Origin: an uncultured Bacilli bacterium
Lineage (GTDB): Bacteria > Bacillota_I > Bacilli_A > RF39 > UBA660
Assembly (NCBI GenBank): GCA_947589675.1
Contig: CANQCI010000007.1
Coordinates: 1-49,638, forward strand
DNA: 49,638 nucleotides
Reading direction: 5' to 3'
Of this stretch, positions 1 to 49,638 are shown piece after piece. Position 1 is the stretch's first letter. Every line of letters starts with the position of its first letter. Position numbers and translations under genes: made by a program. A model generated the notes under the pieces. The model ran no database searches and was not told where the DNA came from. It saw nothing but the letters and a program-made list of their open reading frames with translations.

Positions 1-1
1 T

Positions 2-78
<77 letters not shown>

Positions 79-85
79 TTTATAT

Positions 86-162
86 GGCCCGTTGGTGAAG
101 CGGTTTAACACATATGCCTTTCACGCATACATTCATGGGTTCAAATCCCGTACGGGTCACCA
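86..162 (+). tRNA. tRNA-Glu (anticodon UUC)
   Basis: Acceptor stem GGCCCGT pairs with ACGGGTC, with discriminator A and encoded CCA. The anticodon loop CTTTCAC gives TTC, read as glutamate. The T arm GGTTCAAATCC is canonical. It is the last tRNA of the cluster and a terminator follows within 15 nt. Confidence 0.94.
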
Positions 163-174
163 ATTTTGAATACT

Positions 175-200
175 AAATCCCTTATTTAAAGGGATTTTTT
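175..200 (+). terminator. Rho-independent terminator of the tRNA-Ile/Glu cluster
   Basis: Stem AAATCCC/GGGATTT (175-181 with 191-197) with a 9-nt loop, followed by a run of T at 195-200. Confidence 0.75.
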
Positions 201-220
201 AATACCCAATTTTATATCCA

Positions 221-253
221 TTAGAAAAGCTACCCTAAAGGTAGCTTTTCTAA
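221..253. terminator. Perfect 14-bp hairpin, probable terminator of the converging minus-strand gene
   Basis: Positions 221-234 are the exact reverse complement of 240-253, with a 5-nt loop. The stem is flanked by A/T runs. It lies between the plus-strand tRNA cluster and the 3' end of the minus-strand gene at 374, so it can stop transcription from either side. Confidence 0.55.
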
Positions 254-373
254 GCGGCACTTGGCGCCAACACGGGTTTGATCCGATGAATTAGTCCAAC
301 AGACCAAAATAGATATAATAATATCTAAATAAATTATACCATATTTTTAAAATAATAGAAGCAAAATTTTTCA
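254..373. other. Gene-free stretch with an unexplained GC-rich patch
   Basis: No reading frame is supported here. Positions 254-305 are clearly richer in G and C than the surroundings and include the palindrome TTGGCGCCAA (261-270). The rest (306-373) is AT-rich. I do not recognise an RNA family. Confidence 0.4.
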
Positions 374-1216
374 TTATGAATTAGAAGCCAAGGTGCCATG
401 CCAAAATTGGTCAGCTTCAAAAGTATTATAGTTTCTATAAAGAGTATATTCATTATCTAAATTAGGATTACTAATAATTAGATTTTGAAAATCATTTATA
501 ACATTTTCTTCCATTATTACTTGGTTAGTTTCAGCAATTAAAGAAATAGAGCCAGCTTGAATATTTTGATTTAAATCAACAAATAAACTTTTGACTGATG
601 AGTCATCCTCAGGTCTTTGTAATTTATCATTTCCAAAAGCCATGATATTTCCCCCATTTAAAAGATAACCAACACTAGAACTAATACTCATTTTCGCCGA
701 GTCAATAACCAGTTTCCCCTCGCCGGTAAACTCCAGCAAACTATTAGAAGCAATAGCCCCCATGTAGGTGTTACTTACCCCCGCTTGAATATAATTTTCA
801 CTACCCAATGGTATATTAATTACTACTTTTCTAGCTTGATCAACAACAATTGCCTCATATTCTGAACTAATATTAACATTATTTAAATTTAAGACTACAA
901 TATCTTGGGTATTAATATGAATAGAGCCATTAATAAGTGCCCCCGAAAGATTATAAGTACCACCCGAATCAATGACAACATTTTGCTTAACCGTCCGAGC
1001 TCCACTGCCACTTACAATTGAATTTATCCCTAGTTTAATAAAGGCAACATTCGGTAAAATGGTTTCTTCATTTTCACTAGCCGGAACAAATGTATTATTA
1101 ATTTCTTCACTTTTAGGCTCATCTTTTTGCATAAAAGGAGCAATTATTAACATAATTAATAATAGGATAATTAAAAAACCTAATATACTGGCAACAATAA
1201 GATTGCTCTTTTTCAC
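374..1216 (-). CDS. Membrane-anchored Cthe_2159-like carbohydrate-binding beta-helix protein
   Basis: About 280 residues. One hydrophobic segment near the N-terminus (IVASILGFLIILLLIMLIIA) is a signal anchor or uncleaved signal. The rest resembles the Cthe_2159 / DUF4353 family: a GTYNLSG motif followed by parallel strand repeats such as VVLNLNNVNISSEYEAIVV and KVVINI. The founding member of that family binds cellulose-like and pectin-like polymers, so an extracytoplasmic glycan-binding role is likely but inferred. The protein is short for the family, which often exceeds 400 residues. There is no ATG. I place the start at the GTG at 1216, because TTGGTGAAGA just upstream offers a weak SD and a TATAAT box at 1233-1238 leaves only a short leader; TTG at 1228 is the alternative. 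It stands alone, divergent from the tRNA-Arg gene. Confidence 0.6.
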   Translation of the reverse strand: MKKSNLIVASILGFLIILLLIMLIIAPFMQKDEPKSEEINNTFVPASENEETILPNVAFIKLGINSIVSGSGARTVKQNVVIDSGGTYNLSGALINGSIHINTQDIVVLNLNNVNISSEYEAIVVDQARKVVINIPLGSENYIQAGVSNTYMGAIASNSLLEFTGEGKLVIDSAKMSISSSVGYLLNGGNIMAFGNDKLQRPEDDSSVKSLFVDLNQNIQAGSISLIAETNQVIMEENVINDFQNLIISNPNLDNEYTLYRNYNTFEADQFWHGTLASNS

Positions 1217-1232
1217 ACTCTTCACCAATATT

Positions 1233-1238
1233 ATTATA
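1233..1238 (-). promoter_or_regulatory. -10 box (TATAAT) for the beta-helix gene
   Basis: TATAAT on the minus strand 16 nt upstream of the proposed GTG start at 1216. No good -35 hexamer is visible. Confidence 0.4.
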
Positions 1239-1314
1239 TAAAAAAAATATTTAAGACGGCGAATTTATTTAAAAAATATTCTTTTATTGACACCTTTTTT
1301 ACTTCGCAAAATAC

Positions 1315-1344
1315 TTGACGAAGAAGAAACTTATGGGATATAAT
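1315..1344 (+). promoter_or_regulatory. SigA-type promoter of tRNA-Arg
   Basis: -35 TTGACG (1315-1320), 18-nt spacer, -10 TATAAT (1339-1344). The expected start is about 1351, seven bases before the tRNA. Confidence 0.8.
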
Positions 1345-1357
1345 GTATTTAAGAGAT

Positions 1358-1434
1358 GTCCTGGTAGCTCAGCTGGATAGAGCACTCCCCTTCTAAGGGA
1401 TTGGTCGGGGGTTCGAATCCCTCCCAGGACACCA
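1358..1434 (+). tRNA. tRNA-Arg (anticodon UCU)
   Basis: Acceptor GTCCTGG pairs with CCAGGAC, with discriminator A and encoded CCA. The anticodon loop CTTCTAA gives TCT, which reads AGA/AGG arginine codons, the main arginine codons in AT-rich genomes. Own promoter upstream and terminator downstream. Confidence 0.95.
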
Positions 1435-1448
1435 ATTATATATTTAAA

Positions 1449-1476
1449 ATAATCTAGCGAAAACTAGATTATTTTT
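1449..1476 (+). terminator. Terminator of tRNA-Arg
   Basis: Stem ATAATCTAG/CTAGATTAT with loop CGAAAA, followed by T5 at 1472-1476. It lies between the tRNA and the next plus-strand gene. Confidence 0.8.
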
Positions 1477-1494
1477 AAAAAGTGAGGAATTAAA

Positions 1495-1785
1495 ATGAAA
1501 AATAAGTATCAAAGATTAAATAAAGAAGATAGGAAAAAAGCTCGAGATCGATTTTATCGTACTCCCTTTGGTAAGGAATTAAAACCTCGTTTACAACGTA
1601 TTTTAATTATTGGCATATTATTATTAATCTATGCTAGTTATCTTCTAATTGATGCGATATTTAAAAAAAGTATCTGGGGGGCTTTAGCCGCCACCGCAAT
1701 TTACCTTTTTGCTTTATTTTTCCTAATTGGTAGACATAAAATAATTGTCCGTGATGTAAATGATTTTTTAATTAAAAGAAAATAA
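1495..1785 (+). CDS. Small two-helix membrane protein, unknown function
   Basis: 96 residues. The N-terminal ~40 residues are strongly basic and contain many lysines and arginines (DRKKARDRFY), which favours a cytoplasmic N-terminus. Two hydrophobic segments follow at roughly 37-57 and 62-80, separated by a short KKS loop, and the tail is again basic. There is a clear SD (GAGG) eight bases before the ATG. I do not recognise a family. The gene sits 18 nt behind the tRNA-Arg terminator, so read-through may contribute to its expression. A second small membrane-protein gene follows 32 nt downstream on the same strand. Confidence 0.65.
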   Translation: MKNKYQRLNKEDRKKARDRFYRTPFGKELKPRLQRILIIGILLLIYASYLLIDAIFKKSIWGALAATAIYLFALFFLIGRHKIIVRDVNDFLIKRK

Positions 1786-1817
1786 TTTATAATAAACATG
1801 AAACATAAAATCTTATT

Positions 1818-2189
1818 ATGAGTATTGATGAAAAATTTAAAAGATTAAAAGAAGAAGATTTTATTTGGATTGTTTATTTTTTTATTGCTGCAGCAGCCCT
1901 ATACTCTAATAATGAAGAAAGAAAATATTATTTAACCCGCAATAATAGTTTTTATAAAAAGCAAAAAACAATCAATATTATTATTTTAACGATTGCTTTT
2001 TTCATTTACTTATATTTTATTTTAAATCAAACCGAAGATTTAAAAAATATGGAAAAAAATTTTTATAGCCAAACTTATCGAGAAAATTTTGCGAGGCTCA
2101 TAGCTTCCATTCTCTTTTTAGTGGGTGGGGCTATTTATGTGGTTTTAGAAATTGTCCAAACAGAGCCTGATGAAGTAGGATTTATTTAG
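1818..2189 (+). CDS. Small three-helix membrane protein, unknown function
   Basis: 123 residues. Hydrophobic segments lie at about 16-30 (FIWIVYFFIAAAALYS), 51-68 and 93-113, separated by charged lysine-rich stretches. No SD is visible before the ATG, but TATAAT occurs just after the previous stop (around 1789), so it may have its own short-leader transcript. The last eight bases overlap the 3' end of the oppositely oriented deacetylase gene, and no terminator fits between the two converging genes. No family recognised. Confidence 0.55.
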   Translation: MSIDEKFKRLKEEDFIWIVYFFIAAAALYSNNEERKYYLTRNNSFYKKQKTINIIILTIAFFIYLYFILNQTEDLKNMEKNFYSQTYRENFARLIASILFLVGGAIYVVLEIVQTEPDEVGFI

Positions 2190-3387
2190 TAAAATACCGG
2201 TAACTATTATGTTTTAAAATTGGCTGGTTATAGCTATTTGCTAAATCGCTTACCGTAACTGCTTGATAACCTCGGACATACAATTCTGGTAAAATTTGTT
2301 TTATGGCATCAATGGTTGTCCGATACATATCATGAAATAAAATAATACTTCCCTCTTTAACATTGTCTAAAACATAATTTACAATATGCTCAGTATCCCG
2401 GTACCGCCAATCCTCAGTATCAAGGTTCCACAAAATGAATGCCGTATCTAAAGCTTCTTTAATCTCATTATTAATGGCTCCATAAGGCGGACGCATGAAA
2501 ACAAAGGTTTTACCAATAATATTAGTTAAAAGTTCATTACTTTGGTTAAATTCGGCAATAGCTTTAGTTAAATCTTCCCTTTTTAAGTTTTGATGAGCCC
2601 AGGAGTGATAACCAATTTCATTCCCACTTTCATTAACATATCGCACAACATCTTGAAAGGACTGAAGGCGATTACCTACCATAAAAAATGTTGCGTGAAC
2701 ATGGTTTTTATTAAGAGTATCAACAAGCTCTTTGGTTAAATTTGATGGGCCATCATCAAAAGTTAAACTTACTAATTTTTTATTAGTATTAATAACTGAA
2801 CCCATTTCATTTTGATAATCCGGATTAATATTAACTGGAATTGTTAAATAATCTTTTATTTCATTATAATTAACTTTTAAAGATAATTCTTCATTAATAC
2901 TTGGATTAATAACATAATTATAAAAATAGATAATTAGTTCATTTTCATAAAAAGCATAAACATTATCATGATCCATATTACTTAAAACTGAGGCAATAAA
3001 ATCAGGATATTTTAAAGCAATTAATTCCTTAATTTTGGTAGCAAAATTAGTTATTTCGGCTGGCTTAATTAATTCGGTAAAATTAACTTCTTCCCCCGTT
3101 TCATAAGTAAATAGATGACTTTCATATAAATTATTATTTTTAATAATCACACTAGTATATTCTTGATTTAAATCAGTTTCCCAAACTTTCCCAGTATTTA
3201 AACTAGCAACATAATCACTAATTTTCTTACTTTTAACTGGTTTCTTTTCTTTAAATATAGTTAAATGTCCTTCATTTATTAAAATATTGTTATTAAAAAA
3301 ATGGAAGTAACTTATACCTAAAAGAAGAAAACCTAGAGCTAAAAAGCCCAGAAAATTTAAAGATATTTTGCGTAACCGATACTTCAT
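2182..3387 (-). CDS. Membrane-anchored polysaccharide deacetylase (PdaC-like)
   Basis: 401 residues. An N-terminal membrane anchor (about 10-30) is followed by a region of ~150 residues resembling the DUF4163/DUF3298 part of Bacillus PdaC, then a NodB-type deacetylase domain from about 205 to 385. Family motifs are visible: TFDDGPS (motif 1, catalytic and metal aspartates, ~209-215), HSWAHQN (metal histidines, ~262-268), RPPYG, a D-W-R motif (EDWRYRD) and the final ILFHDMY. All residues expected of a CE4 enzyme are present, so it probably removes acetyl groups from peptidoglycan or another surface glycan outside the cell. SD AGAGGT precedes the ATG. It lies 16 nt downstream of an ABC-2 permease gene, so it is likely the last gene of that operon. 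Confidence 0.85.
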   Translation of the reverse strand: MKYRLRKISLNFLGFLALGFLLLGISYFHFFNNNILINEGHLTIFKEKKPVKSKKISDYVASLNTGKVWETDLNQEYTSVIIKNNNLYESHLFTYETGEEVNFTELIKPAEITNFATKIKELIALKYPDFIASVLSNMDHDNVYAFYENELIIYFYNYVINPSINEELSLKVNYNEIKDYLTIPVNINPDYQNEMGSVINTNKKLVSLTFDDGPSNLTKELVDTLNKNHVHATFFMVGNRLQSFQDVVRYVNESGNEIGYHSWAHQNLKREDLTKAIAEFNQSNELLTNIIGKTFVFMRPPYGAINNEIKEALDTAFILWNLDTEDWRYRDTEHIVNYVLDNVKEGSIILFHDMYRTTIDAIKQILPELYVRGYQAVTVSDLANSYNQPILKHNSYRYFTK

Positions 3388-3403
3388 AATATACCTCTTT
3401 CTT

Positions 3404-4828
3404 TTATATATTTTTAATATTTCGTTTTTTAAAGACTAATTTGGCCGTGATAATCATTACTAAATAATAGATTAAACAAGTAATTAAGGATTGCACCAAA
3501 GAAATACCATAGGTACTTTCTTGATTAAATAATAGATATGTTAAATCCCAATTGGGGGTTACAAAATATTTTAAGAAATTTAAATTATAAGTTACAAATA
3601 AACTATTAATAATATCTGATGCTATATACCCACATAAAGACAAGGTTATAGCAAAAGCATTACTACATATAAGGGTTGATAAACTAAAAGCTAAAGTAGC
3701 AAGTAAAATGATTTTGGGCATTAAATAAATTGTATTTAAAAGAAAATATTTAAAGACATTAATTGTTTCAATCGCCCCGATTTTAAAGTTATAACCAACC
3801 ACCGGTATCGCTAAATCCTTAAAGCCAAAGAATATTCCCCCGAAAAGCATTTCGCCCCCAGCAAAGAAAAGAATGATAAAGACCAGCATAATTAAGACTG
3901 TGATAAATTTAGCTCTTAAAATAGTACTCCGTTTATAAGGAATAGTTAAAAGAGATTTAATGGTTCCTCGGTGAAACTCATCACTAACAATAGTCCCGGC
4001 AATCATAATCACAAAAATAATAATTAAAAACCCATATTCATTATAAAAATCGGCTAATATTCCCCTTACTGATGCCATATTATTAGTATCTACTTTATTA
4101 TCTAAGATATACTGATTTTCCATAAATTCCGCATAATCCCCTTGATAACTTTTCTTTAATTCCTCCGTCTTAGCATATTCATAATCTAATCTCCCATCTA
4201 AAAGCATCGTTTGATTTTCAATAGTTTGACTTAAATAATTATCACTATACCCAACATCATTTTGTAAACGATAATTAAGTAAATATTTATTATATTCATA
4301 AGCTTTTAAAGTTCGATTACTATCTAAAGTTTGATTATTTTCTTCCGTATATTTAATATTTTCATTTACTTGTTCTAACTCTAAATTAACAAAATACCGC
4401 CAATTATTACTATCTAATTTAAATATTAAATCATCAATTTGTTCTCTTAACTTAGAAGCTTTCTCTTCATCATTATTAACATATAAATAATTATAATATT
4501 GATTTATTTTATCAGCAACATAAGTATAATACTTATTTACTTGCCATTCATTAGCATTTTTTAACACAAATTCTTCTTGTTCTTTTTCGGCTAAAAGATT
4601 AGCATACTTACTCATACTTCCTTTTTCTTTATCAAAGTTAGCTATTTCGTTTTTTAAATATTCTAAATGTTCTTCATCCCCATAAGAAACATAATAATTA
4701 CTATTAATATCCATTGTTTTATAAATATAATTAGTTAAAACAATATATCCTAACATTAAAAATAAAAATATAATTGTTCCTTTTTTATGAAATACTTTAT
4801 AAATTTCATTATATACTAATCTAACCAC
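3404..4828 (-). CDS. ABC-2 type transporter permease
   Basis: 474 residues. One membrane helix near the N-terminus (TIIFLFLMLGYIVLTNYIY) is followed by about 220 polar residues rich in Tyr, Asn, Glu and Lys that should form an extracytoplasmic domain. Five or so further helices follow between about 265 and 470. The motif DEFHRGTIKSLLTIPYKR, just after the second helix, is typical of ABC-2 permeases. It starts with GTG, overlapping the last eight bases of the ATPase gene, so the two are translationally coupled and form one exporter. The substrate is unknown; the adjoining deacetylase hints at a cell-envelope role. Confidence 0.85.
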   Translation of the reverse strand: MVRLVYNEIYKVFHKKGTIIFLFLMLGYIVLTNYIYKTMDINSNYYVSYGDEEHLEYLKNEIANFDKEKGSMSKYANLLAEKEQEEFVLKNANEWQVNKYYTYVADKINQYYNYLYVNNDEEKASKLREQIDDLIFKLDSNNWRYFVNLELEQVNENIKYTEENNQTLDSNRTLKAYEYNKYLLNYRLQNDVGYSDNYLSQTIENQTMLLDGRLDYEYAKTEELKKSYQGDYAEFMENQYILDNKVDTNNMASVRGILADFYNEYGFLIIIFVIMIAGTIVSDEFHRGTIKSLLTIPYKRSTILRAKFITVLIMLVFIILFFAGGEMLFGGIFFGFKDLAIPVVGYNFKIGAIETINVFKYFLLNTIYLMPKIILLATLAFSLSTLICSNAFAITLSLCGYIASDIINSLFVTYNLNFLKYFVTPNWDLTYLLFNQESTYGISLVQSLITCLIYYLVMIITAKLVFKKRNIKNI

Positions 4829-5711
4829 GTTTCTTACCCCCAGTTTTTTGTAAAAAGGCTTCTTCTAAACTTAACTCAACATGTTTTACTTCATATATAT
4901 CTACTTTTTCTTTAACTAATTTTCTTATAATTTTCGCTATCTGTTCTTTTTTCGCTTTAACATAAAAACTAGTTTCTTTTACTTCATACATTCCGGGAAT
5001 ATTTAAATCTTTAGTAGAACTAACAACAAATAAATATTTTTCCGTATTCTTTTTAAAGTCTTCCACATTACTAGCTTCTATTATAACCCCATTTTCAATG
5101 ACACAAACTTTATTACAAAAACTTTCTAATTCCGCTAAGTTATGACTCGATATTAAAATGCCCATCCCTTCTTTGGCCAGCTTTTTTAATAAATCCCTTA
5201 AGTCTTTAATTCCCTCAGGGTCTAAGCCATTCGTTGGTTCATCTAATATTAATAAATTAGGATTAGCAATTAAAGCCCGAGCAATCCCAAGCCTTTGCCG
5301 CATCCCGAGCGAATACTTGCTAACTTTATCATGAATCCGGTCTTTTAAGCCTACCATTGTTGCTAATTCCAAAATTTTTTCTTCCCCTACATCTTGGTAA
5401 TAATTAGCCATTAATTTTAAATTTTGATAGCCAGTTAAATACATATATAAATCCGGATTTTCAACAATTGCCCCCACTTTAGCAATGGCTTTAACAAAAT
5501 CTTTTTCAATATTATAACCATTAATAATAACACTACCTTTATCAATCCCAATTAACCCTAGTATTAGTTTTATCGTCGTGGTTTTCCCACTTCCATTAGG
5601 TCCAATAAAAGCTAAAATATCTCCCGCATTAATTGTAAAAGAAACATCTTTTAAAACTTGTTTATAGCCAAGCTTCTTATTTATTTTTTGACATTCTAAT
5701 ATTTTTTTCAT
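4821..5711 (-). CDS. ABC transporter ATP-binding protein (ABC-2 exporter)
   Basis: 296 residues. Walker A GPNGSGKTT at about 37-45, signature YSLGMRQRLG near 133-142, Walker B LLILDEPTNGLD near 154-165 and the switch histidine in ISSHNL. This is a complete DrrA/CcmA-type ATPase with a C-terminal extension of ~80 residues. I choose the ATG at 5711 over the GTG one codon upstream, because GAGG lies 7 nt before it. The SD is part of a small hairpin (AACCT TACG AGGTT). The partner permease overlaps its stop codon. An extended -10 box overlaps the end of the upstream xer gene, so the exporter may be transcribed separately. Confidence 0.9.
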   Translation of the reverse strand: MKKILECQKINKKLGYKQVLKDVSFTINAGDILAFIGPNGSGKTTTIKLILGLIGIDKGSVIINGYNIEKDFVKAIAKVGAIVENPDLYMYLTGYQNLKLMANYYQDVGEEKILELATMVGLKDRIHDKVSKYSLGMRQRLGIARALIANPNLLILDEPTNGLDPEGIKDLRDLLKKLAKEGMGILISSHNLAELESFCNKVCVIENGVIIEASNVEDFKKNTEKYLFVVSSTKDLNIPGMYEVKETSFYVKAKKEQIAKIIRKLVKEKVDIYEVKHVELSLEEAFLQKTGGKKRG

Positions 5712-5730
5712 CACTTAACCTCGTAAGGTT

Positions 5731-5739
5731 ATTATATCA
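5731..5739 (-). promoter_or_regulatory. Extended -10 element for the exporter operon
   Basis: TGATATAAT on the minus strand. Its TGA is also the stop codon of the xer gene. There is no convincing -35 hexamer. Confidence 0.4.
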
Positions 5740-6633
5740 TCTTTCCCCATTTTTTTCTTCTCTTTTAAATGTTTTTAAATAAACTTCTCGAAGCCTTTCA
5801 TTAGAAACATGCGTATATATCCCCGTGGTATTTAAATTAGCATGCCCCAAAAGTTCTTGCACCGTTTTAATATCAGCTCCATTATTAAGAAGATGAGTGG
5901 CAAAAGTATGCCGGAAAGTATGGGGAGTCACATGACTTTTTAAAGCTAAATCAGCTACCACATCTTTGATCATTTTTTCAACACTATATATATCATAGGG
6001 CTTACCTTTATTTAGAAAAAGATATTCACTATTATTGGTATCTAACAAAGGTCTTACCTCTTTTAGATATGTTGTTAATATTTCTTGGGCATATTCCCCA
6101 TAATAAACTATTCGCTCTTTACTTCCTTTACCCAATATTCTAATTTTTAATTCAGATTCATCAATATCTTTTAACTTAATATTAACCATTTCACTAACCC
6201 GGCAACCCGTGGCATAAAACATTTCGACAAATAATCTTTTAATAATTCCCTCATTACTTTTAATATCAATACTATCAATAATTTGTCTTAATTCTTCATA
6301 ACTTAAATAATTAGGTAACTTCCGGTCTAATTTAGGATTTTTAATGGTTTTAAATAAGTTTTCGGAAACAACCCCCTCATCCAAAAGATAATTATAAAAA
6401 CTTCGGGCAGCACTAATCTTCCTCGAGATAGTCGTTTTCTTTAATTTCTTAGCATCTAATTCTTTTAAGTATTCTCTGATATCATCTCTTTTTAAATTTT
6501 GATAATTATAATGTTTAACTTTAAAAAAAGAAGTTAATCCTAATAAATCTTTTTGATAACTAATAATCGTATTAGGTGAAGCATTAACCTCTTTTTGTAA
6601 ATAATTTAAATATTCCTTAACTTTTTCTTCCAT
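5737..6633 (-). CDS. xerC: Tyrosine recombinase, XerC/XerD type
   Basis: 298 residues, the normal length for chromosomal Xer proteins. The N-terminal SAM-like core-binding domain (1-95) is followed by the catalytic domain. All catalytic residues are present: Arg in GCRVSE (~143), Lys in GKGSKER, HxxR in HTFRHTFATHLL (~236-247), His in LLGHANLNTT and the nucleophile Tyr in GIYTHVS. It acts with a partner Xer protein on dif sites to resolve chromosome dimers. Nothing around it looks like an integrated element, so a housekeeping Xer is favoured over a phage integrase. XerC and XerD cannot be told apart by eye. SD GAGG precedes the ATG. The previous gene ends two bases upstream, so they share an operon. 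Confidence 0.85.
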   Translation of the reverse strand: MEEKVKEYLNYLQKEVNASPNTIISYQKDLLGLTSFFKVKHYNYQNLKRDDIREYLKELDAKKLKKTTISRKISAARSFYNYLLDEGVVSENLFKTIKNPKLDRKLPNYLSYEELRQIIDSIDIKSNEGIIKRLFVEMFYATGCRVSEMVNIKLKDIDESELKIRILGKGSKERIVYYGEYAQEILTTYLKEVRPLLDTNNSEYLFLNKGKPYDIYSVEKMIKDVVADLALKSHVTPHTFRHTFATHLLNNGADIKTVQELLGHANLNTTGIYTHVSNERLREVYLKTFKREEKNGER

Positions 6634-6635
6634 GT

Positions 6636-7271
6636 TTAATCCTCAAGTAGTTTTAATTTAAACAGTCCATTTAATTTTTTCCCCGCATTTTTTTCTTGAT
6701 CAGCATCAAGATTAATCAATGTAACCCGAGCTTTCCAAACTTGATTTACAAAACTTTTATCATTATTAGCCATTATTTCATGATTAGCATCAACTATATA
6801 TTCCCCCGTTTTATCTGTAATATCAAAGCCACTGACACCATCAATCGATACATAATCTAATCCCTTTATTTGTTTTACCTCGACATCATCAGGATCAGTA
6901 ATGGTTAAAATTACTTCCGGTTTATTTTTATTAACCGAATAAACTAAATCATTAGCTAGTAAATCCACACTTACCGCATAATGAAAACGAGCCACTTCCA
7001 TATCCGTTCCTTTAGAAACTGTCGCTTGAGCATAAGTTTGATCAAATAAATTATTCATGTCTTTGCCAAAATTAAACATATCCGCATAAATAGATATGGG
7101 ATTACCCGCATCAAAAATAAGGGAAGTCATGGTAACCGACTCCACTTTAGAGGTAGCCGAAACATTATTAGAATTGATAACAGCAAAATAAGCCAAAGTA
7201 GCCCCCACACAAGTAATTAAAAAGGCAACAAGATAAATCATTAATAGCATACTCCGAGACTTTCTATTCAT
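6636..7271 (-). CDS. SipW-type signal-peptide protein (TasA/camelysin-like module)
   Basis: 211 residues. The N-terminus is a basic stretch plus a hydrophobic segment ending in GATLAYFAV, the pattern of signal peptides handled by SipW-type signal peptidases (as in TasA/CalY). The following domain corresponds to the first ~200 residues of the two large lectin proteins at 35686 and 43772: compare SLIFDAGNPISIYA with SLTFHAGTPINITA, and GFDITDKTGEY with GFDITKRRGAF. So this is that module as a stand-alone protein. A secreted, possibly fibre-forming surface protein is likely. It has its own promoter and precedes xerC by two bases. No SipW peptidase gene is in the window. Confidence 0.6.
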   Translation of the reverse strand: MNRKSRSMLLMIYLVAFLITCVGATLAYFAVINSNNVSATSKVESVTMTSLIFDAGNPISIYADMFNFGKDMNNLFDQTYAQATVSKGTDMEVARFHYAVSVDLLANDLVYSVNKNKPEVILTITDPDDVEVKQIKGLDYVSIDGVSGFDITDKTGEYIVDANHEIMANNDKSFVNQVWKARVTLINLDADQEKNAGKKLNGLFKLKLLED

Positions 7272-7298
7272 ATTATCAATCCTTTATTATCCTACTTA

Positions 7299-7327
7299 AG
7301 AATACCATTTTTCCATTCAAAAATCAA
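7299..7327 (-). promoter_or_regulatory. Promoter of the SipW-type protein / xerC operon
   Basis: -35 TTGATT, 17-nt spacer, -10 TATTCT on the minus strand, just downstream of the terminator of the previous operon. Confidence 0.55.
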
Positions 7328-7334
7328 CCCTCGG

Positions 7335-7361
7335 AAAAAAGAGCCAGCTTGCCTCTTTTTT
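7335..7361 (-). terminator. Terminator of pilin-like operon 1
   Basis: Stem AAAAAAGAG/CTCTTTTTT with a 9-nt loop, 14 nt after the stop codon of the last gene. The symmetric A/T arms supply the U tract. Confidence 0.7.
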
Positions 7362-7375
7362 AGATTTCCCTTTCC

Positions 7376-7810
7376 TCATCTTCCAAAAGAATTGTTAATG
7401 AGAGAATTTGCTTGAGCACTCTTTTCTAAAAATTGATAGTAATTTTCATCAGCCGTAAATTCTACTGATTTTCGGCTTGCCGTTTTCGTAACATGCGTAT
7501 ATTTACTCATTTCTTCGAGTGCTCTTTTAGCTTGGGGATACATTTGCTTTAAATAATGTATTTTACATTTGTGTTCATTAGCTACCATATTTATATTATT
7601 TAATATAAATTGCCCTTGTTTTTGGTTAATAGTATTTTTATCTATACCTTTTAAAAAATTTTCTGATGATATCATATATGGAGTCAAAATATTTGATTTT
7701 TTCATCAATTCATCAATAGATTTAAAACAACCTCTTTCATCATAAAAACTTAAGATTAATTCATTATTATTATATCCTTTATCTTTTAATATCTGAGGAT
7801 ACATTTTCAC
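7376..7810 (-). CDS. Hypothetical protein at the end of pilin-like operon 1
   Basis: 144 residues from the GTG at 7810, or 142 from an ATG two codons later. There is no signal peptide or membrane segment, so it is probably cytoplasmic. It is mostly helical in character, with a basic centre (KCKIHYLKQMYPQAKRAL) and a polar C-terminus. The GTG overlaps the TAG stop of the preceding metallopeptidase-like gene (TAGTG), so it is probably translated by coupling; the nearest SD (AGGAG, 7826-7830) is 15 nt away. I recognise no family. Position suggests a partner or immunity-like role for the HExxH protein, but that is speculation. Confidence 0.5.
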   Translation of the reverse strand: MKMYPQILKDKGYNNNELILSFYDERGCFKSIDELMKKSNILTPYMISSENFLKGIDKNTINQKQGQFILNNINMVANEHKCKIHYLKQMYPQAKRALEEMSKYTHVTKTASRKSVEFTADENYYQFLEKSAQANSLINNSFGR

Positions 7811-8403
7811 TATATATTATTTAATCTCCTAATAAACTGAGGTATATCATAATTTAATAATCTATATTCGTTATAAGTTCTTAAAGCCTTATAATATTCT
7901 ATATTAACACCAGTTACTCCACTAATATTTATAAAGTTTATGGCATTTTCAACACCTTTAATGTCGGCATCAATCTCCAAAAAAAAGTTATCATGATGCC
8001 CCTTATAAAACTCTTTATCAGCCAAATAAATAATTTTTTCGATATCATACATTACCCTAGAAAATGATGGTTGGTTCCTTAATTTCTGGGGACACTCGAG
8101 TTGCAGTCTATGCTCTAATTCATGAAAGCAGGCATAGATTAAAAAGACAAGACCATTATCATTAGTATTAGTTGGATTATTATAATTTTTTTGATTTATT
8201 TTATCAATCACATCAGAAAAAATATAAATTGATTTACTCTCTGCTAGATAAGTCCCTCCAGCATTTGGAGAAATATTCATATTCGGATGTAATAACTCGG
8301 CATCTTTTCTACTTTGATATACTATTCGATAATCAGTTTGAAATGAACTATTAAATATACTACATATTTTTTTCACAACATCATTATAATCATACTTTTT
8401 CAT
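7810..8403 (-). CDS. Putative zinc metallopeptidase-like protein (HExxH), small
   Basis: 197 residues. The segment YACFHELEHRLQ contains HELEH, a zinc-binding HExxH motif. About 47 residues later, FLEIDADIKGVENA supplies a glutamate/aspartate pair in the position of a gluzincin third ligand. The same pair of motifs (NHEFAHQYQ and IEIDATEKGWE) occurs in the 560-residue protein that closes pilin-like operon 2, so the two are probably related despite different lengths. No signal peptide is visible, so it is likely cytoplasmic or exported by an unknown route. Good SD (GGGAG) before the ATG. It lies between the membrane accessory gene and a coupled hypothetical gene. Catalytic activity is inferred. 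Confidence 0.5.
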   Translation of the reverse strand: MKKYDYNDVVKKICSIFNSSFQTDYRIVYQSRKDAELLHPNMNISPNAGGTYLAESKSIYIFSDVIDKINQKNYNNPTNTNDNGLVFLIYACFHELEHRLQLECPQKLRNQPSFSRVMYDIEKIIYLADKEFYKGHHDNFFLEIDADIKGVENAINFINISGVTGVNIEYYKALRTYNEYRLLNYDIPQFIRRLNNI

Positions 8404-8461
8404 TTTTTCTCCCTAAATAAATTGTAATAGTAGAAAAGTGACGATATCTTAAAATCATCAC

Positions 8462-9058
8462 TTAATTACTATCTACACACTTAAAATCTAAGCCCCGTAA
8501 ACGCCAATTACCATCAACTTTTATTAAATTAATATCATTATAAAAGGTTGATAAAATTACGGTATCTTCTTTTTCTTCTGGATTGATATTATAAGTTTTC
8601 GTATAATCTGTTGGTATCTCTTGAAAATTTTGACAAGCTGGTTCCTTTTTTAAAACATATAATATACCACCAAAATCATAATAATGATTATATTCAGGAT
8701 CACTAAAATATTTCCGATAATGACTAGAACTACTTTCTGTATAATATTTATTAAATAAATCCATTATTTTGGTAACACTGTTATAGTTCTTTAATTTTTC
8801 ATCAATAACAGCATAATATTCTTGTCCATCGAATGTTGCCGTGGCATCTCCTACTTCGATATTCCCCATTAAGATATAAGAAGCTAAATAATCTACTTGA
8901 ATCAATTCTTTAAATAAAGCTTCATCATTAGTTTTATTGCGAGAAATTAATTTAAAAACTACGACTAAACATACGACTACAATCACACTAATTAAGATTA
9001 CCATAACTAAAATTATTTTCTTAATCTTTTTATTTTTTTTTATTTTATCCGTTTCCAT
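8462..9058 (-). CDS. Single-pass membrane accessory protein of the pilin-like cassette
   Basis: 198 residues. A lysine-rich N-terminus (~15 residues) precedes one strong membrane helix (about 15-38) and then a soluble domain outside the membrane of about 160 residues, with two cysteines (ACQNF, FKCVDSN). It begins 11 nt after the stop of the giant prepilin-like gene and has a good SD (GAGG). In operon 2 the two giant prepilin-like genes are each followed by a gene of the same architecture and size, so this is a recurring partner. It may help assemble or anchor the large protein. No named family recognised. Confidence 0.55.
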   Translation of the reverse strand: METDKIKKNKKIKKIILVMVILISVIVVVCLVVVFKLISRNKTNDEALFKELIQVDYLASYILMGNIEVGDATATFDGQEYYAVIDEKLKNYNSVTKIMDLFNKYYTESSSSHYRKYFSDPEYNHYYDFGGILYVLKKEPACQNFQEIPTDYTKTYNINPEEKEDTVILSTFYNDINLIKVDGNWRLRGLDFKCVDSN

Positions 9059-9069
9059 TATATTTTACC

Positions 9070-11928
9070 TCACTTAACTTCAATATATTGAACATAGATA
9101 GTATATTGATAATAACTATAAGGAACCAATTCTTCATAACTACAAATTGTTCCCCGACTATTTAGCTCTCCTTTTAAACAATAATAACACCTACTACCAT
9201 CTTGATATTCATCCCAATCACATTCGTATTCAGTAGTACATGATGCATCATATTCTTCCATGAAACATTCTCCCCAGTATTGTTCAGTTTGGGAAGACTT
9301 ACCTGTCCCACTACAGCTTCGTCCATTAGGATTTCCACCAGAAACAAAACCATACTTTTTATCGGTATAAGGCCATACACAAGATATATCATATTTGGTA
9401 GGCGATGTACAATTAGCCGTTTTTCCATTAATACAATCACAAGAAGCTGTATTAGGATCAGCATTCACACTTCTATTTTTATATTGGACATTATTTTTAT
9501 AAGTTCTGCTGGAACCATCTGGTAAACAACTTCTTCCTGAGAGCCTTCCTCCATAAACACAATCACAATCTTCCACTTCGTTACCAGTTCTATATTTAGG
9601 ACTACTAGTTACCGTTTGATATTCACTACCTGTCTTTGAGCTTCCACCTGTAACAGTATAATAAAGATAGTTGCCACTTGTATAAGGAGTTCCATAAAAT
9701 TTACCTGTACCTTGCACCGAAATACTCACTATTTTTTTAATCCCATTAATTTTTTCATTTCCACTAAATTGTGATCTTTGCCGATTTTTCTCCGTAGAAA
9801 AGGTTGTTGATCTTAAAGTTCCTAGTTTTTCAATGCCAATACTTCTACAATCTTTATTTCCGGCTTTATCTTTAACACAGAAATAATAAGTTTTAACACT
9901 TTGTTGAGAACTTAAAGTTATTTTTTGGGTTGTACTTACGGTTTCAGAAGTACTTTTCCAATTACTCGGATTACTTGTTGTGGAAAAAGCATAAGCAACT
10001 ATATGAGATTTATTATCCGTCGCCGTTCCTGTTAAAGTTAAGCTAGTTACATAATCATCGGAACTTTTAGAAACACTTACAGAATCTATATTTCGATCAA
10101 TATTAGTAACATTATATTCTTTCTTACCTACATTACCTTTACTATCTTTAACCCATAAATAATATTTACCATTTGAGGTTACATCTTTTGTTACTGTAAT
10201 ACTATTTCTTGCCGTTACAGTTGTCCAATTGCCACTTGGAGTACTCGCACTATTTGAGATTTGATATTGAGTTAAATTAGTTCCGGTTGCTCTTCCTGTT
10301 AGTCTTACACTTTGAGCATAAGCAGTCGTATTAGCGGTTAAACTCATGGTGTAACCTTTATTAATACATCTTTGGACATCAGCTAAAGCAATTGTACAAC
10401 AGACCTCAGTCGCTTTAGTGCCTATTTTTCTTATTGTGTAATTTCCTAATTTATCAACAGCTTTTGCCCAAAAATTATAATCGGTTCCACATTCTCCTTT
10501 GATAGTTCGATTAGTACTGGTTATTTGGGTATCTTTTGGCGTTGTTTTATCATCTTTAGTTTTAATAGCATAATAATATACACTAACTGGGTTTGATATA
10601 TCCTTAAATACGGCTGGCGTTACAGTAAATGTTTCATCATTTATTGATATTGCTCCACCAGATACATACTCTGGTCCCTCACGGTCAATATTGGTTATTT
10701 GAATAGTCGCATGCGGTTCATAATTGCCTAACTTATCTTTAACGTAAAAATTATAGACATCATTTGCCGTAACTTTTAATGTATAGGTTACTTGTTTATT
10801 TGTAGGTCCACCGGAAATCTTTTTCCAATCACTGGCTTTGGGAGCATTATTCTTTGTGGTAAAGGCATAGTACTCTAAACCTGATTTTCGGTCAATGGCT
10901 TTCCCCGTTAATGTTAATTCTCTCGTGTAAGCACTTGTACTCGATGTTAAGGTTATATCTCCAGGTTCAACCGCATTACTATCAATATTATCAACCACAG
11001 ATATATAAGGACTGGCTGATATATTACCGACATTATCTACCACACATATTCCATAAGTTCCAGCTTGAATCTTGGCTTTAGCTTTATTATTAGTTACTGT
11101 GGTTTTATATAATGATTTATCTTGAGGACATGACTTTAAATCAGGTGCTAAATATAATCCTTTGACACCCGAGCCATTAAAATCACTGACGGTTATTTCA
11201 ATATTTTTTTCTGTTGCCCAACCAGAGTCCGACTTTACCCCAGAAACTATTGGAGCTTCTTTATCAATGGCAACAATCCCTTGTCCATTTGATAAAACAC
11301 CATCCATCGTGACTTCAAAACGATAAACACTTTTGGCTGCTTTAGCCACTGTTGTGGTAATCATCGGTTCATTTCCCGTTTGCCCTGAGGTACTTAACCA
11401 TGAATATTGATACTCTGGGGCATTAATGATTTCCCCCGTTTTATTATGTTTAATTGCTAACGTAATATTATCAGCAAACCATTTATTGTTATCCACTTTT
11501 TCACAGCCGGTTCCCGTATACTGACAGATACTATAATCAGAATCTAACTCATAGCCTCCGCAGCTACCATCCGCATTTCGATATTCTTTATCAACAAATT
11601 TCGAAACATATTCGCCATTTACAAATTCACTCTTAATGGTATAACAATTAAGCGAAGTTTTATCAACTGGATTATAAATATCGGTTTCATCATCAGGTAA
11701 AGTTTCGCCCTCTTTAATTAAGTCTTCAATACTTACTAAAGTTATCCCTGTTCTTTTGGCATAATTTGCTGCCTTCGATTCTAAGTAAGATATTAAATTA
11801 TTGTAATCTTGCTTTAAAGAATCATCTTTTATTGACATATAGGACACCGCAGAAATGGCAATTATTAAGCCTAAAACTGTCAATGTGGCTAGTAATTCTA
11901 CTAGCGTAAAACCCTTTTTCTTTTTCAT
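9070..11928 (-). CDS. Giant prepilin-like surface protein A, Ig-like repeats, Cys-rich end
   Basis: 952 residues. It opens with a type IV prepilin signature: MKKKKGFTLVELLATLTV, with cleavage expected between Gly and Phe, then a long hydrophobic helix. Next comes a pilin-like region (about 35-220), then repeated Ig-like beta domains with the recurring elements DNxGNY/DKLGNY, YYFxVKDxxGN and xxNIDR. A cysteine-rich end (about 700-952) follows, with motifs such as CDCVYGG, CDWDEYQDGSRC and YYC. Ordinary pilins are 150-200 residues, so this is a giant modular adhesin-like pilin. It is highly similar to the upstream gene B over roughly the first 690 residues and diverges after that. Assembly would need a prepilin peptidase and pilus motor, which are not in the window. 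Own extended -10 promoter. Confidence 0.75.
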   Translation of the reverse strand: MKKKKGFTLVELLATLTVLGLIIAISAVSYMSIKDDSLKQDYNNLISYLESKAANYAKRTGITLVSIEDLIKEGETLPDDETDIYNPVDKTSLNCYTIKSEFVNGEYVSKFVDKEYRNADGSCGGYELDSDYSICQYTGTGCEKVDNNKWFADNITLAIKHNKTGEIINAPEYQYSWLSTSGQTGNEPMITTTVAKAAKSVYRFEVTMDGVLSNGQGIVAIDKEAPIVSGVKSDSGWATEKNIEITVSDFNGSGVKGLYLAPDLKSCPQDKSLYKTTVTNNKAKAKIQAGTYGICVVDNVGNISASPYISVVDNIDSNAVEPGDITLTSSTSAYTRELTLTGKAIDRKSGLEYYAFTTKNNAPKASDWKKISGGPTNKQVTYTLKVTANDVYNFYVKDKLGNYEPHATIQITNIDREGPEYVSGGAISINDETFTVTPAVFKDISNPVSVYYYAIKTKDDKTTPKDTQITSTNRTIKGECGTDYNFWAKAVDKLGNYTIRKIGTKATEVCCTIALADVQRCINKGYTMSLTANTTAYAQSVRLTGRATGTNLTQYQISNSASTPSGNWTTVTARNSITVTKDVTSNGKYYLWVKDSKGNVGKKEYNVTNIDRNIDSVSVSKSSDDYVTSLTLTGTATDNKSHIVAYAFSTTSNPSNWKSTSETVSTTQKITLSSQQSVKTYYFCVKDKAGNKDCRSIGIEKLGTLRSTTFSTEKNRQRSQFSGNEKINGIKKIVSISVQGTGKFYGTPYTSGNYLYYTVTGGSSKTGSEYQTVTSSPKYRTGNEVEDCDCVYGGRLSGRSCLPDGSSRTYKNNVQYKNRSVNADPNTASCDCINGKTANCTSPTKYDISCVWPYTDKKYGFVSGGNPNGRSCSGTGKSSQTEQYWGECFMEEYDASCTTEYECDWDEYQDGSRCYYCLKGELNSRGTICSYEELVPYSYYQYTIYVQYIEVK

Positions 11929-11958
11929 ATTCCCTCACTACCTTTATCTTATATATCG

Positions 11959-11967
11959 ATTATATCA
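11959..11967 (-). promoter_or_regulatory. Extended -10 promoter of prepilin-like gene A
   Basis: TGATATAAT on the minus strand, 31 nt before the ATG. The segment from here to the SD (GTGAGGG) is nearly the same as the one upstream of gene B, so the promoter was duplicated with the gene. Confidence 0.55.
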
Positions 11968-12006
11968 AAATTTTGTTTTAAAAAAAACTATTTTCCTATT
12001 TTTTTA

Positions 12007-12117
12007 TCAGCTACCAAGAGCCACCACCCGTGGAACTACCACTAGCAAAATTATAGAGGCAAGCATTAATATAACTAGAATATATAATGATAATCTTTTA
12101 ATAATATAAATTTTCAT
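12007..12117 (-). pseudogene. Truncated membrane accessory gene behind prepilin-like gene B (36 codons)
   Basis: A short frame of 36 residues, MKIYIIKRLSLYILVILM followed by more hydrophobic residues, ends in TGA. Its ATG lies inside the last codons of gene B. It sits where the other prepilin-like genes have a 179-198-residue membrane accessory gene, and its basic-plus-hydrophobic start resembles their anchor; everything after the anchor is missing. GAGG is only three bases before the ATG, closer than usual. A deletion that also removed the original stop of gene B would explain the arrangement. It could instead be a genuine small membrane peptide. Confidence 0.4.
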
Positions 12118-14974
12118 TTACCTCAATATATTGAAGAGAAATATCGTATTGATAACAATTATACTTGGCCAATCCTTTATAAGTACAAGTTGAACCATCA
12201 TCACTTAGAGTACCATTAGGGCAAAAATTGCACCAACCACTACCATCTTTATATTCATTATCACCACATACGTAATCAGATGTACATATTGCATCATATT
12301 TAACCATGAAACATTCACCCCAGTATTGTTCATCTTTTTTAACCTGACCAGTACCAGTACAACTTTGGTATCGAGGATCAAGATCTTCAACAAAGTCATA
12401 TTTTTTGTCAGTATAAGGCCAAAGACAATATATATCATGTTTGGTAGGTGATTTACAATTAATCGTTATTCCCCCAACACAATCACATGTAGCTACATCC
12501 TTGGTTCCATTTACCTTGGTATTTACATATCGTTGACCATTTTTATAGGTTCTACTGGAACCATCAGGTAAACACTCACTTCCTGATAGTATTCCACCAT
12601 AATCACATGAGCAATTTTTAACCGAAGTTCCTTTTTTATGACTAGAACCAGTAGTTATATCTTTGAGTTCTTCTTTCTCTAACTTCTTTCCTCCCGTAAC
12701 TCTATAATAAACTCTGCCTCCACTTACATAAGGAGTTCCCGTAATCATACCATCATGCGTAACTTTAATTTGAACTATCTTTTTAATATAATCAATTTCC
12801 TTGCTTTGATTAAAGGTTGAGGTTGTCCGATTTTCCTCAGTAGAAAAGGTTGTTGATTTTAAAGTTCCTAGTTTTTCAATGCTAATACTTCGACATTCTT
12901 TATTGCCAGCTTTATCTTTAACACAGAAATAGTAATATCTATACCTTTGTTGAGAACTTAAAGTTATTTTTTGGGTTATACTTACGGTTTCAGAAGTACT
13001 TTTCCAATTACTCGGATTATTGGTTGTAGAAAAAGCATAAGCAACTATATGAGCTTTATTATCCGCCGCCGTTCCTGTTAAAGTTAGGACAGATACATAA
13101 TCATCACTATCTTTAGAAACTCTTACGGAATCTATATTTCGGTCAATATTAGTAACATTATATTCTCTTTTACCGACATTACCTTTGTTATCTTTAACCC
13201 ATAAGTAATATTTACCATTAGAGGTTACATCTTTAGTTACCGTAATACTATTTCTGGCACTGACTTTTATCCACCCCCCGCTTGGCATACTCGCACTATT
13301 TGAGATTTGATATTCTGTTAAATTAGTTCCGGTAGCTCTTCCTGTCAGTCTTACACTTTGAGCATAAGCAGTCGTATTAGCCGTTAAACTCATGGTATAA
13401 CCTTTATTAATACATCTTTGGACATCAGCTAAGGCAATTGTACAACAGACCTCAGTTGCTTTAGTGTCTATTTTTCTTATTGTGTAATTTCCTAATTTAT
13501 CGGTTGCTTTAACCCAAAAATTATAATCGGTTCCACAGTCCCCTTTTATTGTTCGATTCGTACTGGTTATTTGGGTATCTTTTGGCGTTGTTTTATCATC
13601 TTTAGTTTTAATAGCATAATAATAAACACTAACTGGGGTTGAAATATCGGTAAATACCGCAGGAGTTATGGTAAATGTTTCATCATTTATCGAGATTGCC
13701 CCACCAGATACATACTCTGGTCCCTCACGGTCAATATTGGTTATTTGAATAGTCGCATGGGGTTCATAATTGCCTAACTTATCTTTAACATAAAAATTAT
13801 AAACATCATTTGCCGTAACTTTTAATGTATAGGTTACTTGTTTATTTGTTGGTCCACCGGAAATCTTTTTCCAATCACTAGCTTTGGGAACATTATTCTT
13901 TGTGGTAAACGCATAGTACTCTAACCCCGATTTTCGGTCAATGGCTTTCCCCGTTAAAGTTAATTCTCTCGTGTAAGCACTTGTACTCGCTGTTAAGGTT
14001 ATATCCCCAGGTTCAACTGCATTACTATCGATATTATCAACCACCGATATGTATGGACTTTTGGATATATTACCGACATTATCTACGACACATATTCCAT
14101 AAGTTCCAGCTTGAATCTTGGCTTTAGCCCTATTATTAGTAACTGTGGTTTTATATAAAGATTTATCTTGAGGACATGTCCTTAAATCAGGTGCTAAATA
14201 TAATCCCTTAACCCCTGAACCATTAAAATCACTGACGGTTATTTCAATATTCTTTTCTGTTGCCCAACCTGAGTCCGACTTTACCCCTGATACCACGGGA
14301 GCTTCTTTATCAATGGCAACAATCCCTTGCCCATTAGCCAATGCCCCATCCATCGTGACTTCAAAACGGTAAACACTTTTCGTGGCTTTCGCAACATTAG
14401 TTGTAATCATTGCCTCAGTTCCCGTTTGACCTGAGGTACTTAGCCATGAATATTGATATTCTGGATTATTTATAATCTCCCCAGTTTTATTATACTTAAT
14501 TGCTAACGTAATATTATCAGCAAACCATTTATTATTATCAATTTTCTCACAACCTGATTGAGTATACTGACAGATACTATAATCAGTTTCTAACTCATAA
14601 CCTCCACAGCTACCATCCTTATTGCGATATTCTTTATCGATAAATTTCGAAATATATTCCCCATTTATAAATTCACTTTTAATGGTATAACAATTAAGCG
14701 AAGTTCTATCAATTGGATTATAAATATCGGTTTCATCATCAGGTAAAGTTTCGCCCTCTTTAATTAAATCTTCAATAGTTACTAAAGTTATCCCTGTTCT
14801 TTTAGCATAATTAGATGCTTTAGTTTCTAAATATGATATTAAATTATTATAGTCTTGTTTTAAAGAATCATCTTTTATTGAAATATAGGACACCGCAGAA
14901 ATGGCAATTATTAAGCCTAGAACTGTCAACGTGGCTAGTAATTCCACTAATGTAAAACCTTTTTTCTTTTTCAT
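12098..14974 (-). CDS. Giant prepilin-like surface protein B, Ig-like repeats, Cys-rich end
   Basis: 958 residues, paralogue of protein A. Same prepilin start (GFTLVELLATL), same pilin-like region (NNKWFADNITLAI) and same series of Ig-like domains. The two are almost identical until about residue 690 and then have different cysteine-rich ends (here CSCDYGGILSGSECLPDG and CNFCPNGTLSDDGSTC). Compared with A, the final SD-containing sequence has become part of the frame, adding a short tail NENLYY. The first gene of operon 1, behind its own extended -10 promoter and a terminator that closes the preceding operon. Function as a surface adhesin or pilus tip is inferred from architecture. Confidence 0.75.
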   Translation of the reverse strand: MKKKKGFTLVELLATLTVLGLIIAISAVSYISIKDDSLKQDYNNLISYLETKASNYAKRTGITLVTIEDLIKEGETLPDDETDIYNPIDRTSLNCYTIKSEFINGEYISKFIDKEYRNKDGSCGGYELETDYSICQYTQSGCEKIDNNKWFADNITLAIKYNKTGEIINNPEYQYSWLSTSGQTGTEAMITTNVAKATKSVYRFEVTMDGALANGQGIVAIDKEAPVVSGVKSDSGWATEKNIEITVSDFNGSGVKGLYLAPDLRTCPQDKSLYKTTVTNNRAKAKIQAGTYGICVVDNVGNISKSPYISVVDNIDSNAVEPGDITLTASTSAYTRELTLTGKAIDRKSGLEYYAFTTKNNVPKASDWKKISGGPTNKQVTYTLKVTANDVYNFYVKDKLGNYEPHATIQITNIDREGPEYVSGGAISINDETFTITPAVFTDISTPVSVYYYAIKTKDDKTTPKDTQITSTNRTIKGDCGTDYNFWVKATDKLGNYTIRKIDTKATEVCCTIALADVQRCINKGYTMSLTANTTAYAQSVRLTGRATGTNLTEYQISNSASMPSGGWIKVSARNSITVTKDVTSNGKYYLWVKDNKGNVGKREYNVTNIDRNIDSVRVSKDSDDYVSVLTLTGTAADNKAHIVAYAFSTTNNPSNWKSTSETVSITQKITLSSQQRYRYYYFCVKDKAGNKECRSISIEKLGTLKSTTFSTEENRTTSTFNQSKEIDYIKKIVQIKVTHDGMITGTPYVSGGRVYYRVTGGKKLEKEELKDITTGSSHKKGTSVKNCSCDYGGILSGSECLPDGSSRTYKNGQRYVNTKVNGTKDVATCDCVGGITINCKSPTKHDIYCLWPYTDKKYDFVEDLDPRYQSCTGTGQVKKDEQYWGECFMVKYDAICTSDYVCGDNEYKDGSGWCNFCPNGTLSDDGSTCTYKGLAKYNCYQYDISLQYIEVNENLYY

Positions 14975-15005
14975 ATTCCCTCACTACTTTTTATCTTATA
15001 TATCG

Positions 15006-15014
15006 ATTATAACA
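15006..15014 (-). promoter_or_regulatory. Extended -10 promoter of prepilin-like gene B
   Basis: TGTTATAAT on the minus strand, directly after the terminator of the upstream operon. Nearly identical context to the gene A promoter. Confidence 0.55.
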
Positions 15015-15024
15015 AAATTTTATT

Positions 15025-15052
15025 CAAAAAAAAACTGCTTAAACAGTTTTTT
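15025..15052 (-). terminator. Terminator of the 578-residue protein / DUF1292-like operon
   Basis: Stem AAAAAACTG/CAGTTTTTT with a 6-nt loop and a T run on the minus strand. It begins within the stop codon of the DUF1292-like gene. Confidence 0.8.
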
Positions 15053-15323
15053 AAATATCGTTTTCATGCATATTATTTACAAAAGTATTAAGTGATTTTG
15101 TAAACATTCCTAGTACTTGACTAAGGATAAAATCATTATCTTCTTTTAATACATAAGTTCCATCAGGTTTATCTATTTCTTTTAAAACCACTGTATCATC
15201 AGTTGGTTCTTCATTTTCATCAAGAACAACTGCTAAAAAGTAGATATTTCCTTGAAAATTTGCTTTATCTAATAATAAACAATTAATATCATCATTTAAA
15301 GTAATCACATTGTCAACATTCAT
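15051..15323 (-). CDS. Small acidic DUF1292-like protein
   Basis: 90 residues, acidic, cytoplasmic. The pattern of a short strand (VITLNDDINCLLLDK), a strand pair (GNIYFLAVVLDENEE), an acidic turn and VVLKEIDKPDGTYVLKED followed by a helix resembles DUF1292 (YrzB-type) proteins, which are small and of unknown function. The assignment rests on pattern only. SD AGGAG lies before the ATG. It starts 10 nt after the 578-residue unknown and shares its transcript. Confidence 0.4.
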   Translation of the reverse strand: MNVDNVITLNDDINCLLLDKANFQGNIYFLAVVLDENEEPTDDTVVLKEIDKPDGTYVLKEDNDFILSQVLGMFTKSLNTFVNNMHENDI

Positions 15324-15333
15324 ATTATCTCTC

Positions 15334-17070
15334 CTATCTACCTAAATCCTTATGCATTTCATTTGAAAAGTCTTGTAACCATTGTTCTTGGCTTGGAGCA
15401 CTTGCATCACCAACTTCTAAAGGTGGAAGTAAATCAGGATTAATATCCCCTGCAAAATTTACTTGTGGAGCTAGACTGAATGATAAAGGCGTCATTGGTG
15501 GCTTCTTTGGGGGTTTATCTGTATCCCCAAGAGCTGTTCTAACTCCTTTAGATACTACTTTCCAAGCATTTATTAACTTATTTTTTAATTTATGAATTAT
15601 ATCATTATTTTTCTTAACGTCACTACCTTGTTCAGAAAGAACGTTTTCAATTTCTGATATTCTTTCATTATTATTTTTACTAACTAATAAACCATAAGTT
15701 TTTTGTAATGATTGTGATAAATCAGCATTAATGCTAGTAGCTTGATCAGTATTTAAATCTTTTGCCATACCCGCTATCCCCGTCATCGTAATAACGGATT
15801 TAATGTAAGGTACCATTTTAGCCCATCTAATTTTACTTACTTTAAATTCTTGATTACTAGCAATTCGACTACTATTCTTAGAAGCAAGATTAACATTAGG
15901 AGAATTATTAATAACATTATTTGGTTTATCCATATTAGGTAATTCTTGATTTACATTAACTTTTTCAATTTCTTCAATAATTGGAATTGTTAATGTCCCA
16001 TTTGATAAACCTTCATTAGTCAAATATTTAAACCCAGCTGGTAAAGTTAAAGTATTAATTGGTTTATTAACTTTTATATTATTAGTAATACCATCTCTAA
16101 CAAAACTAATTTTAGCTGTTGGATTTAATTTCCGTAATTCTTCAACTAATTTAAAACTATTATTAATTTCCTCATCTTTAGTATCTACTATATCTTTTCC
16201 TAAACTACCTTTAAAAACCGGTTCCTCTATAGCTAGTTGATCAATTTTATCTATTTCAACTTTATTAGCTATTTTAGGAGTTGGTTCTTTAGCATCAGTA
16301 ACTATATCTTTTCCTTTATTTCTTTTTCCAGGTTCAATTATTTGTCCATCAACAATAATTTCAATTCCTAACTTCGAACTAACATCTTTAAAGAAAGACA
16401 TACTTTCATCCATTACATCATACTTACCTTGAACATTATCAAACGCAACATTAATTCCCGACAATTCTTTGGCAATATTATATTTTACCATTTCATCATC
16501 TATTTCTTCTAAAGATCTTTTATTTTTATTATAATTATCATATAATTCTCTTAAATAAGTATAATTTTCACAACGCCGATTAAACTCTTCTTCATTAATT
16601 CCCTTAATTTTTTCTTCTTCTTTCCGATATTCTTCCCAAGAAGTAGAAACTATGTTAGCTGTTTCTGTCCAAATCCGCATATTTTCTTCATCTTTTTTAA
16701 TAGTTTCAGGATCTAATGGTGTCCGATGAAGTGGGTCACTACGGCGCATTTGTTCGATTTGGTCACACACCGCATGTGCATCATCCCTTCTCTTTTCTAA
16801 TTCCTTAATTTTAGCTAGGCGGGCATCTAACCCAGCTCGTAAATCAGCATAACTTAAAGCAAATGGTGAAGCCATCCCTAATTCGTGATAAATATTATTA
16901 ATCCGCCCAAAACTTTCCCGAATATCATTCATATAAGGCAAGCTTCGGCGACTAGCAATTTCATAGTTATTGCAAGCCGTTTGTAAACGATCAACTAATC
17001 CTTTATCTTGAGATTGAAGTAAGGCTATAATTTTTTCAATGCTGATTCTTTCACTAATCCCTTCATTCAT
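15334..17070 (-). CDS. Large coiled-coil protein of unknown function
   Basis: 578 residues with no signal peptide. The first ~220 residues are helical and charged, with probable coiled coils (AKIKELEKRRDDAHAVCDQI, KNKRSLEEIDDEMVKY). A lysine/acid-rich linker follows, then a small beta segment (AKISFVRDGITNNIKVNKP, LTLPAGFKYL). The C-terminal part has one moderately hydrophobic stretch (MVPYIKSVITMTGIAGMA, ~420-437) and a proline-rich tail (KPPKKPPMTP). I recognise no family. It has a strong SigA promoter with a short leader and a good SD, so it is probably well expressed. It is co-transcribed with the DUF1292-like gene. Confidence 0.55.
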   Translation of the reverse strand: MNEGISERISIEKIIALLQSQDKGLVDRLQTACNNYEIASRRSLPYMNDIRESFGRINNIYHELGMASPFALSYADLRAGLDARLAKIKELEKRRDDAHAVCDQIEQMRRSDPLHRTPLDPETIKKDEENMRIWTETANIVSTSWEEYRKEEEKIKGINEEEFNRRCENYTYLRELYDNYNKNKRSLEEIDDEMVKYNIAKELSGINVAFDNVQGKYDVMDESMSFFKDVSSKLGIEIIVDGQIIEPGKRNKGKDIVTDAKEPTPKIANKVEIDKIDQLAIEEPVFKGSLGKDIVDTKDEEINNSFKLVEELRKLNPTAKISFVRDGITNNIKVNKPINTLTLPAGFKYLTNEGLSNGTLTIPIIEEIEKVNVNQELPNMDKPNNVINNSPNVNLASKNSSRIASNQEFKVSKIRWAKMVPYIKSVITMTGIAGMAKDLNTDQATSINADLSQSLQKTYGLLVSKNNNERISEIENVLSEQGSDVKKNNDIIHKLKNKLINAWKVVSKGVRTALGDTDKPPKKPPMTPLSFSLAPQVNFAGDINPDLLPPLEVGDASAPSQEQWLQDFSNEMHKDLGR

Positions 17071-17096
17071 TTTTTATCCCTCTCAATCTACTTTAA

Positions 17097-17125
17097 ATAA
17101 TATCAAAGATAGTAAAATTTGTCAA
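17097..17125 (-). promoter_or_regulatory. Strong SigA promoter of the 578-residue gene
   Basis: -35 TTGACA, 17-nt spacer, -10 TATTAT on the minus strand, about 27 nt before the ATG. Confidence 0.85.
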
Positions 17126-17201
17126 TTTGTAGTAATCACTTTACAAAACTATTTTACAATTTATAAAAATCTATATATTTAATTATACTTATTACCAAAT
17201 T

Positions 17202-17223
17202 TTAAACTGCCATTAAACTGCCA
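17202..17223. repeat. 11-bp tandem repeat, two copies
   Basis: TTAAACTGCCA occurs twice in direct succession between the valS terminator and the next promoter. No function is apparent. Confidence 0.5.
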
Positions 17224-17229
17224 TTTTAT

Positions 17230-17262
17230 AATAAAAGAAAGCCCTACCCTAATAGGTGAGCT
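17230..17262 (-). terminator. Probable valS terminator
   Basis: Minus-strand hairpin AGCTCACC/GGTAGGGCT (one bulge, one G-U pair) followed by TTCTTTTATT. The 5' arm includes the last valS codons. Confidence 0.45.
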
Positions 17263-19766
17263 AACTTATCTTTTTCTAAAGCTAAAGTTTCTTTTTCTTT
17301 AGCCACTAAATCTTTTGGAGCTTTCTTTAAATAGTTTTCATTACTAAGAAGTTTTTCTCTTCTTTCAATACTATTTTTTAAACTTTTAATTTGTTTTTCT
17401 TTTAATAATTTATCTTCCTCGGTTATAATACTTTCATATATTATATCCAAATCATAATCTTTATAACTTACTTTAAAAGCCTTCTTATTACTACTATTAA
17501 TAATTTGATCTTGATCTATTCTTAGTAATTTGAATATTAAATCATAGTCATTTTCTTTATTAATTTTAATTTTAAAATCTTTACCTATTTTATTTTCTAG
17601 TTTTATTGTTCTAAAGTTCTTAATAAATTCTTGTTTATCTTTAAAACTATTATATGTTTCTTTAAATACTTCCTTCTTTTCATATAAAGGATATTTACTA
17701 ATCATAATATTTTCTTCATGAATAGGTAACATACTATATATTTCATCTGTTACATAAGGCATAAAAGGATGTAACATTTTTAAAATATTAGTTAAAACTT
17801 TGAGTAATACTTTTTTAGTTGTTATATCATCTAAACTAAATTTCGCAAATTCAATATAATTATCACAAAAATCATTCCAAATAAAACTATATAATTTACT
17901 ACCAACATTATTAAATTCATACTTTTCCATATTTTTGGTAACTATTTTAATAGTTTCATTCATTGATGTTAAAATCCATTTATCTTCTTCTTTTAAAGTT
18001 TTTAAATCAATTAAATCATCTTTTAAATCCTCAATATTCATTAAAACAAAACGCGAAGCATTCCATAGTTTATTAATAAAATTCCAAGTTGATTTTACTT
18101 TTTCTTCATCATAACGTAAATCCATTCCCATAGCTGTTTGGGTAGTTAAGAAAAATCTTAAAGCATCAGCTCCATACTTTTCAATAACATCCATAGGATC
18201 TACGCCATTGCCTAAGGACTTGCTCATTTTTCGTCCTTCTTTATCCCGAATAAGTCCATGGATTAAACAATCTTTAAAGGGTCTTTGCCCGGTAAAATGA
18301 AGTCCTTGGAAAGTCATACGATTAACCCAGAAAGGAATAATATCATAGCCAGTTACTAAGACATTATTAGGATAATAGTGTTTTAAATCTTCGGTAGCAT
18401 CAGGCCAGCCTAGGGTGGAAAAAGGCCACAGAGCACTACTAAACCAAGTATCTAGGACATCAGGATCTTGAACCCATGTCTCATCTGGAGCCTGGTCGCC
18501 CACAAATATTTCATCGCCCTTATACCAAGCCGGAATGCGATGTCCCCACCAAAGTTGTCTTGATATACACCAATCATAAGTAATTTCCATCCAGTGGTTC
18601 ATGACCTTTTCAAACCGAGCTGGAACAAAATTTACTTTGGTATTTTTAGCTAATTGATTAGCTAAAACTTTATCAGCCAAAGGCCGCATTTTAACAAACC
18701 ATTGCTTAGATAAATATGGTTCAACCATCACATCAGTTCGTTCGGAATAACCAACATTATGGGTAATTTTTTCAATATTAATTAATAAGTCTTCTTTTTC
18801 TAAATCTTTAATAAGTTCTTCCCGACAGGCAAATCTGTCCATCCCGGCGTATTTTAAGGCAGCATCATTCATCGTACCATCCGGATTAATAACAATAATT
18901 CGCTCTAAGTTATGGCGATTACCTACTTCAAAGTCGTTAGGATCATGAGCCGGAGTTATTTTAACAACCCCCGTACCAAACTCAGGATCAGCATGTTCAT
19001 CCCCAATAATGGGAATTAATTTATTAACAACCGGTAAGATAACTTGCTTTCCAATTAAATGATTATAGCGCTCATCTCTCGGATTTACAGCCACCGCGGT
19101 ATCTCCAAATAACGTTTCGGGCCTCGTTGTTGCTACATCCAAATAACTACTCTTATCTTCTAAATAATATTTTAAATGATAAAAGGCTCCTTTGGTTTCT
19201 TTATAAATTACTTCTTCATTAGATAAAGCGGTCATAGCTAAAGGATCCCAGTTAATAATTCTTTCGCCACGGTAGATTAAGCCTTCCTCATATAATTTTT
19301 TAAATACGGTTTTAACTGCTTTAGATAACCCTTCATCAAGCGTAAACCGCTCTCTAGAGTAAGCAAGAGATAAACCTAGTTTTGCCCATTGATCATGAAT
19401 ATTTAAAGCATATTCTTCTTTCCAATCCCAAGCATATTTTAACCATTCTTCTCTTTTAAGTTCCCGGGGATTAATGCCCATTTGTTTTAATTTGGCATCC
19501 ACCTTGGCTTGAGTGGCAATACCTGCGTGATCCATACCTGGTACCCACAAAACATTATAGCCTTGCATCCTTTTAAATCGAATTAAAATATCTTGTAAAG
19601 TAGTATCCCAAGCATGCCCTAAATGAAGTTTACCCGTAACATTGGGAGGAGGAATCACAATGGCATAATAATCCCCTTTCCCAGTTGGTTCAAAATAACC
19701 ATTATCTAACCATTTTTGATATTTACCCTCTTCAACTAATAAATGATTATACTTTTTATCTAACAT
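17244..19766 (-). CDS. valS: Valyl-tRNA synthetase
   Basis: 840 residues, normal for bacterial ValRS. Class I signatures are clear: HLGH at 48-51 within [15 protein letters not shown] and KMSKS near 515. The editing-domain segment with [16 protein letters not shown] and the C-terminal anticodon-binding and coiled-coil arm ([18 protein letters not shown]) are present. It charges tRNA-Val and edits mischarged threonine. I start at the ATG at 19766, which has an SD (AGGGAGTGAG); an in-frame upstream extension would run through the T-box terminator and is not real coding. Expression is controlled by the T-box leader immediately upstream. Confidence 0.97.
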
Positions 19767-19975
19767 TTTACTCACTCCCTTTAATAAAAAAAGAATGATA
19801 CCAAGGAGTGCATTAAGCACGGTACCATCCTTTATTTAACTTTTTCTAGATTATAAAGTATCAACCCTACATTCTTCCATTTGCAACCTTCAAATAAGTC
19901 CTATTTTAGTTTCCACCAACCACTAAATCTCTCTAATATTTCTTATTCTACTCCTCAAATTTCTTTAGAACTTAT
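19767..19975 (-). promoter_or_regulatory. T-box leader controlling valS
   Basis: Minus-strand leader with recognisable T-box parts. An AGTA-like box (around 19941-19952) and an AGAGAG motif are followed by a short stem ATTTAGT/ACTAAAAT closing a GGTTGGTGGAA loop of the GNUG type. A plausible valine specifier GTT (19885-19887) sits in GAAGGTTGC. The T-box antiterminator AGGATGGTACCGTG lies at 19818-19831. Uncharged tRNA-Val binding should favour antitermination and raise valS expression. The specifier assignment is inference; the antiterminator and terminator are seen directly. Confidence 0.85.
19785..19831 (-). terminator. T-box intrinsic terminator of valS
   Basis: GGATGGTACC (19821-19830) pairs with GGTATCATTC (19793-19802) over ten base pairs with two G-U pairs, enclosing a small GTGC/GCAC hairpin, then T7. 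The antiterminator sequence is the 5' arm, as in all T-boxes. Confidence 0.85.
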
Positions 19976-19980
19976 TAAGT

Positions 19981-20009
19981 ATTTTACCAAATTATTTACT
20001 TTATTGCAA
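19981..20009 (-). promoter_or_regulatory. valS promoter
   Basis: -35 TTGCAA, 17-nt spacer, -10 TAAAAT on the minus strand. It overlaps the 3' end of the upstream WG-repeat-like gene (stop at 19996). Confidence 0.7.
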
Positions 20010-20907
20010 CACTTTCAAAAAGTTCGGTATCTGTATAAATATTTATTTGTCCTTCTTTATAATTAAAATATATTTCTTGATAATCAGGAAGATTATAAGT
20101 TTTAAGAGGATTTTCTTCTAAATCATCATATAAACTTAAAACATTATTATTATCAATTATAATTATATATTCATCAATAGCATAGACGGCAATCTTGGCT
20201 AACTCAGGTACTAATTCATGATGGGCAACATCATAAATCCGGTAAATACCATTATCAATTATTACAATATATTTACTATTAAAATCGACGATTGGTTCAT
20301 CAAATGGATCTATTTTACTAGAACCATCACTTTCTAAGATAAGCCATTTATCCCCATCTTTGGCAATAAAACGGGATGTATCTAAGATATTATCTTTAAC
20401 CCGATTAGGAATAGCTATGTAATCATATTTATAAGGAATAAGCGGAAGCATGGTATCAAGGGACATAACCCCATACATCCCATCACTACTCACAATAACG
20501 ACTGGCGTTGAGTGTTCAACATTGTAAGTATTAATAGCATCAAATTGTAACACTGCTGCCTTATTTTCATAATTATATAAGACTGTTTTTTCTCCTTCTT
20601 TAAATAAGGCATAACCATTAGCTAAAACTTTAGGTACTTCATAAGTCCCTTGCTTATAATAATTTATTTTATAATCATCATCTTTATTAGTCGAAACTGG
20701 AGCACTACAAATAGCACAATCATAAGTACTAACCAAAGTATCATCTTTATAAAAGTAAACTTTATTATTATAAACATAATCTTTATTAGGGTTAGTATCT
20801 AACTTAGCTTTTTCATCTTGACTGTGAAGCACCATGCCCCAGATTCCTAAGGGTAAATTTATTACTAACAAAACAATAATAACAATTAAAGAACGTTTAT
20901 CTCTCAT
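19996..20907 (-). CDS. Membrane-anchored WG-repeat-like protein
   Basis: 303 residues. One N-terminal membrane segment (IVIIVLLVINLPLGIWGMV) is followed by an external beta-rich domain. The segment MYGVMSLDTMLPLIPYKYDY matches the WG-repeat pattern (YGLxxxxGxxLIPxxYDxI), and weaker copies surround it. Two cysteines (CAICS) form a CxxC pair near residue 67. It begins three bases after the stop of a longer protein of the same type and is co-transcribed with it. WG-repeat proteins are generally of unknown function. Role in the envelope is inferred from topology. Confidence 0.5.
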   Translation of the reverse strand: MRDKRSLIVIIVLLVINLPLGIWGMVLHSQDEKAKLDTNPNKDYVYNNKVYFYKDDTLVSTYDCAICSAPVSTNKDDDYKINYYKQGTYEVPKVLANGYALFKEGEKTVLYNYENKAAVLQFDAINTYNVEHSTPVVIVSSDGMYGVMSLDTMLPLIPYKYDYIAIPNRVKDNILDTSRFIAKDGDKWLILESDGSSKIDPFDEPIVDFNSKYIVIIDNGIYRIYDVAHHELVPELAKIAVYAIDEYIIIIDNNNVLSLYDDLEENPLKTYNLPDYQEIYFNYKEGQINIYTDTELFESVAIK

Positions 20908-20910
20908 TTT

Positions 20911-23049
20911 TTACCCTAAATTTTCTAAACTAACTTTAAAGCTTGTGGCAACAGCCCCCGTGTTATCTAGTACATTCACGGTAACATCTTGATCACTTAC
21001 TTTAACATTATAAGCTTTAGCATAATCATCAATTAATATTTTATTACTTGGACTTTCTGGATTTAAATCTACAATTTCGACTGGTAAACCATCTTTGTAT
21101 GAATAAACATTTATTAACTTATCAGTATCAATACCTATAAAGAACTTATCAAATAATTCCACTTGGTATAATTCTTTTTGGGTAGCTACAATCTTTCCGG
21201 ACATATCATAGATATTAAACTTATCCCCATTAGCTACCTTTAAATAATTAGTATTATAATCTACTATTTCATTTTTAATTTGGGTATTACTATTCGTAAT
21301 TTCTTTAAAAGTTTCACTACTAAACAAATGATAGGTTCCATCTGTTTTCTTCGTTAAGAAAGCATTATTTAAATATCTTATTTCACTATTTTCAAAACCA
21401 ATTACGCCATTTAAATTACTAGCTTCTAATCTAATTAAACCATAACTATTACTCTTTGAACTCTTAGCCATGATTAAGGTATTAGCACTTTCCACAAAAT
21501 TAAAGGTTTGTTTGGCATTATAGAAACCGGCATCAACTTCCGTATAAGTTACTTTTAATTGATTTTGTTTTAAATCATATAAATTAATACTTGCTCCATC
21601 TTGAATAAAGATATAACGATTATTAAAGATTGGTAAATATCCTAATTCTGTACTATCGGTTTGGCGATTTAAAAGCTTAGTTTCCTTGGCTAAGAAACAA
21701 GAATCTAGGCTCGTGGTATTACTAGCAATGGTATTAGGATTAGTACATTTATAGGTTCCGAGTAGATTACCTTTTCCTTCATCTTTATAAATATATAATG
21801 TGCCATTAAAGTAATTGTAGTAGGTTTGACTAGCACTAAATGATCCTTCATAAACATTAATTACGGAAATTTCATCATCAACTTCCACTTCAATCCGGTC
21901 TTTTTTAGCATCAATTACAAAGGCTTCTTCCCGGTCTTTTTCTGTTTTATCTTCATTAAAGATTATCTTGGGACTATAATTATTACTTGCTAATTTAATT
22001 CCATCAATATTAAGTTGTTGCAACTCACTATTAAAGAAGAAAATCTTTCTGGTTTTAATACCGGCTACATAACCATCCGTAAAGTAGAAATAATCATAAT
22101 CTTCTTCTTTAGCTCTTTTTCCTTGGTAATTATATAAGTAATGATCACCATCAATTAAAACACTAATATATTTATCATCAAAATTTTTAATTTCCCCAGG
22201 AATACTCTTAGTTAATTCTTTCCCGTTAAAATCAAGTAAATAATAATTTAAGTCTTTTTGCCCGACAATTTTTTCACTATCAGCTATATATCCTAAATAA
22301 TCATAATTAAAATCAATTACATTATCTACTTCATCTTTTAAAGAAACTAATCCATATTTATCTTCTTCATTTTTTAAAATAACGATATCATCATTAACTT
22401 CTTTGGCATACTTATAAGTTCCAATATTTTTCTTTTCTTTAATATCATAAAGAATAATATTTCCCTCACTAGCACTTTCATTATCAAATACTAAAGCATA
22501 ACGATCATTATAAATAGAAGTTCTTGTTTCCACAGCTATACCTGTTTCATAAACATATTTAGCTACATCAAATTCATCTTCATCTTTATAATAAGCAACA
22601 TAACATAAGTCATCATCTTTATTCGTACATTCATATGAACCTATATCAGTTTTATCAGCTCCTTCAAAATAAAGGACTCCCCCTTCATACCGATAATTAT
22701 CTTTTTCAACAATGACAATTGGTTCTTTCTTCTTTTCCTCTGGCTTTTCCTCTTTATCTTTAAATACCACAAAGTATAATACTAATATTAATATAATTAA
22801 TAAAACCACACATATACTTACAATAATAATTATTTTTTTCTTTTTAGGTAAACAACTCCAGCGACTTGGTTTCTTATTCTTCTTCTTTTTCTTATTTTCT
22901 TTCGGTGGTTCATCCCCATCTTTATTTAAATCATGTTCAAAATCAAAAACTTGTGTTTTTTCACTTTCCGGATCATCAATTTCCACGATGGTATTAGCTT
23001 CTTCTTGACTCCCCTTTTCAATTTCTTCTAATATTTCATCTTCAAGCAT
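20911..23049 (-). CDS. Large membrane-anchored WG-repeat-like protein
   Basis: 712 residues. A cytoplasmic acidic N-terminus (~65 residues) and a lysine-rich stop signal precede one membrane helix (about 72-95, IIIIVSICVVLLIILILVLY). The long outer domain is made of beta repeats, some WG-like (KYGLVSLKDEVDNVIDFNYD, SYGLIRLEASNLNGVIGF). Two halves each begin with a similar block (YRYEGGVLYFEGADKTDIGS and YYNYFNGTLYIYKDEGKGNL, each leading to a YECT/YKCT motif), suggesting an internal duplication. I start at the ATG at 23049, eight bases after AGGGTG; the GTG three codons upstream lies at the SD itself. It has its own promoter and precedes the shorter paralogue. Confidence 0.5.
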   Translation of the reverse strand: MLEDEILEEIEKGSQEEANTIVEIDDPESEKTQVFDFEHDLNKDGDEPPKENKKKKKNKKPSRWSCLPKKKKIIIIVSICVVLLIILILVLYFVVFKDKEEKPEEKKKEPIVIVEKDNYRYEGGVLYFEGADKTDIGSYECTNKDDDLCYVAYYKDEDEFDVAKYVYETGIAVETRTSIYNDRYALVFDNESASEGNIILYDIKEKKNIGTYKYAKEVNDDIVILKNEEDKYGLVSLKDEVDNVIDFNYDYLGYIADSEKIVGQKDLNYYLLDFNGKELTKSIPGEIKNFDDKYISVLIDGDHYLYNYQGKRAKEEDYDYFYFTDGYVAGIKTRKIFFFNSELQQLNIDGIKLASNNYSPKIIFNEDKTEKDREEAFVIDAKKDRIEVEVDDEISVINVYEGSFSASQTYYNYFNGTLYIYKDEGKGNLLGTYKCTNPNTIASNTTSLDSCFLAKETKLLNRQTDSTELGYLPIFNNRYIFIQDGASINLYDLKQNQLKVTYTEVDAGFYNAKQTFNFVESANTLIMAKSSKSNSYGLIRLEASNLNGVIGFENSEIRYLNNAFLTKKTDGTYHLFSSETFKEITNSNTQIKNEIVDYNTNYLKVANGDKFNIYDMSGKIVATQKELYQVELFDKFFIGIDTDKLINVYSYKDGLPVEIVDLNPESPSNKILIDDYAKAYNVKVSDQDVTVNVLDNTGAVATSFKVSLENLG

Positions 23050-23080
23050 AACTTTCACACCCTATTCTAATTTCTTCTAA

Positions 23081-23109
23081 ATTATACCATATCCCTATGA
23101 AAGACGCAA
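23081..23109 (-). promoter_or_regulatory. Promoter of the WG-repeat-like gene pair
   Basis: -35 TTGCGT, 17-nt spacer ending in TGG, -10 TATAAT on the minus strand, an extended -10 type. Confidence 0.75.
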
Positions 23110-23117
23110 TTTTTTCT

Positions 23118-23711
23118 CTAGTCCTTATTTTTAAAATTTTGATACCAATTTTGGAGAGCATCAACTCCTTTATTTAGAAGACTTCCAGCGAGATCTTCCA
23201 CCAAATCTAGAGCTGATTTCGTATAACTAGCTAACTCATCTTTCGCATCAATTATCGCTTGATAATTTTCTTCTCCTAAATTTTGCTCGGCAAAATCATT
23301 AATATTATTAGCACCTTTTTTAATTAATTCCCCTGCTTTAGCTAAGGCACTACCCGCCTTCTTCGAAATATTTTCTTTATAATTGGGAAAACTACTTTCT
23401 ATTTTTTGATCAATACTCGCGGCAATTTGCAAAACTTTCTTCTTTCCCTCTTCTGATAATTCTTTGAATGTTACTCCCTTTATTTCGCCATCATAGAAGA
23501 TAAAATCAACCACACTAATAAAGATTCCTTTGGCTTCTTTTTGAACCTCTTTGGTCTTATCATTTTCAAGCATAGCATCAACACTTGCCTCAATTTTTTC
23601 AAAATTAGCAATAGCTATTTTATCATTTTCTGTATAAGTAACATTTTCTTTAACTTTTTGACACCCACTTAACACTAACAACATTAAAATAAGCAAAATT
23701 AACTTCTTCAT
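23118..23711 (-). CDS. Lipoprotein of unknown function
   Basis: 197 residues. The signal MKKLILLILMLLVLSGC contains a lipobox (VLSGC), so the mature protein starts at Cys17 and is lipid-anchored outside the membrane. The rest is charged and helical, with no recognisable domain, and contains alanine/lysine-rich amphipathic stretches (KKAGSALAKAGELIKKGANN). It lies between the WG-repeat-like pair and the end of pilin-like operon 2, with a TATAAT box about 15 nt before its SD (GAGG), so it is probably transcribed alone. Confidence 0.6.
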   Translation of the reverse strand: MKKLILLILMLLVLSGCQKVKENVTYTENDKIAIANFEKIEASVDAMLENDKTKEVQKEAKGIFISVVDFIFYDGEIKGVTFKELSEEGKKKVLQIAASIDQKIESSFPNYKENISKKAGSALAKAGELIKKGANNINDFAEQNLGEENYQAIIDAKDELASYTKSALDLVEDLAGSLLNKGVDALQNWYQNFKNKD

Positions 23712-23742
23712 TTAAATACCTCTTTAATATATTATATAATTT

Positions 23743-23841
23743 AAAAACAGAGTATTCCATAAGAAATTCTCTGTTTTTGGTTTTCATCGAAAGTAAACTT
23801 TCGACTAGCAATGTATATTACAAATTAAAATCAATTTGTAA
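23743..23841. other. Three consecutive hairpins between operon 2 and the lipoprotein gene
   Basis: Inverted repeats at 23743-23752/23769-23778 (AAAAACAGAG arm, 10 bp), 23788-23795/23798-23805 (TCGAAAGT, 8 bp) and 23818-23826/23833-23841 (TTACAAATT, 9 bp). The first has T5 at the end of its stem on both strands and may be the terminator of pilin-like operon 2. The role of the other two is unknown. Confidence 0.5.
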
Positions 23842-23931
23842 TACAAGTAGATTATATCATAATATAATTAATATGTCCAACAATAACCTAATTCAGCTTA
23901 TACTTTTTTACATTAATTTAGTCAAGAGCCC

Positions 23932-25614
23932 TTATTTTTTAGATTTATTATTTAAATAATCAATATTGGCATTATAATAAACTTCACTTCTAGCCATATA
24001 ATAATCAATAAGAGATTGACAATCTTTAATAGCGGGTTGTCGAACTACTAATTTTTTATCCCTAAAAAAATAATTAAAACTATCATATAACTTGGAAGTT
24101 TTATCTTGATATTCAGTTAATAAATAATGACAATCCATTTGTTGATCAACAGAAATATGTTCGCTATTCAAACCTTCTTTTTTATTTTGAAGAAAATTTA
24201 ACATGGCTCTTTTTCTAATATTAAAAGTTTCTGTTATGTTGTCAAAAGCCCATTTTAACTCTTCATTAGATAAAGTATTTAAATATTGTAATACCCTCTC
24301 TGGATAATAAATACATATAAAGGTACAATAATCCGATCCAACCGAAGATTTACAAATATTTCTTTTTTTTAAAAAGTCAAAAGATAAATTTCCTTTATCA
24401 GTATAAAAAGTTTTTAACATAGGATTTTTTTTTATATATTCTGGTTTATTAGAAATTATTTTATTTAAATTGGTTAAATCATAAAAAGGAGTAAAAGACT
24501 TAGTTCCCGTCTGATCTTCTTTCATATAAGTAAATCGACGATTACTTGTTCCTATTTCATTTTTTTGACATTGTATCATTAAAGTATATTTTAAATCATC
24601 ATCTTTAATAAATTCTCGATAAAATCTTTTACAAACTTCCCACCCTTTCTCTGTGGCATCAATTTCAATATCATCTCCATCATGATTATTCCCATAATCT
24701 CTTAGCTCACTATCTAGTAAGTGACTTTTAATAGCTATATAACCTGAATTAAAAAATTCCTTTTTTCTAGCCATATAATTTTGATATTGATGAGCAAATT
24801 CATGATTTAGAACAATAAGTAAGAAAGTAAAATCACTTCCCATTTTCATATAAGTTTTATCGATATCTTTAATACTTTTAAAATTAGTATTTTTAAATAA
24901 ATCTCTATTCATTAAAATATAACTTTCCCCATGGGATACCCCAACTTTCACATGCCCATCATCAGCAACAATTCGCGTCCTTAAGGGATTAAAACCATTG
25001 AAACTAGGGAAAAACTTAGGTATGTAAGAAAATATTGCATCAAGTACCAATCCATTACAGACTAGCTGAGAATCAGGTTTAGTTAAATTATTAAAAATAT
25101 ATTCGATTAATCTTTTATGATAAATATCATTACCACTTCTTTTAAAAGCATAAACATCACATATAATATCTAATTCATCTTGGGTTAAATTCATATTTTT
25201 AGCAATCTTATTATTAATATTTCTAACCATATCTATTTTTTGATATGGTTCATTTAATAATATTTGTTTATAAAAATCCTTACCCACTATCTTAGCTAAT
25301 TCTTGTTGACTAAAACTATGAAAAAAATTATTTTGAAAAAAGAACCCAGTAGATAAATTAAGTCCTTTTTCCAAAAACTTTTTATAATTTTGAAAATACA
25401 CTGTATTTCTAAAATTAGAATCATTTTTTAATCTCTTTATTACATAATTATTTAATGATTCTTGAAATAATATTAAATTTCCATTAACTTTCCCTTTTTC
25501 TAAATAGCGAGCTTTGTAATTATCCATTAAATAATTTAATAAATCAGCATTATTTAAAAACCTTAAATAATCTTTTTCGGCAAAATCATTAATATACTTT
25601 TCATTACAATCCAT
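23932..25614 (-). CDS. Putative zinc metallopeptidase-like protein (HExxH), large
   Basis: 560 residues with no signal peptide. NHEFAHQYQNYM (about 273-284) contains the zinc motif HEFAH. DIEIDATEKGWEVC, some 40 residues later, offers the gluzincin-type third ligand. The N-terminal ~190 residues and C-terminal ~200 residues are helical and polar with no recognised domain. A smaller protein with the same two motifs closes the accessory genes of pilin-like operon 1. It begins 17 nt after the membrane accessory gene, so it is the last gene of operon 2. Possible roles are processing or turnover of the giant proteins, or an effector. Enzyme activity is inferred. Confidence 0.5.
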   Translation of the reverse strand: MDCNEKYINDFAEKDYLRFLNNADLLNYLMDNYKARYLEKGKVNGNLILFQESLNNYVIKRLKNDSNFRNTVYFQNYKKFLEKGLNLSTGFFFQNNFFHSFSQQELAKIVGKDFYKQILLNEPYQKIDMVRNINNKIAKNMNLTQDELDIICDVYAFKRSGNDIYHKRLIEYIFNNLTKPDSQLVCNGLVLDAIFSYIPKFFPSFNGFNPLRTRIVADDGHVKVGVSHGESYILMNRDLFKNTNFKSIKDIDKTYMKMGSDFTFLLIVLNHEFAHQYQNYMARKKEFFNSGYIAIKSHLLDSELRDYGNNHDGDDIEIDATEKGWEVCKRFYREFIKDDDLKYTLMIQCQKNEIGTSNRRFTYMKEDQTGTKSFTPFYDLTNLNKIISNKPEYIKKNPMLKTFYTDKGNLSFDFLKKRNICKSSVGSDYCTFICIYYPERVLQYLNTLSNEELKWAFDNITETFNIRKRAMLNFLQNKKEGLNSEHISVDQQMDCHYLLTEYQDKTSKLYDSFNYFFRDKKLVVRQPAIKDCQSLIDYYMARSEVYYNANIDYLNNKSKK

Positions 25615-25631
25615 ATTTATTTTCCTCTTGA

Positions 25632-26171
25632 TTAATTAATTTTACACATATCTACTGGCACTCGAAATTGTTTTTTCCCGTCTTTTTCGTGAATATATAC
25701 TTCATATTGATCATTAAAAATAACTTTTTCTTTTTTTAAATTTTCATCATTTACAGTTTTATATTTTTTAATTTCTTTATACTTACAATTGTCTGTTAAA
25801 CATATATATAGAAGACTTTGTCCTGTTTCCGTTTGAGAAACATTAAATATATCTCCTTCTAAACCATAAATGTAATATGTATTAGCAATCATTTTTATAA
25901 GTTCATCTTTATTTTCCCCAACATACCTATAACAAGTTCGTAAATTATCTTTTTCGCCAACTGTATACATTCCCTCTTTAGATAAATTTTTATCTACTAA
26001 ATTAGCATTAATTTGGTTTACTTTTTTGATTAATTCTCTTGTTTCTTTAGGTTCTCTTGTTAAGAAGTAAATGGTTAACCCCCCGATTAATAAAACCATC
26101 ATGATTATAGCCCCAATAATTATTATTTTTTTCTTTTTTTTACTTGTATCTTTTTCTACATTTTCTTGCAT
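25632..26171 (-). CDS. Four-cysteine membrane accessory protein (copy C)
   Basis: 179 residues. A lysine-rich cytoplasmic start (DTSKKKKK) and one membrane helix (about 16-36) are followed by an external domain with four cysteines: RTCYRY, YICLTDNCKYKE and VPVDMC. It is a clear paralogue of the 180-residue protein at 28814: both share LTREPKETRELIKKVNQINA and the ending VPVDMC. It begins 29 nt after the giant prepilin-like protein C. The cysteines suggest two disulphides outside the membrane, matching the cysteine-rich ends of the neighbours. Partner function is inferred. Confidence 0.55.
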   Translation of the reverse strand: MQENVEKDTSKKKKKIIIIGAIIMMVLLIGGLTIYFLTREPKETRELIKKVNQINANLVDKNLSKEGMYTVGEKDNLRTCYRYVGENKDELIKMIANTYYIYGLEGDIFNVSQTETGQSLLYICLTDNCKYKEIKKYKTVNDENLKKEKVIFNDQYEVYIHEKDGKKQFRVPVDMCKIN

Positions 26172-26200
26172 TTTAAATTCTCCTCATATAAGTTAGATAA

Positions 26201-28786
26201 TTAGCCTGTACAGTTTTTATCGCTTCCATCAATACACCAACCATAACCTATTAAATCATTGGATGTTGAAAGACGAAGACTACCCGAACAACATATACAA
26301 TTGGTTAAATTTTTTCCATAACATTTTCCTTTTGTACCACCTTGAGATGTACAACTTCCTCCAAGGGTAGCGTTTTCATCTTCAAATGGTTCATAATATT
26401 TGCATTTATTTACATTAGGTTTGGAACTACTAGAGCCACTACTGCTTGAACCACCAGTACTTGGTGGAATATATGTACAAGGTTGGCTTTCTCCCTTCCA
26501 ATCAAGTTCGTTACCATAATAATGCTCACAATACCGCCATTTTAAATTACTTGTTGTACAACCACCGTAATCACCGCAATCACCATAATAATTACATGGT
26601 TCACTGGTTATCCGAGTTTCAAATTCACCCGTGCACTCATTATCTCTTCCTTCTATTTTCCAACCTCTGTCAGAGCAAGTATAATAACGGTAATTACCCA
26701 CGCTACAACATGCTGGTGCATCTTTACTACCTAAATATTTCATCGTATAATTGCCTAACTTATCAACAGCCTTAGCCCACGCATAATATTTAGTACCACA
26801 TCTAGCTGTAAAAGTTTTTTTCGTACTATTTAAGGTCGTAGTAGATGGGGTTGCAGTTGATGTTGTAAAATAATAATAGACTGTTATAGGTGTTGATACA
26901 TCAGTAAATGTCGCTGTTGTAACTGAACCTGTGGTTCCACTTATTGATAATATTCCTCCAGATTTATAAAGAGGACCCACAGTATCAATATTGGTTACTT
27001 TATAATTTACTTTATCGATATTCCCAACTGCATCTTTAACCCATAAGTAATAAGTAGCATTACTTGTTACTTTAAGTTGGGTCGAAATAGTTTTAGTTGC
27101 TGATACTGTCTTCCATCCACTTGATGGTGTACTAGAACTCGTTGTTATTTGATATTGAGTTATTCCTGATTTATTATCAGTTGCTGTTCCTGTTAATACT
27201 AAAGATTTTGTATAAGTGGTATTAGGAACACTAGATGTTAAACTGATTGAATCAGCTGCTTTATTATCTATTTTATCTAACTTATATTTAGCATTTGAAA
27301 CATTCCCAACGGCATCTTTTACCCAGAAATAATAAGTACTATTTTTAGAGACATTAGTTTTAGTTTGGGTTATTTCATTATTAGTTTTAGTAATAGTTAC
27401 CCAACCCGTTGTTGGTGCTGTTGCACTTTCATTAAATTGATAGGCAACTAACCCTGATTTGGTATCTTTTGCTTTCCCAATTAAACTGACTGTTTTCGCA
27501 TAGCCCGTCGGATTAGCTGTTAAACTGATTGTTTCTGCTCCCTCAGAATCAATATTATTAACTTTATAGCTAGCACTAGATACATTCCCAACTGCATCTT
27601 TAACCCAAAAATAATAGGTACCATTTTTAGAGACATTTGGTTTAGTTTGAGTTATTTCATTATTAGTTTTCGTAATAGTTACCCATCCAGTGCTTGGCAT
27701 AGTAGCACTTTCATTAAACTGATAAGCAACTAACCCTGATTGCGTATCTTTTGCTTTCCCAATTAAACTGACGGTTTTCGCATAACCAGTAGGATTAACA
27801 GTTAAGCTGATTGTTTCTGCTCCAATTGTATCAATATTATCAACAATGGTATGATATGCTGTTGCACTCATATTACCAACTTTATCTATGGCACAAATAT
27901 AATAATCACCTTTTACTACTTCAACCGTTGTCGTATTATTACTAACACCTATTTTATATTCACTCCGATTAGTTGGACAAGTAGGATTATTATTAACACT
28001 AATTTTATCAACTCCTGATCCATTAAAATCAGTCGTATAAATTTTTATTTTCTTTTTAGTATTCCAAGATGGATCTGATTCAACACTAGCAATAGCTGGA
28101 GCTTGTTTATCAATATTAATGATGGCTGATGCTTTACCCTCATTTCCATCACTATTTACTGTTACTGTATAATTACTACTGTTAGCTAGGCTAACATTGG
28201 TTGTAATAGTACTAGCATTACTGCTATCACCACCTGTACTTACCCAACTAAACACAGCTGTTGCTTCGGTCAAAAGATTTTTATTTTTATCTAGGACTCC
28301 TAAAGTTAGGTTATCAGCAAACCACTTATCAATTGCCATTGGTTTTTCTATTTCTGAACAAGTCCCATCAGGTTGGATAATACATATGGCATGATCTTTA
28401 ACAGCCTCATGACTTCGGCAGCTTCCATCTTCTTCTTTACCAATATCTTTTTGTAATTTGGCATTATATTCCCCATTTTCATAACTACTAACAATCAAAT
28501 AACAATTCATGCTTTCATTATTCTTAGGATTGTAAATATTAATTTCATCATCAGGGATAGTTTCTCCGGCATCTATTAAATCTTGAACAGTTACACTGGT
28601 AATTCCAGTTCTTCTGGCATAATTAGCTGCTTTAGTTTCTAAATAAGCTACCAAATTATTATAATCTTGATCTAAAGAACTTTCTCTAATACCCAAATAA
28701 GCTGTTGCTGACAAGCCAATTATCAGTGCCAATACAACTAATACTGCAATTAATTCTACTAATGTAAAACCTTTTTTATTATTCAT
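26201..28786 (-). CDS. Giant prepilin-like surface protein C, Ig-like tandem repeats, Cys-rich end
   Basis: 861 residues. Prepilin start MNNKKGFTLVELIAVLVV, a pilin-like region with KWFADNLTLGVLD, then three tandem Ig-like repeats of ~90 residues (about 319-590). Each repeat carries SLTxNPTGYAKTVSLIGKAK or a variant and YYFWVKDAVGN. A further beta domain follows, then a cysteine-rich end (about 690-861) with a serine/glycine linker (STGGSSSSGSSSS) and a CCSG motif. It is nearly identical to protein D up to about residue 690 and different after that. It starts 27 nt after the accessory gene of D, so both cassettes form one operon. Confidence 0.75.
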   Translation of the reverse strand: MNNKKGFTLVELIAVLVVLALIIGLSATAYLGIRESSLDQDYNNLVAYLETKAANYARRTGITSVTVQDLIDAGETIPDDEINIYNPKNNESMNCYLIVSSYENGEYNAKLQKDIGKEEDGSCRSHEAVKDHAICIIQPDGTCSEIEKPMAIDKWFADNLTLGVLDKNKNLLTEATAVFSWVSTGGDSSNASTITTNVSLANSSNYTVTVNSDGNEGKASAIINIDKQAPAIASVESDPSWNTKKKIKIYTTDFNGSGVDKISVNNNPTCPTNRSEYKIGVSNNTTTVEVVKGDYYICAIDKVGNMSATAYHTIVDNIDTIGAETISLTVNPTGYAKTVSLIGKAKDTQSGLVAYQFNESATMPSTGWVTITKTNNEITQTKPNVSKNGTYYFWVKDAVGNVSSASYKVNNIDSEGAETISLTANPTGYAKTVSLIGKAKDTKSGLVAYQFNESATAPTTGWVTITKTNNEITQTKTNVSKNSTYYFWVKDAVGNVSNAKYKLDKIDNKAADSISLTSSVPNTTYTKSLVLTGTATDNKSGITQYQITTSSSTPSSGWKTVSATKTISTQLKVTSNATYYLWVKDAVGNIDKVNYKVTNIDTVGPLYKSGGILSISGTTGSVTTATFTDVSTPITVYYYFTTSTATPSTTTLNSTKKTFTARCGTKYYAWAKAVDKLGNYTMKYLGSKDAPACCSVGNYRYYTCSDRGWKIEGRDNECTGEFETRITSEPCNYYGDCGDYGGCTTSNLKWRYCEHYYGNELDWKGESQPCTYIPPSTGGSSSSGSSSSKPNVNKCKYYEPFEDENATLGGSCTSQGGTKGKCYGKNLTNCICCSGSLRLSTSNDLIGYGWCIDGSDKNCTG
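27010..27835 (-). repeat. Three tandem Ig-like domain repeats in gene C (~270 bp each)
   Basis: Repeats 1 and 2 (about 27560-27835 and 27290-27560) are strongly similar at DNA level. Repeat 3 (about 27010-27290) is more diverged. Each encodes one ~90-residue domain. The same series occurs in gene D. Confidence 0.7.
27570..28354 (-). repeat. ~785-bp tract identical to 30804-31588
   Basis: Compared by eye with gene D at a constant offset of 3234 bp, I find no difference over this stretch. The first mismatches outside it are at about 27568 and 28355. It covers the pilin-like region and the first Ig-like repeat. Confidence 0.75.
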
Positions 28787-28813
28787 AGTTAGTCACCTTA
28801 TCTTGATTAAATT

Positions 28814-29356
28814 TTAACACATATCTACTGGAACCAAAAATTGTTTTTTACCATTAGTATCATGAATATAATAAGTTTTTTTACCATTAATGGTAACTTT
28901 ATTAGTTTTTTCAATTTCATCATAAACTGTTTTGTATTTTCTAATTTCTTTATACTTACAATTTTTAGGCAAACACACATATAGCATTTGATTATTTTCA
29001 CTATCTTTTACGATATTAAACATGCTATCTTCACGAGCGAAAATTAAGTAAGTGTCCATTATCATATTTAAAACTTCCTCTTGGTTATTACCAGCATATT
29101 TATAACATGTTCGTTGATTTTGACCATTACCAACTGTATACATTCCATCATTAGATAAATTTTTATCAACAAAATTAGCATTTATTTGATTTACTTTTTT
29201 GATTAATTCTCTAGTTTCTTTAGGTTCTCTTGTTAAGAAAAAAATGGTTAACCCCCCGATTAATAAAGCTATAAAGATAATAGTGCATATAATTATTATT
29301 TTTTTCTTTGACTTTTTATTATTTTGATTTTGATTATTTTGAACTTCTTCATTCAT
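28814..29356 (-). CDS. Four-cysteine membrane accessory protein (copy D)
   Basis: 180 residues. The start is polar and Asn/Gln/Lys-rich, with one membrane helix (about 19-40). The external domain has cysteines in RTCYKY, YVCLPKNCKYKE and VPVDMC, the same spacing as copy C. Similarity to copy C is high around the membrane boundary and lower in the middle, so this pair has diverged more than the giant genes beside it. It begins 36 nt after gene D and ends 27 nt before gene C. It is probably a dedicated partner of the prepilin-like protein; no named family recognised. Confidence 0.55.
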   Translation of the reverse strand: MNEEVQNNQNQNNKKSKKKIIIICTIIFIALLIGGLTIFFLTREPKETRELIKKVNQINANFVDKNLSNDGMYTVGNGQNQRTCYKYAGNNQEEVLNMIMDTYLIFAREDSMFNIVKDSENNQMLYVCLPKNCKYKEIRKYKTVYDEIEKTNKVTINGKKTYYIHDTNGKKQFLVPVDMC

Positions 29357-29392
29357 TTAAATTGCCAATCCTTTCTTATCTATCGATGATTA

Positions 29393-32020
29393 TTATTCAT
29401 TTAAATAGTACTCACAATTAATATCATTTTTATTTATACAACGTCCCATATGGGTAACATAATTAAAACCATAGCCTTTAGCACAGCACACACAATGACC
29501 GGCGGTTGATTCTATACATACTCCAAGTACTGAATTATCTTCATCTATTGGGCAAGTATCATTAACTTTTGATACTTTGGTAGTAATCCATGGAGCATAG
29601 TGCGTACATTTACTTTTGTCGCCCTTAAGTGTACTTGATGAGCTACCACTGCTACTGGATGATCCACTTGACGATGAACCGCTTGAAGATCCGCCACTAT
29701 CTAGTGGAGTACAATAGTTTGTTTCTTCATCGGAATACCTATGTCCACCCTTATAATATTCACAGTCACGGTATTTTTCACCCCAAGCATAACACGTAGT
29801 CCAGCCGCCACAGCTTTTATTGGTTTGACATGCCGTATCTGTAACCTTAATTTCATATTCTCCTTTACACTCATTATATCTTCTTTGTCTTTTCCAACCA
29901 GTGCTAGAACAATCATAATAAGAATATGTACCCTCGCTACAACAAGATGGTGCAGTTTTATTGCCTAAATCTTTAATCGTATAATTGCCTAACTTATCAA
30001 CAGCCTTAGCCCACGCATAATATTTAGTACCACATTTAGCTGTAAAGTTTTTTTTCGTACTATTTATTGTTGTAGCAGATGGGGTTGCAGATGATGTTGT
30101 AAAGTAATAATAGACAGTGATAGGTGTTGATACATCAGTAAACGTAGCTGTTGTAACTGAACCTGTGGTTCCACTTATTGATAATATTCCCCCCGATTTA
30201 TAAAGAGGTCCCACAGTATCAATATTGGTTACTTTATAATTTACTTTATCGATATTCCCAACTGCATCTTTAACCCATAAGTAATAAGTAGCATTACTTG
30301 TTACTTTAAGTTGGGTCGAGATAGTTTTAGTTGCTGCTACTGTCTTCCATCCACTTGATGGTGTGCTAGAGCTCGTTGATATTTGATATTGAGTTATTCC
30401 TGATTTATTATCTGTGGCTGTTCCTGTTAATACTAAAGATTTTGTATAAGTGGTATTAGGAACACTAGATGTTAAACTAATCGTATCAGCAGCTTTATTA
30501 TCTATTTTATCTAGTTTATATTTAGCATTTGAAACATTCCCAACCGCATCTTTAACCCAGAAATAATAAGTACTATTTTTAGATACATTAGTTTTTGTTT
30601 GAGTTATTTCATTATTAGTTTTAGTAATAGTTACCCATCCAGTTGTTGGTGCTGTTGCACTTTCATTAAATTGATAAGCAACTAACCCTGATTTGGTATC
30701 TTTTGCTTTCCCAATTAAACTGACTGTTTTCGCATAGCCCGTGGGATTAGCTGTTAAACTGATTGTTTCAGCTCCCTCAGAATCAATATTATTAACTTTA
30801 TAACTAGCACTAGATACATTCCCAACTGCATCTTTAACCCAAAAATAATAGGTACCATTTTTAGAGACATTTGGTTTAGTTTGAGTTATTTCATTATTAG
30901 TTTTCGTAATAGTTACCCATCCAGTGCTTGGCATAGTAGCACTTTCATTAAACTGATAAGCAACTAACCCTGATTGCGTATCTTTTGCTTTCCCAATTAA
31001 ACTGACGGTTTTCGCATAACCAGTAGGATTAACAGTTAAGCTGATTGTTTCTGCTCCAATTGTATCAATATTATCAACAATGGTATGATATGCTGTTGCA
31101 CTCATATTACCAACTTTATCTATGGCACAAATATAATAATCACCTTTTACTACTTCAACCGTTGTCGTATTATTACTAACACCTATTTTATATTCACTCC
31201 GATTAGTTGGACAAGTAGGATTATTATTAACACTAATTTTATCAACTCCTGATCCATTAAAATCAGTCGTATAAATTTTTATTTTCTTTTTAGTATTCCA
31301 AGATGGATCTGATTCAACACTAGCAATAGCTGGAGCTTGTTTATCAATATTAATGATGGCTGATGCTTTACCCTCATTTCCATCACTATTTACTGTTACT
31401 GTATAATTACTACTGTTAGCTAGGCTAACATTGGTTGTAATAGTACTAGCATTACTGCTATCACCACCTGTACTTACCCAACTAAACACAGCTGTTGCTT
31501 CGGTCAAAAGATTTTTATTTTTATCTAGGACTCCTAAAGTTAGGTTATCAGCAAACCACTTATCAATTGCCATTGGTTTTTCTATTTCCAAACAAGTCCC
31601 ATCAGGTTGAATAATACATATGGCATGATCTTTAACAGCTTCATGACTTCGGCAGCTTCCATCTTCTTCTTTGCCAATATCCCTTTGTAATTTAGCGTTA
31701 TATTCTCCATTTTCATAACTACTAACAATCAAAAAACAATTCATACTTTCATTATTTTTAGGATTGTAAATATTTATTTCATCATCAGGGATAGTTTCTC
31801 CGGCATCTATTAAATCTTGAACAGTTACACTGGTAATTCCAGTTCTTCTAGCATAATTAGCGGCTTTAGTCTCTAAATAAGCCACCAAATTATTATAATC
31901 TTGATCTAAAGAACTTTCTCTAATACCTAAATAAGCGGTTGCTGACAAGCCAATTATCAGTGCCAATACAACTAATACTGCAATTAATTCTACTAATGTA
32001 AAACCTTTTCTATTATTCAT
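29393..32020 (-). CDS. Giant prepilin-like surface protein D, Ig-like tandem repeats, Cys-rich end
   Basis: 875 residues, first gene of operon 2. Prepilin start MNNRKGFTLVELIAVLVV, the same pilin-like region and three Ig-like repeats as protein C. It then has its own cysteine-rich end (about 690-875): an ECKGEYEIKVTDTACQTNKS segment, a long Ser/Gly linker (SGGSSSGSSSSGSSSSSGSS) and a C-terminal CxCC cluster (HCVCCAKGY). The order of module types matches C, but the last ~180 residues differ, as expected if the tip is under diversifying selection. Strong promoter 25 nt upstream. Confidence 0.75.
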   Translation of the reverse strand: MNNRKGFTLVELIAVLVVLALIIGLSATAYLGIRESSLDQDYNNLVAYLETKAANYARRTGITSVTVQDLIDAGETIPDDEINIYNPKNNESMNCFLIVSSYENGEYNAKLQRDIGKEEDGSCRSHEAVKDHAICIIQPDGTCLEIEKPMAIDKWFADNLTLGVLDKNKNLLTEATAVFSWVSTGGDSSNASTITTNVSLANSSNYTVTVNSDGNEGKASAIINIDKQAPAIASVESDPSWNTKKKIKIYTTDFNGSGVDKISVNNNPTCPTNRSEYKIGVSNNTTTVEVVKGDYYICAIDKVGNMSATAYHTIVDNIDTIGAETISLTVNPTGYAKTVSLIGKAKDTQSGLVAYQFNESATMPSTGWVTITKTNNEITQTKPNVSKNGTYYFWVKDAVGNVSSASYKVNNIDSEGAETISLTANPTGYAKTVSLIGKAKDTKSGLVAYQFNESATAPTTGWVTITKTNNEITQTKTNVSKNSTYYFWVKDAVGNVSNAKYKLDKIDNKAADTISLTSSVPNTTYTKSLVLTGTATDNKSGITQYQISTSSSTPSSGWKTVAATKTISTQLKVTSNATYYLWVKDAVGNIDKVNYKVTNIDTVGPLYKSGGILSISGTTGSVTTATFTDVSTPITVYYYFTTSSATPSATTINSTKKNFTAKCGTKYYAWAKAVDKLGNYTIKDLGNKTAPSCCSEGTYSYYDCSSTGWKRQRRYNECKGEYEIKVTDTACQTNKSCGGWTTCYAWGEKYRDCEYYKGGHRYSDEETNYCTPLDSGGSSSGSSSSGSSSSSGSSSSTLKGDKSKCTHYAPWITTKVSKVNDTCPIDEDNSVLGVCIESTAGHCVCCAKGYGFNYVTHMGRCINKNDINCEYYLNE
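30804..31588 (-). repeat. ~785-bp tract identical to 27570-28354
   Basis: Partner of the identical tract in gene C. The flanking sequence, including the accessory genes, differs between the two cassettes. Confidence 0.75.
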
Positions 32021-32044
32021 AGTTAGCCACCTTATCTTGTTTTA

Positions 32045-32073
32045 AGTATATCTTATAATCATTTCTTTGACAA
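32045..32073 (-). promoter_or_regulatory. Promoter of pilin-like operon 2
   Basis: -35 TTGTCA, 17-nt spacer, -10 TATACT on the minus strand, between the PBP stop codon and the ATG of gene D. Confidence 0.75.
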
Positions 32074-32086
32074 GAAAAAACTTGAC

Positions 32087-34198
32087 TTAGACCCCAAGGT
32101 TTAAATCAAGAATTGTATCTTTATTTATTAAAGTATTTTCAGGAATACTCTGGCTTAATACATAACCATAATTATTAAAATTACAAGTAATATTTGTTAA
32201 ATCACAATATATTTTAACATCATTTTGTCCCCAGCCAAGCATATTCGGTAAAAGGTATTCGGTACTATTAGTTAATAAAAATAATTTTCCATTACTTAGA
32301 ATCGTTCTTCCTTTTTTTGGATACTCATCAATCACATATTTCCCATTACCAATGGTTATCACATTAATATTTTGACTTTGTAAACTGGCCTTAACTTGTT
32401 CCACATCTTTACTAAGATAATTATCAACAGTATATATTTTACTTTCTGTTTCTTTGGTATCATTATCTGTTACTTTCGCATAACTAGCTATCTCTTCAAT
32501 GGCGGTCGTGATTGGCTCAGCAAATTCTTTAGGAGTACCGTGAACTCTTTGAGCAGCCGCATAAACTACATAACGAGGATTATCCTCAGGAAAAATGGCG
32601 GCGAAGCTTTTAATGTAATCGTATTCTTCATCAGAATAACTTCCATTTCCAGCTGACATTTGAGCTGTCCCGGTTTTTCCCATGACACTGACATTCGGAA
32701 CTTGCCAAATTTTCGTTAAACTTTCATAAACCACTTTATGCATTAATTCATGCATTTTCGTAACTGTTTCGGGTTTAAAAACATTTCGAACAACTTTTCT
32801 TTTGCCTTCATATTCGATATTGCCATCATCATCCACGATTTTTTCGACAACATAGGGTTTAATCATATCCCCATTATTAGTCATCGTACTTAAAGCTTGT
32901 AGCATTTGAATTGGGGTTACGGTTATCCCTTGCCCAAATGAAGCGGTAGCAAGTTCAGTTTTATAGGTAAAATCAATATCACCAACTACTTCATTAGATA
33001 ATTCAATCCCCGTTTTTTTACCAAAACCTAAAGCATCATAATAATCCGTTAAAGTTGATATTCCTAACTCAAGAGCCAGAGTTGTAGCTGCCACATTAGA
33101 TGAATAAGCAAACCCGGTATCAAAGGTAATAGTTCCCCATCCCTTACGATTGGCATCTCTAATGACTGCATCAGCTACTTCAATATGACCTGATTCATAA
33201 GTGGCATTACCATCATATTTTCCTTCATTAATGCTTGATGCAAAAGAAAATATTTTCATAACCGAACCTGGTTCATATTGATAGCTTACCAAAGGATTCA
33301 TGTAACTCGTAATCGTATTAGTATCATTAGGATTAAAATTAGGGTTAGTCGCACTAGCGATAATTGCCCCCGTCTTCGCATCCATCACGGTAAATATCGC
33401 CCAGTCAACATTATAATTAGTATATTTACTCACCGCTTTTTCGGCAATAAGTTGAATATTAGAATCAATCGTTAAATAAATATCGGAACCATTCTTAGCT
33501 TCGACTGTTTCACTTGGAGTGTTTGGTATTTGATAATTACTAGAAGTATATTTTTGAAATTTGGTAAAACCATTAGTCCCAGCTAAAACATCATTGTAAT
33601 AGCTTTCAATCCCGAGTTCCCCATTAATTTCGCCATTTTCATTTTTCTTAGCATAGCCAACAATATAGGAAGCAAACGTTGACATATCATAATAACGTTT
33701 AGTACTCGTAATAAAATCAATCCCAGGTAAATCCAGATTTTCAATATTCTTGCGATCTAATTCCGTTAAGTCTTTTCCCTTGGGTCCAAATTCCACTTGG
33801 TATTTTCCCTCAGCACTTAAATATTCCAAAATTTTTTCTTGGGGTAAATCTAAAACTGTCGCCAGTTTCGCCGCGGTCATTTCTTTATCCACCACATGTC
33901 TTGGATTATTGGGATCAGTTGTTCTTGATGGACTTAAATAAGCAATTAAAGTATAAGAATTTACGGTGGATGCTAAAGTATCCCCATTAATATCAAAAAT
34001 GGAACCCCGGGAAGCATATAACGTACGGCTCGCTGTGGTAATAGAAGCTGACTTAGCTTGTAAATTAGTCCCATCAACTTCTTCATTTAAAGTGACATAA
34101 CCAAGTCTAGCAATAGCTCCACAGAAGATAATGCCCACGATTATCGTAAAAAAATTGAAAGCTCTAATTCCTTCCTTTTTCTTTTTTTTCTTAGGCAT
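32087..34198 (-). CDS. pbpB: Division-type class B penicillin-binding protein (FtsI/PBP2B) with PASTA domain
   Basis: 703 residues. A lysine-rich start and one membrane helix (about 14-33) are followed by the dimerisation domain and the transpeptidase domain. The active-site triad is complete: SVMK in EPGSVMKIF (~311-314), SSN (~365) and KTGT (~507). A PASTA-like domain follows (SKDVEQVKASLQSQNINVIT) with a second partial one at the end. It cross-links septal peptidoglycan. I start at the ATG at 34198, with GGAG in good position; a TTG four codons upstream would overlap ftsL. It is third in rsmH-ftsL-pbp; the usual mraY/murD genes do not follow. Confidence 0.9.
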   Translation of the reverse strand: MPKKKKKKEGIRAFNFFTIIVGIIFCGAIARLGYVTLNEEVDGTNLQAKSASITTASRTLYASRGSIFDINGDTLASTVNSYTLIAYLSPSRTTDPNNPRHVVDKEMTAAKLATVLDLPQEKILEYLSAEGKYQVEFGPKGKDLTELDRKNIENLDLPGIDFITSTKRYYDMSTFASYIVGYAKKNENGEINGELGIESYYNDVLAGTNGFTKFQKYTSSNYQIPNTPSETVEAKNGSDIYLTIDSNIQLIAEKAVSKYTNYNVDWAIFTVMDAKTGAIIASATNPNFNPNDTNTITSYMNPLVSYQYEPGSVMKIFSFASSINEGKYDGNATYESGHIEVADAVIRDANRKGWGTITFDTGFAYSSNVAATTLALELGISTLTDYYDALGFGKKTGIELSNEVVGDIDFTYKTELATASFGQGITVTPIQMLQALSTMTNNGDMIKPYVVEKIVDDDGNIEYEGKRKVVRNVFKPETVTKMHELMHKVVYESLTKIWQVPNVSVMGKTGTAQMSAGNGSYSDEEYDYIKSFAAIFPEDNPRYVVYAAAQRVHGTPKEFAEPITTAIEEIASYAKVTDNDTKETESKIYTVDNYLSKDVEQVKASLQSQNINVITIGNGKYVIDEYPKKGRTILSNGKLFLLTNSTEYLLPNMLGWGQNDVKIYCDLTNITCNFNNYGYVLSQSIPENTLINKDTILDLNLGV

Positions 34199-34199
34199 T

Positions 34200-34502
34200 T
34201 TAATCTCCAACTATCGATTTAATATTGGCATTATTATATGATAATCCATATTGTTCAGCAATACTTTGAATATTATCTAAACTAACTAATTCATCAATTT
34301 GCATACTTAAACTTTGATTAATATCTTCTTGTCCTTCAATTTTATTTTTTAATCTTTCCATTTGCGTATTAGTTTCACTTAAAACACTACTTGTGTAAAC
34401 ATTAAAGGTTGGAATCGCAATTAATAAAACAACCAAAAGAAAATACATAATTTTTTCGCTTTTTAAAAATTTGATCTTAGTACTATTACTATTACTTTTC
34501 AT
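34200..34502 (-). CDS. ftsL: FtsL-like division protein
   Basis: 100 residues. A short basic cytoplasmic N-terminus, one membrane helix (about 19-40) and an external coiled-coil segment (ETNTQMERLKNKIEGQEDIN) that ends shortly before the C-terminus. Size, topology and position between rsmH and the division PBP are those of FtsL, which bridges DivIB and DivIC and supports septal synthesis. Sequence conservation in this family is low, so context carries the call. The stop overlaps the SD region of the PBP gene. Confidence 0.85.
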   Translation of the reverse strand: MKSNSNSTKIKFLKSEKIMYFLLVVLLIAIPTFNVYTSSVLSETNTQMERLKNKIEGQEDINQSLSMQIDELVSLDNIQSIAEQYGLSYNNANIKSIVGD

Positions 34503-34506
34503 TTTA

Positions 34507-35427
34507 TCATATCCTTTCTGCTATTCTTAATTTAGCACTTCGACTTCGTGAGTTTTCTTCTAATTCTTCTTCACTTGGTAATATTGGTTTTCTATTTACT
34601 AATTTTAAAATTGGTTGATATTCCTCTGGAATATCATTCATTCCTTTTAATATTCCCTCAACTTCACTATATTTTTTAAATATTCTTTTTACGATTCTAT
34701 CTTCTAGTGAATGAAAAGTTATCACACAAATTCTTCCCTCTTTTTTAAGCATCTTAATTGCTACTGGTAAGACATCTTCTAAAACTTTTAATTCATTATT
34801 AACTTCAATTCTTAAGGCTTGAAATATTTTTCGTTCGGGATGATTTTGATAAAAATATTTCGCTCCAACACTTTCTTTAATTATTTCTACTAATTCTAAA
34901 GTTCTCGTTATTTCTCTTTCTTTTCTTTTATTAACAATCCCTTGAGCTATTCTGCCACTTAATTTTTCTTCCCCATAAGTATAAAATATTTTCATGAGTT
35001 CATCTTTAGTATAATTATTGACAACATCCTTAGCACTTAATCCATTTTTACTCATTCGCATATCTAATGGTCCATCTTGCATAAAAGAAAAACCTCGATT
35101 AGCATCATCTATTTGGGGCGATGAAAAACCCAAGTCAAAAATAATTCCATCTATCTTATCTACTTTTTCTTCCTTTAAACAGGTTTCTAAATTAGCAAAA
35201 TTAGTGGAAAAGATTTTATAATTAGAACCTATCTCTGCTAGTTTTTTGGAGGCATAATCAACAGCTTCTTCATCTTGATCAAAAGCATACAAAAAACCCC
35301 TTTTTAGATGTTTTAAGATGTCTACCGCATCTCCGGCATAACCCACAGTTGCATCGACATATACACCATCCTCTTTAAGATTTAATCCCTTTATTAATTC
35401 TTTTTTTAAAACACTATAATGTAACAT
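34507..35427 (-). CDS. rsmH: 16S rRNA (cytosine-1402-N4) methyltransferase
   Basis: 306 residues. Family motifs are visible: the SAM-binding segment YVDATVGYAGDA, DGIIFDLGFSSPQID, GPLDMRMS, the insertion with ALRIEVNNEL, FHSLEDRIVK and the C-terminal NSRSRSAKLRIAE. It methylates N4 of C1402 in 16S rRNA. I start at the ATG at 35427 (MLHYSVLKKEL), because AGGAG lies exactly five bases before it; an ATG seven codons upstream has no SD. First gene of the rsmH-ftsL-pbp unit. No mraZ precedes it; a structured leader does. Confidence 0.95.
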   Translation of the reverse strand: MLHYSVLKKELIKGLNLKEDGVYVDATVGYAGDAVDILKHLKRGFLYAFDQDEEAVDYASKKLAEIGSNYKIFSTNFANLETCLKEEKVDKIDGIIFDLGFSSPQIDDANRGFSFMQDGPLDMRMSKNGLSAKDVVNNYTKDELMKIFYTYGEEKLSGRIAQGIVNKRKEREITRTLELVEIIKESVGAKYFYQNHPERKIFQALRIEVNNELKVLEDVLPVAIKMLKKEGRICVITFHSLEDRIVKRIFKKYSEVEGILKGMNDIPEEYQPILKLVNRKPILPSEEELEENSRSRSAKLRIAERI

Positions 35428-35640
35428 ATCGACTCCTAAATACTCCATTATTGGTCAAAAGCGCCGATTATATAGATCGGCGAAACTAACCAATGGGAGG
35501 TATATATAAATTCGATTTAAAAATCGAATCTTCCAACAGTAGCTAAAGAAGTAAAATTATGACGAAGTTGATTTAGAAAAATAATATATTTTTCTTTTTC
35601 TCTAATTCGCCACTGTCTAATTTAATCTTATCAAAAGTCA
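35428..35640 (-). promoter_or_regulatory. Structured leader upstream of rsmH
   Basis: No gene fits here. Hairpins are seen at 35510-35529 (ATTCGATT/AATCGAAT) and 35462-35482 (CGCCGAT/ATCGGCG, 7-nt loop). The second is enclosed by ATTGG 35450-35454 pairing with CCAAT 35490-35494. On the minus strand CCTCCC (35495-35500) could pair with the GGAG elements ahead of rsmH. TTGACT near 35634-35639 may be a -35 box, but no good -10 is apparent. Confidence 0.45.
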
Positions 35641-35664
35641 AAAAAAAAGTAAACTAATTTACTT
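35641..35664 (-). terminator. Terminator of the 954-residue lectin protein gene
   Basis: Stem AAGTAAA/TTTACTT with a 4-nt loop, followed by a long T run on the minus strand, about 20 nt after the stop codon. Confidence 0.75.
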
Positions 35665-35685
35665 AATTTACTTATTAATTGACAC

Positions 35686-38550
35686 TTATACGACAATTCT
35701 AAATGGTTTAGAAACCGAACCATCTTTTGATGTATCCACAATTACGTTGACATTAGTATTTAGATAAAAGGACGGTCGAACCCCGAACGCACGGCTGCCG
35801 ACGCTGATGTCGCCCACAAACCCGGCGGCGCCGACAATGAACGCAGCGTTGGAATTGCTGGAGTTGCGCGATATAGTCCATTCATTAACATTATTAAATA
35901 ACCAGTTATTTTCTCGGTTGTTATTTTTTGTATTATCATAACCATATAATGAAGATGCCCAACTATTTTGTTCGCTTGCAAATCCATAGTCCGAAGCATA
36001 CATCAAACCAATTTGAGCGGGTACTGTTGGGGTTGATTTTATTTCTGCATCATACATTACTTTTGGTGTTACCTTATAATCGCTATGTCCTCCCACATGC
36101 CATGTTGTTGTCGCTATTTTGTTTTTCCATGTTGTACCTAATTTACTTAAATAACCTCCATTTAACGCTTGATATAATGTGCTACTTCCCCATGTATTAT
36201 CAGCTGTTTTATTCCAGTAAAACCCATCACTTGGAGCTACTTTTACTCTTTTTAAATTATCATAACTTCCTTTGGGTGGCGTACCATTACTAGCTATTCC
36301 TAATTCGGCACTGGTTATATATTCAGACTTGATTAATTTGATTTGATTGTTAAATACGCCTATTATCCGATATAAATTGGTATCGGGGCATGTTGCTCCA
36401 CCATTGTTATAAGCTTCACTACCATTTCCAAAACAAACAAAGTTATTTGGATTATTTCCAGAATATCGATAGCTATTATCCTTTGCACTATTAGCTAAAC
36501 TGGTTGTATGTTGTGCTAACGTTCCACTTCCAGATGTTCCTACTTTACTTATAACATATGAACTCAATGTTTGAGTTTTTAAAATTGTTACTGTACAAGT
36601 TCTTGCTGATGTTACATTACTCGCTGTTAATGTTTTTTTATCTGCACTCAATGTACAATTTGAACCACTTACTGTTGCTGTTGATAAAAGATAGCCACTA
36701 CTAGCTGTAATAGTAAATGTTACACTTTCATTATATTTTACTGACTTTGGTGATTTATCAACTGTTCCACCTGTAATATTTACGGTGACATTATATTCTA
36801 ATTTAGGAATTGTAACTGTACAGGTTGTTGCCGCTGTTACATTACTGGCTGTCAAAGTTTTATTGCTATTACTTAAAGCACAACCGGTTCCAGCCACTGT
36901 TGCCTTACTTAAATTATATCCAGTCGTGGCTGCTATGGTAAAAGTTGTACTTTTACCATGGTCAACTGTTGCTTGCGTAGGTGTAGCCGTTCCACCTGTT
37001 ACAGTTGCTTTTACTAAATAAGTATTTAAAGTCGTTCCTTTATAACTTGCATCTTCTAATATTTTAGTACGACTATTACTATCAGTTACTCGGATTTTAA
37101 ATGTATAAGCTGTTGCTTTTGTTAAACTTGTAAATGAATAGGAATATGTTCCGTTCGTATTAGCTCCTTGATACCAATTAGTATCACCATTTCTTTGATA
37201 CTCAACTTTACTTACAGTCCCTGTCCCATTTTCAAATGTTCCATTTACTTTTATGACGCTTGAGGTTATATCTGATACAGTAAATGTTTTCACACTTGGA
37301 TACACATAAGTTTCCGTACTTTCTTCTTTATCAAAACTATCAACCGATTCTCTATCTAATTCATCTCTTACTTTAACTTGAATATTATAGTTAGTTGTAT
37401 CAACTAATCCAGTAAATTCAAAAGTATCACTTGTTTGCCATGCACTCCAATTACCATATGTATCATTATTTTCTATTTTAAAAGCATATTCTTTTACGTT
37501 TTTAGTTCCAGCAACAGCTATCGCTTTTACTTTAATACTTGTTAAAGTTTTACTCACTAAAGTTAAATCAGTTACTTTAACATTTAAGTATTCATCAGTT
37601 TTAATAATAGCTGTTTTTATAGCACTCATTATCCCTTGCATATCTTTAGAATAAGCATAAACTTTATAACTTTGATTATCTTTTAATGGCTCTCCATCTA
37701 TTTCCGTAAATGTATGAGTAGGTTCATCTGACTCAATATAATTTGGTTCTAACCTTTCAGCAATACTCATAAGCCTTATTGTTTCAGGTTCTTCATCAGT
37801 TTCTTCAATGGCATAATAATATTTATCTATTTCTTCGGTATGTTTTTCGTTTTCTAATAAATTAACTGTGATACTTTCATAATCTTTAGTACTTTCAACA
37901 ATACTATTTATTTCAGGCATAACATAAGTTTCTTTTTCTTCCGTGGTTATTAAAACTTTCCCCTCAAAAGTTTTACCGGTATTTTTTTGTTGGTCAGCTT
38001 CTAGATTTTTTAAAGTTACTTCAAAGTTCCAAGTTTCTTCTTTTCCATCAGCACTATCAGCTTTTATTTCATCTTGATATGCTACTTTAAAAGCACCACG
38101 TCTTTTGGTGATATCAAAACCTTGTAATGTTTCATCGAATATTAATCCATCAATATTTTTTATCTCAGTTCCATCTGGGTTTGTTACTTTTAAAAGTAAT
38201 TCAACTTCATTCGGTTCAGTTGAATAAGTAAAATCATTAGCATCGATGATAAAATAAACATTATATTTATCTTCCGCTTGGTTTGTTGTATTATTAGGTA
38301 CTAACTTAGCCATAGCTGTGGTTGTACCTGATTTATCACCCGCACTTTGATAAAAATCATCGGCTGATGCTGTGATATTGATTGGTGTTCCTGCATGAAA
38401 AGTTAAAGAGTCGGTGGTTCCTGCTCCGACTTCGATGTCCGCATGACCCCCACTTCCTTTTTGAGCCGCAAAGTAGGCATATGTTGCTCCTATAACCATT
38501 GCTAAAAGCATTATTAAAGCAATAGCCAATAAACCTTTTCTATTTTTCAT
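35686..38550 (-). CDS. SipW-type surface protein with C-terminal lectin-like DGR target domain (1)
   Basis: 954 residues from the ATG at 38550 (an upstream in-frame start lacks an SD). The signal segment ends GATYAYFAAQ, the SipW/TasA type. Then: a TasA-like module (about 25-205), fibronectin-like beta domains, two repeats of the type VTGGTATPTQATVDHGKSTTF with a C...C pair each, and a C-terminal domain from about 700 on (DNSYRYSGNNPNNFVCFGNG, LYRIIGVFNNQIKLIKSEYI, WHVGGHS, GLMYASDYG, EWTISR, GVRPSFYLN). This end resembles C-type-lectin/FGE-like domains used as DGR targets. Residues 895-926 are encoded by a GC-rich variable block. Paralogue of the gene at 43772, with extra modules. The promoter contains a T20 tract. 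Confidence 0.75.
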   Translation of the reverse strand: MKNRKGLLAIALIMLLAMVIGATYAYFAAQKGSGGHADIEVGAGTTDSLTFHAGTPINITASADDFYQSAGDKSGTTTAMAKLVPNNTTNQAEDKYNVYFIIDANDFTYSTEPNEVELLLKVTNPDGTEIKNIDGLIFDETLQGFDITKRRGAFKVAYQDEIKADSADGKEETWNFEVTLKNLEADQQKNTGKTFEGKVLITTEEKETYVMPEINSIVESTKDYESITVNLLENEKHTEEIDKYYYAIEETDEEPETIRLMSIAERLEPNYIESDEPTHTFTEIDGEPLKDNQSYKVYAYSKDMQGIMSAIKTAIIKTDEYLNVKVTDLTLVSKTLTSIKVKAIAVAGTKNVKEYAFKIENNDTYGNWSAWQTSDTFEFTGLVDTTNYNIQVKVRDELDRESVDSFDKEESTETYVYPSVKTFTVSDITSSVIKVNGTFENGTGTVSKVEYQRNGDTNWYQGANTNGTYSYSFTSLTKATAYTFKIRVTDSNSRTKILEDASYKGTTLNTYLVKATVTGGTATPTQATVDHGKSTTFTIAATTGYNLSKATVAGTGCALSNSNKTLTASNVTAATTCTVTIPKLEYNVTVNITGGTVDKSPKSVKYNESVTFTITASSGYLLSTATVSGSNCTLSADKKTLTASNVTSARTCTVTILKTQTLSSYVISKVGTSGSGTLAQHTTSLANSAKDNSYRYSGNNPNNFVCFGNGSEAYNNGGATCPDTNLYRIIGVFNNQIKLIKSEYITSAELGIASNGTPPKGSYDNLKRVKVAPSDGFYWNKTADNTWGSSTLYQALNGGYLSKLGTTWKNKIATTTWHVGGHSDYKVTPKVMYDAEIKSTPTVPAQIGLMYASDYGFASEQNSWASSLYGYDNTKNNNRENNWLFNNVNEWTISRNSSNSNAAFIVGAAGFVGDISVGSRAFGVRPSFYLNTNVNVIVDTSKDGSVSKPFRIVV
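35773..35868 (-). repeat. DGR-type variable repeat VR1
   Basis: 32 codons, 66% GC (63 of 96 by count) in a ~30% GC gene, encoding R-N-S-S-... to V-R-P at residues 895-926. It aligns without gaps with VR2 at 43856-43951. Shared codons are CGC, TCC, AGC, GCG, GTC, GGG, GTG and GCG; nearly all other codons differ at positions 1 and 2. The flanking codons (EWTIS before, FYL after) differ only silently between the genes. Confidence 0.82.
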
Positions 38551-38632
38551 TAATTCCAACCCTTCCATAAGACTATAAAGTAAATGTAAATTGACATTTT
38601 TCACTAGTCATATACTTTGTATCATGGGGATG

Positions 38633-38664
38633 ATTATACTAAAAAAAAAAAAAAAAAAAAGCAA
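38633..38664 (-). promoter_or_regulatory. Promoter with a 20-nt T tract in the spacer (lectin protein 1)
   Basis: On the minus strand TTGC is followed by T20 (38641-38660), AG and TATAAT (38633-38638). With TTGCTT as -35, the spacer is 20 nt, three longer than optimal. Homopolymers of this length are prone to slipped-strand change, so the promoter could switch. Confidence 0.55.
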
Positions 38665-38665
38665 G

Positions 38666-38697
38666 TTTACATTTGCTTTACATACTTTACACTTTAC
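38666..38697 (-). repeat. Four GTAAA motifs upstream of the T-tract promoter
   Basis: On the minus strand GTAAA occurs at 38693-38697, 38686-38690, 38677-38681 and 38666-38670. Two inverted copies lie downstream of the -10 box (38580-38584 and 38586-38590). Possibly an operator cluster; no regulator is known. Confidence 0.4.
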
Positions 38698-38730
38698 TTT
38701 AAGGCTAGGACTCAAGTTAAAAAAACATAT

Positions 38731-38772
38731 AAAAAATAGACAATACTTTTTATAGAAAAATTGCCTATTTTA
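38731..38772 (-). terminator. Terminator of the yqeG-to-rpmF operon
   Basis: Minus-strand stem AAAATAGGCAAT/ATTGTCTATTTT (one G-U pair) followed by T, about 20 nt after the rpmF stop. Confidence 0.8.
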
Positions 38773-38792
38773 ATACCTAATTAAAATAATTA

Positions 38793-38981
38793 TTATTCAT
38801 CCTTATTCTTTACTTTAATTACTTTTTCATCTTTGTAATAACCACATTTAGTACAAGCTCTATGTGGTCTTATTGTTGCCCCACATTCAGGACAACTAGT
38901 TAAAGCACCAACTTCTTTTTTTAAATGAGTTCTTCTCATTCTTTTTTTAGTTTTACTTGTTCTTCTAAAAGGAACTGCCAT
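38793..38981 (-). CDS. rpmF: 50S ribosomal protein L32
   Basis: 62 residues starting MAVPFRRTSKTKKRMRRTH, the hallmark L32 N-terminus. Two CxxC pairs (CPEC and CTKC) form the zinc ribbon of the zinc-binding L32 type. I start at the ATG at 38981; an in-frame start five codons upstream would overlap the SD (AGGTGG). It follows yceD, the classic rpmF partner, and is closed by a strong terminator. Confidence 0.97.
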   Translation of the reverse strand: MAVPFRRTSKTKKRMRRTHLKKEVGALTSCPECGATIRPHRACTKCGYYKDEKVIKVKNKDE

Positions 38982-39008
38982 AAGTTCATTCACCACCTTT
39001 AAATATCT

Positions 39009-39428
39009 TTAATCTTCATCGCCATTAAGCGTCCAACCATCCCCACATCTTTTTTGATTAGAATGATTAGTTAAACTAATGGGAACTTCTAATACAATAT
39101 TTTCCCATAAAAACTCAATTATATCAAGTGTATTTTTATTTTTTTCATAATATTCTAATAAATTATCTTGATTTTCTTCTAATATTTCTTCAATTACAAA
39201 ATTAAAAGGATAATCTATTTTTTCTAAAGTTACACTATCTTCTAAAACCATAACTCCTTTTACTTCTAAAGATATTTCAACTTCATCACTTAAATTATAA
39301 AATATCTTTCCTTTAGCATGAACCTTAGGTAAATCAAGAACCCCTGAATTTAAATAAGTATCTTTAGGAATAATAAAATCATCATCAATAAGATATGGTT
39401 TAGTTAATATATTAAGATTTATTTTCAT
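39009..39428 (-). CDS. yceD: YceD family (DUF177) protein
   Basis: 139 residues. Location directly ahead of rpmF, the size and the pattern (VHAKGKIFYNLSDEVEISLEVKGVM..., then an acidic stretch and a hydrophobic LEVPISLTNHSN) identify a DUF177/YceD protein. The family motif ending in C-G is seen in QKRCGDGW. The family is linked to 23S rRNA maturation in several bacteria. The start overlaps the end of the preceding membrane-protein gene by 17 bases. Confidence 0.85.
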   Translation of the reverse strand: MKINLNILTKPYLIDDDFIIPKDTYLNSGVLDLPKVHAKGKIFYNLSDEVEISLEVKGVMVLEDSVTLEKIDYPFNFVIEEILEENQDNLLEYYEKNKNTLDIIEFLWENIVLEVPISLTNHSNQKRCGDGWTLNGDED

Positions 39429-40422
39429 TATTCACCTCGATTAATTTAATATAATCTTTATCTAATGTTCCTACTTTTACTAATTCTTTATAATCTATAA
39501 TATAATAAGTATGATTAGAATCATAATCTATTTGATCAACATAACAATAATTATCACTAAAACAATCCGCACTACTTATCGTAGTATTTTCTGGTAAAGT
39601 TAAATAATCATTCGTAAAATCATTATTTAATAAAATATATTTTCTTAGTCTATTTTCACTATTTAAAGTTAAAATACCATTATTAGTTAAACTTAAATAT
39701 TTATTAGCTATATGGATATTAGATAATTTCTTAGTTTGAAAAGAATACATCATTTGCATATCATTATTTTCTAAATATAAATAATGATTATTACTACTAA
39801 CTATCTTTGGTTTATATTCACTAGTCCATTTAATCAATATTGCTTCTTCATTAGTATTAATATTATAACAATAAACTCCATCACTTTTTTCATAATAAAT
39901 TATATCATTATTAACAACTATTTTAGAATCTATTCCACTAGCAACTGTTTTAAATTTCTTCTTTTCATCTGCCACAGGTCTATACATAAGATTTTTTTGT
40001 TCTAATACTACTAAATAATTATCCCCGATAAATACTTGATTTAAATTATTCGAATAACTATCTATTTCTTTAACTTCTAATTTATCTTCACTCTTATTAT
40101 AGATTAATTCATTTATCGCATCGGAATAATAATAAATATGATTATTAACTACATGAATATTGGTTATATCCATATATTCATCTACTTCATATTTTAATTC
40201 TTGTAAATCTTTATCTAAAGCTTTAATAATATAATTTTCATCTTCTATATTATAGTATATTCCAATAAATTTAATCTTACTTGGATAGGGATCACCTCGA
40301 AATTCATTATTCTTACTTGACTTCGCAATCTTAGTTAAACCCCAAATACCAAACGTAATTAATATTAACCCCAGTATAATAGCTACTATAATTATATTTC
40401 TTCTTTTTCTCTGTTGTAACAT
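39412..40422 (-). CDS. Membrane-anchored beta-rich protein, unknown function
   Basis: 336 residues. A basic start (MLQQRKRRN) and one membrane helix (about 10-30) are followed by ~300 external residues with repeating strands of ~40 residues each (NHIYYYSDAINELIYN, NNDIIYYEKSDGVYCYN, NNHYLYLENNDMQMMYSF). The spacing suggests a beta-propeller, in style like DUF5050 proteins, but I cannot confirm this. It starts 59 nt after mutL and overlaps yceD, so it belongs to the same transcript. A possible weak promoter (TATATT) lies in the gap after mutL. Confidence 0.5.
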   Translation of the reverse strand: MLQQRKRRNIIIVAIILGLILITFGIWGLTKIAKSSKNNEFRGDPYPSKIKFIGIYYNIEDENYIIKALDKDLQELKYEVDEYMDITNIHVVNNHIYYYSDAINELIYNKSEDKLEVKEIDSYSNNLNQVFIGDNYLVVLEQKNLMYRPVADEKKKFKTVASGIDSKIVVNNDIIYYEKSDGVYCYNINTNEEAILIKWTSEYKPKIVSSNNHYLYLENNDMQMMYSFQTKKLSNIHIANKYLSLTNNGILTLNSENRLRKYILLNNDFTNDYLTLPENTTISSADCFSDNYCYVDQIDYDSNHTYYIIDYKELVKVGTLDKDYIKLIEVNNENKS

Positions 40423-40481
40423 ACTATCACTATTCCTTTATTTATTTAAATATACTACGTATTTTTATTTATTTCTAGTCC

Positions 40482-42254
40482 TTACATAACTCTTTTAAAC
40501 ATTTTTTCTAATTCATAATTCGTATACTTCATTATGGATGGTCTTCCATGACAACAGTTATACGGATTATCACATTTAACTAAGTCATCTAATAATTTCT
40601 TCATTTGTTCCATTGATAAATGTTCATTTGCCTTAACACTCATTTTACAACTAACCATTTTGGCCATACTATCTAAAAATTTATCTTTATTAAAACCTTT
40701 AGCACTACTAATAACTAAATCTATTATGGAACGAATATTTTCTTCTTCAAAGCCTTCTTTTAACCATGAGGGATGTTCTTTAATAATAATAGTATTAATA
40801 CCAAAGTCTTCTATTTTAAAACCAAGTTCTTCTAAAACGCTTTTATTTTCCATTAAAGCTAAATAATCACTATTATTTAATTCAATATTTATAGGGATTA
40901 ACAAAGGAATAATATTTACTTGTTGTTCTTGGATTTTTTTCGTAACCATTTCATAGTTAATCCGCTCATGGACAGCATGTTGATCGAAAATAAACATCCC
41001 ATCTTCATTCTCGGCGATAATATAAGTGCCATGGACTTGCCCCACGGGGGTAAATTTTAGCTTTTTAAATTCTTCATTCTTAATAATTTTAACGTCTCCC
41101 ACCGAAGCATTTAAATCAAGGCGAGTTTGAATAATGGGAGCATCCGGTAAATCATCAGGTGGTAAAACTTTTGCTTTGGGAGAATCTTCATAATGATATA
41201 AACTCCGAGGATCTATAAAGTTATCTTTTATATCATTTTTTTCTTCTTCATAAATAGCACTAGGAATAAGTAAATTTTTATATAAAACATCTTTAATTGT
41301 TTCATAAATTAATTTGGTTAAATCTTCCATTTTACTCATTTTAATATCTTGTTTAGTCGGATGAATATTAACATCAACTAAAGTGGGATCAGTTTCAATA
41401 TTAATAACCACAATCGGGTAAAACCCCTCATGCTTATAAGTATCATATGCATCATTAATACTTCTATTTATTTCCACATTCCTGACTACCCGATTATTCA
41501 CAAATGTATGAAAATGATTTCTATTCTTCTTTAAAATACTTGGTTTAGAAACAAAACCACTTATCACAAAATCATCATTACTATTTTTTATTTCTAACAT
41601 ATTACTTGAAACATTTAATCCATAAATTTCATGGATTACTTTTAATAAATTACCACTTCCACTAGTTTTAACAATAACTTTTTCATTATTACTTAAAGTA
41701 AAAGCAATATCGGGATTAGCTAAAGCTAGTTTTTCTAAAAAAGAAACACAATTATTTAACTCTGTTATTTCACTTTTTAAATATTTTAACCGAGCTGGCG
41801 TATTATAAAACAAATTAGTTACCGTAATACTTGTCCCTTTTTTAGCTTGATCTTTACTTACTTCTAATAATTTTCCCCCTTTTATATGAACACATGTTCC
41901 TACTTCCCCTTGGGAGGTATGCATAAAAACCTCAGCAACACTCGCAATACTAGCTAAAGCTTCGCCTCGAAAGCCTAGGGTTTCAATAAAAAATAAATCA
42001 TCATCTTTATAAATCTTACTAGTAGCATGTCTTAAAAAAGCTAACTTGGCATCTTCCTCATCCATACCAATTCCATTATCAATGACTTCAATTTTACTAA
42101 GTCCCCCATCTTCCAAATTAATTTTAATAATATTACCCTCAGCATCAATTGCATTTTCGACAAGTTCCTTAAGGACGGAGGCACACTTTTCAACTACCTC
42201 ACCCGCGGCAATCTTATTTGCTAAAAGCTCATCCATGACTCTAATTTTACTCAT
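40482..42254 (-). CDS. mutL: DNA mismatch repair protein MutL (endonuclease type)
   Basis: 590 residues. GHKL ATPase motifs are all present: ENAIDA, DNGIGM, the GFRGEALASIASV lid and the DVNIHPTKQD segment. The C-terminal dimerisation domain has DQHAVHERINYE, the DQHA(x2)E(x4)E endonuclease motif found in Gram-positive MutL, plus CDNPYNCCHGRP. So it should nick DNA itself, as in bacteria without MutH. I start at the ATG at 42254, six bases after AGGTGG; it overlaps the yqeH stop by eight bases. mutS is not in the window. Confidence 0.96.
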   Translation of the reverse strand: MSKIRVMDELLANKIAAGEVVEKCASVLKELVENAIDAEGNIIKINLEDGGLSKIEVIDNGIGMDEEDAKLAFLRHATSKIYKDDDLFFIETLGFRGEALASIASVAEVFMHTSQGEVGTCVHIKGGKLLEVSKDQAKKGTSITVTNLFYNTPARLKYLKSEITELNNCVSFLEKLALANPDIAFTLSNNEKVIVKTSGSGNLLKVIHEIYGLNVSSNMLEIKNSNDDFVISGFVSKPSILKKNRNHFHTFVNNRVVRNVEINRSINDAYDTYKHEGFYPIVVINIETDPTLVDVNIHPTKQDIKMSKMEDLTKLIYETIKDVLYKNLLIPSAIYEEEKNDIKDNFIDPRSLYHYEDSPKAKVLPPDDLPDAPIIQTRLDLNASVGDVKIIKNEEFKKLKFTPVGQVHGTYIIAENEDGMFIFDQHAVHERINYEMVTKKIQEQQVNIIPLLIPINIELNNSDYLALMENKSVLEELGFKIEDFGINTIIIKEHPSWLKEGFEEENIRSIIDLVISSAKGFNKDKFLDSMAKMVSCKMSVKANEHLSMEQMKKLLDDLVKCDNPYNCCHGRPSIMKYTNYELEKMFKRVM

Positions 42255-43173
42255 TAGAACCACCTACAATACTTTCTCTTACTTCAATTAATTCTCTTGG
42301 AATATTAAAATTTATTAGACAACCTTTTTTAACATTAATAAAACCTAATCCCTTAATAATAAAATCAACATTATTGTCAACCTTTAACTGATTATTAAAA
42401 TCTTCCTCACATCTTCTTTTTTCCACTTTTACATTATTATTAATATACATCGTTAAATTATTATCAATATCCATATTTAAATTAATATTTAAAAACTTTA
42501 AATAATACTTATTTTTTAATTGATAACTAAGGGGTTTAACTATTCCCTTCGGACTCATGCCATCAATAAAGCTACTTGAAACAAAGCCTGGGGCATCAAT
42601 AATCGTAAAGTTATCAAAGTGCATCGGAATAAAATCAAGAGTAGTATTACAATTTTTACTAACGGTAATATTGGCACCAATTAAATGATTTATTAAACTA
42701 GATTTCCCCGAGTTAGTTAAACCGACAAAAAAGACTTGTTTCTTATCCTTAATAATATTTTTTAAATAATCTAAATTCTCTTTAGTCTTAACACTACTAA
42801 AAATAATATCTTCTTTGATATCATATAATTTTTTAACTTTTTTTAATAATTTATCTTTAATAATATTTTTCGGAATAACATCGGCTTTCGTAATAACTAA
42901 CATCTTTGGTAATTCAATACTTTTAAATAAATCAATAACTTCTTCATAAATATTTAAAAAATCTACCAAGAAAAACACAAATCCTCCCTTGGAATTAATC
43001 CGAGCTAATAATTCTTTATTATTTATTTTTATATCGGCATCAATTTTCGCATTATAATGTGTTATTTTAAAACATCTTTCACAATAATCTTTTTCCATAT
43101 CTGGTGTATACCCTAAAGTATAAGGACTCTTACTTTGCAAAGTAATGCCACACCCTAAACATTTCTTAATCAT
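42247..43173 (-). CDS. yqeH: YqeH-type circularly permuted GTPase
   Basis: 308 residues. The N-terminal zinc ribbon CLGCG...CERCF is followed by the permuted G-domain: G4 (ITKAD, ~93-97) before G1 (GLTNSGKSS, ~151-159), then the G3-like DAPGF. A C-terminal beta/RNA-binding region ends in PRELIEVRES. YqeH assists 30S ribosome assembly. It is shorter than the ~366 residues usual in Bacillus, mainly at the C-terminus. It overlaps yqeG by eight bases and mutL by eight bases, indicating tight translational coupling. Confidence 0.92.
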   Translation of the reverse strand: MIKKCLGCGITLQSKSPYTLGYTPDMEKDYCERCFKITHYNAKIDADIKINNKELLARINSKGGFVFFLVDFLNIYEEVIDLFKSIELPKMLVITKADVIPKNIIKDKLLKKVKKLYDIKEDIIFSSVKTKENLDYLKNIIKDKKQVFFVGLTNSGKSSLINHLIGANITVSKNCNTTLDFIPMHFDNFTIIDAPGFVSSSFIDGMSPKGIVKPLSYQLKNKYYLKFLNINLNMDIDNNLTMYINNNVKVEKRRCEEDFNNQLKVDNNVDFIIKGLGFINVKKGCLINFNIPRELIEVRESIVGGSNE

Positions 43174-43684
43174 AATATTCCCCCATTATCAAAATATCTT
43201 TCTTCGCTAATTTTTTTAAGATAAATCTTTCAAAGAACCGATTTATCTTTGTAGGTAGTATTTCGCATCGAGCAATAGGATTAACTAAAATACTTGTTAA
43301 TTCCATGCGATTAGCCCCATAGATATCAGTAAGTAATTGATCACCTATACAAGCTACTTCACTTACTTTATATTTATATAACTGTAATATCTTTTTATAT
43401 TTTTTCTTTAATGGTTTATGACTACTAAAAGCCACATCAACATTTAGTTTTTCTTTAAAAGGTCTTAATCTTTTTTTATTACTATTGGATATAATAATTA
43501 CTTTAAAATCATTTTCTAAAACGGAAAATAATTCCTTTAGTTTTAAATCTGGTTCTAAAGTTTTATATGACACACAAGTATTATCTAAATCAAATAATAA
43601 ACATTTAATACCATTCTTTTTTAACTTCTGATAATTTATTGTATAAATACTTTTTTGATAAACATCTGGTATAAATTTATCCAC
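43166..43684 (-). CDS. yqeG: YqeG family HAD phosphatase
   Basis: 172 residues. HAD motif 1 LLFDLDNTCV (~30-39), motif 2 IIISNSNKKR, a lysine region (SHKPLKKKYKK) and motif 4 GDQLLTDIYGANR. This is the YqeG (HAD IIIA) pattern; the genes adjoin in many Firmicutes. The substrate is not settled. The start is GTG at 43684, fitting the family N-terminus (MxKFxPDxYxxSI). First gene of the yqeG-yqeH-mutL-unknown-yceD-rpmF run. Confidence 0.9.
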   Translation of the reverse strand: MDKFIPDVYQKSIYTINYQKLKKNGIKCLLFDLDNTCVSYKTLEPDLKLKELFSVLENDFKVIIISNSNKKRLRPFKEKLNVDVAFSSHKPLKKKYKKILQLYKYKVSEVACIGDQLLTDIYGANRMELTSILVNPIARCEILPTKINRFFERFILKKLAKKDILIMGEYYD

Positions 43685-43707
43685 TTTATCACATCCAAAC
43701 TAATTAA

Positions 43708-43716
43708 ATTATATCA
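43708..43716 (-). promoter_or_regulatory. Extended -10 promoter of the yqeG operon
   Basis: TGATATAAT on the minus strand, 23 nt before the GTG start of yqeG. The -35 region is weak. Confidence 0.55.
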
Positions 43717-43741
43717 TCTATTTATAAAAAGAACTACAATA

Positions 43742-43773
43742 GAAAAAGGAATTTACAGTAATTGTAAATCCTT
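43742..43773 (-). terminator. Terminator of lectin protein gene 2
   Basis: Minus-strand stem AAGGATTTACA/TGTAAATTCCTT (one mismatch) followed by T, overlapping the stop codon. Confidence 0.75.
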
Positions 43774-46168
43774 ATACAACAATTCTAAAGGGGTGATCAA
43801 CATCACCAAGTGAGTCATCTGCTTTGACTTGGACATCGGAGTTAAGATAAAAGGCTGGACGTACCACGTACGCATATTGGTGAACGTAGCTGGTGTACAC
43901 ATTCCCGCGGATGGCGACATAGTACGCATTGGCATAGCTGCTGGAGTGGCGTGAAATTGTCCATTCCTCAACACTATTATATAACCAGTTATTTTCTTGG
44001 TTACTATTACCATCATTATCATAATCATATAATTGTGATGCCCAACTATTTTGTTCGCTTGCAAATCCATAGTCCGAAGCATACATCAAACCGATTTGTG
44101 CGGGTACTGTTGGGGTTGAGTTTATTTCTGCATCATACATTACTTTTGGAGTTACCATTTCTGTACTATGTCCTCCCACATGCCACGTTGTTGTTGCTAT
44201 TTTATTTGTCCACGTTGTACCCAAATTAGTTAAATAACCTCCATTTAACGCTTTATATAAGCTACTGGTACTCCATGTATTATCAGCTGCTGTTTGATTC
44301 CATTTAAATCCATCTGTTGGATATGCTTTTACTCTTTTTATCCTATCTATATTACCTCCTTTTATTGGCGTGCCATCACTAGATATTCCCAATTCAGCGC
44401 TGGTTATATATTCCGATTTTATTAATTTGACTTGATTATTAAATACACCAATTATCCGATATAAATTAGTATCGGGACAAGTATTTACTTTACCATTGTT
44501 ATAATCTTCACTACCATTTCCAAAACAAACAAAATTATTTGGATTATTTCCGGAATAACGATAGCTATTATCTTGAGCACCAATCGTATCGTGTTTAGCT
44601 AATGTTCCTAAACCAACATTCTTTTTATTTTTAGATGCTAAATTAGTTACACATGTTGCTAAATTTCCATCACTTGGACATGAGTTAGTTAAAGTATATA
44701 CTTGTTCTTCTATACTTACTCTACAAGCTTTATCACTTGTTACATTACTAGCTGTTAATGTTGCATTATTATTACTTAAAACACAATCCCCCTCTGTTAC
44801 TTTAGCGGTTGCTATATCATAACCAGCACTTGCTGTTATTGCAAAAGTTGCCGTACCATTTTCGACAACTGTTGTGCTAGGTGGAGTGGATGTTCCGCCT
44901 GTTACTTGGACATTTACCGTAAATGGTGTTGTCATTTCAGATTTATCAAAACTATTGGTGGCTTCTTTATTTAATTCATCTCGAGCTGTTACCTGAATTT
45001 TATAGGTATTGCCAGCTTTTAAACCAGTAAATTCAAATGTATCACTTTCTTGCCAGTGCCATTCTCTATAAGTTTCATGATTTTCTATTTTAAATCCGAA
45101 CTCAGTAACATTCTTAGTTCCATTTAATGCTGTTGCTTTAACTTTAATAGTGTTATGAGTTTTTTCACTAACACTGACATCTGTTATTTGAACTCTTTTA
45201 TATTCATCAGTTTTGATGATAGCTGTTTTAACATTACTTCTTATTCCTTGAACATCTTTGGAATAGGCATAAACTTTATAATTTTGATTATCTTTTAAGG
45301 AAACTCCATCACACTCAGTAAAAACATGAGTTGCTTCTGTAGTTTCAACATAAGTTGGTTCTAATTCTTCAGCTATACTCATAATTTTTGCCATTTCAGG
45401 TTCTTCAATTGTTTCTTCAATGGCATAATAATATTTATCTATTTCTTCGGTATGATTTTCGTTTTCTAGTAAACTAATAGTTATACTTTCATAGTTTTTA
45501 GAGGTTTCGGCAATACTGTTTATTTCAGGCATTACATAAGTTTCTTTTTCATCAGTAGTTATAAGGACTTTCCCTGAAAAAGTTTTACCTGTATTTTTTT
45601 GTTGGTCAGCTTCTAAATTTCTTAAAGTTACCTCAAAGTTCCAAGTTTCTTCTTTACCATCAGCACTACTAGCTTTAATTTCATCTTTATAAACCACTTT
45701 AAAAGCACCACGTCTTTTGGTTATATCAAAACCTTGTAATGTTTCATCGTATATTAATCCATCAATATTTTTTATCTCAGTTTCATCGGGGTCAGTTACT
45801 TTTAAAAGTAATTCAACTTCATTTGGTTCAGTTGAATAAGTAAAATCATTTTCATCAATAATAAAATAGACATTATAATAATCGGTTGCATCATTCGTCG
45901 TATTATTTGGTACTAACTTAGCTGTGGCTGTCGTACTTCCCATTTTATCTCCAGCGGTTTGATAGAAATCATCTGACGAGGCGGTAATATTGATTGGGGT
46001 GCCGACCTTAAAAGTGAGTGAGTCAGTTGTTCCTGCTCCAACTTCAATCTCCGCACTCCCACCAGTTCCCTTTTGGGCGGCAAAATAAGCATAAGTAGCA
46101 CTTATCACTGTAATTAACAATAAGAAAAGAGCGATAATAGTGCTTGTCGTTCTTTTTTTAGTTTCCAT
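43772..46168 (-). CDS. SipW-type surface protein with C-terminal lectin-like DGR target domain (2)
   Basis: 798 residues. The signal segment ends SATYAYFAAQ (SipW/TasA type). Then a TasA-like module (about 25-205), fibronectin-like domains to about 410, one VTGGTSTPPSTTVV repeat with a cysteine pair, and the same C-terminal domain as the protein at 35686 (SYRYSGNNPNNFVCFGNG, LYRIIGVFNNQVKLIKSEYI, WHVGGHS, EEWTISR, VVRPAFYLN). Residues 740-771 correspond to the variable block VR2. Compared with its paralogue it lacks one fibronectin-like unit and one repeat. It lies between cdsA-rseP and the yqeG operon with its own terminator. No reverse transcriptase is nearby. Confidence 0.75.
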   Translation of the reverse strand: METKKRTTSTIIALFLLLITVISATYAYFAAQKGTGGSAEIEVGAGTTDSLTFKVGTPINITASSDDFYQTAGDKMGSTTATAKLVPNNTTNDATDYYNVYFIIDENDFTYSTEPNEVELLLKVTDPDETEIKNIDGLIYDETLQGFDITKRRGAFKVVYKDEIKASSADGKEETWNFEVTLRNLEADQQKNTGKTFSGKVLITTDEKETYVMPEINSIAETSKNYESITISLLENENHTEEIDKYYYAIEETIEEPEMAKIMSIAEELEPTYVETTEATHVFTECDGVSLKDNQNYKVYAYSKDVQGIRSNVKTAIIKTDEYKRVQITDVSVSEKTHNTIKVKATALNGTKNVTEFGFKIENHETYREWHWQESDTFEFTGLKAGNTYKIQVTARDELNKEATNSFDKSEMTTPFTVNVQVTGGTSTPPSTTVVENGTATFAITASAGYDIATAKVTEGDCVLSNNNATLTASNVTSDKACRVSIEEQVYTLTNSCPSDGNLATCVTNLASKNKKNVGLGTLAKHDTIGAQDNSYRYSGNNPNNFVCFGNGSEDYNNGKVNTCPDTNLYRIIGVFNNQVKLIKSEYITSAELGISSDGTPIKGGNIDRIKRVKAYPTDGFKWNQTAADNTWSTSSLYKALNGGYLTNLGTTWTNKIATTTWHVGGHSTEMVTPKVMYDAEINSTPTVPAQIGLMYASDYGFASEQNSWASQLYDYDNDGNSNQENNWLYNSVEEWTISRHSSSYANAYYVAIRGNVYTSYVHQYAYVVRPAFYLNSDVQVKADDSLGDVDHPFRIVV
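43856..43951 (-). repeat. DGR-type variable repeat VR2
   Basis: 32 codons, 55% GC (53 of 96 by count), residues 740-771. Gap-free partner of VR1: 39 of 96 positions differ, split 13/19/7 over codon positions 1/2/3. 20 of 32 residues change. Only four of the 57 shared positions are adenine, as expected if adenines of a common template are the mutated sites. Confidence 0.82.
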
Positions 46169-46271
46169 AAATTAAAATCCCTTACTTTCCCTTTTATTAT
46201 ATATATCCAATCAAGTACTAAATTGCTTTGTTGACTTAAAGTTTACTAATTTTTTTAATTATTAGATTATT

Positions 46272-46302
46272 AAAAAATAACCTTGGGTTTTACCCCAAGA
46301 TT
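46272..46302 (-). terminator. Terminator of cdsA-rseP
   Basis: Minus-strand stem AATCTTGGG/CCCAAGGTT with a short loop, followed by ATTTTTT, immediately after the rseP stop. Confidence 0.88.
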
Positions 46303-46304
46303 AC

Positions 46305-47354
46305 TTAAAATAGTTTAATTATATCATGAATAGTTATGACCACCATGAGAATTAAAAGTAAAATGAAACCAACAGCATGACAAGCATTTTCAAATTTGGA
46401 ATCAACCGGACTTCCTTTGATTTTTTCAATTGCCACAAATAAGATATGTCCACCATCAAAGGCTGGGAATGGTAAGATATTAATGAAGCCTACATTAATT
46501 GACAAGAAAGCAATTAAATAAACTATATAATCTATTCCATAACCAACTGATTCATCTACGACTTCATAAATACCAACCGGGCCTGATAAAGCATTAAGCG
46601 AAATTTTACCTGTTACTAAACCTTTAATAGTAAGCCACATTGAATGAATTATACTTCCAAACTTTTGAAAAGAATACTTAAGAGAACCAAAGAAACCATG
46701 GAGTTCTGTTTGTTTTACTTGAACCCCAAATAAGTTAGATTCAGTTCCATCTTCATTTTTAACTTTTTCTGGAGTTACCTTATATTCTTCCACTTTCCCA
46801 TCTTGATGTTTAATTTCAAAAGTATAATAACTATTTTTATTTTTCATATATAAAACGATTTGAGCAACATCCCAACTATTAATGTTATAGCCATTAATCG
46901 CTGTTATCCGGTCTCCTGCTACAATACCCGCTTTAGCCATTGGGGAATCTTCCATCGTACTTTCCACCACCGGTTCTAAACTATTTCCACCCCAGATTAA
47001 AGCACTAAAGAATAATAAAACAATAGCTAAAATAAAATTATTCATAACCCCTGCGGCTAAAACAATAATTCTTTGCCACCATGGTTTATTACATAGATAA
47101 GCATCTTTTTTTAGTTTTTCACCATCTTCATAAACTTCCCCCGCCATGGCAACAAAACCACCAATAGGCACGGCTCTAATATTATAGTCTATTTTATCTT
47201 TTCCTTTATGACTAAAGATAACGGGTCCCATCCCAATCGAAAATTCATAAATATGAACTTTAAAGAACTTAGCCCACAAAAAATGTCCTAGCTCATGAAC
47301 TAAAATTATTAATCCTAAAATAAATATTAATAATAATACTGATACAATCCACAT
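46305..47354 (-). CDS. rseP: Site-2 (intramembrane) metalloprotease RseP
   Basis: 349 residues. The first helix carries HELGH (20-24), the zinc motif. A PDZ domain follows (about 115-200: MAKAGIVAGDRITAINGYNI), then GPVGIYEVV and the last catalytic segment NILPFPAFDGGHI (aspartate ligand). Four membrane helices are expected. It cleaves membrane anchors such as anti-sigma factors and remnant signal peptides. A strong SD (AAGGAGG) lies before the ATG, and the gene is 12 nt from cdsA, the usual partner. Confidence 0.95.
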   Translation of the reverse strand: MWIVSVLLLIFILGLIILVHELGHFLWAKFFKVHIYEFSIGMGPVIFSHKGKDKIDYNIRAVPIGGFVAMAGEVYEDGEKLKKDAYLCNKPWWQRIIVLAAGVMNNFILAIVLLFFSALIWGGNSLEPVVESTMEDSPMAKAGIVAGDRITAINGYNINSWDVAQIVLYMKNKNSYYTFEIKHQDGKVEEYKVTPEKVKNEDGTESNLFGVQVKQTELHGFFGSLKYSFQKFGSIIHSMWLTIKGLVTGKISLNALSGPVGIYEVVDESVGYGIDYIVYLIAFLSINVGFINILPFPAFDGGHILFVAIEKIKGSPVDSKFENACHAVGFILLLILMVVITIHDIIKLF

Positions 47355-47366
47355 ACCTATTCCTCC

Positions 47367-48158
47367 TTATATCCACATTAAAATAGCTACATAGGCAATT
47401 ACACAAAATATTATACTATCTAACCTATCTAATATACCACCATGTCCTGGCATAATATTGGAAAAATCTTTAATATTATTTTCTCTTTTAATTTTACTAA
47501 ATATTAAATCCCCCATTTGTCCAACAATCGATAATAATGCATTAACTACAATTAACATGATATGAAATTTACCAACAAATATAATATAAAATATTGTTGA
47601 AAATAAAGTACTTACTCCTAAACCTATTAAAGCCCCTTCTTTAGTTTTATTGGGACTAATATTCGGACATAATTTATTTTTACCAAACATTCTTCCTCCC
47701 AGATAAGCAAAAATATCAGTTATCATAGGAATTAATATTAAATATAAAAATAAATCTAAGCCTCGCATCCGCATAACAATGATAATATTAAAGGATAAGC
47801 CAATAAATATCGTTGCTGCCAGTAAATAAAAAGCATCTTGCGAAGTATACTCATCCTTTTTATAAAAAATAATTGGGATAAAAAACATTAATATAATTGT
47901 GAGTAAAGTTTGATAACTTATACCATACGTAATAGATGATTCACGCATATTACTTATTACCATAAAACATATGGCTATCATTCCCATTAATAACATCATA
48001 TTAGGAAACTTATGATGAGATTTTTTTAATTCTACTATTTCTTTAAAAGCTAAAAAAGCCACAATGCTTGTGCCAATTATAAAGGGATATCCCCCCAATA
48101 TAATAAGAGGCACCACAATTATCAAAGCAATTAAAGCACTTTTAATTCTTTTCTTCAA
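47367..48158 (-). CDS. cdsA: Phosphatidate cytidylyltransferase
   Basis: 263 residues with seven or eight membrane helices. The signature SKIKRENNIKDFSNIMPGHG, continuing GILDRLDS, near the C-terminus is the CDP-diglyceride synthetase motif. It converts phosphatidate and CTP to CDP-diacylglycerol, the precursor of phospholipids. The start is TTG at 48158 (KKRIKSALIAL), with AGGAG ten bases upstream; no ATG is available. Promoter 27 nt upstream, co-transcribed with rseP. Confidence 0.93.
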   Translation of the reverse strand: MKKRIKSALIALIIVVPLIILGGYPFIIGTSIVAFLAFKEIVELKKSHHKFPNMMLLMGMIAICFMVISNMRESSITYGISYQTLLTIILMFFIPIIFYKKDEYTSQDAFYLLAATIFIGLSFNIIIVMRMRGLDLFLYLILIPMITDIFAYLGGRMFGKNKLCPNISPNKTKEGALIGLGVSTLFSTIFYIIFVGKFHIMLIVVNALLSIVGQMGDLIFSKIKRENNIKDFSNIMPGHGGILDRLDSIIFCVIAYVAILMWI

Positions 48159-48184
48159 TTTATCTTTTCTCCTCTTCCATTATA

Positions 48185-48213
48185 AGTATACTATTATTAA
48201 TTAAGAATTGCAA
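48185..48213 (-). promoter_or_regulatory. Promoter of cdsA-rseP
   Basis: -35 TTGCAA, 17-nt spacer, -10 TATACT on the minus strand. Confidence 0.75.
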
Positions 48214-48236
48214 AAAATATTTTCCATAACAGAAAG

Positions 48237-48275
48237 GGTCAATGGGAATCATATTAATTCCCATTGACCTTTTTT
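48237..48275. terminator. 13-bp hairpin overlapping the 3' end of the AlbA-type gene
   Basis: GGTCAATGGGAAT (48237-48249) is the exact complement of 48257-48269, with a 7-nt loop. T6 follows on the plus strand. On the minus strand one arm is made of the last codons of the regulator gene and its TGA lies in the loop. T's after the stem are few on that strand. Confidence 0.7.
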
Positions 48276-49592
48276 ATTTGATCCAGTTCTTTTAATTATA
48301 TTTTTATCTTTTAAGCCCTTTAAATTTCTTGCAGTCGTAGTTATATTTACCCCTAAAGTTTGACTTATTTCTTGTTGGGTAATACTTGGATTATCTTTAA
48401 TTAGCTTTAAAATCCGTTCTTGGGTTTCAGTTAAGGAACTATTATTATTAACAATACTTCTAGGTGAATTTCCTAAATTTTCTCTTGATTTAAATCGGAA
48501 ATTAACTCTAATAAAATTATCACTAAATTCATAAACATCTTTACTATAAGATTTTAAAATTCTTCTGATTCCTGTTCCTAATTGTTCTACTAATTCTAAA
48601 TCTTTGAACACCCTCATTAATTCTGGATGAGTTGGAGCTGAAAAACCTTTTAAAAAGTCAGTTTCGGTTACATTAAAAGGTAAACCTCCTGTTGAAGATA
48701 TAGCAATATGGTCATTAAATATTTCAAACTTCGGAGGATTTTCCCTCTCCCATAGCGTATGACAAAAGGCATTAGTGATAGCTTCTTTTACCGAAACAAT
48801 ATCAAACATTTTAACTTCTTTTCGATCTTCACTAGTTATTTTCGTAAATGTTTTATTTATTTGTTCAAATTTATTAATAACATTCTTAGCTGCTTTAATT
48901 AAACAACAATATCCATATTCTTCACATTCAATCAAATCATAGGCATCATTACCGGAGTAAGTCGCTACTTTAATGGAAATATCGTTATCATCAGCCAAAA
49001 GATAAGCCAGATAATTATATTTTCCATCTTCCATGATAAGACCCAACTGATTTAAAAAATTATCATTAATTTTATATTTCTTTTCTTCATAAAATATTTT
49101 TAATTGAGAAAAAGATAAATCTTGAGTCGGAGATACAATATTATTTAAAGAATTTCTCGTTCTTTTAGCAAAAAATTCTTCAATTTGTTTTTGACTCATT
49201 TGTTCGCAAGACGCTCCCACTCTAATAAAACATCCTTCGGATGTCATACCTTTTTTTCTTAAATAATATGGCTTTTCATTTCCGCTAGCAATAATAATAT
49301 GTAAATATTTTTTACCATCATATTCTTTTACCTCTATATCATATAATCCAACTGTAAAAGGTAAAATATTATTTTTAATTCTATCTTTAACTGTTAATTG
49401 CAATTGATCAATATCATCAGCAATCCCAACTATTTCCCCTTTATCGGATACGCCAATATATAAATTACCACCATTAGCATTTAAAAAGCTTATTATTTCT
49501 TTTTCTAATTTTTCATTTAAAAGTTCCTTAAATTCATTTCTTGAATCTTCTATAAAATCTATGTCGAGTAGACGACTTCCATTCTTTTCCAT
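48249..49592 (-). CDS. AlbA/Schlafen-type ATP-binding transcriptional regulator
   Basis: 447 residues. The N-terminal AlbA_2 (Schlafen-like) domain includes ESxxxEFKE-like NEFKELLNEK, the FLNANGGNLYIGVSDKGEIVG segment and FIRVGAS. A GHKL-type ATPase remnant (about 270-380) has KEAITNAFCHTLW and GTGIRRI. The C-terminus (about 395-447) is a winged helix (ITQQEISQTLGVNITTTARN). The combination is widespread and annotated as putative DNA-binding regulator, sometimes defence-associated. An SD-like GGTGTTG precedes the ATG. Its own upstream region is cut by the window edge after 46 bases. Target genes cannot be told. Confidence 0.8.
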   Translation of the reverse strand: MEKNGSRLLDIDFIEDSRNEFKELLNEKLEKEIISFLNANGGNLYIGVSDKGEIVGIADDIDQLQLTVKDRIKNNILPFTVGLYDIEVKEYDGKKYLHIIIASGNEKPYYLRKKGMTSEGCFIRVGASCEQMSQKQIEEFFAKRTRNSLNNIVSPTQDLSFSQLKIFYEEKKYKINDNFLNQLGLIMEDGKYNYLAYLLADDNDISIKVATYSGNDAYDLIECEEYGYCCLIKAAKNVINKFEQINKTFTKITSEDRKEVKMFDIVSVKEAITNAFCHTLWERENPPKFEIFNDHIAISSTGGLPFNVTETDFLKGFSAPTHPELMRVFKDLELVEQLGTGIRRILKSYSKDVYEFSDNFIRVNFRFKSRENLGNSPRSIVNNNSSLTETQERILKLIKDNPSITQQEISQTLGVNITTTARNLKGLKDKNIIKRTGSNKKGQWELI

Positions 49593-49638
49593 TCTTTCAA
49601 CACCTTACCTTTTATATTTTATTTAATTTGTGAGGTTG

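Follow-up and report, generated by a model that had tools for sequence, protein, structure and literature searches.

Known systems with scattered targets

The diversity-generating retroelement (DGR) of Treponema denticola that acts on TvpA (PMC4891356; PDB 2y3c) uses one template and one reverse transcriptase (RT) for up to seven scattered genes. The system described here, whose cassette lies on contig C37 of the genome of an uncultured Bacilli bacterium, resembles it in its scattered targets, in the leftover tips of other template types, in the C-lectin fold of the target and in the presence of Avd. Unlike the TvpA DGR, it comprises 11-13 tips, places DUF6273 domains on modular stalks with a SipW-like N-terminus, includes an MSL ORF and resides in a Bacilli host. 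DGR targets with DUF6273 domains also occur in Faecalibacterium prophages and among the tentaclins (PMC11792537, PMC10743442), and these proteins likewise carry a C-terminal variable repeat (VR) within DUF6273, formed by a hairpin and flanking loops, together with FN3/Ig-like domains. Those proteins, however, are phage receptor-binding proteins targeted in cis, whereas the targets considered here belong to a bacterial chromosome and mostly lie far from the cassette.

Many targets have also been described for the DGRs of Thiohalocapsa PB-PSB1 and of cyanobacteria (15 at nine loci, and 76 remote ones across cyanobacterial genomes), for which action in trans was inferred from perfect non-adenine matches (PMC10907252, PMC7517822). 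In those systems, the targets are mostly intracellular sensors served by several templates, whereas here they are predicted-exported stalk proteins that mostly share one template. Finally, the DUF6273 domain of the Thomasclavelia ramosa IgA peptidase (9qa6, PMC12402451) is part of a protease, with no variable repeat reported in the portion of that source drawn on here, whereas in the present proteins it is the tip-bearing C-terminal domain. The mechanism is a known one; what is unusual is a single template for so many remote, predicted-exported tips on stalks of different length, and a literature search for this system in this lineage found no description.

Two variable proteins with different stalks

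The window, that is, the whole 49,638-nt stretch of DNA that was analysed, is contig C7 of a 1.46-Mb genome in 60 contigs. The following features, all encoded on the minus strand, are relevant here, with their basis in brackets.

43772..46168 (-): variable protein 2, 798 aa (ORF and translation, Pfam, models)
46073..46168 (-): N-terminal hydrophobic helix with ATYAYF motif, a SipW-type export signal by resemblance (helix 3-32 in the model)
44975..45187 (-): FN3-like unit, residues 328-398 (PF00041 at E=0.0011, below the Pfam cut-off; the full-length model matches FN3 tandems)
44711..44917 (-): single cysteine-pair repeat, about residues 418-486, two in the paralogue (alignment with the paralogue)
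43775..44662 (-): DUF6273 / C-lectin-like domain, roughly residues 503-798 (PF19789, AlphaFold2 model, structural matches 9qa6 and 2y3c)
43856..43951 (-): VR2, variable repeat of 32 codons (adenine-biased differences from the template TR1, ungapped; GC contrast)
35686..38604 (-): variable protein 1, 972 aa (ORF; alignment with the 798-aa protein)
35773..35868 (-): VR1, the paralogue's variable repeat (changes at 21/33 template adenines and at 2/63 remaining bases)

Variable protein 2 consists of an N-terminal helix, a beta-domain stalk, one Cys-pair repeat and a C-terminal DUF6273/C-lectin domain that carries VR2, PF19789 scoring above the Pfam cut-off over residues 622-776. Its C-terminal sequence reads ...EWTIS-RHSSSYANAYYVAIRGNVYTSYVHQYAYVVRP-AFYLNSD..., where the 32 residues of RHSSSYANAYYVAIRGNVYTSYVHQYAYVVRP are coded exactly by the 96-nt block 43856-43951(-). 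VR2 thus lies at the 3' end of the gene for a C-lectin-type domain and stops 27 codons before the stop codon. Its GC content is 55%, against 33% in the remainder of the gene, and 53% of its codons end in C, against 11% in the rest. VR1, in turn, encodes RNSSNSNAAFIVGAAGFVGDISVGSRAFGVRP at 66% GC; taking both blocks together, C-ending codons amount to 53-59% as opposed to 9-11% elsewhere, and the rest of the genes has about 33% GC.

The block at 55% GC had been delimited by an earlier note, and its 32 codons were confirmed to the base. The same note had described two paralogues sharing a nearly identical lectin scaffold and differing in their tips and in the number of upstream modules, and this description holds: SYRYSGNNPNNFVCFGNG, WHVGGHS and EWTISR are present in both proteins, 20 of the 32 residues differ between the VR1 and VR2 tips, and the scaffold before them is nearly constant (13 differences in the preceding 80 residues). 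Variable protein 1 has the same architecture plus one FN3-like unit and has two Cys-pair repeats; relative to it, the 798-aa protein lacks a stretch of about 170 residues with an FN3-like unit and a cysteine-pair repeat, which supports the view that variable tips are carried by stalks of unequal length.

More than 30 proteins of the genome are homologous in the N-terminal region, and about 20 proteins end in the lectin domain. Other endings occur on the same type of N-terminus. Two proteins of locus L171 on contig C12, at 1762-3984(-) and 4123-6438(-), share the SipW-like N-terminus and have an apparent Hint-type end (..TPKHRFYVIDKGW..LLVHN) instead of the lectin, and three near-identical family members (L174, L175 and L176, on C54, C52 and C42, respectively) present a glycine-rich C-terminus (GAGGGSSYISGFDGC...) on a similar N-terminal region.

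Fold and predicted export

The C-terminal 300 residues of variable protein 2 are modelled by AlphaFold2 with a pLDDT of 93.6. Its best structural match, with Z 16.0 over 200 residues, is 9qa6, the N-terminal domain of the IgA peptidase of Thomasclavelia, which is a DUF6273 domain (PMC12402451). The model also matches TvpA (2y3c; Z 6.8), which is an established DGR protein, as well as Legionella Lcl, FGEs and C-lectins; taken alone, these lower-Z matches are only suggestive. No PDB entry was matched when the C-terminal domain was searched by sequence profile. According to the secondary structure of the model, VR2 (residues 242-273) forms two loop-joined strands with a loop on each side, as do the VRs of the phage DUF6273 targets (PMC10743442).

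The full-length model (pLDDT 84, pTM 0.44) predicts an N-terminal helix followed by a chain of beta-domains matching FN3 tandems. The N-terminus shows an ATYAYF-type motif after the hydrophobic helix and matched no NCBIfam signal-peptide model, and the genome encodes four SipW-type TIGR02228 signal peptidases above the cut-off. Given the modelled helix and these peptidases, the variable proteins are likely to be exported and may be displayed on the surface.

A complete retroelement with a remote template

When the genome is searched with VR1, roughly twelve blocks of similar sequence emerge, plus a single short match that lies close to a reverse transcriptase on C37. This short match, TR1, is an AAC-rich copy outside the target gene, with the sequence CGC AAC TCC AGC AAT TCC AAC AAT GCG TTC AAT GTC AAC AAC AAC GGG AAT GTG AAC AAC AAC AAC GTC AAC AAA ATT GCG TTC GGG GTT CGG CCG. 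After it, and oriented the same way, come a 124-aa MutS-domain-I-like ORF (MSL), a 121-aa Avd and a 358-aa RT, so that the locus makes up a complete DGR. The RT is of the DGR type, with the motif IGNMTSQ and a PHROG reverse transcriptase match at 1e-69, and its best solved relative in the PDB is the 8ub7 group (E=9.5e-26), which we take to be the BPP-1 bRT-Avd complexes. Avd is recognised by PHROG 3206, 'Avd protein of DGR' (2.5e-9); its NCBIfam match, DivGenRetAVD (4e-9), scores under the curated cut-off. The MSL ORF, which adjoins Avd and RT, is of the PF01624 type, and MSL proteins with this domain have been described as DGR accessories (PMC10053308). The MSL-Avd-RT order recurs in about 45 related loci.

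Directly after the RT lies a small ORF (L042, C37, 13019-13312(-)) without Pfam or NCBIfam match; ORFs of this kind, of 80-97 aa, recur in about half of the related MSL-Avd-RT cassettes. Two other RT candidates of the genome were set aside, one on C5 (L001) that is group-II-intron-like from its sequence alone, and a weak match on C9 (L004) that contains stops.

When the tips are compared with TR1, the differences concentrate at template adenines. VR1 differs at 21/33 adenines and 2/63 other bases (Fisher p=8e-11), the cis target on C37 at 19/33 and 1/63, and VR2 at 17/33 and 11/63 (Fisher p=6.7e-4, ungapped), with the third base kept in 13 of its 14 AAY codons. The tips on C6 (non-adenine differences at 1/63), C40, C34a, C43, C4, C29, C8a and C15 give p from 2e-10 to 3e-4. 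No gaps were needed to align VR1, VR2 and the tips on C37, C34a, C40 and C15, which are as long as TR1; among these, VR2 is the worst fit to the present TR1. Tip lengths vary from 93 to 108 nt across the genome. The gapped alignments of the other tips favour adenine mismatches, and for this reason two control paralogues without DGR-type tips, on C19 and C8b, are important; they show no adenine bias (p=0.16 and 0.24). The tips on C23 and C34b fit TR1 more weakly (non-adenine differences at 14/63 and 19/60) and, in view of these many differences and of the bias of gapped alignment, are not counted as firm. A conservative count is thus 11 tips that fit TR1 well and two more that fit it weakly.

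The idea that VR1 and VR2 draw on the same remote template therefore stands in part: the template exists, beside an intact DGR RT and Avd, and it fits VR1 with two non-adenine differences, whereas it fits VR2 only loosely. The notion of two diversified receptors was too narrow, as both belong to the 11-13 tips of one system in the genome.

Taken together, the block at 43856-43951 is very probably a remote (trans) VR of a bacterial DGR. The C37 cassette would transcribe TR1, the Avd-RT complex would copy it while placing random bases opposite the template adenines, and the mutated cDNA would replace the homologous 3' block of a target gene. With AAY template codons, positions 1 and 2 could change and a stop would never be produced. 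The residues written in this way would form a presumed ligand-contacting hairpin in a DUF6273/C-lectin domain on an exported modular stalk (FN3-like plus Cys-pair). Eleven scattered genes of the genome, perhaps 13, carry tips that match TR1, and VR2 itself would come from a TR1-like template that is older than, or different from, the present one. The cassette, the template, the adenine-specific differences, the number of tips and the fold class are established from sequence, while retrohoming in trans, surface display, ligand binding and present activity are inferred. Weighing against this explanation are the 11 non-adenine differences of VR2, four of them at its 3' end, the failure to find a fitting template or a common downstream hairpin (both detailed below) and the NCBIfam score of Avd.

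Template versions and the origin of VR2

Differences at two codons bear on the template behind VR2. At codon 26, TR1 has ATT, while VR1 has CGT, VR2, C34a, C40, C15 and C43 have TAT, C29 has TCT and C4 has GGT, all of these tip variants being reachable from AAT, the codon found in the template of a same-genus relative. At codon 28, TR1 has TTC, while VR2, C6, C4 and C29 have TAC, C40 and C23 TGC, C43 AGC and C15 AAC, all reachable from AAC. It thus seems that other versions of the template wrote several of the tips and that the template itself has changed, since the tips point to AAT and AAC in place of the present ATT and TTC of TR1. The cis tip on C37 comes closest to the current TR1, with one exception in 63.

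After correction at codons 26 and 28, nine non-adenine mismatches remain in VR2. Its 3' end has diverged (GTGGTACGTCCA versus GGGGTTCGGCCG), four of the 11 non-adenine differences falling in the last 11 bases. The last bases of the VR are where homing in BPP-1 needs the IMH element. Perfect stems of 5-7 bp follow some of the tips, and no hairpin downstream is common to all. A search for a template fitting VR2 in its own genome and in 385 other genomes of the family (each base or A, at most 3 mismatches) returned only VR2 itself. Exact scans of IMG/VR with the VR2 flank and with TR1 gave no match and thus no other strains. The adenine bias and the 13/14 third bases kept, set against the 11/63 other differences, indicate that VR2 was written from a template like TR1 and not exactly from today's TR1. 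A tip left behind by a lost template type has a precedent in T. denticola SP32 (PMC4891356).

These observations are also compatible with VR2 being a retired DGR target, written by an earlier template and now drifting because its 3' end no longer matches TR1, so that only VR1 and the better-matching tips would still be rewritten. This alternative is a serious one, if somewhat short of an even chance: VR2 has the most non-adenine differences among the same-length tips and a diverged 3' end, and strains of T. denticola retain targets whose template types have been lost (PMC4891356). VR2 nevertheless retains the template composition (55% GC, 53% C-ending codons) without a stop, and its internal non-adenine differences mostly fall in codons compatible with AAY, which argues for another template version and not for random decay. 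A broader proposal, which we regard as rather unlikely, is that the template changes over time and tips with a diverged 3' end escape rewriting; the repertoire would then be layered, with fresh tips (the cis tip, VR1) beside kept ones (VR2), in a generate-then-keep scheme on interchangeable stalks.

A mechanism that needs no reverse transcription, in which the tips of the 30-odd paralogues diversify through gene conversion or ordinary recombination, would suit a large paralogous family with near-identical scaffolds and tip lengths that differ by whole codons. It is nonetheless very improbable and already disfavoured by the adenine test, since it fails to predict differences confined to the adenines of a non-coding copy beside RT and Avd (other bases: VR1 2/63, C37 1/63, C6 1/63), and the same adenine pattern appears in a second species.

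The genome contains a second DGR cassette, on C55 (L128, 275-4086), with its own variable protein, VR, TR, MSL and Avd. An insertion interrupts its RT at about residue 116-121; contigs C55 and C19 both end at this insertion, and the RT resumes at the end of C19 (L043, about 7880-8590). That this cassette, having its own target, TR, MSL and Avd, wrote VR2 is scarcely credible, as its RT is split and its TR, when compared, differs and does not fit VR2.

Distribution and significance of the repertoire

In a same-genus genome (G011), a single TR is accompanied by seven tips. Six of these were compared, and their differences are again adenine-restricted, with adenine:other ratios of 14:1, 13:3, 17:0, 14:4, 17:1 and 22:2. 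Relatives of the RT are present in 42 of 99 relative genomes, those named being mostly uncultured gut Bacilli or Tenericutes MAGs, several of them from rabbit.

In this 1.5-Mb gut bacterium, one template fits 11-13 predicted-exported receptor-like proteins, for which we presume ligand binding, and tip and stalk length vary independently; the sister species shows the same with its seven tips. A large DGR survey states that its own method is blind to remote targets (PMC8144416), and repertoires of remote targets are therefore probably under-counted. By sorting tips according to template version, the order and fate of rewriting events become readable from a single genome.
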